Made by a program: the position numbers and the translations under genes | Notes under the pieces: generated by a model | The model's input: the letters and a program-made list of their open reading frames with translations, nothing else | Databases searched by the model: none | What the model was told of the DNA's origin: nothing | In this document: positions 1-40,838 of the stretch, one piece after another | Numbering within the stretch: the stretch's first letter is position 1 | Layout of the letters: the number at the start of each line of letters is the position of its first letter | DNA from: Gracilibacter sp. BRH_c7a | GTDB taxonomy: Bacteria; Bacillota; Desulfitobacteriia; Desulfitobacteriales; Syntrophobotulaceae | Assembly (NCBI GenBank): GCA_001516055.1 | Contig: LOEZ01000074.1 | Location: 1-40,838 of the forward strand | Direction of reading: 5' to 3' | Length of the DNA stretch: 40,838 nucleotides

Positions 1-2
1 TT

Positions 3-632
3 ATCAAAGTGGTTCAGGATCGGGGAAGCCCGGAGCGTCGTTCTCTCGAACCCATCGTATCCGAGATATTAAGTGCCATTGTAGCTGAGGCGCACGAACA
101 CGACCTTCCCGTCATTGCACATTGGGGCACACTGGAAGATCTCAAGGATGTACTTACCGCTGGGGTCGACGGTCTGGAGCACCTCGAGGCTAGGGGCGCG
201 CTTGAAGGCTGGCCTGAGGAGATCCTTGAATTACTGGTGGAAAGAGCAATCCCACTCTCCCCAACCTTGACAGTCACAGACGTGGTCATTCCGCTCCAGG
301 TTCATCAGCAGCTTCGACAACGTCTTAAAGAGTTCCATGTCGCAGGTGGTCGAGTAGTAGTCGGAACCGATGCAGGCATGCCAGGTGTTTTCTTCGGGGC
401 GAGCGTTCACCGCGAGCTGGAACTATTAGTGGCAAGCGGGCTTACTCCGCAAGAGGCCCTCAAGGCAGCGACTAGCGAAGCAGCCAAGGCTCTTCGAATT
501 GATTATATTGGTGCCATTGTACCGGAACGTGCTGCAGACTTGGTAGTGGTAGATGGTAACCCAATCCAGGAGATACGTGACACACGGAATGTTGTTATGG
601 TTCTTCGAGATGGACGGATAACGCACAATTAA
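3..632 (+). CDS. Amidohydrolase family protein, C-terminal part (5' end outside window)
   Basis: The reading frame is open to the left window edge, so the GTG at 9 is probably internal. Visible are a histidine-containing strand (VIAHWG), a second segment ending GLEHLE, and the GTDAGMP motif with the aspartate typical of metal-dependent amidohydrolases of the imidazolonepropionase/prolidase type. The end (ERAADLVVVDGNP, then VVMVLRDGRI) is the usual C-terminal beta-sandwich of this superfamily. A hydrolase acting on a cyclic amide or peptide-like substrate is expected; the substrate cannot be told. The gene is visibly richer in G+C than everything after it, which may mean recent acquisition. 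It converges on the transporter gene, with about 25 bp between the stops. Confidence 0.85.
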   Translation: MKVVQDRGSPERRSLEPIVSEILSAIVAEAHEHDLPVIAHWGTLEDLKDVLTAGVDGLEHLEARGALEGWPEEILELLVERAIPLSPTLTVTDVVIPLQVHQQLRQRLKEFHVAGGRVVVGTDAGMPGVFFGASVHRELELLVASGLTPQEALKAATSEAAKALRIDYIGAIVPERAADLVVVDGNPIQEIRDTRNVVMVLRDGRITHN

Positions 633-657
633 CTTTTCGATGACAAAAATATCTTTC

Positions 658-2031
658 TCAACTAAACTTATCAATATACCCGAAGACCAGAACTACCAGA
701 ATAATTATTGGCAAGATATAAGTAAGATAAAACCTGGTTTTCTGCGAAACTTTAATTCCTGTACCGGCATTAGCTTCTCCGATAAAACTTTGCCATCCCC
801 AGCCATAACGGCTTACACAGAAAAGGACATAAATGAGAGAACCTATTAACAGGATATTATTGCTGACAATAAAATCTTCCAGATCCAGGATAACAGTCCC
901 TTCTCCCAAGGGAGCAAAATCGCTCCAGACATTAAAACCAAGCGCACATGGTATGGACAGGATAGTAATCGCAAAGAAATTGATAAGTGCCGCTTTCTTC
1001 CTGGACCAATTCCAAAGGTCAATCCCAAAGGCAATAATATTTTCGAATACCGCAATAACAGTAGACAAAGCCGCAAAGACCATAAAAATATAAAAGGCAA
1101 TGCCCCACAATTGCCCAACAGGCATAGAGTTAAAAATATTTGGCAAGGTAATAAACACCAGGCCGGGCCCGCTCCCGGGATTAACCCCGAAAGCAAAACA
1201 AGCAGGGAAAATGATAAAACCGGCCATAATAGCTACAAAAGTATCTAGGGCTGTAATGTTTATCCCCTCGCCCAATAAGCTGCGATTCTTGGCAAGATAA
1301 CTTCCAAATATAGCCATGCTGCCCATACCTATACTCAAGGTAAAAAAGGCTTGACCCATAGCCGCATAAATTATTGTCCAAAGACCATATTCAGCAATGC
1401 TATCCCAGTTGGGCAAAAGGTAAAAAGAAACTCCTTCCATAGCCTTAGGCAGAGTAAGAGCTCGGAGTACCAAAGCAATCATGATAACCAAAAGACTAGA
1501 CATCATAACCTTGGTAATCCTTTCGACCCCATTTCTTAGGCCCAGAGAACATACCGCAAAACCTAGAACACAAATAATAACCATATAAAATATACTTAAA
1601 CCGGCACTACCAACAAGACTTCCGAATACGGCCTCTACTTCTGCCGGAGTGGAACCAGCAAAATCTCCTCTTATCATAAAGAAGAGATAAGCCAACATCC
1701 AACCGGCAATAGTAGTATAAAACATCATCAATAAATAGTTGCCTGCCATAGCCAGCCATTTAAAGAGATGCCATTTGCTTCCCTCAGGTTGTAAAACATC
1801 GAAAGAAGCTGCGACACTTTTTTGACTGGCTCGCCCTACGGAAAACTCCATTACCATAATGGGTAAACCAAGGATTAAAAGAAACAAGATATAAATAAAT
1901 ACAAAAAGGCCCCCGCCGTAAAGACCTGTAATATAGGGGAAACGCCAAACATTACCCAAACCGATGGCACAGCCGGCCGAGATCAGAATAAACCCCAAGC
2001 GAGATGAAAATGATTCTCTTCCTTGTTGCAT
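658..2031 (-). CDS. Sodium:neurotransmitter symporter (NSS/SNF) family transporter
   Basis: A 457-residue membrane protein with about 11-12 hydrophobic segments. The N-terminus carries the family's first-helix signature (GCAIGLGNVWRFPY), whose unwound centre binds Na+ and substrate in LeuT-type transporters. GMGSMAIFGSYL and the later GSGPGLVFITLP also fit the family. The frame is open further upstream, but I chose the ATG at 2031: it has GGAGGT a few bases before it, and the protein then begins MQQGRESFSSRLGF as in relatives. The likely role is Na+-driven uptake of an amino acid or similar amine; the substrate is not predictable. Confidence 0.9.
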   Translation of the reverse strand: MQQGRESFSSRLGFILISAGCAIGLGNVWRFPYITGLYGGGLFVFIYILFLLILGLPIMVMEFSVGRASQKSVAASFDVLQPEGSKWHLFKWLAMAGNYLLMMFYTTIAGWMLAYLFFMIRGDFAGSTPAEVEAVFGSLVGSAGLSIFYMVIICVLGFAVCSLGLRNGVERITKVMMSSLLVIMIALVLRALTLPKAMEGVSFYLLPNWDSIAEYGLWTIIYAAMGQAFFTLSIGMGSMAIFGSYLAKNRSLLGEGINITALDTFVAIMAGFIIFPACFAFGVNPGSGPGLVFITLPNIFNSMPVGQLWGIAFYIFMVFAALSTVIAVFENIIAFGIDLWNWSRKKAALINFFAITILSIPCALGFNVWSDFAPLGEGTVILDLEDFIVSNNILLIGSLIYVLFCVSRYGWGWQSFIGEANAGTGIKVSQKTRFYLTYILPIIILVVLVFGYIDKFS

Positions 2032-2140
2032 AAATACCTCCGCTCCTAGTTCACAAATATCAAGAAACATAGGCTTAGTATGCGGCGTTTTAAGCATTCT
2101 TAACAGTACATTTATGATTAATTGTTTTAAAGCAAAGAAT

Positions 2141-2180
2141 AGAGGCCTACTCAAAATCAGTTTATTTTGAGTTGCCTCTA
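2141..2180. terminator. Long inverted repeat between nitroreductase and transporter genes
   Basis: AGAGGC-CT-ACTCAAAAT (2141-2157) pairs with ATTTTGAGTTGCCTCT (2164-2179) around a 6-base loop. On the minus strand it lies after the nitroreductase stop and about 110 bp before the transporter start, so it could end the former or act as a leader attenuator for the latter. A T-rich run follows on the plus strand; the minus-strand run (ATTCTTTGCTTT) is weaker. Confidence 0.5.
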
Positions 2181-2261
2181 TTTTTGTCTTATAGGAACAC
2201 ATTATTTAAAACATCAATTAACATCATCTAGATTCATTCAAAATCACTATAATCATCTAAA

Positions 2262-2783
2262 TCATTTATCTGTGTAACCGTCCCAACTTACAATTTCCGA
2301 AATACTTTTCCTGATCTTCTCTGGTTTCCCTTCTTCTAGCGGATATCCCAGTGGAACCAGAGAAATAACTTCTAAGTTTTTCGGCAAATCTAATAGTTCA
2401 TGACAACGTTGAGCATCAAAAGCACATACCCAGCATGTACCCAGTCCCAGGTCGACTGCAGCTAGCATTATATGATCAATACTAATCGCAAGATCAATAT
2501 CACAATAATCTTTGCCATCCTTCCTCTTCCATGACTGAGAATGGTCTCCGCATGCAACGATAATAACTGGTGCATTCTGCAGCCATTTTGCCGGATAGAC
2601 TTGGGCGACCTTACTTATTATATTCCTATCAGTAAGTATAATGAAATGCCACGGCTGATAATTTACAGCAGAAGGTGCAATTCTACCTGCTTCTAATATC
2701 TGAAGAATTTTTTCTTTCTCTACATCCATATCTTTAAACTTTCTAACGGAATGTCTTTTTTCGGCAATCTCACTAAAGCTCAT
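2262..2783 (-). CDS. Nitroreductase family protein (FMN-dependent)
   Basis: A 173-residue protein with the typical N-terminus (EKRHSVRKFKD), which holds the FMN phosphate-binding arginines. It also has the APSAVNYQPWHFIIL segment and a late GTCWVCAFD segment. Length and motifs fit the small NADH/FMN nitroreductases, which reduce nitro compounds, quinones or enones in the cytoplasm. GGAGGAATACA stands directly before the ATG. It diverges from the TetR gene, with a likely promoter at 2816-2844. The physiological substrate is unknown. Confidence 0.9.
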   Translation of the reverse strand: MSFSEIAEKRHSVRKFKDMDVEKEKILQILEAGRIAPSAVNYQPWHFIILTDRNIISKVAQVYPAKWLQNAPVIIVACGDHSQSWKRKDGKDYCDIDLAISIDHIMLAAVDLGLGTCWVCAFDAQRCHELLDLPKNLEVISLVPLGYPLEEGKPEKIRKSISEIVSWDGYTDK

Positions 2784-2815
2784 TGTATTCCTCCATTCCT
2801 ACATTTTTCCAGTGT

Positions 2816-2844
2816 ATAATAGCATATTATTCTCGAACATTCAA
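2816..2844 (-). promoter_or_regulatory. Predicted sigma-A promoter for the nitroreductase gene
   Basis: Minus-strand -35 TTGAAT (2844-2839), a 17-bp spacer, and -10 TATTAT (2821-2816), about 30 bp upstream of the ATG. Judged by eye against the vegetative consensus. Confidence 0.5.
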
Positions 2845-2886
2845 AAACGAGACAAGTTCTACTCATTATTTATTAATTTGTTCTCA

Positions 2887-2915
2887 TTGACTTAATTTAT
2901 TATACTAGGTATAAT
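2887..2915 (+). promoter_or_regulatory. Promoter with overlapping palindromic operator, tetR-rph-MFS operon
   Basis: -35 TTGACT (2887-2892), an exact 17-bp spacer, and -10 TATAAT (2910-2915). The palindrome ATTATAC-TAG-GTATAAT (2899-2915, 7-bp perfect arms) covers the -10 and half of the spacer. That is the position where a TetR-type repressor would block RNA polymerase, so autorepression by the next gene is inferred. Confidence 0.65.
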
Positions 2916-2972
2916 TTTATACGAAGTTCAATAATTTACACAGTATAAATAAATAAGGGGTATTAAAACGTT

Positions 2973-3566
2973 ATGAATCGCAGGGAACGAAAAAAAGAAG
3001 AAACAAAGGGAAACATTATTCGTAGTGCTGTGACTCTTTTCAGGGAAAAGGGTTTTCAAGAAACGTCCATGGAAGAAATCTCAGAAAAGGCTGATATATC
3101 CAAAGGTACACTGTACAATTACTTTCAAGACAAGGAATCTATCCTAATAGCCCATTTCCAGTCCTCTATCATAAATCACGGTTCGGAATTCAAAGCCAGT
3201 ATCAAGAATATCCCGGGAATAGAAAAAAGACTCAATTACTTGTTAGACTTTGCCTCTCAGATATTGGAGAATAACAAAGATTTAGCAACAATCTACCTTA
3301 GATTTCGGATGCAGTCATTTATGGACAGTAATCCTTTTGATAATCCACAAAGAAGTGGATTGGAAAACTTAGTGTTTGAAGTTATGAAAGAGGCGCAAGA
3401 AAACAAGGAAATCAAAGATGATATACCCGCATTAATCCTAGCCAGGAGTTTTCACTTTCTAATAAGAAGTTACTTAATTTCCAATATTTACCCCCAGGAA
3501 CAATTAGATATCAAAATATTGAAAGAGCAACTGATCGGATTGTTTCTTAATGGTGCAAAAATATGA
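2973..3566 (+). CDS. TetR/AcrR family transcriptional regulator
   Basis: A 197-residue protein with an N-terminal TetR helix-turn-helix at about residues 8-55 (IIRSAVTLFREKGF, then ISKGTLYNYFQDKESIL). The helical C-terminal half is variable and would bind the inducer. It is the first gene of a plus-strand operon, 19 bp before the phosphotransferase-like gene. The palindrome over its own promoter suggests that it represses itself and the two downstream genes until a drug-like ligand binds. Confidence 0.92.
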   Translation: MNRRERKKEETKGNIIRSAVTLFREKGFQETSMEEISEKADISKGTLYNYFQDKESILIAHFQSSIINHGSEFKASIKNIPGIEKRLNYLLDFASQILENNKDLATIYLRFRMQSFMDSNPFDNPQRSGLENLVFEVMKEAQENKEIKDDIPALILARSFHFLIRSYLISNIYPQEQLDIKILKEQLIGLFLNGAKI

Positions 3567-3585
3567 TTACTGAGGAGGTATTTAG

Positions 3586-6315
3586 ATGAAAAATAACTAC
3601 ACCTTATTCTTTAATGAAATTGACCGGAAAGATATATCGTTGGTAGGTGGCAAAGGAGCTAATCTTGGCGAAATGACCAAGGCAGGATTCCCTGTTCCCA
3701 ATGGATTTTGCGTGACAACAGCAAGTTATAAGGAATTTATTAACCACAACAATCTCTCCGATTTCATATCCCAGGCCATCAAGGACGCCAGCCTTGACAA
3801 CATAAGTCAGGTAGGTGGAGAAATTAGGGGGAAGTTACAACAATCGGAGATGCCGAGACAAGTAGTCCAAGTTATTCTAGACGCAGTTCATAAAGTCGGT
3901 GACGATAATTACTATGCCGTAAGATCCAGTGCCACCGCCGAAGACTTAGCTTTTGCCTCCTTTGCCGGCCAACAGGATACTTATCTCAATATCCAAGGAG
4001 AACAAGCCCTCCTGGACTCTATCAGAAATTGCTGGGCTTCGTTGTTTACAGATAGAGCCATACTTTATAGGATTCAAAATAATATAGCCCATGAGATGGT
4101 TCAGATGTCTGTAATAGTCCAGAAAATGGTACTGCCAGAGGTATCTGGTATTATGTTTACAGCTGACCCCGTATCAGGTCATAGAGGGATTATTTCTATA
4201 GATGCCAGTTATGGCTTGGGGGAAGCATTAGTCTCCGGTCTTGTATCTCCGGACATTTATAAATTCCGGAAGAGCAGCAAGCAGATTGACAGCAAAACAA
4301 TAGCGAAAAAGAAGATTGCGATTATGCCGGTTGAAGGCGGAGGTACCCATAAGGTAGAGATAAGCGGTGAAAAGACGGTAAGTCAGGTAATGAGCGACTC
4401 TCAGATAAGAAGTCTTGCAGAGCTTGGCATGAGAATAGAAAAGCACTATGGTTGTCCGCAGGATATCGAGTGGTGCCTATCTGAAGGTAACTCTAGTTGG
4501 GGACATTCGTCCGAACATTTCCCCGTCCCTGATGAAGATTTCTCCGGAGAAGGGCACCCCCTCTCTATTAGTATTGTTCAGAGCCGGCCCATTACTTCCC
4601 TGTTCCCCCTGCCTCAACCGATTCCTCAAGATGATGCTTTGCATGCCTATGCTTCCTTTAATCATTTTCAGGTTATGACAGATCCTATTTCTCCTCTTGG
4701 CATAGATATGCTCAGGCTTATACTTTCCTTTGATAAAGATGTCCGAAGTACCGAGGAATATAGGTTTTTACCGTCTTCAGCAGGCAGAATCTATATGGAT
4801 TTAAGCGAGCTTTTACACAATAAAAAAATTAGAAAAGGTTTGCCTGCCTTCATCAAAAATGCAGATGCACTATTATCATCATCTTTAGTAGAGCTGGTTA
4901 ATAGACCAGACTTTGAGCAGCGTATCAAAAAGAATAAAAGAACCACCAAAGCGTTAAGAAAATACCTGCAACCCATTGTCTTCAATATGATAAAAAACGT
5001 GACTTATAGGAAGCCCGAAGGCACAACTGAATTTATGAACAGTTATATCCAACAGCGTTTAAAAAAAGCCGTTGAAGATGTCAATAAGGCCCCACAAGGA
5101 ATAGAAAAACTGGAAGCTATCTATAAGTCCGCCAGTTTCTATAATGATTTCCCCCATCTTCTTCCCAAGCTAGGTCCTGGGATAATAAGCTTTAAAGTGC
5201 TTGAAGGGATGGAGCAGAAACTGCTGGGAACACGAAAGTATGTTGATCTCATCGTTAAAGGTTTAGAAGGAAATATCACCACTGAAATGGGACTTCTCGT
5301 TGGAGATTTGGCTGATATGGTCAGGAAGGCACCCGATTTAGTGAAAGAGTTTGAAAATGAGGACTACAATTCTTTAATAGTAAGAATCAGCGAGCTCACA
5401 GATAATGAAGATTTTAAACAGAAGTTTAGGGCCTTTATGGATATATATGATATGAGGGCTGCCGGCGAAATAGATATGGCCAAAGACAGATGGGTAGAAA
5501 ATCCCGAGCCCCTGGCAAAATCAATTATGGCGACTGTTAGAACCGCTGAAGAAGGTGTACACAGGAAAGAGTATAGAGAAACTATCGAACGAGCGAAAAG
5601 AGCATCGGAAGAACTAGTGTTAGAAGTAGAAGCTAGACATGGGAAAATAAAGGCTAAGATAATCAAGAGATTCGTAAGACTCTTGCGAAACTACCTGCCT
5701 GCACGAGAGCATCCAAAGTATCTTATCATGAAGCTTATCCTCATCTTCAAGCGAGCTTTTCTAGAAGAGGCTAAGATATTAGTTCATAAAGGTCATCTTA
5801 ATGAAGAAAAAGATGTATTCTATGTAAACTTTTGGGAGTTATATCAAGCCATCCAAAACGATGAAAGCCTTATTGAGCTTGTTATACGAAGGAAAGAAGA
5901 ATACCAATACTTCAAAAAACTGAGTGCTCCCCGTGTTCTGACAAGTGAAGGTGAAGAAATAAAAACAAGCTATAATAGAGAGAATCTTCCTGAGGGGGCA
6001 ATTGCAGGTATGCCTGTATCTTCCGGTGTTATCGAAGGAATAGCAAAAGTAATTACGGATCCCTCCAAGGCCTCCTTGAACAAGGGTGAGATCTTGGTAG
6101 CACCATTTACAGATCCTGGTTGGACACCACTTTTTATCAATGCCTCAGGACTGGTCATGGAAGTGGGTGGTCTTCTTACTCACGGAACTGTCGTTGCCAG
6201 AGAATACGGGATACCGGCGGTTGTCGGAATCACCGACGCCACCAAAATTATTAAGACAGGTCAGAAAATCAAGGTAGATGGGGATTTAGGATTTGTCTCG
6301 GTGATTGAAGAATAG
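3586..6315 (+). CDS. Rifampicin-phosphotransferase-like (PEP-synthase-related) enzyme
   Basis: A 909-residue protein in three parts. The N-terminal ATP-binding part has GGKGANLGEMTKAGFPVP, AVRSSATAEDL...SFAGQQD and QDIEW...VQSRPI. A long helical middle begins near residue 355 with FNHFQVMTDPISPLG. The C-terminal swivelling phosphohistidine domain has GGLLTHGTVVAREYGIPAVVG, with the catalytic His at residue 866. It lacks the C-terminal TIM barrel of PEP synthase and PPDK. This layout and length match rifampicin phosphotransferase (Rph), which moves the beta-phosphate of ATP onto the antibiotic through the histidine. A clean RBS precedes the ATG. The neighbouring TetR regulator and MFS exporter support a detoxification role. 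The actual substrate is uncertain, because many family members have none known. Confidence 0.75.
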   Translation: MKNNYTLFFNEIDRKDISLVGGKGANLGEMTKAGFPVPNGFCVTTASYKEFINHNNLSDFISQAIKDASLDNISQVGGEIRGKLQQSEMPRQVVQVILDAVHKVGDDNYYAVRSSATAEDLAFASFAGQQDTYLNIQGEQALLDSIRNCWASLFTDRAILYRIQNNIAHEMVQMSVIVQKMVLPEVSGIMFTADPVSGHRGIISIDASYGLGEALVSGLVSPDIYKFRKSSKQIDSKTIAKKKIAIMPVEGGGTHKVEISGEKTVSQVMSDSQIRSLAELGMRIEKHYGCPQDIEWCLSEGNSSWGHSSEHFPVPDEDFSGEGHPLSISIVQSRPITSLFPLPQPIPQDDALHAYASFNHFQVMTDPISPLGIDMLRLILSFDKDVRSTEEYRFLPSSAGRIYMDLSELLHNKKIRKGLPAFIKNADALLSSSLVELVNRPDFEQRIKKNKRTTKALRKYLQPIVFNMIKNVTYRKPEGTTEFMNSYIQQRLKKAVEDVNKAPQGIEKLEAIYKSASFYNDFPHLLPKLGPGIISFKVLEGMEQKLLGTRKYVDLIVKGLEGNITTEMGLLVGDLADMVRKAPDLVKEFENEDYNSLIVRISELTDNEDFKQKFRAFMDIYDMRAAGEIDMAKDRWVENPEPLAKSIMATVRTAEEGVHRKEYRETIERAKRASEELVLEVEARHGKIKAKIIKRFVRLLRNYLPAREHPKYLIMKLILIFKRAFLEEAKILVHKGHLNEEKDVFYVNFWELYQAIQNDESLIELVIRRKEEYQYFKKLSAPRVLTSEGEEIKTSYNRENLPEGAIAGMPVSSGVIEGIAKVITDPSKASLNKGEILVAPFTDPGWTPLFINASGLVMEVGGLLTHGTVVAREYGIPAVVGITDATKIIKTGQKIKVDGDLGFVSVIEE

Positions 6316-6327
6316 GCGGTGATTCCT

Positions 6328-7653
6328 ATGCTTCGCTTCGCAGGCTTACTCTTAGGAATGTTTGCCATTGGTGTAATGCAGCTCATCCTAGCTACCGCCC
6401 TCCCCTTCATCGTCACTGAAATAGGAGGTAGCAACTTATATGGCTGGGTTTTCTCAAGTTACATGCTGGCATCACTTGCTACAATCCCTTTGTTTTCTAA
6501 ACTGGCCGATATCTATGGAAAAAGAAGATTCTATATTCTTGGCATAAGTATATTTGCCTTAGGAAGCTTATATGGAGGACTTGCTCCCGATATGACTCAC
6601 TTGATTACCGCAAGGGTGTTTCAAGGTTTGGGAGCAGGGATTATTACCCCCGTTGCTATGTCCATGGTTGGCGAAATGTTCCCGGCCGAAAAAAGAGGAA
6701 ATATGATAGGAGTTTTTGCTTTCGTTCAGCTTCTGGCAAACCTTCTCAGCCCACCCTTAGGCAGTATAATTACCAAGCAGTTGGGATGGTATTGGATATT
6801 CTTTCTCAACTTGGGATTGGTAGTTATCTCAGCACTATTGGTTGTCTTAGGAGGTAAACCTCAAGAAATCAAGTCCTCAATGAAACCGTCCGAGATAGAT
6901 ATTGCTGGTGGTCTGATCTTTGGCGGCTTCTGTGTACTGGCTGTAAGTTTCTCCAACATTGTAAGCAAGCAAAGCTATTGGGATATATCAGGGTTGTTGT
7001 TTCTCGTGGCCGTCATCATTACTGCAATCGCCCTCGTAATTATTGAGAAACGCCACAAGAATCCCGTCATTAAAATCGCGTTCCTTAAAAACAACATTAT
7101 TAGAAGCTCTATCATCAGTTCAATTCTGGCTGGTGCGATTATGTATGGACTCGTTACCGTCCTCCCTTTGTATGGGCTTATCCTTAGCCAACAGGGTTAT
7201 AATCTTGATGAAAGTAAGATTCTTCTTCTATTCATGGTTGGTATCACGGCAGGTCTTCTAACTGGCAGTCGAATTGTTGGTAAGGTTAAATTTAGACATT
7301 TACCAAGGTATCTCTGGATTGTGATATTATCAAGCTCGATTCTTATGATGTACTCCGTCAATATAGGGAATCTGGTGGTATTTAGTTTATTTAATATAAT
7401 TATAGGATTATGTACCGGTGGGATTATGGCAACCTTCCTCATTAATTCTCAGAATGCCATCAGTAACGAAGATCGAACCGTGCTTAGTGGTCTTATCCAA
7501 CTAGGCAGATACTTCGGTGCGTCTATTGGGGTTACCTTATTTGCGGGCATGTTACCCGAGGTTAGTCTAATCAACGAACTAGGGGAGTTCATGGGAGCTT
7601 TTGGGTTACTTATTGCTTTATGTGTAATCGGATTGATAAATGAAATAATGTGA
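6328..7653 (+). CDS. MFS multidrug-type exporter (DHA2-like)
   Basis: A 441-residue protein with 12 or more hydrophobic helices. It has the MFS loop motif A (KLADIYGKRRFY), the drug/H+ antiporter motif C region (VAMSMVGEMFPAEKRG nearby) and a GLGAGIITPVAM stretch. A GTG at 6319 is possible, but the ATG at 6328 has AGGCGGTG at good spacing and is preferred. It follows the Rph-like gene by about 12 bp, so the two are co-transcribed. Expected role: proton-driven export of a toxic compound from the inner membrane, complementing modification by the upstream enzyme. Confidence 0.88.
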   Translation: MLRFAGLLLGMFAIGVMQLILATALPFIVTEIGGSNLYGWVFSSYMLASLATIPLFSKLADIYGKRRFYILGISIFALGSLYGGLAPDMTHLITARVFQGLGAGIITPVAMSMVGEMFPAEKRGNMIGVFAFVQLLANLLSPPLGSIITKQLGWYWIFFLNLGLVVISALLVVLGGKPQEIKSSMKPSEIDIAGGLIFGGFCVLAVSFSNIVSKQSYWDISGLLFLVAVIITAIALVIIEKRHKNPVIKIAFLKNNIIRSSIISSILAGAIMYGLVTVLPLYGLILSQQGYNLDESKILLLFMVGITAGLLTGSRIVGKVKFRHLPRYLWIVILSSSILMMYSVNIGNLVVFSLFNIIIGLCTGGIMATFLINSQNAISNEDRTVLSGLIQLGRYFGASIGVTLFAGMLPEVSLINELGEFMGAFGLLIALCVIGLINEIM

Positions 7654-7663
7654 GTAAGTATAA

Positions 7664-8050
7664 TTACGGTTTTAATACTTCATCCCATCTTGTCAACTCT
7701 TCATGGTTTCCACCAACATCTTTAATTATTATGTGTTCAAACTTAAGCAGCTTTTCTCTGGTTTTTTTTGCCATGTTTAGTGCGTCCTTATTTTTCGAGG
7801 TAGATGTTCCTCTTACCATCTCATACAATGCACCATCATTTACAATAATAACTATCTCTTTATCCATATAATTTTCTAATTCCGTCAAGAGTGTCATTAA
7901 TGCGACTTGTCCTACTATTGCTGGTTTCTTGTATTCCATCATGATAGATTTTTTGGATAATAGCTCATTATCCTCAAAGATTGAATATCTAACTTCTATG
8001 CTCTCCCCCTCATATAGGGATGGGATCCCTGCTAAATAAGCTTTAATCAT
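7664..8050 (-). CDS. Small unknown protein with RNase H-like pattern
   Basis: A 128-residue protein. I use the ATG at 8050 because GGAGGTATACTA precedes it; the frame extends further upstream without an RBS. The pattern is strands and helices ending in KEIVIIVNDGALYEMVRG and IIIKDVGGNHEELTRWDEVLK. This resembles the fourth strand/helix and C-terminal helix of RNase H-fold 'reverse-transcriptase-like' proteins, but the usual catalytic acidic residues are not evident. It lies 40 bp downstream of the metallophosphoesterase gene on the same strand, and converges on the MFS gene. Function unknown. Confidence 0.6.
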   Translation of the reverse strand: MIKAYLAGIPSLYEGESIEVRYSIFEDNELLSKKSIMMEYKKPAIVGQVALMTLLTELENYMDKEIVIIVNDGALYEMVRGTSTSKNKDALNMAKKTREKLLKFEHIIIKDVGGNHEELTRWDEVLKP

Positions 8051-8090
8051 TAGTATACCTCCTACGTCTCGGTATTTTATATCAATAAAA

Positions 8091-9248
8091 TTATTCACTA
8101 TCATGCTTATCAAAATTCACAATAATATGAACCACTTCAGATGAAGTCCCTATTCGGATAGGAGGGCCCCATGTAGCTGCCCCACTCGTCACAATGACCT
8201 GTAAGCCTCCTGTTTTCAGATAGCCATAATCATTTTTATATATTCTTCTTGTAATTAGATTAAATGGGGAGAATTGTCCTTTGTGGGTATGCCCGGATAG
8301 TTGCAGATCTACTCCGGTACTCTTTGCTTCTTCTAAGTCTATGGGCTGATGATCCAGCATAATAACGGGTAGTTCTAGATCCATATCCTGCATCAGTTCT
8401 TTTAATGTCTTTCGTTCTTTTCCTGTGACCGTTTTAGAGGACTTGTCTTCTCGTACAATTAAGTAAAAGCTTTCTGCCACTTTAATATACGCATCCCGAA
8501 GCACAGACATCCCGGCTTGCTCAAGTTGATCAGTTATAACTCCAAGTTCTTTCTGAAAGTATTCATGGTTTCCAAAAGATGCATACATCCCATATCTGCT
8601 TGTAATCTTTTTGAAATCATTTGAGATTCCGGATTTCCCGAAGAGATTTATGTCATCCGTTATGTCACCGGCGACCAAGACAATGTCAGGCTTTAAATAG
8701 TTTATCGCATCAATAATCTTCTTATGTCTGTCATCATTTATAGTGCCAAGATGGGTATCAGATATCAGCGCGATATGAAGTTTACTTAACCCTCCAGCTT
8801 GTTTGGAAATATGTATATCATAAGGCGTTACTTTTATTTGTCTTGCGTTCCACGTCCCATAAATCATTAAAATTAAAAGCAAAGTAATAACAACCAACCC
8901 CATAATAAATGGGAAATCAGGGTTATTCTTTATTGCTTGAGGCAAAAAACTGACCCAGCTATCTAAAATTCGTATAAGGTCAACCACAACAAGAATCATA
9001 ATGATATAGGCCATAGCAGCAAGCCAATAGGAACCGACAAGGTACAACCTACTCCGAATAACATCCGGTAAAAACTTAGTTCTTACAAGACCGACAACAC
9101 TCACTAGTACTAAAATAGCAAAAACAATCCAGTACACTTTTATATCAAGAAATGATATTCTGCTCCCAAACATTTGCCATCCCCGAAGACCGACATAATA
9201 GTTTAGTCCTCCAAATACAAACATAAAGCTAATAACAAAAAAGTACAA
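8091..9248 (-). CDS. Membrane-anchored metallophosphoesterase (YkuE-like)
   Basis: A 385-residue protein. The first ~140 residues form four hydrophobic helices. The rest is a calcineurin-like phosphoesterase with all metal motifs: SDTHLG, VAGDITDD, GNHEY, the MLDHQP histidine and GHTHKGQ. The start is a TTG with GAGGAGAATATCACT before it. Such proteins hydrolyse phosphodiester or pyrophosphate bonds on envelope lipids or related substrates; no specific substrate can be read here. It is probably co-transcribed with the 7664-8050 gene. Confidence 0.9.
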   Translation of the reverse strand: MYFFVISFMFVFGGLNYYVGLRGWQMFGSRISFLDIKVYWIVFAILVLVSVVGLVRTKFLPDVIRSRLYLVGSYWLAAMAYIIMILVVVDLIRILDSWVSFLPQAIKNNPDFPFIMGLVVITLLLILMIYGTWNARQIKVTPYDIHISKQAGGLSKLHIALISDTHLGTINDDRHKKIIDAINYLKPDIVLVAGDITDDINLFGKSGISNDFKKITSRYGMYASFGNHEYFQKELGVITDQLEQAGMSVLRDAYIKVAESFYLIVREDKSSKTVTGKERKTLKELMQDMDLELPVIMLDHQPIDLEEAKSTGVDLQLSGHTHKGQFSPFNLITRRIYKNDYGYLKTGGLQVIVTSGAATWGPPIRIGTSSEVVHIIVNFDKHDSE

Positions 9249-9310
9249 AGTGATATTCTCCTCTATTAATCATGCACTTAGTAAGTGCTCTTATCTTATC
9301 TTATCTATTT

Positions 9311-9541
9311 TTAGTGTTCTTCAGTTTTCTTCTTCCAATAACTATAGGCTGATGTCCCTAGATTTACACCAATTAAGAGGGTAATTGCAATATAAAGCAA
9401 TGTTCTACTATTATCGACCGGACAAGCACCCGCCGGTAGCTGATACCTGTCAATAAGTATTTTTATTATAACCCCAAGGGCAAATACCATAGTACCAATG
9501 TATAATAGATTACTAATGGTTAAATATTCTTTTAATTTCAT
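9311..9541 (-). CDS. Small two-helix membrane protein, unknown
   Basis: A 76-residue protein with two predicted transmembrane helices (about 11-30 and 46-66), a short central loop containing one cysteine, and a charged tail (WKKKTEEH). GGGAGGAGTTGATAGC precedes the ATG, which supports it as real. No family recognised. It sits upstream of the metallophosphoesterase on the same strand. Confidence 0.65.
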   Translation of the reverse strand: MKLKEYLTISNLLYIGTMVFALGVIIKILIDRYQLPAGACPVDNSRTLLYIAITLLIGVNLGTSAYSYWKKKTEEH

Positions 9542-9681
9542 GCTATCAACTCCTCCCTCTTCAATTAAGCAAGCTCTAAGCGATGCACAACTATTCCGTA
9601 TATAAGTATACCGTAATTTATTGTACTAAGCCATTTTTATAGCAATACTTGTGCTAATGGCAATGATGATCAATTATAAAT

Positions 9682-9713
9682 AACAGACAGGGTTTGCTGT
9701 TCCCCTGTCTGTT
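9682..9713. terminator. Strong hairpin in the 9542-10065 gene-free stretch
   Basis: AACAGACAGGG and CCCCTGTCTGTT form an 11-bp stem with a short loop. On the minus strand it is followed by ATTTATAATT, so it may end rdhC transcription about 350 bp after that gene's stop. The rest of the stretch holds no convincing gene; one 66-codon frame at 9758-9958 has no RBS. Confidence 0.45.
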
Positions 9714-10065
9714 CAATAGTGTGCGTTCTTACATAAATTCCTCCAACAATCTCTCCTTTACCACGAATCCGTTGGTGATGCTGTCGACATTATTTTGATA
9801 GTTATCAAATTATAAAAGTTTGTGAAAGGTGGAGTTTTAATAATATAACATATAAATTGGGGAATCAGTCGGAGAAACTGTCTTATTAGATGCCGATCTA
9901 CGCAATCCTCATTCTTCTTGGTTGACTGGAAATTGAATTCAAAGTTTAGCTTTAGCAAATGTTAACCGCTATGTATCAAGACCTATGCGCGAGTTCATAC
10001 CGCAGCATTTTGCAGCAAAACAACGATAATTAAAACCAAGCAAAATATTACAAAACCATCAAATA

Positions 10066-11271
10066 TTAAGACGGTGGATGAGTGTTTTGTTTCATCTCGA
10101 TTTGTTGCAATCCGTTCGGATTCAGTTGTTTTTTCTTCAGTATGTTTTGTATCCACTGCACACTACTCCTTCTGCATTTAACCATGTAATCCAGTATTCC
10201 TCCCACCGGGCAGAAAAATCTGCACCAGAAACGAAAGATAAAAATTCCGGTAAACAACATCACCGGCAACATCAACCACTGAGTCGGTGCTCCCTCCCAA
10301 GCAAAAAGCGGGGCAAATATCTCATAACTGCTGATACTGGGATTTCTCATTATAAAGGCGAAAACCAAAGCACCCCAAGCCAGAAACAAGCGTAAATTTT
10401 TAAACCTCTGCAGGCTTCGCTCGCAAGGTTGATAATTGATCCTCCCAAACTTTCCGAACGCTCCCATTAGCTCCGAGAGAGCACCATATGGACAAATCCA
10501 AAAGCAATAAAGATTACGTCCTGTTATAAGAATCAATAATAAAATCCCAAATAGTAAAACAAGCCAGAAGGGAAGATTCTGCCAAGGGATATTTCCAGAA
10601 AGAACTGAAGAGAAATTACCCAGGGTAAGGAGGGATTTTTGCCAGTAACCAATCAAGAGAAAACCTGCTAGGAAAGTAATATTCCTGAGTTTGTTCCATT
10701 TTAACTTTTGGAAAACAAATACGACCAGCAATAAGGTCAGGATCAAATAGTTTTCCAAAGGTATTTGACGCTCAGCTGCATTAGGTACTTCCATGTTTAG
10801 TTGTGTAACAGCTATATAATGGGAAGCTCGCCGTACTGCTTCAGCAATTGCCTCGGAAGTATAAGTGCATCCAGCCACCCCATCCAAATCCTGCCCTAAT
10901 TCAAAGTGATCGTTTGCAGCTTTATCATGCAGCCTTTCCATAAAGCCCTTATTGACTACTTTATTAAAAAAAGATGGCGTCTCCGTATGTTTTACAATAA
11001 TAACATCTTTTAGTCTGCCGTCTTGACCGATAAAGATTAAAACCTCGATTGGCCCTGCATAACCTATTGCACTCTGCCGGTCAAAATAACCAATCACCTC
11101 ATTATCCAAGGAGGCTTTATAGAGCTGTCCGGAAATATGCTCCAGATTACTGCCTTGATCCGCCATATTCTTCATTTCAGGTAAATAGTCCTTCCCTGCG
11201 GCAGTAACGTAGGATATTATACTGGCAGACAGTATTAACAAGCATAAAATAGACAGGTACTTTTTGTTCAT
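10066..11271 (-). CDS. rdhC: RdhC-type FMN-binding membrane protein of organohalide respiration
   Basis: A 401-residue protein (ATG at 11271, AGGAG before it). A signal/anchor helix is followed by an extracytoplasmic FMN-binding domain. Its motif around D130-T136 (DGVAGCT) resembles the threonine-flavinylation site of NqrC/RnfG/PceC, with Cys in place of the usual Ala. Five or so membrane helices follow, with two CX3CP motifs (C256/C260 and C350/C354) like NosR/NirI and PceC. RdhC proteins are proposed to pass electrons from the quinone pool to the dehalogenase or to help its maturation. It lies after rdhA1, separated by 108 bp that contain a hairpin. Confidence 0.88.
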   Translation of the reverse strand: MNKKYLSILCLLILSASIISYVTAAGKDYLPEMKNMADQGSNLEHISGQLYKASLDNEVIGYFDRQSAIGYAGPIEVLIFIGQDGRLKDVIIVKHTETPSFFNKVVNKGFMERLHDKAANDHFELGQDLDGVAGCTYTSEAIAEAVRRASHYIAVTQLNMEVPNAAERQIPLENYLILTLLLVVFVFQKLKWNKLRNITFLAGFLLIGYWQKSLLTLGNFSSVLSGNIPWQNLPFWLVLLFGILLLILITGRNLYCFWICPYGALSELMGAFGKFGRINYQPCERSLQRFKNLRLFLAWGALVFAFIMRNPSISSYEIFAPLFAWEGAPTQWLMLPVMLFTGIFIFRFWCRFFCPVGGILDYMVKCRRSSVQWIQNILKKKQLNPNGLQQIEMKQNTHPPS

Positions 11272-11323
11272 CTCAGCTCCTCTACCTCTTCCACTGTAAT
11301 ATGGATCAAACACGAGTCAAATC

Positions 11324-11351
11324 GAGGACCAGACTCATTGATCTGGTCCTC
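11324..11351 (-). terminator. Hairpin between rdhA1 and rdhC
   Basis: GAGGACCAGA (11324-11333) and TCTGGTCCTC (11342-11351) form a perfect 10-bp stem. On the minus strand the following run is only moderately T-rich (GATTTGACTCGTGTTT). It may give partial termination, so that rdhC is made at a lower level than rdhBA1. Confidence 0.55.
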
Positions 11352-11379
11352 AGAAAATAGTATTCCAAAAGATTTTATT

Positions 11380-12690
11380 CTATTGGTTTTTCCAATAGTC
11401 TTCACTCTCAACGATCTTGCCATAACCCATCCAATCATCAACTGTTACCAAGCCGCCGCCGAGAATAGGAGCCAATTTATTGCCTAATTCGTGTGTCCAG
11501 TATCCTTCAGGCTTATTGTATGGACAGGTAGCAATACAGCGGATGCAGCCTGCACCACCATTTTCATTCCAGAATACGCGGCATTTTTCACAATCGACAT
11601 ACCACTTTTTAATACCGTCATTGTTGGAAATATTAAAACCTTCGGTTGTCATATCACCTTCAGATATTGCACCACTGGGGCATTCCCGAGCACATTTTTT
11701 ACAGCTTTCGCAGAAATCCCTTACACCCAGGTTAACAGGCTTATCGGTAGCTAGAGGTAAGTCAGTAATAACTTTGGATATGCGCACATTAGGGCCAATG
11801 GTACTCATTAACAAACCATTACGTCCCAATTCACCTAATCCAGCCTGAATCGCCAGGGGAATACTAAGCATCGTATCATTGCCAGCAGGAATTGCATTGT
11901 AGCCCAAACCACGGATAAACTCTGCAATAGTGGATGCTCCATAAGCCATTAAAGAATAGCCTACCTGAGTACCGGCATGACCTAAGACATAGGGAGAGGT
12001 GCTCACCATTTCAAAAGGCATTCGATGGAGCAGTACAATCACATATTTCATTTTTGTCGGTATAACTTTCGTTCCATCTTCTTTAATCTCCGGTTTGTCT
12101 GCTGTGGAGCTTAACTCTATCTTACCGCTTTCTTTTGTACCCCTATGGAACCAATCCGTATAAACCCAACGGGGATCAACCGTTGTTATCCCAACGGCGT
12201 CAATTCTGTTATCATGGGCAAAGCGCTTGATTGCTTTTGAAGCTTCTGCAGGGTCAGCTTTCCAGGGCTCTTGAGGAGGCTTGGCAGCTCCCAAAGATGA
12301 CCAACTGTATAATCCCTCATTTCCACTTCTCCAACCAAAGCCTGTACCTAAAGTATTTGCTACCGTCCCGGCTGCACCACCTGCTGCTATATCCAGCACG
12401 GTATAACCGGGACTACCTGGAGTTATGGTTGGTTTGGGCGGGGGGATAAACTTTGTATCCCATTCCATTCTAGCAAACATTTCGTTTTTTTGATTAAATT
12501 GCTTATAATCTTTTGAAATCTCATATAACTCATCTATACTATTGGCAGTGGCAGCCTCTGCGATATTGTTGCCGGTTATAGGTAATTGAGCCATAGCCGA
12601 TGCTGCAGCCACTAACCCTGCACCTTTAAAAAAGTTTCTCCGGCTAATTCCGTAGCTTTGCTTTTTGGTTGATTCATTGGATTCTGGCAT
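11380..12690 (-). CDS. rdhA: Reductive dehalogenase catalytic subunit, copy 1
   Basis: A 436-residue protein. The Tat signal is SRRNFFKGAG (R17, R18), followed by a hydrophobic stretch ending near AEAAT. The corrinoid-binding core has a Tyr (Y245 in VGYS), Asn (N271) and Arg (R303 in GPNVR). Their spacing matches the catalytic Tyr246/Asn272/Arg305 of Sulfurospirillum PceA. Two [4Fe-4S] clusters follow: CX2CX2CX3CP (C327-C337) and CX11CX2CX3CP (C370-C389). The length is near CprA (about 450) and shorter than PceA. It is exported folded and removes halogen from an organohalide as terminal electron acceptor; the substrate is unknown. rdhB1 lies 26 bp upstream. Confidence 0.95.
   Translation of the reverse strand: MPESNESTKKQSYGISRRNFFKGAGLVAAASAMAQLPITGNNIAEAATANSIDELYEISKDYKQFNQKNEMFARMEWDTKFIPPPKPTITPGSPGYTVLDIAAGGAAGTVANTLGTGFGWRSGNEGLYSWSSLGAAKPPQEPWKADPAEASKAIKRFAHDNRIDAVGITTVDPRWVYTDWFHRGTKESGKIELSSTADKPEIKEDGTKVIPTKMKYVIVLLHRMPFEMVSTSPYVLGHAGTQVGYSLMAYGASTIAEFIRGLGYNAIPAGNDTMLSIPLAIQAGLGELGRNGLLMSTIGPNVRISKVITDLPLATDKPVNLGVRDFCESCKKCARECPSGAISEGDMTTEGFNISNNDGIKKWYVDCEKCRVFWNENGGAGCIRCIATCPYNKPEGYWTHELGNKLAPILGGGLVTVDDWMGYGKIVESEDYWKNQ
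12496..12655. repeat. 160-bp block identical to 14435-14594 (5' ends of the two rdhA genes)
   Basis: By eye, every base of this block matches 14435-14594, covering the Tat signal and the start of the mature protein. The flanking coding sequence differs at many positions, so this is a sharply bounded identical tract. Confidence 0.9.
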
Positions 12691-12716
12691 TTTATTTCGT
12701 TCCTCCTTACAACGTA

Positions 12717-13013
12717 TTATCCTGCAATCTGAGCGGACTTAGTTCCTTGGATTTTGAGAGATCCGGTAAATCTTTTCAGTAATACAAACAAGATAATTTC
12801 ACCAATTCCGAAAAATAGTAATGCAACCGCCGCTGCCTGAGGAACTCCTTCAATGACAGAAGTGCCTACAAAACTTACTGTAAAAACAGTCCAAGCTATT
12901 AACGCTATTGCCAAGATGCGGGTATACCATTTCTGTTGATTTTTTTCTCTAATAAATAACCAATAGACCATTCCGGTTGTGAGAACTCCGAGTATGAATC
13001 CTAAAATTGCCAT
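12717..13013 (-). CDS. rdhB: Reductive dehalogenase membrane anchor, copy 1
   Basis: A 98-residue protein with three hydrophobic helices. The RdhB-like pattern SxxEGxPQAA...LLFFGxGExILF (about residues 51-76) carries the two conserved acidic positions. RdhB is thought to hold the exported RdhA on the outer face of the cytoplasmic membrane. It has GGAGG before the ATG and precedes rdhA1. It is nearly the same as the copy at 14657-14953. Confidence 0.9.
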   Translation of the reverse strand: MAILGFILGVLTTGMVYWLFIREKNQQKWYTRILAIALIAWTVFTVSFVGTSVIEGVPQAAAVALLFFGIGEIILFVLLKRFTGSLKIQGTKSAQIAG

Positions 13014-13047
13014 GCTTTAACACCTCCTATAATTCTTTTCTACCATC

Positions 13048-13091
13048 ATAGTAAAATACAGTATCCGAAAGAAATGTCATATACTACATTT
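13048..13091 (-). promoter_or_regulatory. rdhBA1 promoter with CRP/FNR-type operator
   Basis: The operator AAATGTCATATACTACATTT (plus-strand spelling, 13072-13091) has perfect 6-bp arms. A TACTAT -10 lies at 13053-13048, giving an operator centre about 40-41 bp upstream of the expected start. That is the class II activator position. The operator edge is 59 bp from the rdhB1 ATG. Confidence 0.75.
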
Positions 13092-13212
13092 CACAATAAA
13101 AACGCAAAAAAGCTCATTATTATAATCTGTTAACAAGAAAAAAATCTTGATTCATCTACCCTATTTCTGGGTTGGTATAAACGTAATGCTTTTGAGACGA
13201 CAAATAGTAAGA

Positions 13213-13240
13213 CTGCTTCCCGCTATACATTTGGGAGCAG
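13213..13240. terminator. Hairpin between rdhA2 and the rdhBA1 promoter
   Basis: CTGCTTCCC (13213-13221) pairs with GGGAGCAG (13233-13240) with one bulge. It lies about 65 bp after the rdhA2 stop on the minus strand and would separate the two rdhBA units. A stronger T-run is on the plus-strand side. Confidence 0.45.
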
Positions 13241-13306
13241 CCTTATTTTTGAACATTCTACTTTAAATCAACGAATAAGTGTAAACCGAATCTCAGTATA
13301 CAGGAA

Positions 13307-14629
13307 CTATTCTATTGGTTTTTTCCAATAGTCTTCGCTCTCTAGCACCTTCCCATAACCCATCCAGTCATCAATTGTTACTAAGCCGCCTCCAATGATA
13401 GGTGCTAATTTATTACCTAATTCGTGTGTCCAGTATCCTTCAGGTTTATTGTATGGACAGACAGCAATACAACGGCTGCAAGAAACACCACCCATATTCT
13501 CCTCCCAGAATATACGGCATTTTTCACAATCCACATACCATTTTTTAATTCCGTCATTGTTAGAAATATTGTAACCTTTTGTTGTCATATCACCATCCGG
13601 TATGGCACCACTGGGACATTCCCTGGCACACTTTTTACAACTTTGGCAGAAATCCCTTACACCCAGGTTAACAGGCTTATCACTAGCAAGAGGTAAGTCC
13701 GTAAGTATCTTGGATATACGAACATTGGGCCCAATGGTACTAATCAACAAACCGCTACGCCCTACTTCTCCTAAACCCGCTTGGATAGCCAGCGGAACGC
13801 TGAGCATCGTATCATTAGCCATGGGGATGGCATTGTAGCCCAGACCGCGGATAAACTCAGCTACAGTGGGTGCCGAATTAGCCATTTTAGAATAGCCTAC
13901 GCCAGTAGCCCCATGACTCGCGGCATAGGGAGTGGTGTTGATCATTTCAAAAGGCTGCCGGTGAAGCATTACAATAACATATTTCATTTTTTCCGGAATA
14001 ACTTTTGTCCCGTCTTCTTTAATCTCGGGTTTGTCTGCAGTGAGGCTTAACTCTATCTTACCGCTTTCCTTGGTAGCCCTATGGAACCAATCTGTATATA
14101 CCCAACGAGGATCTACAGTGGTTATCCCAACAGCATCAACTCCGCCGATGTCATGGGCAAAGCGTTTAATTGCTTGCGAAGCTTCCCGAGGTTCTGTTAT
14201 CCAAGGCTTTGGAGGAAATTGAGTAGCACCCAGGGAAAACCAGCTGAATAATCCATCATTTCCGCTCATCGCACCGAACCTTGAGTTAAAGGAAACGGCT
14301 ACTGTCCATGCTGCAAGACCAGCTGCTATGTCTAAAACTGTATACCCGGGAGAACCTGGGGCTATGGTTGGTTTTGGACGCGGCATAAATCTTTCATCCC
14401 ATTCCCAGCGACAGAACACTTCGTTCTTCTGGTCAAATTGCTTATAATCTTTTGAAATCTCATATAACTCATCTATACTATTGGCAGTGGCAGCCTCTGC
14501 GATATTGTTGCCGGTTATAGGTAATTGAGCCATAGCCGATGCTGCAGCCACTAACCCTGCACCTTTAAAAAAGTTTCTCCGGCTAATTCCGTAGTCTTGC
14601 TTTTTGATTGATTCATTGGAATTTGGCAT
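13307..14629 (-). CDS. rdhA: Reductive dehalogenase catalytic subunit, copy 2
   Basis: A 440-residue close paralogue of copy 1. It has Tat motif SRRNFFKGAG, the putative catalytic Y246/N272/R304 and the two ferredoxin-type clusters (C328-C338; C371, then CX12CX2CX3CP to C391). Differences from copy 1 gather in residues about 71-165 and 231-255, regions likely to shape the substrate channel. The C-terminal half and the first ~65 residues are nearly unchanged. It has its own rdhB 27 bp upstream and its own promoter. The substrate is unknown, but a different specificity from copy 1 is plausible. Confidence 0.95.
   Translation of the reverse strand: MPNSNESIKKQDYGISRRNFFKGAGLVAAASAMAQLPITGNNIAEAATANSIDELYEISKDYKQFDQKNEVFCRWEWDERFMPRPKPTIAPGSPGYTVLDIAAGLAAWTVAVSFNSRFGAMSGNDGLFSWFSLGATQFPPKPWITEPREASQAIKRFAHDIGGVDAVGITTVDPRWVYTDWFHRATKESGKIELSLTADKPEIKEDGTKVIPEKMKYVIVMLHRQPFEMINTTPYAASHGATGVGYSKMANSAPTVAEFIRGLGYNAIPMANDTMLSVPLAIQAGLGEVGRSGLLISTIGPNVRISKILTDLPLASDKPVNLGVRDFCQSCKKCARECPSGAIPDGDMTTKGYNISNNDGIKKWYVDCEKCRIFWEENMGGVSCSRCIAVCPYNKPEGYWTHELGNKLAPIIGGGLVTIDDWMGYGKVLESEDYWKKPIE
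14435..14594. repeat. 160-bp block identical to 12496-12655
   Basis: Second member of the identical tract in the 5' part of rdhA2; see the entry at 12496. Confidence 0.9.
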
Positions 14630-14656
14630 TTTTATTTCGTTCCTCCTTACAACCTA

Positions 14657-14953
14657 TTATCCTTCAATCTGAGCGGATTTAGTTCCTTGGATTTCGAGAT
14701 TTCCGGTAAATCTTTTCAATAATACAAACAAGATGATTTCACCAATTCCGAAAAATAGTAATGCAACCGCTGCTGCCTGAGGTACTCCCTCAATGATAGA
14801 AGTGCCTACAAAACTTACTGCAAAAATAGTCCAAGCTATTAACGCTATTGCCAAGACACCCGTGTACCATTTCTGTTGATTTTTTTCTCTGATAAATAAC
14901 CAATAGACCATTCCGGTTGTGAGAATGCCAAGAAAAAATCCCAAAATTGCCAT
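14657..14953 (-). CDS. rdhB: Reductive dehalogenase membrane anchor, copy 2
   Basis: A 98-residue, three-helix protein differing from copy 1 at only a handful of residues. SIIEGVPQAA and LLFFGIGEIILF are kept. It precedes rdhA2 by 27 bp. The expected role is anchoring RdhA2. Its promoter carries the same operator as that of copy 1. Confidence 0.9.
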   Translation of the reverse strand: MAILGFFLGILTTGMVYWLFIREKNQQKWYTGVLAIALIAWTIFAVSFVGTSIIEGVPQAAAVALLFFGIGEIILFVLLKRFTGNLEIQGTKSAQIEG

Positions 14954-14985
14954 CTTAATACCCCCTATTTTTTCCTTTTATCCCA

Positions 14986-15031
14986 ATTATAAGCAAGGAG
15001 GTTTAAACAAAAAATGTCACAAACTACATTT
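14986..15031 (-). promoter_or_regulatory. rdhBA2 promoter with CRP/FNR-type operator
   Basis: Operator AAATGTCACAAACTACATTT (15012-15031) and a perfect -10 TATAAT (14991-14986). The operator centre is about 42 bp before the expected start. The operator lies 59 bp from the rdhB2 ATG, the same distance as in the rdhBA1 promoter. Confidence 0.78.
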
Positions 15032-15064
15032 TAAAAAGAAGCAAAAAAAAAGACCAGGAAAGGT

Positions 15065-15688
15065 TTAAGTATTCCTCAGCTTTTTTATAGTTTTGGCGAC
15101 GGTAACTCTATGAATCGCCAGTAGTTCAGCGATTTTTTTTTGGGCGAGTAGTTTCTTCGGAATCATAGAACGTTCAATTTGTTTCAGTTTTTCTAAATCT
15201 CCAATATAACCTTTTATTTTTGTTTCAGCGTTACTAAAACGAAGAATACTGAGCTGGTGAATTAACTGATCCGTTTTTTGATAAATACATTGAGAAACTT
15301 CCAAAAAGAATTGTTCATCATGATCTAGGAGGTAGGAAAAATCTTCATATGGCATAGTCCATATTTCCAAATCTGTATAAGAATGACCAACCACTTGGAA
15401 TGCTCTGTATGCGCTCATCAGTTCTATATCACCGTATGCACATAATAGTATAATATCTTTGATTAATGAATTTTCCGCTAAAATTATAAATGTCTTTGTA
15501 CCATGCTTATTTTTATAGCTTAAACCCGCAACACCTTTAACTAAAAAATAGACATTTTGTTGATTATCTCCTTCGATAGAGAAATCTGTATTGGCTTTAA
15601 TTACTATTTTAGTATACCGGCAAAAGAAATGCGAAATTGCCGGCAAGGAGTTCCAATAGAATAAACCTGAGTGATTTATGTGATCCAT
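15065..15688 (-). CDS. CRP/FNR-family regulator, RdhK/CprK-like
   Basis: A 207-residue protein with an N-terminal cAMP-receptor-like sensor barrel (about 20-110), a long dimer helix and a C-terminal helix-turn-helix. The recognition helix (AIHRVTVAKTIKKL) has the V-T-V pattern of CprK (HHVTVSRV). In Desulfitobacterium, CprK binds a chlorinated phenol and activates dehalogenase genes. There are no clustered cysteines for an FNR-type Fe-S sensor. It has its own promoter with the same operator found before both rdhBA pairs, so it is probably autoregulated and activates them. The effector is unknown. Confidence 0.85.
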   Translation of the reverse strand: MDHINHSGLFYWNSLPAISHFFCRYTKIVIKANTDFSIEGDNQQNVYFLVKGVAGLSYKNKHGTKTFIILAENSLIKDIILLCAYGDIELMSAYRAFQVVGHSYTDLEIWTMPYEDFSYLLDHDEQFFLEVSQCIYQKTDQLIHQLSILRFSNAETKIKGYIGDLEKLKQIERSMIPKKLLAQKKIAELLAIHRVTVAKTIKKLRNT

Positions 15689-15724
15689 ATTGATTGCTCC
15701 TTGTTAAAGCGTTAAGGTGATTTG

Positions 15725-15770
15725 AATATATTAAATCTTAAACTTTTATTCAATGTCATAAACTACAATT
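15725..15770 (-). promoter_or_regulatory. Promoter of the second regulator with third copy of the operator
   Basis: CAATGTCATAAACTACAATT (15751-15770) begins right after the stop codon of the upstream regulator. A TATATT -10 is at 15730-15725. The operator centre is about 42 bp upstream of the expected start. The arms are less perfect than in the two rdhB promoters. Confidence 0.65.
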
Positions 15771-16361
15771 TTATGTCTCCAATATGGTTTTAATATAACG
15801 ATTAACAGTTTCAACTGAACATCCACTTAGATCGGCTATTTCCTTTCTGGTCAGCGTAATCTTATACCCATTATTTTTATTTAGGATAGAAAAGTATCGA
15901 TCTGCAGCCTCCAATGTTTTTTGTATTCTTTGTTCAGAACTATCCAGAGAGATATTTATAACTTGGTCGTTTGTCATATTCGCAATTAAAGACATATTTC
16001 TTAGAAGTAGCTTCTTGAAGCCTTCAATATCGTATAAACAACTTTTAATACTTTGATTAAAAACGAGTAATTGAGCTTTGGTTCCAGCTTCGATGGTTAC
16101 ATTGCTTTTTTGACCACCTGATATATAAGGGTACTCTCCGAAAAAGAATCCTTTTCCCAGATAAAAAAATGTCTGCTCCCCGCCTTCTATTGAGAACATC
16201 GAAAATTTCACAAGACCACTGGTAATAAAATAAAGTTCTTCAAGATACTGTTCCTGGAGGATGATTACATCTTTTGGCTTATAAGTGACTTGGTTCCCAT
16301 ACTTTATTAAATTATCTAATATATCCTTAGGTATTTCTGCTTCAGAGAAAAGAGAATCCAA
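15771..16361 (-). CDS. CRP/FNR-family regulator, second type
   Basis: A 196-residue protein with a cyclic-nucleotide-like barrel (about 25-115) and a C-terminal winged helix. The recognition helix SGCSVETVNRYIKTI has the V-E-T..R pattern of classical FNR/CRP proteins. The start is a TTG; no ATG or GTG exists upstream before a stop, and AAGGTGATGAGG precedes it. It lacks FNR cysteines. Being next to the RdhK-like gene but different in its recognition helix, it may be a second effector sensor for the locus. No copy of the shared operator lies before it. Confidence 0.83.
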   Translation of the reverse strand: MDSLFSEAEIPKDILDNLIKYGNQVTYKPKDVIILQEQYLEELYFITSGLVKFSMFSIEGGEQTFFYLGKGFFFGEYPYISGGQKSNVTIEAGTKAQLLVFNQSIKSCLYDIEGFKKLLLRNMSLIANMTNDQVINISLDSSEQRIQKTLEAADRYFSILNKNNGYKITLTRKEIADLSGCSVETVNRYIKTILET

Positions 16362-16494
16362 ATCCTCATCACCTTTAATGTTTTTTATCTTTGGCTTAAT
16401 TTTATACGCAAATATAGGATATTACAATCGATACCTTATAGTATAAATATTTCAACAACACTATTCACCCAAGATCCATATCTCATAATTAATA

Positions 16495-16521
16495 AAGGAG
16501 CCTGCTTTCGCAAAACTCCTT
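16495..16521 (-). terminator. Terminator of the ECF/cobamide operon
   Basis: On the minus strand AAGGAG...CTCCTT is followed by TATTAATTATG, about 30 bp after the EcfT stop. Confidence 0.6.
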
Positions 16522-16552
16522 AGGATATCTTAAGATTAGTTCATTCAATTTG

Positions 16553-17344
16553 CTATAAACATCCCCATTGCTTTACAATTCGCACATAAAAAGCCATTAG
16601 TAAAAGCCCCATCGTCATCGCTATCATCAGATAATCACGGAATCTAAAACGCAGTTCACGGGCCGGTGTCCAGGTTTTTGCATAGCCAAAGCCCCGGCTG
16701 ACCATGGACATGGAAAGCGTATCGGCCATTTGAATGGAACTCGCAAACAGGGGAATGACGATTGGTAAAAATGAACGAATGGAAAGGAAAAAACCATCTT
16801 CCTGGTTGTGTGCACCTCGTGCTTTTTGTGCTTCACTGATCTGAAGCCTTTTTTTATTGAGTGCCGGGATAAAACGGAGTGCAGTCATGAGGAGGAATGA
16901 AATCTCGTTGGGAAGTTTTGTCCATTGGAAGAACTGAAATAAATCTTCCAAAGAAGTACTCGTTTGGATAATCAAAGAAGATAGAACAAAAATCAGGATC
17001 CGTATAACATAAGTTAAGCCAAGACTTAAGCCTCCTTGCGTAATTGCCCAGCGATCGCTTGAGCCAAAAGAATAAATGACAGATTGGCTGGAATCGAGTA
17101 TAAAATTAGTATGGCTAAGATTAAAGCTTGTCACGATCAATATTAAAACGAGCAAAGGCCAAAGCGGGAGTAAAGCCTTAGCAAACCGGATCCAGGATAA
17201 CCGGCCAAAGAAAGCAAACCCACAGGCGATAAGAAATAAACCGGCGAGGAAACGCGGATCATTAAATAAAAACGTCAGAATCATAAAGCCGATAAATCCG
17301 ATTGCTTTTACCCGAATATCACTCTGCATTCTTTTCATCAGCAT
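16553..17344 (-). CDS. ecfT: ECF transporter T component
   Basis: A 263-residue protein with about five or six membrane helices and the two cytoplasmic coupling motifs of EcfT, AQKARGA and SRGFG. These motifs dock on the ATPases and transmit ATP hydrolysis to the substrate-binding S component. The start overlaps the end of the ATPase gene by 26 bp, which indicates translational coupling. It is the last gene of the riboswitch-led operon. Confidence 0.9.
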   Translation of the reverse strand: MLMKRMQSDIRVKAIGFIGFMILTFLFNDPRFLAGLFLIACGFAFFGRLSWIRFAKALLPLWPLLVLILIVTSFNLSHTNFILDSSQSVIYSFGSSDRWAITQGGLSLGLTYVIRILIFVLSSLIIQTSTSLEDLFQFFQWTKLPNEISFLLMTALRFIPALNKKRLQISEAQKARGAHNQEDGFFLSIRSFLPIVIPLFASSIQMADTLSMSMVSRGFGYAKTWTPARELRFRFRDYLMIAMTMGLLLMAFYVRIVKQWGCL

Positions 17345-18863
17345 TTCCCCCGCTTATTATTCTCCCTTCATTCAAAACGACAACCCGCTGAGCGTGAGTA
17401 GCCAACTCCATGTCATGCGTAATCATGATAATAGTCGTCCCTTCTTTATGCAAGGTTCGGATTATGGCCATTACCCTTTTGGCTCCTGGCCAATCCAACC
17501 CCTTGGTAGGTTCGTCAACAACTAAAATATCCGGCTGCAAAACAATTGCGGAAGCGACTGCCAACATTTGCCTCAAGCTTTTTCCCAATGTCAACGGGTG
17601 AAGCAGGCGGTATTCCTCCAACCCGAATTTTCCCAGAACTTCATCCACTCTATTTTGAATCTCAGGTACGGATTTACCGGCATTTTTCAAGCCAAAGGCC
17701 AACTCCTTTTCCACCGTCGTTTCAAAGAGCTGGTGATCAGGATTCTGAAAAACATAGCCTACTGTGCCGGCTAATTCTGCCGTCTTATATTGCCTGGTGT
17801 TTTTACCGCTGACCCATACATCCCCCTTGATGGGCTCCAACAAACCATTCAAGTGCTTGGTTAGGGTCGTTTTTCCAGCACCATTGGGTCCGATCAAGGC
17901 TACAAATTCTCCAGGGTGAATGGTAAGATTAATCTGATCAAGGCTAAGATTTGAACTATGATAATGATGGGTCAGATCCCGGATATGTATTCTTCCTCTG
18001 GGATCACCCTCTTGCCCGGTGTATTCCTGACAGACATCTTTTTCCATCCCTTGGATACATATATTGCATGGTTGTCGCCATGGATCAGATTCACCAATAG
18101 ATGAAATCCCATTCACGGGCAGCGGCCTGATGCCAAGCTGATCAAGCAAGGACAGATTACGGAAAAGTTTCTCCGGTTCTCCTTGCCAGGCAACTTTTCC
18201 ATCTTTTAACACAATAACCTCATCTGCCCTGTTCCAGACATCTTCGATGGAATGTTCAATAACGATAATAGTATGCGACCCTTCCCTCCTCAGTTCATCC
18301 AAGGCTGTATATAAAGCGGCGCGTCCTTCCGGATCCAGTTCCGAAGCCGGTTCATCCAGGACTAAAACCTTTGGGTACATCGCCGATACTCCGGCTAAAG
18401 CCAAGCGTTGCTTTTCTCCTCCGGAGAGTTCATCTGTTTTACGTGCTTCATAACCTGCAAGTTGAACTTTCGCTAATTCTGTTTGTACCCGGTGTTCAAT
18501 CTCCTCAGGGGGAAGCCCTAAGTTCCTCGGCCCAAACGCCGTATCCTCTGCCACAGTCGATCCGATGATTTGACTCTCCGGGTCCTGGAAAACCAGACCC
18601 ACCGAGTTTGCTAAGCTCTGAGGGCGAAATTTGCCGGTGTCTTTTCCTTCTATATATACTTTCCCCAGCATCCTTCCTTCCAGAAGCTGTGGGATAATCC
18701 CGTTGAGAGAAAGAGCTAAAGTTGTCTTTCCCGATCCATTCATCCCCATGATCACGATAAATCTGCCCTGTTTAATCTTAAGGTTTATCCCGGAGAGACT
18801 GGGGGCTTCACGATTTGGATAAAAGTAGGTGAGGTTTTCAATCTGAACGGCGTTATCTGTCAT
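17319..18863 (-). CDS. Fused double ATPase of ECF transporter (EcfA-EcfA')
   Basis: A 514-residue protein with two ABC domains in one chain. Domain 1 has Walker A GMNGSGKTT, signature LSGGEKQR and Walker B VLVLDEPASELD. Domain 2 has Walker A GPNGAGKTT and VVDEPTKGLD, but its signature is TLGKSLRQ instead of LSGGQ-like. A cysteine-containing linker (about 250-290) joins them. It energises uptake by the adjacent S component. The odd second signature suggests one of the two composite ATP sites is degenerate. It is 1 bp from the S-component gene. Confidence 0.92.
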   Translation of the reverse strand: MTDNAVQIENLTYFYPNREAPSLSGINLKIKQGRFIVIMGMNGSGKTTLALSLNGIIPQLLEGRMLGKVYIEGKDTGKFRPQSLANSVGLVFQDPESQIIGSTVAEDTAFGPRNLGLPPEEIEHRVQTELAKVQLAGYEARKTDELSGGEKQRLALAGVSAMYPKVLVLDEPASELDPEGRAALYTALDELRREGSHTIIVIEHSIEDVWNRADEVIVLKDGKVAWQGEPEKLFRNLSLLDQLGIRPLPVNGISSIGESDPWRQPCNICIQGMEKDVCQEYTGQEGDPRGRIHIRDLTHHYHSSNLSLDQINLTIHPGEFVALIGPNGAGKTTLTKHLNGLLEPIKGDVWVSGKNTRQYKTAELAGTVGYVFQNPDHQLFETTVEKELAFGLKNAGKSVPEIQNRVDEVLGKFGLEEYRLLHPLTLGKSLRQMLAVASAIVLQPDILVVDEPTKGLDWPGAKRVMAIIRTLHKEGTTIIMITHDMELATHAQRVVVLNEGRIISGGNADEKNAE

Positions 18864-18864
18864 G

Positions 18865-19389
18865 TTATTTTAACAAGGAACTATTTTTTAAAGCTTTGTA
18901 TGCGAAACCGGAAAGAATAACGTTGATAGCTGAACCTACAATCAGGAATGGCATTACGCCTATTACTGCCACCATCCCACCCAAGGGATACATAATGAAG
19001 GAAGACAGAACGCCGTTCAGAATGATGGCTGCAACCATGGCAGGAATAAGTCCAATTTTTTTGTTTACCCAACGGTAGATGATTGCCCAAAGAGCCATGA
19101 GGACAGCAACTCCCAAGTGGAGAGGTATGGTAAGCGGAAACCCTACTACGGCTGACGTCAGCATATGACCTAAAGCAATCACGATAGCACCCTCAAAAGA
19201 GCCAAAAGCTATAGCAGCAAAATAACCCGGTGCTGAATCTAAGCCTATTGTACCGACCGGACTCGGAATCTTAATCAAAGATCCTACTGCGCTTAAAGCC
19301 AGAAATATAGCCATAACAGCAATTCTTCTCGAATTCCAAAAGGGCTTTTTCAAATCTTGTTGAACTTCATTTTCATTCATAGTAATCAT
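18865..19389 (-). CDS. cblT: ECF transporter S component, candidate alpha-ribazole transporter CblT
   Basis: A 174-residue protein (ATG at 19389; AGGAG lies before it). It has about six hydrophobic helices with SPVGTIGLDSAPGYFAAIAFG and ALGHMLTSAVVGFPLTIPLH, an S-component pattern. S components bind the substrate. The B12 riboswitch upstream and the AIR-synthase-like kinase next door suggest a cobamide precursor, most simply alpha-ribazole as for Listeria CblT. Uptake of another corrinoid-related compound is the alternative. Confidence 0.7.
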   Translation of the reverse strand: MITMNENEVQQDLKKPFWNSRRIAVMAIFLALSAVGSLIKIPSPVGTIGLDSAPGYFAAIAFGSFEGAIVIALGHMLTSAVVGFPLTIPLHLGVAVLMALWAIIYRWVNKKIGLIPAMVAAIILNGVLSSFIMYPLGGMVAVIGVMPFLIVGSAINVILSGFAYKALKNSSLLK

Positions 19390-19463
19390 TCTCCATTCTC
19401 CTATTTTGTAATTTTTAATGGCCATTATTATGATTCGTCTCAGCTTATTCCATGATAAGTGGC

Positions 19464-20207
19464 CTATACATTCTCCAGGATACGTCCGACTCGATAGAAA
19501 GGAAGCGAGCCGAAATCAAATTCTTGAATTGTATGCCTAGTGGTAAAAATAAGAACTGTGGATGGACCGGCGGATTTTTCAAGTGGTACAGGACAATTCA
19601 AATCATATTCAATCCGACCCTGAATTTCCCGTGCCACGAGTTCACATTCAGAACGAATCCCCCTAGATCCTACCGGAATAAGATCATGAACTGCTCCATT
19701 CTTAAGCAGCTTTAGCAGGTGTTCTATGCGGACAATCTCCGGATCGTCAGGATCATTCACTTCTGAGCCAACTTTCGGTTTGCCGAGACCATAGATCCAG
19801 TCACCTATCTCACTTTTCCCCAGACGCAGATTCGAAATATCACAACTACCCACCACGCTGACGCCCAGGCCTGTTTGACTAGTCGGAACATTTTTTTCCG
19901 TACTAACAACCAGCTTGACATGCTCCAACCCTGCAGCCAGAAGTTCTGCGCGGACGCCCCCGATAATATTGGAGCCTGTTGGTTCCGGTTCACTGGATAT
20001 TGCTACAGTGATGACTTCCGGTCGTGCTCCACTCGCCATGACTTCCAACAAGGCCACGCGGGCAGTGAAACGACCGGTCAGGTTAGCCGGGACTGAAACC
20101 ACGTCCAACTCTTTGGAACCGATTGCTCCACACGAATCGCAGGAAACAACGATACAAACTCCTTCTTGAAGAAAAGCGACTTCGACGTCCCGTGCTTTGT
20201 ATCCCAT
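19464..20207 (-). CDS. cblS: AIR-synthase-like kinase, candidate alpha-ribazole kinase CblS
   Basis: A 247-residue protein resembling one lobe of the AIR synthase/ThiL/SelD superfamily. It has an N-terminal SCDSCGAIGSKELD metal/ATP segment, GRFTARVALLEVMASGARP, and a GLGVSVVG strand in the middle. CblS of Listeria and Geobacillus belongs to this fold and phosphorylates imported alpha-ribazole, which then enters cobamide assembly. The first-gene position behind a B12 riboswitch and beside an ECF transporter fits that role well. GGGGGGAGAAA precedes the ATG. Confidence 0.72.
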   Translation of the reverse strand: MGYKARDVEVAFLQEGVCIVVSCDSCGAIGSKELDVVSVPANLTGRFTARVALLEVMASGARPEVITVAISSEPEPTGSNIIGGVRAELLAAGLEHVKLVVSTEKNVPTSQTGLGVSVVGSCDISNLRLGKSEIGDWIYGLGKPKVGSEVNDPDDPEIVRIEHLLKLLKNGAVHDLIPVGSRGIRSECELVAREIQGRIEYDLNCPVPLEKSAGPSTVLIFTTRHTIQEFDFGSLPFYRVGRILENV

Positions 20208-20315
20208 TTTCTCCCCCCTTTCTCAAAAAAATAAAAGCCCATAGTCATTTTTTGCTTAAGCTAAGCTTAGGCGGAAAAATTGACCATGAACTTTACCTTT
20301 GTGTCATGTCATAAG

Positions 20316-20472
20316 TCTACAGGCAGGTCTCCTGACTCAGATTCCTCACCCCCGGCACCTTCCCAGTCTCCCAGTGGTTTTGCCGGTGGCTCCTCCTTAC
20401 AGTGGTGGGTCCGTCCGGGATTTACACCCGATTCCCTATTCTCCATTGATTCTCCAATGGCACCTGTAAACT
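20316..20472 (-). promoter_or_regulatory. Cobalamin riboswitch
   Basis: Read on the minus strand, the landmarks come in the right order: an outer stem start ACAGGTGCC; AGGGAAT-GGTG-AAATCCC; CCACTGTAA; the B12-box CCACTGGGAGACTGGGAAGG (20377-20358); and a closing TCAGGAGACCTGCCTGT. The aptamer ends about 110 bp before the cblS start. That expression platform contains the palindrome GCTTAAGC and a TTTTATTTTTTT run, which fits a terminator. High B12 should switch off the salvage/ECF operon. Confidence 0.93.
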
Positions 20473-20528
20473 ATTACCTTATGGATTTACAATTATTTTA
20501 TCTTGAAATAGATTAACTGACAAGGGGA

Positions 20529-21140
20529 TTACACAACAAAAGGAATAAACATTTTTGTTTCTTTCATATATTCCCTATACTCATCCCCAAATTCAACCAG
20601 CATATCTTTCTCCTCTCGTTTAGCAAGACGCACATACATAAACACTATGACTGGATACAAAATAAGCAGGGGTAAGGTTACCCATTCCGCCATCATACCA
20701 AAAGACAAGAGTAATAGCCCTGAGTACTGTGGATGCCGAATATATCTATAGACCCCTGTTTTGACAAGTGAACCTGTTCCTGTTTCTTTGGACCAGTATT
20801 TTTTATAGATGTTGTACCAACCATTTAGAATCAAGAATAACGCTATAACGGCACACATAATATTGATGTACATCCCCCAGAAACCAATTGAAGAAACCAA
20901 AGTATGCCCCCATAGAATTCCTTCCGGAAGATTCTTACCAATAACCCAGGAGATGACATACATACTAAAAGGGATACCATGCATCTCAATAGCAAAAGCG
21001 ATTACAAAGGCCAAGTAAGTTCCAGCAGGTTTCTTATCCATCTTTTTATAAAAAGGCATGAACAAAAGTACCACACTGTACAAGACTATAAAGAACAACA
21101 CCCCAAACCAATTGTGAAAATGACTTCCCAACGTTTCCAT
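20529..21140 (-). CDS. Isoprenylcysteine/phospholipid methyltransferase-like membrane protein
   Basis: A 203-residue protein with about five membrane helices. It has the family's C-terminal SAM-binding pattern GVYRYIRHPQYSG and REEKDMLVEFGDEYREYM. I chose the ATG at 21140, which has GGAGG about 9 bases upstream; the ATG at 21161 lacks an RBS. Family members methylate lipids, isoprenylated or other small hydrophobic substrates at the membrane. The target here is unknown. It lies downstream of a two-component system, behind a terminator-like hairpin. Confidence 0.85.
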   Translation of the reverse strand: METLGSHFHNWFGVLFFIVLYSVVLLFMPFYKKMDKKPAGTYLAFVIAFAIEMHGIPFSMYVISWVIGKNLPEGILWGHTLVSSIGFWGMYINIMCAVIALFLILNGWYNIYKKYWSKETGTGSLVKTGVYRYIRHPQYSGLLLLSFGMMAEWVTLPLLILYPVIVFMYVRLAKREEKDMLVEFGDEYREYMKETKMFIPFVV

Positions 21141-21176
21141 ATAATAAAACCTCCACTTCATTCGGTATAGAAATGA

Positions 21177-21240
21177 GAAACAGCCCGATTTCGTACCCTT
21201 GCTTCTAGCTTAACAAGGTCTCCTTAAATGGGGCTGTTTC
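21177..21240 (-). terminator. Terminator after the histidine kinase gene
   Basis: GAAACAGCCC (21177-21186) and GGGCTGTTTC (21231-21240) are perfectly complementary. An inner CCTTG/CAAGG pair is nested between them. On the minus strand TCATTTCT follows. Confidence 0.6.
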
Positions 21241-21256
21241 TTATCTTAAATAAATC

Positions 21257-22669
21257 TTAAATCTTATTTAATGGGATGCAGATAATAAACTCACAACCCA
21301 TATTTTCATCTGTTATAAGTCTTATTTTTCCACCATGCGCTAGAATGATTTTCTCTACGATTGCCAGCCCTAGGCCTGTACCGCCTGTCTGTGAATTTCT
21401 GGCAGCATCCGCTCTCACAAATGGTTTAAATATGTCCTTAGCTAGTCCGTCAGAGATTCCAATCCCATTATCTTTAAATATAATGACGGCTTCATCTTCC
21501 ATCTGCGTAACACTAACCTTGATTTTCGTTTCTTGGGGATTATATTGTACTGAATTATCAACTAGATTCTGAAATACCCTATCCATCTGCGCTATATCAA
21601 GCATTACCATAATTTCTGTTTCAGGGATGTCAAAATCATAGCTGAAACCAGCCTTATCAAAGATTGGAATAGCCCTCCCCATCTTCTCTCTTATATATTC
21701 ACAAACATCAACCTTAGTTTTATTGATTACATATTCGGAACTTTCCATCTTAGATAGTTCAAACAGATCAGTGATTAAATTATTAGCCCGAGCACTATTT
21801 TCATAAATAATATCCAAGTAAGCGTCCTGTTCTTCTTTGGTTAAATCTTGTTTATTGTGACAAAGGTCTGCATACCCCATAACGCTTGCCAAAGGATTCT
21901 TAAGGTCATGGGAAATATCCAAAATCAGTTTTTTACGGTTCTCTTCTGACTGTTTTCTTAGTGATATTTCCTGTTCTATCTTTTCTGCCATGGCATTGAA
22001 TGTATCCTGTAACTCTCCAAATTCATTTTTAAGGTTAAGGGCAACTCTTGCAGAATAGTCCCCATCTCTAAGACGCCTTGCGCTGATACTTAGCTTTTTC
22101 AAAGGGTTCACTATACCGATCGACGTTATCTTAGAATAGATCAATGTGCTGACTGCCAGCAGCAGCAGGTAGAATAAAACAATAGCCACAATGGCACCAA
22201 CAACATTTTGCATATCTGCCGAAACAAAATCTTTATTATGAACAATAGCGAATTCAAGTCTGATAGAAGTCGGGAAGGTAACGACCAACCAAAACTGTTC
22301 CTTCTCATTATATTCAATACTATAACCGTAAGGTATGTCTCTACTGTTGGTAGCCATTAGAAATTCAGTAAACTCTGATGTGGTGAGCTTGTCCTTGGGG
22401 AGGGTGTTAAGCCCTGCAGAGAATACAACTTCATAGTCTTTACTGATTACCTGCACCCCGCCACCGTTTTCCAAGACTGTCGTTGTGTCGATCCTGTTGT
22501 AATCATTCTGCATCAGACTTGCTGCAGAATATTTGTTCTTTGAGAGGTTTTTAGATAAGACATCCCCAGAGAAATCCAAAAGTATTAGGGCAAATAAGGC
22601 TATCATTATAGAGATAACAAACATAAGTATATAGTTTATTAAAAATTGGTTGGCTATAGTCCGCTTCAT
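21257..22669 (-). CDS. Sensor histidine kinase
   Basis: A 470-residue protein. TM1 is about 10-32, followed by an extracytoplasmic sensor region 35-152 and TM2 about 154-177. A HAMP domain leads to the phospho-acceptor box DISHDLKNPL (H254), then the N box QNLVDNSVQYN, and G boxes DNGIGIS and GTGLGLAIV. All catalytic motifs are intact. The start overlaps the response-regulator stop (ATGA), so the two are made together. The signal is unknown. Confidence 0.95.
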   Translation of the reverse strand: MKRTIANQFLINYILMFVISIMIALFALILLDFSGDVLSKNLSKNKYSAASLMQNDYNRIDTTTVLENGGGVQVISKDYEVVFSAGLNTLPKDKLTTSEFTEFLMATNSRDIPYGYSIEYNEKEQFWLVVTFPTSIRLEFAIVHNKDFVSADMQNVVGAIVAIVLFYLLLLAVSTLIYSKITSIGIVNPLKKLSISARRLRDGDYSARVALNLKNEFGELQDTFNAMAEKIEQEISLRKQSEENRKKLILDISHDLKNPLASVMGYADLCHNKQDLTKEEQDAYLDIIYENSARANNLITDLFELSKMESSEYVINKTKVDVCEYIREKMGRAIPIFDKAGFSYDFDIPETEIMVMLDIAQMDRVFQNLVDNSVQYNPQETKIKVSVTQMEDEAVIIFKDNGIGISDGLAKDIFKPFVRADAARNSQTGGTGLGLAIVEKIILAHGGKIRLITDENMGCEFIICIPLNKI

Positions 22670-23367
22670 AACTTACCCTCGTGTTTAGTAAATTTATAGC
22701 CAATACCGCGGATGGTTTTTACATATTCCGGGTTTTTAGGATCAGTTTCTATCTTATTTCTTACATGACTGATATGTACCATAATGGTGTTGTCATCATA
22801 ATAATAGTCCCCGTCCCAGACTGCCCCATATAACTGTTTCTTGGTAAAAACTCTTCCTGGATTCTCCATCAGGTGCTTCAATAGTTTATACTCCTTAGCG
22901 TTCAGCTCCACCGGCAGACCTTCTTTATATACACAGCAAGCGTCTATATCCAGAACCAAACTGCCATAAGCAATTTGCGAAGGCAGTTCCTGCTTTGTGG
23001 AAGAGTATTCATGCCGTCTTCTTAGCTGTGCACTTATTCTCGCTAGCAATTCTGGCATACTAAATGGCTTAACAAGATAGTCATCTGCACCGATTCCCAG
23101 TCCTAGAATCTTATCCATATCATCCCCTCTGGCTGTAAGGAAGATTACGGGAATGGTACTTGTTTCACGAATTTTGCGTATTAAATTAAAGCCATCCATC
23201 TGCGGCATCATAACATCAAGGACGGCAAGATCAATAGCTTTATTATGTATAACCCCGAGAGCTTCCAACCCGTCCTTTACAGCAATGACGGTGTACCCCT
23301 CTTGCTCAAGATTTAGCTTTAAAAGGTTCCTGATATCTTTCTCGTCTTCGGCAATTAGTATGTTCAA
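22666..23367 (-). CDS. OmpR/PhoB-family response regulator
   Basis: A 233-residue protein. The receiver domain has the acidic pocket AEDE, phospho-acceptor D51 in AVLDVMMP, the switch Thr in FLTARG and the K of LVKPF. The C-terminal winged helix has the usual TIMVHISHVRNKIE recognition region. The start is a TTG. It pairs with the downstream kinase. Envelope or antibiotic stress is a common role for this subfamily, but nothing here proves it. Confidence 0.95.
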   Translation of the reverse strand: MNILIAEDEKDIRNLLKLNLEQEGYTVIAVKDGLEALGVIHNKAIDLAVLDVMMPQMDGFNLIRKIRETSTIPVIFLTARGDDMDKILGLGIGADDYLVKPFSMPELLARISAQLRRRHEYSSTKQELPSQIAYGSLVLDIDACCVYKEGLPVELNAKEYKLLKHLMENPGRVFTKKQLYGAVWDGDYYYDDNTIMVHISHVRNKIETDPKNPEYVKTIRGIGYKFTKHEGKL

Positions 23368-23454
23368 ATAATCACATCCCTGTTCATCTAATTGGTCATC
23401 AAAGAAATAACTTAATTATAACAAACAAAAAAAGAGCTTGCAGACATAAGGAAC

Positions 23455-23612
23455 CGAAGAAACAGGATGTCAAAGTTTTTTTGTAGCACTGTCAAATGTT
23501 CTGCCCGGTGGCGGACATCCTTTTCAAGCGTCTCCCGTAGACCAAGTTTTCTATGTTATAGAAGGAGAAGTCACCTTTAGATCAAATGAAGCTTTTTCTA
23601 CAGGCTCGTTAG
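23455..23612 (+). pseudogene. Cupin-domain gene remnant
   Basis: An open plus-strand frame without a usable start reads ALSNVLPGGGHPFQASPVD and then QVFYVIEGEVTFRSNEAF. This is the PGGG..H and F.VLEGEVTF pattern of a cupin. The frame continues without a good family match and runs into the hepT terminator. A truncated relic is the simplest reading. It ends with a 20-base repeat that recurs at 28850. Confidence 0.55.
23592..23611 (+). repeat. 20-bp direct repeat, copy 1
   Basis: CTTTTTCTACAGGCTCGTTA, identical to 28850-28869. The two copies bracket a 5.2-kb segment (MntA/HepT, frameshifted gene, lipoprotein, IS110 remnant, membrane gene). Confidence 0.85.
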
Positions 23613-23641
23613 GCGACGGCCCAATCCCCAAATATAAACAT

Positions 23642-23663
23642 GCACTGAACTTCCGTTCAGTGC
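23642..23663 (-). terminator. Terminator of mntA-hepT
   Basis: GCACTGAAC-TTCC-GTTCAGTGC is a perfect 9-bp stem starting at the hepT stop codon. ATGTTTATATTT follows on the minus strand. Confidence 0.7.
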
Positions 23664-23989
23664 TAATCTGTTAATTTCTTTATCTTGACTAATAGTTGAG
23701 GTAATTCGTTCTGTACCACATTCCATACAATCTTGTTACTCACACCCATGTAATCATGTATAAGTACATCACGTAGTCCAGCCATTTGTCTCCAAGGTAT
23801 ATCTTTATTTTGATCTTTCAGATCTACTGAAATTCTCTTAGTTGCTTCACCGATAATCTCCAGATTTCTATTGACCGCATCTTGGATAAGTCTCGACTTC
23901 ATAAACTCTTCTTCACCGGAAGAAGTATAGGTCTGTATCCATTCAATACATTCAATTATATTAAGCAGGTATACTCTGTCATCTTTCAT
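23663..23989 (-). CDS. hepT: HepT-like toxin (DUF86, HEPN)
   Basis: A 108-residue all-helical HEPN protein with the RX4HXY motif (RDVLIHDY, near residue 76), the catalytic motif of HepT ribonucleases. It overlaps the 3' end of the nucleotidyltransferase gene by 4 bp. In characterised pairs, MntA adds AMP to a HepT tyrosine (the Y of this motif region) and neutralises it. Likely role: toxin-antitoxin stabilisation or phage defence of this accessory region. Confidence 0.92.
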   Translation of the reverse strand: MKDDRVYLLNIIECIEWIQTYTSSGEEEFMKSRLIQDAVNRNLEIIGEATKRISVDLKDQNKDIPWRQMAGLRDVLIHDYMGVSNKIVWNVVQNELPQLLVKIKKLTD

Positions 23990-24276
23990 ATTGGCTTTGC
24001 CTCCTGAAGAATCTTATCTTTCAAAGCCCAATGAATAGAGTCCGCAGTTACTACATCTATTTGTCTACCCAAGAATTCTTCAAGAGCATGTTTCAAGGAA
24101 ATAATATCAAATAGAGAACAGTCATCATCACACTCAACTAGAAAATCAATATCACTATCCGGACTATCCTCTCCTCTAAGAACTGAACCAAACAGCATAA
24201 CATTATGAATTTTGTTTTGCTTAGCAATACTAATAATTTGCTCTCGCTTATTCAGTATCTCTTTAATTGCAGGCAT
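23986..24276 (-). CDS. mntA: MntA-like minimal nucleotidyltransferase antitoxin
   Basis: A 96-residue protein with the polymerase-beta-type motif GSVLRGEDSPDSDID (GSX10DXD), the metal site for AMP transfer. GAGGTGATTTT precedes the ATG. It is upstream of and translationally coupled to hepT, the usual order. Confidence 0.92.
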   Translation of the reverse strand: MPAIKEILNKREQIISIAKQNKIHNVMLFGSVLRGEDSPDSDIDFLVECDDDCSLFDIISLKHALEEFLGRQIDVVTADSIHWALKDKILQEAKPI

Positions 24277-24340
24277 AAAATCACCTCTTACATATTATAC
24301 CTTATTTTACCATAAAGCAAAACTACTATTTGGGCTGTCG

Positions 24341-24415
24341 TATAACGATGAGAATTCCCGACGTCCCCGCCTTAGATAGCTCTTATCTTAGGGGGTTATA
24401 TGCCTAAGGTGGCGG
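24341..24415. repeat. attC-like inverted repeat C
   Basis: TATAAC (24341-24346) and GTTATA (24395-24400) are complementary ends around an imperfect inner stem (CCTTAGATA with TATCTTAGG). An alternative stem pairs CCGCCTTAG (24367) with CTAAGG-T-GGCGG (24404-24415). The end boxes resemble integron attC R boxes. The rest of the 24277-24465 stretch contains nothing else I can identify. Confidence 0.5.
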
Positions 24416-24465
24416 AGAGTCCTTACTTAAATTTATATAAATTAGCCAAGAAGAGTTACAGAATA

Positions 24466-24803
24466 TCAGACAGGTAAAAAATACAACCATAAACCTATAT
24501 GCGCCATCAGCCCACTTACTGAAACCAATGCCATTAGTTTTTGTTTATTCTGAAGGAAGTACAACCCTGCCATAATAAACCTGCCATAATAAAAAAGGAC
24601 AAGACGATTATCTCCAGAGATGAACCGGTATCCAGTCGAAAAACAGCAAAAGTATAGTTACTGACAGTGCTACTTCCTACTGATCCATAAGAGACACTAA
24701 AGGAAAGCTTGCTTAATAGGATTATACCTACTGATAGCATTTTGGAGCCTGTTAATAACGAAGTGACAAATACAATTAACTTATTATGTATACCTTTTTT
24801 CAT
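24466..24803 (-). pseudogene. Small membrane protein gene, frameshifted by a 14-bp tandem duplication
   Basis: The gene starts at 24803 with GGGGAGGTCTC before the ATG and encodes hydrophobic helices. CCTGCCATAATAAA is present twice in a row at about 24566-24593. As it stands the frame shifts and ends after 89 residues with a non-hydrophobic tail. Removing one 14-bp copy restores a 107-residue protein that continues MAGLYFLQNKQKLMALVSVS and then GLMAHIGLWLYFLPV. This is a proper extra membrane helix, ending at the TGA at 24466. The family is not recognised. Confidence 0.75.
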
Positions 24804-24917
24804 GAGACCTCCCCGTTAGTAGTGTTAATTTCTGGGTTGTAGTCCTTTGTAAGAGGATAATTTCCGGAAATTTCACTTTCTTAAGCTTTTTAAAGGACTG
24901 TTATGGAAAATGGGAGG

Positions 24918-27746
24918 TTAATAAATACTCCCATCAACAAAAATTGCTTTGCCGTCTTGGCTGTACAGTAATCTAGTGGAATGATCAACTAATATTTTTT
25001 TTATAGACCTTACCGAAGTATCCCAACAAAGCAGGTATTTGGTTTGTATCGCGTCTTCGTAAAAATAGGCAGTTGCCACAATTAAATCAGATGAACTGTC
25101 CCAGAGCATCTGACCTGCAAAAGCATAAACTCCATACTGTGCCATATCAAAAGTGCTTAGCAAATCATCCTCTGGGGAAACGACTTTTAATATTGTATTG
25201 GGATTAAGATTGGGTTCCTCGTTGGTATATTCTTGGGTCAAATAAACTACTTTTTGGCCATCGGGTGAGACAAGAGGATACTGCCCAAGCTCACTGAATT
25301 TAGTCACTGAACCATCTGTCAAATTAATCTTCCATAAAGAAGATTCCCAATATTCTTCCGCTACCCAAGATTCAACAATCAGGCCCTGACTGTCTTGCAT
25401 CCATGTAAATCTTATAGGTTCGGGATTCCCTAGCTTACCTTCTAAAGTCCCAAGGGATGTTTCAATTGTTTTGATGACTTTCATGTTCTGACTATCCAAA
25501 AAATATAAGATTAATGGCCCCTGTTGTCTTCCAGTTTGCTCCTCTTGTTCATAAGCAAAAACAGCAATTTTATTCCCATCCGGCGAAGGTTCCCTACTTA
25601 AAGGAATCATATTTTCTGGAATTTGACAGTCGGTCACTTCCCTGTCATGCAGATTATAAACAGTCTCCCTACCAAACATAATTCGGGAAGAATCACTAAA
25701 CCATTTGGCCTCGTAATCCCATTTCTTAACCTTTTCTTCGAGGCTCATAAGTTTTCCATCAGATAGCTGATAAAGAAAAGGAATCCCCTCTTCACCATCC
25801 CCAACACTAGAAGTTATCTTAATCATAGACATCCACTTTCGATTGGGCGATAGGTTAAAATACCGGTATTGCAAATCTTGAATTGCACCAAGTTCACTTC
25901 TAACCCCCGTCTTAATGTCGATTTCAAAAATATGATGTACATCTCTATAAGTCTCTTTTCTGACTGACGAGGTTGGTTCGTTAAGAATGAACTTACTTTT
26001 CCCTTCCGCAGTGATAGTGAAAATAATCCTGGTTTCATCCGGCGAAACGGCTACATTTTGAGGGCGGTCGATAGAGCGATCTCGGAGTGAGATTTTTTTG
26101 GTTGTGTTGTTATAGATGAACAGTTGATTGTTTTGATTCAAGTCTTCATAAAAAGACGGTATATAGCCGGCAATTCTTCCGTTCCTGACCGGACTAACCC
26201 CAACAGGGCACTCAAAAAATAGATAGTTTATCTCCCCCGTGGTGGTATCATAGAATCCCCACGGAGTTTTGTTTATTGGTTCATTTAAATATAAGAATTT
26301 TATTATTCCATTATCTGTAATCACAGGATCTATGAACCAATAATTGTCCGGCATAGATATCGGGACCTTACTTTTATTTTTTAGATTATATTTAACTAGA
26401 TAGCTATTATAGTTACTGTCCTTATAAGCTATAAGAACATTATCATTATCTGCCCACTGAACTCTGTAGATATTATTAAACGGTAATTTTATCGGTGAGG
26501 TAAAATCATTTGCAGTTACAAAAGCTCGGTTTGTTTTTGTTATCAGATCATTCTCTCGAATGAGTATTTTATCATTACTTTCATTATAAATAACATCGTT
26601 TGGATATTGGAAAGCCTCTTTAGCTTCAGAACGAAGATACCTTTTTGTCTTGACGTTGTCATCTTCGATAAGTAGATAAGAGCCATCTCTTAAAATTGAA
26701 AAGTTGCGTGCATCCTTAATGTTGACAGTACTGTCATAATAGATCATAAATTCTTGGCAAAGCAGCTCTAGCTTCTTGGTTTCTAAGTTATATTTATAAA
26801 TGTCATGACCCTTTTCAGGTATCTCATTAGAATGTCCGTTGTAAACCGAAAAGATGATATTGTCATTATCGAGGAAACAAATATCTCCGCTTACAAATCT
26901 TTTCTCATTATCGCTAAAGATTTTTTCTATTTCCGCGTTTAACTCCGTTAATTCACTGTTATTATAAGTACTAGATTCATCGACGAAAACTATACGTTCA
27001 TCATTAACTAAGGCAGATGGAAGTTCTTTTGGAATCCCACTGGATTTGTTATACACCAGGTTCTCTCTCGCTGTCCAAGCCTTCCATCCATTGTGTGTTT
27101 CTAGCCTAAGGTAGTCGTCTTGTTCTGAGATAATACTTGCAATCATTTCATAGGGAATACTGGCAGCTTTGGATAACGGAATCTTCTCGAACTCTTCTTC
27201 AAGATAAACCTCCGTTCCCGTTCTGAGATAGCCTTCTACCGGTCTCATTTCCTGCACAGACACTAATTCATCTGCAGGAACCCAGGCAAATTGAACAGCA
27301 GGTCTATGTAAGGTGAGAATACCCACTTCATACCAGCCGTTCCATTCTTTCAGAGGTTTGAGCAGCTTCCCTTGTTTAAGATCAACTATCTGCGAACCAT
27401 TGGGATAAAGACTTCCCTTGTAGTCCTGTTTTAGAACTTTAGTCTCTGAGGCTATCGCTTGGATTTGCTTAGCTTCGGTCGAAGCATACCATTTTGGGAT
27501 ATAGCCTTCTCCCCCTTCATATTTAAAACTTATCCACTCACCTTCTTCCTTTATGACTAGGAGATTAATCCCACCTGTAATCTCTTCTGGTTCGGCTCGA
27601 TCAGGCAAAGGCTTGGGATAGATAACGTACTCAAGATCCGGTTTTAACTGTATCGTTTGATCCGTTGTCAGAGCTTCATCTTGTTCATTACTACAGCCTA
27701 AGAGACTAATTAGTAAAACAACAAATACTAAGTGCTTTAATCTCAC
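24918..27746 (-). CDS. Large lipoprotein with SH3-like N-terminus and predicted beta-propeller
   Basis: A 942-residue protein. The signal peptide ends with a lipobox (LLGC, C18), so it should be anchored outside the membrane. Residues about 55-240 contain SH3-like segments (EGEWISFKYEGGEGYIPKWY and WNGWYEVG). The remainder has repeated TolB/WD40-like strands with SPDG-type turns (VSPDETRIIF, SPDGNKIAVFAY, VSPDGQKVVYL), which suggests one or two beta-propellers. No enzyme motif is seen. A surface sensor or binding protein is the cautious guess. It is a monocistronic-looking gene in the accessory region. Confidence 0.75.
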   Translation of the reverse strand: MRLKHLVFVVLLISLLGCSNEQDEALTTDQTIQLKPDLEYVIYPKPLPDRAEPEEITGGINLLVIKEEGEWISFKYEGGEGYIPKWYASTEAKQIQAIASETKVLKQDYKGSLYPNGSQIVDLKQGKLLKPLKEWNGWYEVGILTLHRPAVQFAWVPADELVSVQEMRPVEGYLRTGTEVYLEEEFEKIPLSKAASIPYEMIASIISEQDDYLRLETHNGWKAWTARENLVYNKSSGIPKELPSALVNDERIVFVDESSTYNNSELTELNAEIEKIFSDNEKRFVSGDICFLDNDNIIFSVYNGHSNEIPEKGHDIYKYNLETKKLELLCQEFMIYYDSTVNIKDARNFSILRDGSYLLIEDDNVKTKRYLRSEAKEAFQYPNDVIYNESNDKILIRENDLITKTNRAFVTANDFTSPIKLPFNNIYRVQWADNDNVLIAYKDSNYNSYLVKYNLKNKSKVPISMPDNYWFIDPVITDNGIIKFLYLNEPINKTPWGFYDTTTGEINYLFFECPVGVSPVRNGRIAGYIPSFYEDLNQNNQLFIYNNTTKKISLRDRSIDRPQNVAVSPDETRIIFTITAEGKSKFILNEPTSSVRKETYRDVHHIFEIDIKTGVRSELGAIQDLQYRYFNLSPNRKWMSMIKITSSVGDGEEGIPFLYQLSDGKLMSLEEKVKKWDYEAKWFSDSSRIMFGRETVYNLHDREVTDCQIPENMIPLSREPSPDGNKIAVFAYEQEEQTGRQQGPLILYFLDSQNMKVIKTIETSLGTLEGKLGNPEPIRFTWMQDSQGLIVESWVAEEYWESSLWKINLTDGSVTKFSELGQYPLVSPDGQKVVYLTQEYTNEEPNLNPNTILKVVSPEDDLLSTFDMAQYGVYAFAGQMLWDSSSDLIVATAYFYEDAIQTKYLLCWDTSVRSIKKILVDHSTRLLYSQDGKAIFVDGSIY

Positions 27747-27802
27747 TTTAGACTTCCTCCATATGTAATTCTTACAATAGTCAGATATCCAAGTATTTTT
27801 GA

Positions 27803-28042
27803 CTTACTGAAGGAAAACCTTCCAAAGCTGCTATTATTGCTACTTCTAACAAGCTGATTCGTATGACTTATGGGATTCTTACTTCTGGAAACACCTATTC
27901 TTTAAGTCAATAATTCTCTTTTACTTAGAGCATTCCTTTAATTATTATTCTTTTTTAAAAGTCTATTATGTAGGCTTAATTTGTTGTACTCTTTTCCGAG
28001 ACGTATATATTCTTAGAAGGTTTTTCTTGACAGGGATTAGCT
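27803..28042 (+). mobile_element. IS110 remnant (3' end only)
   Basis: The first part encodes LTEGKPSKAAIIATSNKLIR, matching the end of the intact transposase at 30062-31276. It then follows the intact element's right end almost base for base to CTTGACAGGGATTAGCTG. Everything upstream of the last ~35 codons is missing. Some mismatches show it is older than, or diverged from, the complete copy. Confidence 0.9.
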
Positions 28043-28062
28043 GGTTTCTACGACGTATCGTG

Positions 28063-28096
28063 CCCTTAGACTCAGCAGTGCCATGGACGGCGCTGC
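28063..28096. repeat. Small hairpin repeat, AGGAC-loop family (divergent member)
   Basis: CCCTTAGACTCA leads into GCAGTGCC-ATGGAC-GGCGCTGC (28075-28096), an 8-bp stem with one mismatch. Its lead AGACTCAG is the same as in the member at 37740-37777. It lies 20 bp to the right of the IS110 remnant end. Confidence 0.55.
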
Positions 28097-28142
28097 CTTA
28101 AACATACCGATGATCATCTAGATCTCATAAAACGGCCTAATA

Positions 28143-28601
28143 TTATTTGCTAATCAACTTGTTTATACTGGATTTTTGTACTTTGTTATTTAGTAAGATT
28201 CTAATATTAAATCCTGATTTCCCATAACTTAACCTATACCAATAATAGTTTATGTACTCAACTATTCCGAATATAAATAATCCAATAGCAATTATTAAAT
28301 CTTTATTGTTGCTTTTAATAATAGGCATTATGATAATTATCACCACTGCTAGAACTATGTCTAATTGCCTTACAACACTAAGGATTCTTATAGCATTAAG
28401 ACTAAGGCTTTTTCTTTTAATTAACAATGTATATCTATAAAACCAATACATACTTCCTTGTAATAAGATAATTGCGAGATATGAAAATGCTAGTAAACAC
28501 GCCATGCCTAGATTTAATAATCTAAATACAAAAACAAATGTACATAGGGCTGCAAATTCACCTATTGCTAGGTTTAACAACCGTTTCTCTATCTTATTCA
28601 A
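28143..28601 (-). CDS. Unknown four-helix membrane protein
   Basis: A 152-residue protein with four predicted helices (about 10-28, 34-54, 78-97, 103-121) and a basic C-terminal tail. The start is a TTG with AGAGGTGATAAA before it. No motif recognised. Base composition is very A+T-rich compared with the rdh region. Confidence 0.6.
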   Translation of the reverse strand: MNKIEKRLLNLAIGEFAALCTFVFVFRLLNLGMACLLAFSYLAIILLQGSMYWFYRYTLLIKRKSLSLNAIRILSVVRQLDIVLAVVIIIIMPIIKSNNKDLIIAIGLFIFGIVEYINYYWYRLSYGKSGFNIRILLNNKVQKSSINKLISK

Positions 28602-28849
28602 TTTATCACCTCTACAACCTTATTACTATTATCCTATCTACTGCGAAGAAACACTTCTCATCCAATGGCTTTTGTTTTGTCTTGTTCACAATATCGGTAA
28701 GATAAACAGTGCACGGGTGCTGCCGATATAAAGAATTGAGAGTATCCCAGAGTTTAGACCGTTATGTATTACTTGTTTAAATACATATTTTAAAGATCAT
28801 AAGCTTAAGCGTCTTAATCTTACCTATGGGGGGGATTATCTTATTAAGA

Positions 28850-28869
28850 CTTTTTCTACAGGCTCGTTA
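28850..28869 (+). repeat. 20-bp direct repeat, copy 2
   Basis: Identical to 23592-23611. The sequence goes on as GTTATCTGA, whose inverted copy TCAGATAACG occurs at 29737-29746 on the other side of the SDR gene. Confidence 0.85.
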
Positions 28870-28906
28870 TCTGATGCCACGGATAAGCAACACTTTCAAG
28901 ACCAAG

Positions 28907-29653
28907 TTACTCTTCGTATGTCATTTTCTTTGTCATACCGCCATCTATTACAATGTTAGTACCTGTAATAAAATCGTTACCTTCGTTCGTTAAGTATAGA
29001 CAAGCCCTCGCAATATCCTCTGGTTTTCCGACCCTTTTAGACCAGTGCTGTAAGTGATCAATCTCCCTTAGGTCGCTATATTTTTCTGTTGCTATCCACC
29101 CAGGACTTATTGAATTCACCTGAATATTGTCATCTGAAAACGATGCAGCAAGTGCATGCGTCAAAGCAATAATTCCTCCTTTAGATGCAGCATAGGCTTC
29201 CGAGTTTTCTTCTGACATAAAGGCCCTTGTGGAAGATATATTGACTATAGACCCTCCACCATTTTCTCTCATGATTTTTGCAGCTTCCCTGGAGGAGATA
29301 AATACACTACGAAGATTAGTATTAATAATATTGTCCCATTGTTCAATGGTCAGTTCATAAGGAGATAAAAACTTAGATACCCCAGCATTGTTTATAAGAA
29401 CATCAATGTAGCCGTATATTTCTCTAACCCTTTCCATTAGTTGTTCAACATCATATGGACGACTAACATCCGTTGGAACAAACACGGCCTTCCCGCCGGA
29501 ATTCTTGATGAGGCTTTCTGTTTCTATACCGAAACTTTCTTCCTTTTCAGCAATAACAACCCGAGCTTCGTGGGATGCGTATGTTTGTGCAATACAACGC
29601 CCAATACCCTTTCCTGACCCAGTTACGACTACCACTTTTCCCTTGTAGTTCAT
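28907..29653 (-). CDS. Short-chain dehydrogenase/reductase (SDR)
   Basis: A 248-residue classical SDR. It has cofactor motif TGSGKGIG, an NNAG strand motif, the catalytic Ser in NISSTRAF and YAASK, then SPGW and the C-terminal TGTNIVIDGG. I prefer the ATG at 29653 (AAGGGTGGT upstream) over the GTG at 29662. It is an NAD(P)-dependent oxidoreductase of unknown substrate, similar in build to FabG/glucose-dehydrogenase-like proteins. It stands alone between repeats, like a single-gene cassette. Confidence 0.92.
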   Translation of the reverse strand: MNYKGKVVVVTGSGKGIGRCIAQTYASHEARVVIAEKEESFGIETESLIKNSGGKAVFVPTDVSRPYDVEQLMERVREIYGYIDVLINNAGVSKFLSPYELTIEQWDNIINTNLRSVFISSREAAKIMRENGGGSIVNISSTRAFMSEENSEAYAASKGGIIALTHALAASFSDDNIQVNSISPGWIATEKYSDLREIDHLQHWSKRVGKPEDIARACLYLTNEGNDFITGTNIVIDGGMTKKMTYEE

Positions 29654-29738
29654 TGCTACCACCCTTAATTCGAATAATCTGTTAGAAATTACTATTCTAG
29701 TTTAACACATCTGAAAGATTTCTTTGACCTAGTGGTTC

Positions 29739-29812
29739 AGATAACGTCTCGCGAATTTGCGAAGTCTGGTTATTACATTCATATTTTCTCAGATTTAGCA
29801 AATTCGCTGTTC
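29739..29812. repeat. attC-like inverted repeat A, left part of the IS110 target
   Basis: AGATAACG (29739) is followed by GCGAATTTGC (29751-29760), and the other arm GCAAATTCGC is at 29798-29807. The stem extends inward by AA/TT and TCTG/CAGA. The arm ends at GCTGTTC (29806-29812), which recurs at 31403-31409. The IS110 element therefore splits this repeat from its right half. Confidence 0.6.
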
Positions 29813-29820
29813 GTATTATT

Positions 29821-29856
29821 AGTTCATACCAGTTCAATCTGAGTATGAACTTTTTT
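29821..29856 (+). terminator. Rho-independent terminator near the IS110 left end
   Basis: AGTTCATAC (29821-29829) and GTATGAACT (29843-29851) form a perfect 9-bp stem followed by TTTTTT. It would block transcription entering the element from the left. Confidence 0.75.
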
Positions 29857-29884
29857 GCTATATATATGCCTTATACTTAAGAAA

Positions 29885-30050
29885 AAACCGGGGTTTAGAA
29901 CGTATTCGCTGTTGGGACTTGAGATCCCGTCGTTTAAACTGTTCAGCCCTCTTTGGCACTTTACTCTGATTGAGCTGGTTGGGCCCCCAGCCCGTATCAC
30001 AATGCGAACCTAGGGATGGTCGTCAATTTGAGGGAACCCAGGAAATAAGA
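29885..30050 (+). ncRNA. Predicted IS110 bridge RNA
   Basis: The non-coding stretch before the transposase shows two stem-loop blocks. Block 1: GTTTAGAACG (29893-29902) pairs with CGTTTAAAC (29931-29939). Its interior holds ATTCGCTGTT (29904-29913), identical to the left target flank 29802-29811, and ACTTGA (29917-29922), complementary to the right flank TCAAGT (31408-31413). Block 2: ATTGAGCTG (29969-29977) is close to the right element end ATTAGCTG. Hairpin GGTTGGG/CCCAGCC follows, and ATGCGAAC (30002-30009) can pair with the left-end GTTCGTAT. This is the order of target and donor guides known for IS621-type bridge RNAs. The exact RNA ends are guesses. Confidence 0.6.
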
Positions 30051-30061
30051 GGAGGCTTTCT

Positions 30062-31276
30062 ATGAACAATGTTCCTGTCTTAAGTATTGATATTTCTAAG
30101 TCAAAGAGTTATGCTGCCCTATTCAGATCCTATGGTGATCCATATTTAAAACCATTTCCTTTTAACCATTGTCCCTCAGATCTCAGTTACCTAAGTTCTC
30201 AATTAAAGAATATTGAGAGAGATACTGGTAAGAAACCGAGTGTTGTGATGGAAGCCACGGGGAATTATTCCAAACCGATTGCTTCTTTCTTCCGAGAAAA
30301 TGGCTATCTGGTCTATATTATTAATCCCTTGCAGACTCACGCTCAAAAGAAAAAGTCTGTACGTAAGGTTAAGACTGACCCGATTGATGCCAATAGGATT
30401 GCTCAGGTATTTTATCTTGATAAGTTTTGTGCAGATCATTCTTTTGAACCGCATATTCAGGAATTGAAAAGTCTTTGCCGGCAATATGACGGTTTTAATG
30501 ATCTCTACGTAGAAACCCAGAATCGGCTGAGATCTGTCCTTGACCTATACTTTCCTCTTTGTGAAACGGTGTTTGCTCATCTTCGCGGCAAGACTGCTCT
30601 TCGTGTTCTTGCTTTGTTTCCGTCTCCTGCTGATGTTCTATCTGCCAGTCATGATGAACTTTTTGAGGCTCTTAAGCCTTCTAAAAAGTCCGTAAGTTGG
30701 TGTGAATCAAAAATCGATCTGTTGATTTTAGCTGCCAAGGAGAGTTTGCCTTTGAACCAGGCCCAAGCTTCCAATGTCCGGATTTTAAGGAACTATATTG
30801 AGCTCCTTTTATCCCAGCAGAATATCTTGGCTGATTTACGGGCTCAGATGGTTTACTGGGCAAACTTTTCTCCTTATTACTCTCTCCTGTGCTCTATTCC
30901 AGGAGTCGGTGAGATGACAGCTACCACCATTCTCGCGGAGATTGGCGATATTGAAAGATTTCCTGGTCCAAAACAGCTGGTAGCTTTCGCAGGTCTGGAT
31001 CCATCTGTTTTTCAATCAGGAAACTTCAAAGCGAGCAAAAACAGGATATCTAAACGGGGTTCTAGTTATTTCCGTAAGGCTCTATACCAGGCTACAGTTG
31101 CAGGAATTAGTAATCTACCGGGCGGTCCACGCAATAAAATCCTTTATGAGTTCTACTCGAAAAAATTGGCGGAAGGTAAACCCACAAAAACCGCAATTAT
31201 TGCCAGTTGTAACAAACTTATCCGAATGATTTATGGGATTCTTACTTCTGGAAACCCCTATTCTTTAAGTCACTAA
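30062..31276 (+). CDS. IS110-family transposase/recombinase
   Basis: A 404-residue protein. The N-terminal RuvC-like DEDD domain has SIDISKS, a VVMEATGNYSKP segment and VKTDPIDANRIA. The C-terminal Transposase_20 part has IPGVGEMTATTILAEIGD and then FAGLDPSVFQSG...SKRGSSYFRKAL, with the conserved serine region. It acts as an RNA-guided recombinase in characterised relatives. It appears full length with no frameshift, and GAGGAGGCTTTCT precedes the ATG, so it may be active. Confidence 0.96.
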   Translation: MNNVPVLSIDISKSKSYAALFRSYGDPYLKPFPFNHCPSDLSYLSSQLKNIERDTGKKPSVVMEATGNYSKPIASFFRENGYLVYIINPLQTHAQKKKSVRKVKTDPIDANRIAQVFYLDKFCADHSFEPHIQELKSLCRQYDGFNDLYVETQNRLRSVLDLYFPLCETVFAHLRGKTALRVLALFPSPADVLSASHDELFEALKPSKKSVSWCESKIDLLILAAKESLPLNQAQASNVRILRNYIELLLSQQNILADLRAQMVYWANFSPYYSLLCSIPGVGEMTATTILAEIGDIERFPGPKQLVAFAGLDPSVFQSGNFKASKNRISKRGSSYFRKALYQATVAGISNLPGGPRNKILYEFYSKKLAEGKPTKTAIIASCNKLIRMIYGILTSGNPYSLSH

Positions 31277-31422
31277 TTCTCTTTTACTTAGAGCATTCCT
31301 TTAATTATTATTCTTTTTCAAAAAGTCTATTATGTAGGCTTAATTTGTTGTACTCTTTTCCGAGCTATATATGTTTTAGAAAGTTTTTCTTGACAGGGAT
31401 TAGCTGTTCAAGTGGAGTTGGT

Positions 31423-31457
31423 CCCCCATATTCAAAGGCGGACAGGACGTCGGCCCC
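31423..31457. repeat. Small hairpin repeat, AGGAC-loop family
   Basis: CCCCCATATTCAAA, then GGCGGAC-AGGAC-GTCGGCC (31437-31455; 7-bp arms, one mismatch, 5-base loop), then CCC. It lies just right of the IS110 element. Confidence 0.75.
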
Positions 31458-31463
31458 TCAAAT

Positions 31464-31496
31464 TATAAAAAGAATGGCCCATTTTCTGAACCATTC
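31464..31496 (-). terminator. Terminator of the HTH-kinase-barrel operon
   Basis: On the minus strand GAATGG...CCATTC is followed by TTTTTATAATTT, about 25 bp after the stop of the 402-residue protein. Confidence 0.75.
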
Positions 31497-31521
31497 ACTT
31501 TTACCCATCAGCATATATAAC

Positions 31522-32730
31522 TCACATTTCTTGCCACGCTAATTTTAATGAAAACCCTCTAGTTTTCTGAAGTCTCTGGATAGCAGATCGATTAACATCT
31601 ATAATATCTTTAAAACTTCTAGACTGAGCATATACCCCGTTCTTTTCCAGAAACTCCAATCTTCTTTCAGCCGTCTCTAATAACATTTCATTAGCAGCAA
31701 TAGTTTCTTCGAATGAATCTCTTGAACAAATACTGGCCTGTTTTTTTAAGCTTTCTAAGTAATGCCTAAATGCTAAAGTTTCATTAAACGTAGTTGCGGT
31801 TGGCATAGCGCCAGAAAAGATTAAGTCAATGTATTCATTATTAAACTCAACCCCTGGTTTCATTTCATCGAGAATTCCATTATTGTAGGCAACATCTAAA
31901 AATGATATTTTGTATTCAGATAGTGCCTGAGGGTAATAATACCAGACACTTTTTCTTTTTATCTCCCCTTCTAGGTCCTCGAATTTGTTAGAGAATTTCC
32001 TGACATTCAAGTATGTTCCCGAGGCTATAGAATCAACTTTAGCAGTTGATAAACATAATAGCTGCTGATTAGCGTAACCTACAATGACTTCTTTATTAAG
32101 CAGTTTTAGACCAGCACAAAGTTGTAATAGGTTTGATAGCCATAGCGGGTTATCTACTAGATATTGTCCGTTTGGTGGTTCAGCAATTATATAATATCCA
32201 TCAACTTCAAGCTTTTCTGTTATCTCAATAACCTTCTCAATCATATCTTCTTTTTGAGATAACAAGTCTGACGGTAGTGCTAATGTCAACAGTAATTTTT
32301 TGTCTCCCACAATATTTAATGATGCTTCAACAAGTTTCTCTGAATCGTTTTTCCATTTTTTCATCCACTCTTCATCATACTTACGCATAATAGCCGGGAT
32401 AATAAATTTCTTTGTACCAATTATGTCATTATAATTATTTATACTATTTATCAGATTGCTTTCATATTTTAAATCTGAGTTTAGATTAGTAGACATGGAA
32501 TTATTCCAATAATCATATTGCGATAAAGTTTTATGATTGCTCTTAGGAAAATAACATTGTGGATCAAATAAGCAGCTTACATTTGTTTTCCGAAATTCTT
32601 TACTCCATGCAATTAATTGTTTGCAGGAAATGTCTCGAGGACTTAATACTACATCTGTTTCTTTCCATTCTTCTGCAAAATCCAGTACTAGTTTTTTCAT
32701 TCCCCATCCGAATTGTAAATATAATCGCAT
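31522..32730 (-). CDS. Unknown 402-residue protein, possibly beta/alpha-barrel
   Basis: No family recognised. Alternating strands and helices (VVLSPRDIS, then VSCLFDPQCY, KKFIIPAIM, KLLLTLALP, VDGYYIIAEPP, KEVIVGYANQQ, VDSIASGTYLNVRKF) look like a TIM-type barrel. The last ~90 residues are helical and charged. GYANQQLL followed by DSIASGTYLN recalls tRNA-guanine-transglycosylase-like barrels, but no zinc ligands are evident. It starts 4 bp after the kinase stop and is certainly in the same operon, so it could be the kinase's substrate or effector. Confidence 0.7.
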   Translation of the reverse strand: MRLYLQFGWGMKKLVLDFAEEWKETDVVLSPRDISCKQLIAWSKEFRKTNVSCLFDPQCYFPKSNHKTLSQYDYWNNSMSTNLNSDLKYESNLINSINNYNDIIGTKKFIIPAIMRKYDEEWMKKWKNDSEKLVEASLNIVGDKKLLLTLALPSDLLSQKEDMIEKVIEITEKLEVDGYYIIAEPPNGQYLVDNPLWLSNLLQLCAGLKLLNKEVIVGYANQQLLCLSTAKVDSIASGTYLNVRKFSNKFEDLEGEIKRKSVWYYYPQALSEYKISFLDVAYNNGILDEMKPGVEFNNEYIDLIFSGAMPTATTFNETLAFRHYLESLKKQASICSRDSFEETIAANEMLLETAERRLEFLEKNGVYAQSRSFKDIIDVNRSAIQRLQKTRGFSLKLAWQEM

Positions 32731-32734
32731 TGGA

Positions 32735-33589
32735 TTAATCTCCCTTCATCTCTAAGGTAGATAGCACCGCCTCAAACCAGTCAAACGCTTTTTGGGCGGA
32801 TGGTGGTCTCCTCGTCGTGTGCTTTTGCATTAAAGTTTGTATAAAGCTAATTAGTTGCTTGCTTGTATCTCCATCAATTTGATATTCTTTTGGAGTAATA
32901 GTTTTTGTTTTATACCATATTTCGTCCATACTTAACTCATCGCCAGATAAAAAAGGATGTTCTCCGGTTAAAGCTTCAAATAATACTACACCAATTGAAA
33001 ATAGGTCAGATCTGATATCGATATTCTTTTTGCTATATTGAAATAATTCCGGTGCACCATACCCTGGTGTATGCGGGCCAATCCTAGCTTCAGTCATTGT
33101 AAGAGAAGCCTTATCTAACACTCTTGCAATTCCGAAATCAATTAAATAAAATTTTGTATTTCGACAGCACATTATATTGCTTGGTTTTATATCTCTATGA
33201 ACAATATTTATTTTTTCAAGAACTAGTGATATTTCCAATAATGTTCTTAACAGTTTTATTCCTTCATTTAAATTTAATTTCGTTTTAGATAATCGTTCTT
33301 GTAGTGAGTCTCCCTCTATGTATTCTTCGATTATGCAAAGAAAGTTTTCACCGCTTATATTTGTAAACTCTTTAAGCTCAATAATTTGAGGGACATTTGG
33401 GATTGAGTTTTCAGTTACAATCTCAATTTCTCTTTTAACTCTTTCGTCTCCACTTTTTACTATTTTCGCTATTACAATTGTCCCATCAAAGTGCTCTGTC
33501 AGGAAAACTTTCTTCTGACCGGTATTTGGATATTCTATAATAATCTTGCCCACTATTCTTAAAGACTCCAGTTCGGCTCTTGAAATCAT
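32735..33589 (-). CDS. Eukaryotic-type Ser/Thr protein kinase
   Basis: A 284-residue, single-domain cytoplasmic kinase. The probable ATP lysine is K42 (VIAKIV). The catalytic loop is HRDIKPSN (D133), then DFG (151-153), PGYGAPE and DLFSIGVVLFEALTG. All catalytic residues are present. The glycine-rich loop is atypical (GKIIIEYPNTG). There is no transmembrane segment or PASTA domain, unlike the housekeeping PrkC. It is the middle gene of a three-gene operon next to a Shedu gene, so a role in stress or phage defence signalling is inferred. Confidence 0.93.
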   Translation of the reverse strand: MISRAELESLRIVGKIIIEYPNTGQKKVFLTEHFDGTIVIAKIVKSGDERVKREIEIVTENSIPNVPQIIELKEFTNISGENFLCIIEEYIEGDSLQERLSKTKLNLNEGIKLLRTLLEISLVLEKINIVHRDIKPSNIMCCRNTKFYLIDFGIARVLDKASLTMTEARIGPHTPGYGAPELFQYSKKNIDIRSDLFSIGVVLFEALTGEHPFLSGDELSMDEIWYKTKTITPKEYQIDGDTSKQLISFIQTLMQKHTTRRPPSAQKAFDWFEAVLSTLEMKGD

Positions 33590-33604
33590 AATGAATTAAC
33601 TCCT

Positions 33605-34330
33605 TTATTTCTCCATCAATATTTTCCCCAACCATTCATTGAAGTAAATTGAAGAATAACTTACCGGCATATACGCCTTGGATGATTTGTTAACCCTCCT
33701 GAAACGGTTCCTATTAAACGTATAAATTCCAATACCAAATTTAGTAAATTTATTGAGTTTATCCCCAGTTATTCCTTTATCCAAATTTGAGAGAACATAG
33801 CTTTCTGATGCAAAATTTTTATTTATTAAAGCTTGTTGAAAAACTTGATCTAATTTATTGATTTTTGCTTCAACAGCTTCTATATTTCTGATGCTAAAAA
33901 CATCCTTATTTTTAGTTCTCCAAAACTCATTCTTTCTTGTTATAAACTTACAATCATAAAGCTTTTCAACTGCTAGCATTGTGTCTTTCCACGTAACACC
34001 CAATTGTTTTGTAATCTCATTGGCATTAATCTCTTTGTTCTGAAAAATATGGTATAAAATTTTATAGTCAATTATTGACAACTCTTTCCGTATATTATTC
34101 CAATTATTATAGTTTTCTGGATTATAACTTACAAAAACAATGTCTGGGTAGGAGTTATCAATTTTTGGCTCGATAAATATCGCAAGTTTGTTTATGTTTG
34201 AAAATCGGAATACATCCTTTTTATAGTCTATAAACGCTTTTACCAGATCAAATTCTATACCCTTAGTAATTTTTCTAGTCTTTATTCCGATTTCCTTATA
34301 TTGATCATATATCTCTATAGTATTATTCAT
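33605..34330 (-). CDS. Unknown protein with central winged-helix-like region
   Basis: A 241-residue protein (ATG at 34330, CAGGAGTGATAAAC before it). Residues about 40-75 carry AIFIEPKIDNSYPDIVFVSY, with an E...PDxxF pattern seen in some PD-(D/E)XK-like domains. Residues about 85-150 look like a helix-turn-helix (IDYKILYHIFQNKEINANEI, then TKQLGVTWKDTMLAVEKL). The end is basic. It is the first gene of the operon with the kinase and barrel-like protein; it may be its regulator or a DNA-binding sensor. No named family. Confidence 0.7.
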   Translation of the reverse strand: MNNTIEIYDQYKEIGIKTRKITKGIEFDLVKAFIDYKKDVFRFSNINKLAIFIEPKIDNSYPDIVFVSYNPENYNNWNNIRKELSIIDYKILYHIFQNKEINANEITKQLGVTWKDTMLAVEKLYDCKFITRKNEFWRTKNKDVFSIRNIEAVEAKINKLDQVFQQALINKNFASESYVLSNLDKGITGDKLNKFTKFGIGIYTFNRNRFRRVNKSSKAYMPVSYSSIYFNEWLGKILMEK

Positions 34331-34349
34331 GTTTATCACTCCTGGTACT

Positions 34350-34377
34350 ATTTTACAAATGGTTATCGCCGTCACAA
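34350..34377 (-). promoter_or_regulatory. Predicted promoter of the HTH-kinase-barrel operon
   Basis: -35 TTGTGA (34377-34372), 16-bp spacer, -10 TAAAAT (34355-34350), just before the RBS. ATGGTTAT occurs at 34359-34366 (in the spacer) and again at 34393-34400, as possible direct-repeat binding sites. Confidence 0.4.
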
Positions 34378-34558
34378 TAAGATTACTAAAATATGGTTAT
34401 TTTATTCTTTATCCAATTTTACATTTCCTTTTAAGGCAAAGATGAAAATATATCATTTTGTTTCATAGTACCCTAACCTTCTGTTATTAACAACATCCGT
34501 CTTAAAAATAAGGTATTTTTTACTACTTTGATGGCATTTATTCTTCCATATATCTATT

Positions 34559-34587
34559 CGTAAGGTTAAGACTGATCCGATTGATGC
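34559..34587 (+). mobile_element. 29-bp IS110 transposase fragment
   Basis: CGTAAGGTTAAGACTGATCC and the following bases match 30361-30389 with one mismatch. This is the part encoding RKVKTDPIDA. It lies in the 34376-34624 stretch, where no gene is seen. Confidence 0.7.
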
Positions 34588-34624
34588 TATAAGTGAAAAT
34601 TAACAGTCTAGTATAGTTAGTGTT

Positions 34625-35923
34625 TTAAGAAATCCGATTAATTGTATTTTGAAATACTTCAAGTAAGTCATCATATAGAACAAACTCAATATTTTTTAAT
34701 GAGTTATTCAATCTCCTAAAATCATTCTTCATTTTTTGGTATTTTTCTGCCACAAACTTATCTTTAGTATCTTCCCCAGCAATATAGTCCCATGAACTAG
34801 CAACAATATATACCTTTGGTCTTATTACATCTACTTCAATTCTGTATTTGTCTCTAATATTAATCATTATGGTCTTACTGTTTTCCATCATTGAGTCAAT
34901 GTAATTCTCTGATTGTGAAATTGCTTTTGTTGCCTCAGAACTCCAGTGAAAGTTATTTCTTCCTGCATCGTAGCTTAACAATTTAGTTATATGAGTCTTT
35001 ATTTCAAAAACGTCAAGATATCCATAAGTATTTAAAAGAATGTAGTCTGGAATATTAAGGGACTTATCACCTTGTATACGTTCTTTCTCAAATTTTTCGA
35101 CATAGCCCATGTTAAAGTAAAGCATGTTTTCTCTAAAGAAATCTTGCCATTTATCTTCTAATCGATCTGTTTCAGTTTTTTGCCTCATGAGTTCTTCAAA
35201 CTTATGAATAATGTCCTCTAAAAATACTTTTTCAACTTTTTCTTTAGTAGCAATTATCCCTTTTTCCTTAACAAATAAATGACTAATGTCTAGTTTTGAT
35301 ATTAAATCTGTCATAGTGGTTAAATCTGAGATTGAAAGATTATCCGTTGTAATGCTCTTCGATGTAATAAAATTAGCTAATTCTCCGGAGACATAATCAT
35401 ACTTTTCATCCTCAACGATGCCTGGGAAAATATTATTTATAATATTAGAGACTATAACATTCTTTTCTTTACTTTGCTTAGATAACATTGGAGCTATTCT
35501 TTCTCTTGCAAGTTTAATATCTTCATATGATAACTTAATTATGGTACCATCAATAATTTCTGTGCAACCTTCATAATCGACTATTAATGTATCTAAATCC
35601 TTAAACTCATCCTGTAGTCTATAGATAAAGGGATTTACTTCTTTGGTAAAGCCATAACCGTAATTGGGACTTTTCATTATTCCAACGGGTAAATTTTTAG
35701 GCATGTTTCTATATATAATTTTAGTAAACGAGTATTTTTTCTTACCATCCCTTCTAAAGGGGTAGTGAATTACTTCTTTCTTCTTTTTCATTACTTCTTT
35801 AGATAGGATTTCTATACCTCGTTCTTTATCAACAAAGTAATACTTATCCTTGGTTTTAAGTTTTTCCTTAGGATATTCGTATCTAATCTCGCCATCAAAC
35901 TCATATAACAAATCTTCATCCAT
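34625..35923 (-). CDS. sduA: Shedu anti-phage protein SduA (DUF4263 nuclease)
   Basis: A 432-residue protein. The C-terminal third has the Shedu PD-(D/E)XK core: WQDFFREN (E265), IPDYILLN (D293), LDVFEIK (E307, K309), and ATKAISQSENY with the conserved Q337. The N-terminal ~230 residues, which differ among Shedu proteins, would sense the trigger. Shedu is a single-gene defence system whose nuclease acts on phage or plasmid DNA. GAGGAGAAAAACAA precedes the ATG. The 101-residue gene at 35981-36286, 57 bp upstream, may be co-transcribed. Confidence 0.88.
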   Translation of the reverse strand: MDEDLLYEFDGEIRYEYPKEKLKTKDKYYFVDKERGIEILSKEVMKKKKEVIHYPFRRDGKKKYSFTKIIYRNMPKNLPVGIMKSPNYGYGFTKEVNPFIYRLQDEFKDLDTLIVDYEGCTEIIDGTIIKLSYEDIKLARERIAPMLSKQSKEKNVIVSNIINNIFPGIVEDEKYDYVSGELANFITSKSITTDNLSISDLTTMTDLISKLDISHLFVKEKGIIATKEKVEKVFLEDIIHKFEELMRQKTETDRLEDKWQDFFRENMLYFNMGYVEKFEKERIQGDKSLNIPDYILLNTYGYLDVFEIKTHITKLLSYDAGRNNFHWSSEATKAISQSENYIDSMMENSKTIMINIRDKYRIEVDVIRPKVYIVASSWDYIAGEDTKDKFVAEKYQKMKNDFRRLNNSLKNIEFVLYDDLLEVFQNTINRIS

Positions 35924-35980
35924 TTGTTTTTCTCCTCACCCCTCAAATTTAAAATCACGCTGTATAGAAATAGAGAGTTA

Positions 35981-36286
35981 TTATTTTAAACCATAAAGAT
36001 AGATGCCAATAAACTGAATTCCTTCTTTTTCAATCCTATATATTTCCCTTTTTTCACTAGGAAGTGTATCAGTTTTCAAAATATCAAATTCATCTGTAAT
36101 AAAGTATCCATAGCCACTGTTATCCATAGGAAAATGTATTCTTCCGCTATTGTCAATTTTAGGTCTAAATGTTCCATATGATATTTGATGAGTTTTAACA
36201 CAATCTGATTGATGCTCAAAAAATGTAACTTGGCAATGCTTATACTTTTCAAAATCTATTATGAGGCTGTCAAAATTGCTTTGCAT
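35981..36286 (-). CDS. Unknown 101-residue protein upstream of sduA
   Basis: A small, mostly beta-strand-rich soluble protein with paired aromatic and acidic residues. GGGGGAATATTTTT precedes the ATG. No family recognised. It lies on the same strand as sduA, so it may belong to the same transcript. Confidence 0.6.
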   Translation of the reverse strand: MQSNFDSLIIDFEKYKHCQVTFFEHQSDCVKTHQISYGTFRPKIDNSGRIHFPMDNSGYGYFITDEFDILKTDTLPSEKREIYRIEKEGIQFIGIYLYGLK

Positions 36287-36366
36287 AAAAATATTCCCCC
36301 TTTTTCTAAAATTTCTACATAAAGGAAAAACTTTCCTGCATAACTATAAACAATCTAATCCATAAT

Positions 36367-36420
36367 CCGCCGCAGGATGAGGCCCCCCGAAGCCAGAGTG
36401 CGACAGGACGTCGCACCCTT
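36367..36420. repeat. Two adjacent hairpin repeats, AGGAC-loop family
   Basis: CCGCCGC-AGGAT-GAGGC (36367-36383, imperfect), then CCCCCC and GTGCGAC-AGGAC-GTCGCAC (36398-36416, perfect 7-bp arms). The second stem differs from other members at paired positions, which keeps the pairing. It ends 3 bp before the stop codon region of the 293-residue membrane protein. Confidence 0.8.
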
Positions 36421-36423
36421 GAA

Positions 36424-37305
36424 TTAGTCTATTACAACAATACTTTCAACATATTCCTCAACCTTATTTATTAATTGACCAGATGAGAAAAAATCATTTA
36501 ATGTCTGGAAATATAGTATTGTATTTTTAGTTGATGCTAGGATATGCCTTGTTTTCTTGAATATATCTATATATTCAAGAGGTGATGCTGGAGTATTTCT
36601 CATTCCAACATATATATAATCAAATACATTATCTATTGTAATTCCCGCATATAATGTTGTATTTTTAATAACCTCGGAAACAAACGAGGCAAGATCCATA
36701 TATGGTATCTTGGTAATTCCAAAATATATGTTTACCCAATGTAACCCCGTTTGCATTTTGTCAATGTCAATCTTTCTAAAGCAGAACAATCTAAGAATTT
36801 CTGCTCTTTCATCCGGCATTAAAACACTATTTTTCACACTGTTTGAAATGGCTTCTAATTGCTTCTTTGTTTCTTTATCGGTTTGTTCTCTGTTTCCTAG
36901 AGAGATTGCAGCATCTAAGAGTATACTTTCAATCTTTGAAGCGATTCTTACAGAATTAATAAAGAAAACAGTCACCGTAAACAAAATCCAAACGACAATA
37001 AATCCTATAAATAATGATGGTGTCCATTCAACTGTATAAACGGTAAATAATCCTGCGGACAATGCTAAAACAGCTTCTCCATAATTATTAGATTTAACAT
37101 AAATACATATTGATGAAATAACAATAACCGCTGATAATATTGCTACCATTGTAGTCGCATTAGATGACAATTTCGTGGCTAAATATACAATCAAAAAAGT
37201 AAAAACAATCATCAACAGAGGCATACTTCTATACATAGTTTTCAATAACGATAGAAAAGCTTTTATACTATTATGCAACGAATCTGGAATCGAGTTATCT
37301 TTCAT
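36424..37305 (-). CDS. Unknown membrane protein (293 aa)
   Basis: Four helices in the first half (about 28-45, 52-70, 77-92, 97-118), then a soluble, mostly helical domain. I chose the ATG at 37305 because it overlaps the stop of the preceding gene as ATGA; upstream in-frame starts lie inside that gene. No family recognised. Tight coupling with the 90-residue soluble protein suggests a two-protein unit. Confidence 0.65.
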   Translation of the reverse strand: MKDNSIPDSLHNSIKAFLSLLKTMYRSMPLLMIVFTFLIVYLATKLSSNATTMVAILSAVIVISSICIYVKSNNYGEAVLALSAGLFTVYTVEWTPSLFIGFIVVWILFTVTVFFINSVRIASKIESILLDAAISLGNREQTDKETKKQLEAISNSVKNSVLMPDERAEILRLFCFRKIDIDKMQTGLHWVNIYFGITKIPYMDLASFVSEVIKNTTLYAGITIDNVFDYIYVGMRNTPASPLEYIDIFKKTRHILASTKNTILYFQTLNDFFSSGQLINKVEEYVESIVVID

Positions 37306-37574
37306 TTGTTTTGACCCAGCCATTCCATATAAATCCAAAACATTACTGCCGCATCCATTTTATATCTTTGTGCTATTTTATTAAAATCTTCTTTAGCCAA
37401 AAAGTAACCTTTTTCAAAAGGCAAGTTATGTTTCTGAAGCAATTTATCAACTTGACGACAACATTCTTCCTTGACAATGGTGTTTACCTTCCTTACACCA
37501 ATCATAATTTCTTCATCACTAAGGACACTACCTGTCATAGTCCTAGCAATCTCAGCTGCCTGGTTTGGTGTCAT
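37302..37574 (-). CDS. Unknown 90-residue protein
   Basis: A small, mainly helical soluble protein with a Cys pair (KEECCRQ). The ATG at 37574 has GGAG at 8 bases and is preferred over the GTG at 37583. It is coupled by ATGA overlap to the membrane protein. Function unknown. Confidence 0.65.
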   Translation of the reverse strand: MTPNQAAEIARTMTGSVLSDEEIMIGVRKVNTIVKEECCRQVDKLLQKHNLPFEKGYFLAKEDFNKIAQRYKMDAAVMFWIYMEWLGQNK

Positions 37575-37619
37575 TTCTCTCACTCCTTCATTTCAAACTA
37601 TATTTGCTTTTTATATAAA

Positions 37620-37638
37620 CCGCCGCAGGACGCGGCGG
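37620..37638. repeat. Hairpin repeat, AGGAC-loop family (short form)
   Basis: CCGCCGC-AGGAC-GCGGCGG, perfect 7-bp arms and the same 5-base loop as the longer members. Confidence 0.8.
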
Positions 37639-37655
37639 CCCTGCCTCATCTTTCC

Positions 37656-37727
37656 AATAACGTTTGGAGTTCCCGTAGCGTCACAACCACATGCATCTAT
37701 ACTAAGTTACGGGAACTCTGTGTTATG
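37656..37727. repeat. attC-like inverted repeat B
   Basis: AATAACG (37656), arm GAGTTCCCGTA (37667-37677), a 30-base loop, arm TACGGGAACTC (37708-37718, perfect 11 bp), then TGT and GTTATG (37722-37727). The complementary ATAAC/GTTAT ends and inner stem are laid out like an integron attC site. Confidence 0.6.
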
Positions 37728-37739
37728 TAAAGTCGCGCG

Positions 37740-37777
37740 CCCCCAGACTCAGAGGCTGACAGGACGTCGGCCCCCCC
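37740..37777. repeat. Hairpin repeat, AGGAC-loop family
   Basis: CCCCCAGACTCAGA, then GGCTGAC-AGGAC-GTCGGCC (37754-37772), then CCCCC. It directly follows repeat B, 12 bp away. It lies about 25 bp beyond the stop of the 371-residue protein. Confidence 0.8.
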
Positions 37778-37802
37778 AAGTCGTTACTAACCTCATTAAT
37801 GT

Positions 37803-38918
37803 TTATAATACTTCATCATTTTGTTCTATTTTTAATAACTGCTCACATCTTAATATAGAATAAACTGTATCCCAGTTGACTCTGTGAAAAAATGAATCTT
37901 GAGATAAATAGTTTGTGAGTTCTTCAATAAAGTCATCAGCCCACATATAATATTTCCAATTATCGGATAAAGAGAGAGATCTCAATTTAAATTTTATAGA
38001 TATTCTAACATTGAATTGGTAGTCATTAAACTCAAGTTCATTCTCTTCTTTTATCCCCAAATAAAATTTTCGGAACCCTCTCTTTAAGTTTGTTCCAAAT
38101 CCTCCAAATAAACATGATATCGTCAAAGACAGCATGTTTGTATCAATTACAATCTTATTTTTGTTAATCCTTTTTATTCTACTACGATGAGGTAATATCA
38201 AATCAAATTCTTGATATATAGCTCCTCGATAAAATACACTTACAATCTGTAATCCACCAACATGTACTTTATTATCATTAAAAGCTTCTCTATTATGCAT
38301 ATCTTCTGAGAAAAGCCTTAAAAATCGATTTTCTAATAATACATCTGGAATATCTTTTCGTTTTAGTTTACTCACTTTTTCCAAATCAGAGTTATTAAAA
38401 TAACTAGAAAGATGTGTAGACAAACGCTCAATAATGCAATACTCAATCAGCTCAATAAATATAGCCCCACTGTGAGATGCTATTGCTAATGCATCTTCTC
38501 CATTTTTACCTCTAACAAGTTTAAATTCATCAATCGGATCTTCATACCAAAGTTTATTGAGGGCTTTATTTTCTACAAAAGAAGCCTTTAAATATCTTTC
38601 CATATCTTCCGAAATATAATAATTTGGGATAGGAACAATTTCTTTTGTCGCACGATTGTATATAACAAATCCTTTAATATCAATGTCCTTGTTTAATCTT
38701 TTTATTTGCCATATAAACATAAAAAGAATAATACCGAGACTAAATAATACTCCACCTATTATCAATACTACAGAATTCTGAGTCAAATTATAATATGATA
38801 AAATGCCAGTGGTTAAAGTATTAACGCCAAATGAAATCAAAACAGAAATAATCACTAACTGTTTAGTATTTTCCTTTTCTTTTCTCAATCCTTGCAAAAC
38901 CTTTTTATTTTTCTCCAC
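37803..38918 (-). CDS. Unknown 371-residue protein with two N-terminal membrane helices
   Basis: Helices at about 20-42 and 49-70 are followed by a long soluble domain on one side of the membrane. I chose the GTG at 38918, with GGGTGAGG 8 bases upstream; the open frame upstream runs into a hairpin repeat. The soluble part has no recognised motif. The layout (two TM helices plus a soluble domain) is common among membrane-acting defence effectors, which is only a suggestion. Confidence 0.65.
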   Translation of the reverse strand: MEKNKKVLQGLRKEKENTKQLVIISVLISFGVNTLTTGILSYYNLTQNSVVLIIGGVLFSLGIILFMFIWQIKRLNKDIDIKGFVIYNRATKEIVPIPNYYISEDMERYLKASFVENKALNKLWYEDPIDEFKLVRGKNGEDALAIASHSGAIFIELIEYCIIERLSTHLSSYFNNSDLEKVSKLKRKDIPDVLLENRFLRLFSEDMHNREAFNDNKVHVGGLQIVSVFYRGAIYQEFDLILPHRSRIKRINKNKIVIDTNMLSLTISCLFGGFGTNLKRGFRKFYLGIKEENELEFNDYQFNVRISIKFKLRSLSLSDNWKYYMWADDFIEELTNYLSQDSFFHRVNWDTVYSILRCEQLLKIEQNDEVL

Positions 38919-38965
38919 TTTCAGAACCTCACCCACGTAAATTAAACTAAATAATATCGGTTTGC

Positions 38966-38984
38966 CCGCCACACGATGTGGCGG
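38966..38984. repeat. Hairpin, 7-5-7 geometry (ACGAT loop)
   Basis: CCGCCAC-ACGAT-GTGGCGG, perfect arms. Same geometry as the AGGAC-loop hairpins but with a different loop. The surrounding 38919-39250 stretch has no gene I trust. Confidence 0.6.
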
Positions 38985-39198
38985 TCCGTGCGCGCGATTG
39001 TTGCGGTTAAATACACTTTATCACAATGGCTATCATATTCTTTGCACTAGCCGATTACTTTTTTATTTGATATTCGTGAAATATCTCTGCTATCCTTCTG
39101 AAAAATCAAAATATGTGGAAAATAATTCTAAAAATAACAAAGAAGCCCTTTGCTGGAAAAGGCTCCTTAATATATTCTCTATCATTTTAATTCTTCAT

Positions 39199-39221
39199 TG
39201 TTAGGCGGCCGTGCGGCCACC
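39199..39221. repeat. GTTAGGC box with GC-rich hairpin
   Basis: GTTAGGC fits the attC R' consensus GTTRRRY. It runs into GGCGGCC-GTGC-GGCCACC, a 7-bp stem with one G-T pair. It marks the right edge of the repeat-rich accessory region. Confidence 0.45.
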
Positions 39222-39250
39222 GTTTCATAAAACGATCACTGAGTTTGATA

Positions 39251-39580
39251 CTATAGTTTTTCATTAACTACCCAAGTCATGAAATGATCAACCAGTTCTA
39301 GCTTCCTCTCATCGCACAGTTTGATTTTTTGATTGATCTGAGAAAGCAGACTGTCATTCGTTTGTCTGAAAATACCCAGCAGAAAATAATCCGGCGTGAT
39401 GTCCAGAGCCTCGCATATTTTAAGCAATGATTCGATGCTGGGGATAGAATGATTGTTCTCTATATTGGATATATGGTTGTTGCTGAGCCCTGTGGCTTCA
39501 GCGACGTTATCCTGGGTCAGATTCAAAACCTTACGCCTTTTCGCAATCCGCTCGCCTAATGCTTTGTAATCAATTTCCAT
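39251..39580 (-). CDS. XRE-family transcriptional regulator
   Basis: A 109-residue protein with an N-terminal Cro/C1-type HTH at about 7-62 (LGERIAKRRKVLNLTQDNVA, then LSNNHISNIENNHSIPS). A helical tail follows, probably for dimerisation. It is divergent from the orphan receiver gene. An 11-bp palindrome GTATTTAATAC (39640-39650) in the shared intergenic region is a possible operator. Confidence 0.93.
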   Translation of the reverse strand: MEIDYKALGERIAKRRKVLNLTQDNVAEATGLSNNHISNIENNHSIPSIESLLKICEALDITPDYFLLGIFRQTNDSLLSQINQKIKLCDERKLELVDHFMTWVVNEKL

Positions 39581-39652
39581 GTTTTATCACCCTGCTTTAC
39601 TTTAGCAATTATTAATAGTATTCTTAACAAAGCATAAGTGTATTTAATACCC

Positions 39653-39681
39653 TTGTATTTGTATTATTGTCAATATATAAT
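39653..39681 (+). promoter_or_regulatory. Predicted promoter of the orphan receiver gene
   Basis: -35 TTGTAT (39653-39658), 17-bp spacer, -10 TATAAT (39676-39681). The palindrome GTATTTAATAC lies directly upstream. Confidence 0.55.
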
Positions 39682-39731
39682 GAACTTAATACCTTTTTAG
39701 TTGGATAAACGGGCTTTTGGAGGGAGATGTT

Positions 39732-40121
39732 TTGCTAACGATCGGCATTTGCGACGACAGGCCGTTGTGTCGCCAGTTATTGGAGACGCTCATTCATTTA
39801 TATGAAGAAGAAAAGGACCTTTTATTTGATATTTACCAATTTGGCAGTGGCGAAGAGCTTATCGAAGAAGTTAATCAGAGTGGTATGATTTTTGATCTTC
39901 TTTTTCTTGACAATAGCATGAAAAAGCTGACCGGTCTGGAAACCGCCAAACAAATACGGCAATTCGCTTCCATGTCAACATGCAGCATCGTGTTTGTGAC
40001 ATCTGCCGATGATCACGATCAATTCAGACAGGTCCAGCCTTTACAAGTGGTATGCAAGCCAGGTACGAAAGAGATTATGGATGCTATTTTAGAAAGGGTA
40101 CTGGATATCAATAATAGATGA
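39732..40121 (+). CDS. Stand-alone response-regulator receiver protein
   Basis: A 129-residue protein with only a receiver domain: acidic pair D8/D9 (GICDDRP), phospho-acceptor D60 (FLDNSM), the Thr/Ser position in FVTSAD and the Lys of VCKPG. It resembles the receiver half of AgrA/LytTR-type regulators but has no DNA-binding domain. I chose the TTG at 39732, with GGAGGGAG before it. No histidine kinase is adjacent. It may act through protein contact. Confidence 0.85.
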   Translation: MLTIGICDDRPLCRQLLETLIHLYEEEKDLLFDIYQFGSGEELIEEVNQSGMIFDLLFLDNSMKKLTGLETAKQIRQFASMSTCSIVFVTSADDHDQFRQVQPLQVVCKPGTKEIMDAILERVLDINNR

Positions 40122-40183
40122 CCGAACTGTTCTGCGCTAAATTCATATAATACTATTACCAGTGATCAGGCAGAAGATGAGAC

Positions 40184-40226
40184 GGGGGCAAGGCCGCCGG
40201 ATAATCCTGATCGGCGGCCCGCCCCC
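40184..40226. terminator. Bidirectional terminator
   Basis: GGGGGC and GCCCCC, plus inner CCGCCG and CGGCGG, form a long GC stem between convergent genes. TCTCTTAATCTTTT follows on the plus strand. Confidence 0.75.
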
Positions 40227-40256
40227 TCTCTTAATCTTTTACGCCGGCACTGCCGC

Positions 40257-40496
40257 TTACGCTTGCGGAGGATCATAAAGGTCATCGGTGGTTGTTTCGA
40301 TGACCTTTATATCCCTTACCCCTGTTAGAGCACCGTTTGTGGTGAGGAATATTCCTCCGGCAATAACTGAGTTCATGACGTCCATGACTTCAGCCAGCTG
40401 AAGATCGTCCCGCGGTTGGGGAACCGTTACGGAAAATGTGTTCCCTCCGGTGGTTGTGAAGGTTAATCTTGCTGTTTTGCTGGTGGTCACAGCCAA
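40257..40496 (-). CDS. DUF2922 family protein
   Basis: A 79-residue protein with the DUF2922 pattern: RLTFTTTGGNTFSVTVPQPR near the start, then DDLQLAEVMDVMNSVIAGGI and a closing TTTDDLYDPP. The start is a TTG with GGGAGGTGATG before it. It is usually paired with DUF1659 genes in spore-forming Bacillota, as here. Function unknown. Confidence 0.85.
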   Translation of the reverse strand: MAVTTSKTARLTFTTTGGNTFSVTVPQPRDDLQLAEVMDVMNSVIAGGIFLTTNGALTGVRDIKVIETTTDDLYDPPQA

Positions 40497-40535
40497 TTTT
40501 CATCACCTCCCTTACGCCTGAAATTACCCTCTGGT

Positions 40536-40763
40536 TTACTCCTCGTTTATTAATTCATCCGTTCTTCTGAAGTAAACGTCGAGCAGGGTATATTCCGACA
40601 GGCTGAAGATGGAGTGAGCCGCGTCAAAGACAGCTTGATCCGAACCATTGTAGTCAATGTTGTTAAGGGTTCGCTGTCTGGTCAGCGGAGCGCCGGCGGG
40701 GCTGACTCCGGTCTGATAAACCAATACCAGAGCCGCACTGGATGGTGCTGAAACAACGGCCAT
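40536..40763 (-). CDS. DUF1659 family protein
   Basis: A 75-residue protein with the DUF1659 pattern: LVLVYQTGVSPAGAPLTRQR, then TLNNIDYNGSDQAVFDAAHS. GAGGAGACGATTGGA precedes the ATG. It lies 39 bp upstream of the DUF2922 gene and is presumably co-transcribed. Function unknown. Confidence 0.85.
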   Translation of the reverse strand: MAVVSAPSSAALVLVYQTGVSPAGAPLTRQRTLNNIDYNGSDQAVFDAAHSIFSLSEYTLLDVYFRRTDELINEE

Positions 40764-40838
40764 TCCAATCGTCTCCTCTCTCTTTTATTGGACAGCGTAA
40801 GGCTGTCTGGTACATACTATGGCTGTGCTTGTCCAAAG

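Follow-up and report, generated by a model that had tools for sequence, protein, structure and literature searches.

We analyzed a window of 40,838 nt of Gracilibacter sp. BRH_c7a DNA (contig LOEZ01000074.1, assembly GCA_001516055.1). We found that the locus at 16,553 to 20,472 carries a cobalamin riboswitch followed by genes for a CblS-like kinase, a CblT-like S component, a fused EcfA-EcfA' ATPase, and EcfT, which is the order that an earlier note on this DNA had given (Table 1). The S component and ATPase genes are 1 bp apart, and the ATPase and EcfT open reading frames (ORFs) overlap by 26 bp. A scan for sigma-70 sites returned about as many as in shuffled sequences (28 versus 22.2), as did a consensus terminator scan (8 versus 7.6).

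Table 1. Features of the salvage locus and its dehalogenase neighbors
Feature	Position	Strand	Basis
Cobalamin riboswitch aptamer RF00174, operon leader	20305..20482	-	115.1 bits, E 2.5e-28, full model 1-189
Expression platform: long hairpin, 3' side entering a U stretch shortly 5' of the ribosome-binding site	20225..20300	-	Folding
CblS-like alpha-ribazole kinase, 247 aa, AIRS/ThiL/SelD fold	19464..20207	-	Homology and predicted fold
CblT-like ECF S component, 186 aa	18865..19425	-	PF12822, 52 bits, over cutoff
Fused double ATPase EcfA-EcfA', 514 aa	17319..18863	-	Two ABC_tran domains
EcfT transmembrane coupling protein, 263 aa	16553..17344	-	PF02361, 90.1 bits, over cutoff
Hairpin directly 3' of ecfT, terminator-like, poor U tail	16480..16530	-	Folding
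Reductive dehalogenase gene	14629-13307	-	TIGR02486, 224.2 bits
Reductive dehalogenase gene	12690-11380	-	TIGR02486, 226.2 bits

The RF00174 match lies upstream of cblS, the first gene, and exceeds the covariance-model cutoff of 31.5 bits, which bears out the proposed riboswitch control of the operon. The leader hairpin has a folding energy of -25.7 kcal/mol (z -5.5), and none of 200 shuffled sequences was as stable; evaluated within a longer stretch, it gave a z of -2.1, with 6 of 200 shuffles as stable. We infer that it is an intrinsic terminator. The consensus scan, which permits loops of 3 to 8 only, did not report it. When adenosylated corrinoid is low, the riboswitch would let transcription through this hairpin. 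In PMC9600662, a leader in Symbiobacterium thermophilum likewise combines an aptamer of the RF00174 family with a downstream gene named cblS.

We found that the kinase is 33% identical both to a homologue on the Lactiplantibacillus plantarum plasmid pMF1298-5 (over 221 aa) and to a Listeria protein (over 237 aa), with tblastn E values against a plasmid collection of 2e-27 and 5e-27, respectively. The pMF1298-5 gene is named CblS in PMC6722938, and we matched the gene of L. plantarum MF1298 to it by the order S component-CblS-cobS-phosphatase. The Listeria homologue is presumably CblS as well; its gene is followed by cobU-cobS-cobC. Homology to 42 family members ranged from 27 to 66%. PF00586 was matched by 39 of the 43 members of the CblS family at an E value of up to 0.1, and the window protein matched it at 0.006, below the curated cutoff. 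No library model named the window protein CblS at an E value of 1e-3, single-sequence searches of the PDB gave nothing useful, and a profile search of the PDB gave one weak AIR-synthetase match (E 0.73). Weak NCBIfam matches in the family were most often to "methanogenesis marker 2" (26 of 43), followed by SelD (21) and ThiL (17). An AlphaFold2 model (pLDDT 96) had ThiL as its best Foldseek match (3.1e-13), and comparison of the predicted fold gave Z scores of 20.9 for SelD, 19.7 for HypE, and 18.9 for ThiL. The modeled protein thus has the AIRS/ThiL-type ATP-using fold. Homology to a named CblS and this predicted fold together uphold the assignment as a CblS-like kinase.

The S component is 30% identical over 156 aa to the CblT homologue of pMF1298-5, with a blastp E value of 8e-16 in a comparison among 18 proteins. 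It also resembles RibU, both by profile (4.6e-7) and as the top Foldseek match (6.6e-4). In the same set of 18 proteins it had no blastp match, at an E value of up to 10, to the single CbrT compared, that of the same plasmid. By family, fold, and linkage to cblS, then, it is CblT-like, as the earlier note had claimed, rather than CbrT-like. An S component resembling CbrT might have imported intact cobalamin or cobinamide, leaving the kinase to act on another substrate. The CbrT-type system of pMF1298-5 likewise includes a double ATPase and a T component of its own, its ATPase is 30% identical to that of the window, and a cobalamin riboswitch precedes the genes here. Against these likenesses stand the absence of similarity to the one named CbrT, on which we rejected CbrT-like import, the pairing with cblS seen in 53 of 69 named loci, and a BtuFCD-like importer already present in the genome. 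We consider intact-cobalamin import very improbable.

We found that the A, A', and T components are all encoded with the S component, as in group I ECF transporters, and the operon does contain the ECF module proposed for it. The ATPase matches TIGR04520 and TIGR04521, both over cutoff. By motif patterns, it has two Walker A and two Walker B motifs, an LSGGE signature, and, in EcfA', a deviating LTLGK signature, where 27 of 30 relatives fail even a loose pattern. EcfT carries ARG and SRG tripeptides; most of the 30 relatives have only one of them by the same pattern. The hairpin beyond ecfT folds at -12.8 kcal/mol (z -2.0), with 10 of 200 shuffles as stable, and was not reported by the terminator scan. 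The genome has four EcfT-family genes and one S component over cutoff in PF12822, the S family covered.

The arrangement is not due to chance, since cblS with an ECF module downstream recurs in 34 other named loci that we labeled in this way, mostly behind the same riboswitch. We scanned 35 module loci and detected that riboswitch ahead of the genes in 31; three of the four misses lie at a contig end. Module loci, 35 of the 68 rows, group together as a single branch in the CblS tree, and the arrangement is a clade trait common to many related anaerobes. More widely, a cblT-type gene adjoins cblS in the 53 linked loci mentioned above, downstream of cblS in 34 of them and upstream in the other 19. 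In 15 Desulfosporosinus loci, four of them checked with HMMs, cbiD directly follows ecfT.

Alpha-ribazole salvage by CblT and CblS has been reported from Listeria innocua and Geobacillus kaustophilus (Gray and Escalante-Semerena 2010; Mattes and Escalante-Semerena 2017). The Gracilibacter locus shares with those systems a CblS-family kinase, a CblT-family S component, and a link to cobalamin genes. In contrast, it has a complete ECF module in the operon, the order cblS-cblT, and cobT in the genome. Two Listeria loci that we examined read cblS-cobU-cobS-cobC, and we found no ECF ATPase or T gene within 4 kb. Plasmid pMF1298-5 (PMC6722938) carries cblT-cblS with cob genes and also a double-ATPase ECF system; unlike here, its module lies beside another S component, read as CbrT, outside the cblT-cblS group. 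The B12 importer ECF-CbrT (PMC5997447) is likewise an ECF transporter for a cobamide-related compound, but the operon's S component has no detectable similarity to the plasmid CbrT. A literature search for CblT together with Desulfosporosinus found no paper. The salvage pathway is already known; the variant with a dedicated ECF module is new, judged from the titles and abstract beginnings searched, none of which had a CblT-dedicated module, with earlier mention in full texts possible. The four-gene operon is a compact system for studying ECF specificity for an alpha-riboside.

Judging from homology and gene order, we think it likely that the operon serves alpha-ribazole salvage with its own ECF transporter. 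CblT would bind an extracellular alpha-ribazole-type compound, and the co-encoded EcfA-A'-T would power its import. CblS, going by homology and fold, would then use ATP to convert it to alpha-ribazole 5'-phosphate. CobS and a CobC-like phosphatase, whose genes lie elsewhere behind another cobalamin riboswitch, would finish the cobamide, if they have the roles known for their families. Counting against this reading, cobT in the genome makes CblS and CblT dispensable in principle, and the EcfA' signature departs from LSGGQ. Our confidence is further limited by a contrary Lactobacillus result (PMC6167548) and by blastp E values that come from only 18 proteins. That article reports pseudo-B12 from a strain that has cblTS but lacks cobT, and it describes its results as disagreeing with the 2017 work.

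CblT has been described both as an alpha-ribazole and as a 5,6-dimethylbenzimidazole (DMB) transporter (PMC8123684 and PMC6167548). It may thus import a free base, DMB or a purine, with CblS phosphorylating an alpha-riboside made inside the cell. PMC8123684 lists cblTS under DMB uptake, and PMC6167548 presents the finding in Geobacillus as DMB transport by CblT. Going by its title, the 2017 paper has S. enterica itself making the DMB alpha-riboside. We consider free-base import unlikely: the pairing of cblT with cblS in the linked loci is simplest if CblT delivers the substrate of CblS, and CobT, which is present, could activate a free base with no need of CblS.

To return to alpha-ribazole salvage, checks of the genome called for in the earlier note found cobT and, as another B12 importer, the BtuFCD-like one. 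We also found many corrin-ring (cbi) genes and cobS, and further cob- and btu-like genes sit behind other cobalamin riboswitches. With these genes present, CblS and CblT would supplement CobT by giving the lower-ligand branch a second point of entry, through salvage. We rejected CblS as a substitute for CobT because the two are not anticorrelated. cobT is present in this genome and in all 27 cblS-positive genomes among 61. Across a phylum sample of 299 genomes, CobT was found in 44 of 80 CblS-positive genomes (43 of 78 once two weak partial matches were dropped) versus 111 of 219 CblS-negative ones. cobT, cblT, and cblS are neighbors in 4 of 30 phylum loci. We suggest that alpha-ribazole salvage is more than a stand-in for missing CobT. 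In this genome, which is 95.8% complete, we recognized no gene for BluB or Bza: BluB matches were all below cutoff, and the sole PF01964 match is ThiC (579 bits versus a cutoff of 460; 508.5 versus 700 for the BzaB model). There was also no CbiZ match. Since neither BluB nor Bza was recognized, the operon may supply a cell that builds cobamides with a lower ligand beyond its own synthesis.

Choice of lower ligand affects which cobamide-dependent enzymes work. PMC8123684 reports purinyl-cobamide as a cofactor native to RdhA, so dechlorination could shift if an activated lower ligand is imported. Tentatively, a clade of anaerobes with corrin-ring genes and CobT may have acquired, a single time, a private ATP-driven importer for activated lower ligand. 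Where DMB synthesis is not recognizable, as checked in this genome, alpha-ribazole released by neighbors would then decide which cobamide is built, that of a dehalogenase included.

The earlier note had gone further and tied the module to the adjoining dehalogenases. Its riboswitch control, CblS-like kinase, CblT-like S component, and ECF module in the operon stood, but the dehalogenase link did not. An operon specialized for the adjoining RdhAs, setting their cobamide, would be compatible with alpha-ribazole salvage. Both rdhA genes, which score over the TIGR02486 cutoff of 160.35 bits, are on the same strand as ecfT and start about 2 and 4 kb past its end. In contrast, our search of 75 other stretches, comprising 69 named loci and six more, found no rdhA, and the module is a clade trait. 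Nor did we find positive co-occurrence among the 61 genomes: cblS is in 6 of 19 genomes with an over-cutoff RdhA, this one counted, versus 21 of 42 without RdhA, and the four genomes richest in RdhA matches (21 to 33, all of one genus) lack it. With neither conserved linkage nor positive co-occurrence, we rejected dehalogenase specialization, which has at most a slight chance of being correct. The module's position beside the dehalogenase genes looks accidental, and RdhA would benefit, if at all, by way of a shared cobamide pool. A dehalobox search (consensus with one mismatch allowed) gave 3 matches versus 8.4 expected, none beside the rdh genes. In the other five genomes with cblS and an over-cutoff RdhA, the two lie on separate contigs (three genomes) or hundreds of kilobases or more apart (two). 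The dehalogenase genes are probably a unit separate from the salvage operon. Between ecfT and rdhA lie the hairpin and two regulator-type ORFs, one with a clear Crp-family match and the other with a weak match to NtcA.

The gene order described in the earlier note is real: a full-length cobalamin riboswitch is followed by four packed genes, encoding a CblS-like protein, an ECF S component, a double ATPase, and EcfT. We found a long hairpin in the leader 3' of the aptamer (-25.7 kcal/mol; z-score, -5.5, and -2.1 within a longer stretch), ending in a U stretch just 5' of the ribosome-binding site. The hairpin was absent from the output of a terminator consensus scan. It is a putative transcription terminator that would be switched by adenosylated corrinoid. 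A weak terminator-like hairpin lies 3' of ecfT.

Features of the operon and its dehalogenase side in the window
Feature	Position	Strand	Details
Whole operon	20482-16553	minus	cobalamin riboswitch and four packed genes
Cobalamin riboswitch	operon start	minus	full-length, 115.1 bits
CblS-like protein	first gene	minus	247 aa
ECF S component	second gene	minus	186 aa
Double ATPase	third gene	minus	514 aa
EcfT	fourth gene	minus	263 aa
Putative regulator ORF	at 15771		Crp-family matches
Putative regulator ORF	at 15065		weak NtcA match
98-aa ORF	between putative regulators and first rdhA		no family matches
rdhA, first	14629-13307
rdhA, second	12690-11380

No Pfam or NCBIfam model matched the CblS-like protein at an E value of 1e-3. 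We searched a plasmid collection with it by tblastn and found six records, of which two are from Listeria, three from Levilactobacillus, and one from Lactiplantibacillus. The Lactiplantibacillus record is pMF1298-5, whose operon is described in PMC6722938 as encoding CblT, CblS, CobS, and CobC homologues; we paired genes and names by gene order because the record labels the CblS gene hypothetical. The Listeria relative has cobU, cobS, and cobC on its 3' side, and we infer that it is the CblS of Gray and Escalante-Semerena (2010). The window protein is 33% identical to each of these two genes. Among 43 CblS family members, 39 matched the AIRS domain PF00586 at an E value of ≤0.1 (window protein, 0.006), and NCBIfam gave weak matches to methanogenesis marker 2 in 26, SelD in 21, and ThiL in 17. 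The AlphaFold2 model (pLDDT, 96) had ThiL with bound nucleotide as its top Foldseek matches (3.1e-13), and structure comparison returned SelD, HypE, and ThiL at Z scores of ~19 to 21. These domain, profile, and fold matches suggest that the protein is likely an ATP-using small-molecule kinase. Its predicted substrate, from homology and gene context, is alpha-ribazole. PMC6461909 names CblS as the alpha-ribazole kinase and CblT as the transporter and counts CblS in 363 species, mostly Firmicutes.

The S component matched the pMF1298-5 CblT (30% identity over 156 aa, 8e-16) in a blastp comparison among 18 proteins. It did not match the gene that we assigned as the cobalamin S component CbrT of that plasmid at E values up to 10 in the same set. 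The S-component family profile matched RibU at 4.6e-7, and the predicted model has a RibU-type fold. What CblT imports is described in two ways: PMC6167548 and PMC8123684 each contain one passage that presents it as a transporter of alpha-ribazole and another that connects it with 5,6-dimethylbenzimidazole (DMB). PMC6167548 also reports pseudo-B12 production by a cblTS strain that lacked cobT, contrary to the work of Mattes and Escalante-Semerena (2017). We therefore keep import of the free base instead of alpha-ribazole as a rival explanation. With that reservation about the imported compound, the earlier assignment of the operon to alpha-ribazole salvage is probably correct, given the CblS and CblT homology, the fold, and the context.

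We found four cobalamin riboswitch matches in the genome. One precedes cobT, cbiM, an EcfT-family gene, a CbiO-type ATPase gene, and cbiD, L, F, G, H, J, ET, A, and B (CbiG below its curated cut-off); the search did not include cbiC, cbiK/X, cbiP, or cobD. Another precedes genes for a DUF71-type protein, cobU, cobS, cobA, cobC, and a BtuFCD-like importer. CobS scored above its cut-off; the CobU, CobA, CobC, BtuF, BtuC, and BtuD models scored below theirs, so these names are family-level. Two copies of the cobU-cobS-cobC operon and its riboswitch are present in the assembly because contigs C27 and C80 share 10,000 bases at 100% identity (L118:6956-16955 and L119:1-10000), which is probably assembly redundancy. 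Both cobT and a candidate B12 importer, whose presence the earlier note had left to be checked, are thus in the genome. From this gene set, the cell appears capable of making corrinoid and of activating bases via CobT. Of the 61 genomes searched, this one included, 27 were CblS-positive, and every one of these also had CobT. We recognized no DMB synthesis: no BluB scored above its cut-off, and the single ThiC-family gene was identified as ThiC. CbiZ had no match. These lower-ligand and CbiZ absences are provisional because the genome is 95.8% complete. A nitroreductase-family gene at 2262-2783 of the window has weak BluB similarity and is not named BluB, since its score of 61.9 bits falls short of the 150-bit cut-off.

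The first gene behind the cobU-cobS riboswitch (L118:11975-12769, C27) encodes a DUF71/Dph6-like ATP pyrophosphatase; PMC3541065 predicts that a DUF71-B12 subgroup replaces bacterial CbiZ in B12 salvage. At L120:3075-6484 (C84), a fourth EcfT-family gene follows a 622-aa ORF and a 289-aa ORF, the latter with no family match, and these genes are possibly an additional ECF system. A second CbiM-type gene lies close to an EcfT-family gene on contig C61 (L121:7397-10020), which has no riboswitch match.

The dedicated transporter is a clade property. On a tree of CblS from the 69 named loci of one scan of genome contigs, loci with EcfA-A' and/or EcfT directly 3' of cblS fall on one side of a single branch (35 rows, including the window, versus 33; SH-aLRT, 99). 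The tree was built by a quick method without bootstrap, and it omits rows of <190 aa (L078, L095, L096, and L103) and the second Listeria copy (L033). With labels assigned from locus gene layouts, the module requires one change, and none of 500 shuffles was as low. Therefore, the module was acquired once with the cblS-cblT pair or lost once. L066 has no detected S component, and L049 and L061 end before EcfT. Most members are Desulfosporosinus; the others include Paradesulfitobacterium, Heliobacterium, Desulfotruncus, a Pelotomaculum MAG, and Acididesulfobacillus. The one Desulfobacterota row in the branch is Desulfocicer, which suggests horizontal transfer; Desulfocicer vacuolatum (L046) and a Desulfobacula MAG (L096), both Desulfobacterota, have the same cblS-cblT-EcfAA'-EcfT order. 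Other lineages have cblT 5' of cblS, or cblS inside cob genes, and lack such a module immediately 3' of these genes. Of the 35 module loci scanned, 31 have a riboswitch 5' of cblS; the remaining loci are L039, L052, and L096, which end at a contig edge upstream, and L046, which had none at the cut-off. In 11 scanned loci of other types, 5 had a cobalamin riboswitch anywhere and 3 had one directly upstream of cblT-cblS. The window double ATPase retains its ATPase motifs, with LTLGK as the second signature; a loose pattern for this signature matched 3 of 30 relatives and not the other 27. A literature search, incomplete and mostly at title and abstract level, found no description of a private ECF module of single origin in an organism that makes cobamides, also has CobT, and shows no recognized lower-ligand synthesis, and this combination may be new.

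The surroundings of related loci point to cobamide synthesis. The next same-strand gene found 3' of ecfT is cbiD in 15 Desulfosporosinus loci (four HMM verified). Nine loci have a second cobalamin riboswitch past cbiD, followed by cbiE-cbiT in all three scanned. In the closest relative (CblS identity, 67%), cobT is ~5 kb upstream, and the genes that separate the two look unrelated. Among 30 phylum loci, cobT, cblT, and cblS are adjacent in 4 (L141, L146, L148, and L151), where cobT directly precedes cblT-cblS. Thus, both lower-ligand routes can occupy one cluster.

The proposal that the operon serves the adjacent reductive dehalogenases (RdhA) found no support. RdhA exceeded its curated cut-off in 19 of 61 genomes, and CblS occurred in 6 of these versus 21 of the 42 others. 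In the other five genomes with both, the RdhA genes above the cut-off lay on different contigs in three (draft assemblies) and at least hundreds of kilobases from cblS in two. The RdhA-richest genomes (G003, G013, G017, and G023, with 21 to 33 matches) belong to one genus and lack CblS. Searching with the two window RdhAs (tblastn, E value of 1e-5), which could overlook divergent RdhAs, we found no rdhA in 75 other stretches: the 69 loci with flanks of varying length (≤6 kb), two Listeria loci, and four 7- to 20-kb stretches of G012, G031, and G032, those of G012 overlapping L035. Together with the genome counts, this suggests that the adjacency in the window is most likely accidental. Elsewhere in the window, genes for an IS110-type transposase, a protein kinase-domain protein, and a Shedu SduA-C protein are grouped at 30062-35923, a possible defence region.

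What the first reader, a model, noticed from the sequence alone, without database searches (positions are those of the whole stretch)
29802..31413. IS110 bridge RNA whose four guide segments can be read against the target and the element ends
In the non-coding region before the transposase, ATTCGCTGTT (29904-29913) repeats exactly the left target junction (29802-29811), including the presumed CT core. ACTTGA (29917-29922) is complementary to the right flank (31408-31413). Further on, ATTGAGCTG (29969-29977) is near the right end ATTAGCTG (31399-31406), and ATGCGAAC (30002-30009) can pair with left-end GTTCGTAT (one G-T). The order (left target, right target, hairpin, left donor, right donor) is that of IS621-type bridge RNAs. 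The 10-base match is well beyond chance in this short stretch; the shorter ones alone would not be convincing.
Basis: partly seen in the sequence, partly recalled or inferred. Interest (0 to 1): 0.85.

Follow-up and report, generated by a model that had tools for sequence, protein, structure and literature searches.

The report
RNA-guided insertion sequence targeting integron attC sites
This is an IS110-family jumping gene that carries its own guide RNA, and across more than a dozen copies the guide matches the sites it has landed in, which are the joining sites (attC) of integron gene cassettes; the mechanism is a known kind, but this target for this branch of the family and the clear natural series of retargeted guides are informative.

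Summary
The left target guide (29904-29913) is correct: across 20 guide/site pairs from this genome, four relatives and eleven Bacillales plasmids it matches its own site far better than exchanged sites (permutation p about 1e-5), and better than unoccupied attC sites of the same genomes. Two details are wrong. The core is TT (29810-29811, 31407-31408), not CT. The right target guide is the 3' strand of the internal loop (GTCGTTT-AA-AC, 29929-29939); the proposed ACTTGA lies in the apical hairpin loop, occurs in relatives at unrelated sites, and shows no covariation (p 0.33). The excised circle would carry a junction promoter, TTGACA-N17-TATTAT. The window copy is atypical (right end 2 bases short, poor right-guide match). 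It is a new member of a known kind: RNA-guided attC targeting was known for the IS1111 group, not, to my knowledge, for an IS621-type element.

The parts
29738..29811 (-). attC site of an integron gene cassette (R' GTTATCTG to R'' AAC when read on the - strand) in which the IS sits
   Evidence: inverted repeat 29751-29768/29790-29807; same structure at 26 or more places in this genome and in relatives
29802..29809 (+). left target (LT), ATTCGCTG
   Evidence: identical to guide 29904-29911
29810..29811 (+). left copy of the core dinucleotide TT (AA of the attC R'' box on the - strand)
   Evidence: comparison of filled and empty attC sites
29812..30061 (+). left end (LE), non-coding, 250 bp
   Evidence: homology with the other copies starts at the junction
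31390..31395 (+). -35 box TTGACA at the right end; with 29814-29819 it forms a promoter in the circle (spacer 17 in relatives, 15 in this copy)
   Evidence: sequence in the copies; function inferred
29814..29819 (+). -10 box TATTAT of the junction promoter
   Evidence: function inferred
29821..29856 (+). terminator-like hairpin AGTTCATAC/GTATGAACT plus T6; the predicted junction start site (about 29826) lies inside its 5' arm
   Evidence: sequence, conserved in relatives; function inferred
29888..30042 (+). bridge RNA, closed by helix 29888-29895/30035-30042
   Evidence: MFE and consensus fold; covariance model R1 finds it in 5 genomes
29898..29944 (+). target-binding loop: stem 29898-29902/29940-29944, apical hairpin 29913-29917/29925-29929
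29904..29913 (+). left target guide (LTG) ATTCGCTGTT, core TT at 29912-29913
   Evidence: no covariation with right flanks; same loop at unrelated sites
29929..29939 (+). right target guide (RTG) GTCGTTT, core-pairing AA (29936-29937), handshake A C (29938-29939)
   Evidence: position in the fold; covariation with right targets p 1.2e-4
29973..29980 (+). left donor guide (LDG) AGCTGGTT; matches RE AGCTGGTT of relatives and of the remnant ending at 28043
30001..30009 (+). right donor guide (RDG) AATGCG-AA with handshake C; pairs with TT-CGTATT of the left end (one G-T)
30062..31276 (+). IS110 family RNA-guided transposase, 404 aa, D10 E64 D106 D109 and S319
   Evidence: Pfam, NCBIfam NF033542 232 bits, cut-off 140, alignment with IS621 8wt6, residues
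31277..31406 (+). right end (RE) ending ATTAGCTG; relatives end ATTAGCTGGT
31407..31408 (+). right copy of the core TT
31409..31415 (+). right target CAAGTGG, 2 of 7 Watson-Crick pairs with the RTG (3 with G-T)
27809..28043 (+). right-end remnant of a second related IS, with the canonical right end ATTAGCTGGT-TT-CTACGACG

Best explanation
The element at 29812-31406 is an IS110-group insertion sequence of IS621 architecture. Its left end encodes a bridge RNA (about 29888-30042) programmed to integron attC sites. The excised circle joins RE ...AGCTGGT, core TT and LE CGTATTAT, which creates a sigma-70 promoter that transcribes bridge RNA and transposase. The target loop pairs with both strands of an attC site at the invariant GTT/AAC triplet of its R'' box: LTG with the left side plus core, RTG with the right side. 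The donor loop pairs with the RE-TT-LE junction, and the DEDD/Ser recombinase exchanges strands at TT, placing the IS antisense to the cassettes. Different lineages carry differently programmed target loops for different attC variants, while donor loop and ends stay constant. Shown here: fold, guide/target covariation, attC location, constant position and orientation. Inferred: expression, circle formation, catalysis and handshake pairing.
For: Transposase: IS110 families in Pfam and NCBIfam, full catalytic set, homology to IS621 and ISCro4 structures. Fold: stem, LTG strand, apical hairpin, RTG strand, second donor module. LTG: p 3e-4 over nine attC-clade guide types; 17 occupied sites mean identity 8.8 of 10 against 6.8 for unoccupied attC of the same genomes, none of 100,000 draws as high; 20 pairs including Bacillales p 5e-6. 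RTG: p 1.2e-4. Target identity: attC arrays with many same-strand sites, R'/R'' complementarity between neighbouring sites, an ORF in nearly every interval, 45 of 58 opposite to the IS. Core TT: nearly all unoccupied sites read GTT followed by A, C or G and not T, against GGTTT at relatives' right junctions. As in IS621, LTG spans 9 positions and LDG 8, and the extra RTG bases A, C fit donor T7, G6 while the RDG base C fits target G7 (PMC11208158).
Against: No RNA or activity data exist. In the window copy the right guide matches the right flank poorly (2 to 3 of 7) and the right end lacks GT, which would shorten the junction promoter spacer from 17 to 15. One truncated copy (C53, 143132) carries guide AAGCCGTGTT but sits at ACACGCTGTT, 6 of 10. 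The fold energy of the window RNA is no lower than shuffles (z 0.61) and covariation inside the helices is slight. Permutations treat related copies as independent. No Rfam family matches.
Confidence: 0.93

Rival explanations
1. One reading: CT core, with ACTTGA in the hairpin loop as the right target guide.
For: ACTTGA is exactly complementary to 31408-31413, a 6-base match with about 0.2 percent chance per copy; CT occurs at both ends of this copy.
Against: Loop and right flank do not covary in 18 other copies (p 0.63 without the window). The same loop is found at unrelated right flanks. The left junctions of the C10, C68 and G031a,b copies read CCGTGTT and have no CT, and right junctions of relatives need TT to restore an attC site.
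Confidence: 0.04
2. The transposase recognises the folded or palindromic attC structure itself and the RNA match is a by-product of shared ancestry.
For: All attC-clade copies sit in palindromic sites at one position, and the Bacillales relatives also appear to sit beside TTATTCAACTAA...TTAGTTGAATAA palindromes.
Against: Guide variants track the site variant they occupy within one genome (GCCGTG against CGCTG), and the Bacillales elements with the same donor ends have different guides matching different sites. Structure alone predicts neither.
Confidence: 0.03
3. The window copy is a decaying remnant: guide and left flank still record a past insertion, but this element can no longer move. (Compatible with the main explanation; it concerns only this copy.)
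For: Right end lacks GT; junction spacer would be 15; poor RTG match.
Against: Transposase is intact with all catalytic residues and the left guide still matches exactly.
Confidence: 0.35

Closest known systems
IS621 and its bridge RNA (IS110 group; PMC11208160, PMC11208158)
   Same: LE-encoded RNA of about 155-177 nt, two internal-loop modules, guide order and strand logic, LTG 9 and LDG 8 positions, handshake bases, junction promoter, DEDD plus Ser transposase
   Different: core TT instead of CT; target is attC instead of REP; no predicted separate 5' stem-loop, a long-range closing helix instead; transposase 404 aa with weak overall similarity (99.5 bits)
IS1111-attC group (ISKpn4, ISPst6, ISPa25; Tetu and Holmes 2008, Post and Hall 2009, seekRNA paper PMC11187229)
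   Same: RNA-guided DEDD insertion sequences that insert at one fixed end of attC sites
   Different: those carry the RNA downstream of the gene, have subterminal inverted repeats and the reverse guide order; this element has the RNA upstream and IS110 order
IS110 elements of Bacillales plasmids (Peribacillus, Cytobacillus, Niallia and others)
   Same: same donor ends CGTATTATA and ATTAGCTGG, homologous bridge RNA
   Different: about 40 percent identical transposase; target guides match other sites (for example ACGCACCCG-TT), not attC

Membership tests
IS110 family, IS110 group | DEDD transposase with C-terminal Transposase_20 domain and catalytic Ser | tested here: met
   D10 E64 D106 D109 S319; NF033542 232 bits over cut-off 140
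IS110 family, IS110 group | long non-coding region upstream of the gene (LE longer than RE) | tested here: met
   LE 250 bp, RE 130 bp
IS621-type bridge RNA | two internal-loop modules with LTG/RTG then LDG/RDG | tested here: met
   target module clear, donor module partly paired in the predicted fold
IS621-type bridge RNA | guide/target covariation across orthologues | tested here: met
IS621-type bridge RNA | CT core | tested here: not met
   core is TT; TT cores worked at lower efficiency in IS621 (PMC11208160), so this is a variation rather than a family criterion
IS621-type bridge RNA | RNA expressed and bound by the transposase | not testable with these tools
   needs RNA-seq and a binding assay
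IS1111 group | RNA region downstream of the gene | tested here: not met
   RNA model hits lie upstream of the gene; subterminal inverted repeats were not tested separately
integron attC site (the target) | imperfect palindrome with R'' AAC and R' GTT, arrayed between cassettes, R' complementary to the next R'' | tested here: met
complete integron with canonical IntI | IntI with its extra patch next to the array | tested here: not met
   no TIGR02249 hit over cut-off in five genomes; profile positions about 180-233 are skipped

The most novel reading that the evidence does not exclude
IS621-type bridge RNAs have diversified into a lineage that parasitises integron cassette arrays of Bacillota of the order that includes Desulfosporosinus. 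Because insertion at AA of the R'' box rebuilds an AAC triplet from the left end (ATACG-AA-C), the attC site may stay recombination-competent, so the element travels inside the cassette it invaded. The arrays themselves may be served by a tyrosine recombinase that lacks the IntI patch.
Probability: 0.3. Interest if true: 0.72.

Novelty: new member of a known kind. Interest (0 to 1): 0.5.

Why it matters
It gives a natural series of retargeted bridge RNAs (nine guide types on attC, about nine more in Bacillales) with constant donor halves, which lets guide, core and handshake rules be read from sequence alone and tested. It adds an IS110-group partner with a TT core, and suggests that RNA-guided attC targeting arose in the IS110 as well as the IS1111 group. 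It also documents large cassette arrays in Bacillota, where integrons are reported to be rare (PMC9024848).

Tried and rejected
CT core: rejected from filled and empty site comparison. ACTTGA as right guide: rejected by relatives. Rfam search for a bridge RNA family: nothing at E up to 1. Energy z-score of the window fold: uninformative (0.61). Viral contigs: no relative. Genome-contig scan gave only one truncated relative (Desulfosporosinus nitroreducens), whose left end is missing. First idea that the integrases in the arrays were all integron integrases: the 283-289 aa ones belong to IS91-type elements. The attC orientation first assumed was reversed after cassette ORF directions were counted.

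Full report
OBSERVATION. Homology with other copies in the same genome runs to the junctions. The transposase is 30062-31276, 404 aa, with Pfam DEDD_Tnp_IS110 and Transposase_20, NCBIfam 'IS110 family RNA-guided transposase' 232 bits over a cut-off of 140, sequence similarity to the solved IS621 and ISCro4 recombinases, and all catalytic residues: D10, E64, D106, D109, S319.

COPIES. The same genome holds a full copy at 77 percent identity (C10), a 5' copy (C68) and several end fragments (C53, C22, C17, C74). Relatives at 66-68 percent transposase identity occur in G031 (4 copies), G042 (5 copies, plus 2 found later by their ends) and G028. A covariance model of the RNA adds one copy in G046 and finds the RNA in five of 83 genomes searched in the class. 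Eleven more distant elements (37-40 percent) were read from Bacillales plasmids.

TARGET. The left flanks of the copies form imperfect palindromes that recur at 26 or more places in this genome. They are integron attC sites: AAC...GTT boxes, a long stem between them, several sites on one strand spaced 0.5-1.5 kb, the R' box of one site complementary to the R'' box of the next (for example GTTCTCTGA then TCAGAGAAC), and an ORF in nearly every interval. In 45 of 58 intervals the longest ORF runs opposite to the IS; several of the other 13 are the IS transposase itself. The true attC orientation is therefore the reverse of the IS, and the insertion point is the AA of the R'' AAC box. Every attC-clade copy with a readable left junction (18 in five genomes) abuts the same GTT triplet in the same orientation.

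CORE. Unoccupied sites read GTT followed by A, C or G in nearly all cases. Right junctions of relatives read ATTAGCTGGT-TT-[A/C]: GGTTTCTACGACG where the empty site is GTTCTACGACG. The shared dinucleotide that restores an empty site is TT. In the window copy the right end is ATTAGCTG-TT, two bases short; the right-end remnant ending at 28043 in the same window has the canonical form.

RNA. The minimum-energy fold of 29880-30045 and the eight-sequence consensus give a closing helix and a target module made of stem GAACG:UGUUC, 5' loop strand UAUUCGCUGU, apical hairpin UGGGA/UCCCG and 3' loop strand UCGUUUAAAC. In IS621 the guides are the two loop strands (PMC11208158). By this topology the right target guide is GTCGTTT followed by AA (core) and A, C. 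These last two bases can pair with donor T7 and G6, and the RDG base after its AA, C, can pair with target G7: the handshake positions of IS621. LTG covers 9 positions through the second core T, LDG (AGCTGGTT) 8 through the first, the same asymmetry as IS621. Shown: the sequences. Inferred: the pairing.

TESTS. Left guide against left target: nine guide types, own pairs 8.7 of 10 against 7.5 for exchanged pairs, p 3e-4. Seventeen occupied sites match their guide at 8.8 of 10 against 6.8 for random unoccupied attC of the same genome, with none of 100,000 draws as high. With the Bacillales elements the longest run is 7.3 against 4.0, p 5e-6, and p 1e-5 when exchanged only within clades. Right guide against right target: p 1.2e-4. 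Apical loop against right target: p 0.33, and 0.63 without the window. These tests do not correct for relatedness beyond the within-clade exchange. One truncated copy does not match (C53 at 143132, 6 of 10).

EXPRESSION, INFERRED. The circle of the relatives would read TTGACA-17-TATTAT across the junction. The predicted start site falls inside the 5' arm of a terminator-like hairpin (29821-29851 plus T6), so read-through from the flank would be stopped but junction transcripts would not. In this copy the spacer would be 15.

PLACE AMONG KNOWN SYSTEMS. The element works like IS621 and meets the tested features of that type except the CT core. attC targeting by RNA-guided elements is known for ISKpn4 and ISPst6 of the IS1111 group (PMC11187229), which have the opposite guide order and a downstream RNA. 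I found no paper in the held library that reports an IS110-group element on attC, but the library is incomplete, and the primary IS1111-attC papers were not held. Integrons are described as very rare in Firmicutes, with one complete integron and a few CALINs (PMC9024848).

VERDICT. The finding is real and the central claim (guide equals target) holds with strong comparative support. The core and right guide need correction, and the biological target is the integron attC site.

Noticed in passing
L103 (G028) 6960-7900; G042 C1:2317292-2318101; G000 C58:661-1473 (-): Tyrosine recombinases (326-368 aa where intact; the G028 frame is broken) near the start of the cassette arrays. In G028 it is in the same orientation as the cassettes and followed by an attI-like GTTAGACGACA. 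The G042 protein matches NF040815 'site-specific tyrosine recombinase/integron integrase' over its cut-off but misses the IntI patch. Possible integron integrase without the patch.
   Followed up: partly
L091 12.9-15.7 kb, L100 1.8-4.1 kb, L104 (- strand, from 7.8 kb down): IS91-type elements with a 283-289 aa tyrosine recombinase plus a zinc-ribbon transposase lie in or at the start of the arrays; their downstream end (for example L091 15553-15643) is itself attC-like (CAACG...GACGTTATATG).
   Followed up: partly
window 27809-28043: Right-end remnant of a second related IS110, 89 percent identical, 1.8 kb upstream, with the canonical right end and an attC-type flank.
   Followed up: yes
window 37659-37728: Second attC-like site in the window with no IS.
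   Followed up: no
window 29821-29856: Terminator-like hairpin right after the left junction, conserved in the copies; the predicted junction start site lies within its 5' arm.
   Followed up: partly
L106 8135 (G000 C53:143132): Truncated copy whose guide (AAGCCGTGTT) does not match its own site (ACACGCTGTT); a neighbouring truncated copy (C53:140813) with the same guide matches its site 10 of 10.
   Followed up: no
L126-L136 (Bacillales plasmids): Homologous bridge RNAs with the same donor ends but target guides for sites next to TTATTCAACTAA...TTAGTTGAATAA palindromes.
   Followed up: partly
window 20305-20482 (-): Cobalamin riboswitch, 115 bits.
   Followed up: no
window 34553-34587: 35-base stretch 91 percent identical to part of the transposase gene.
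   Followed up: no
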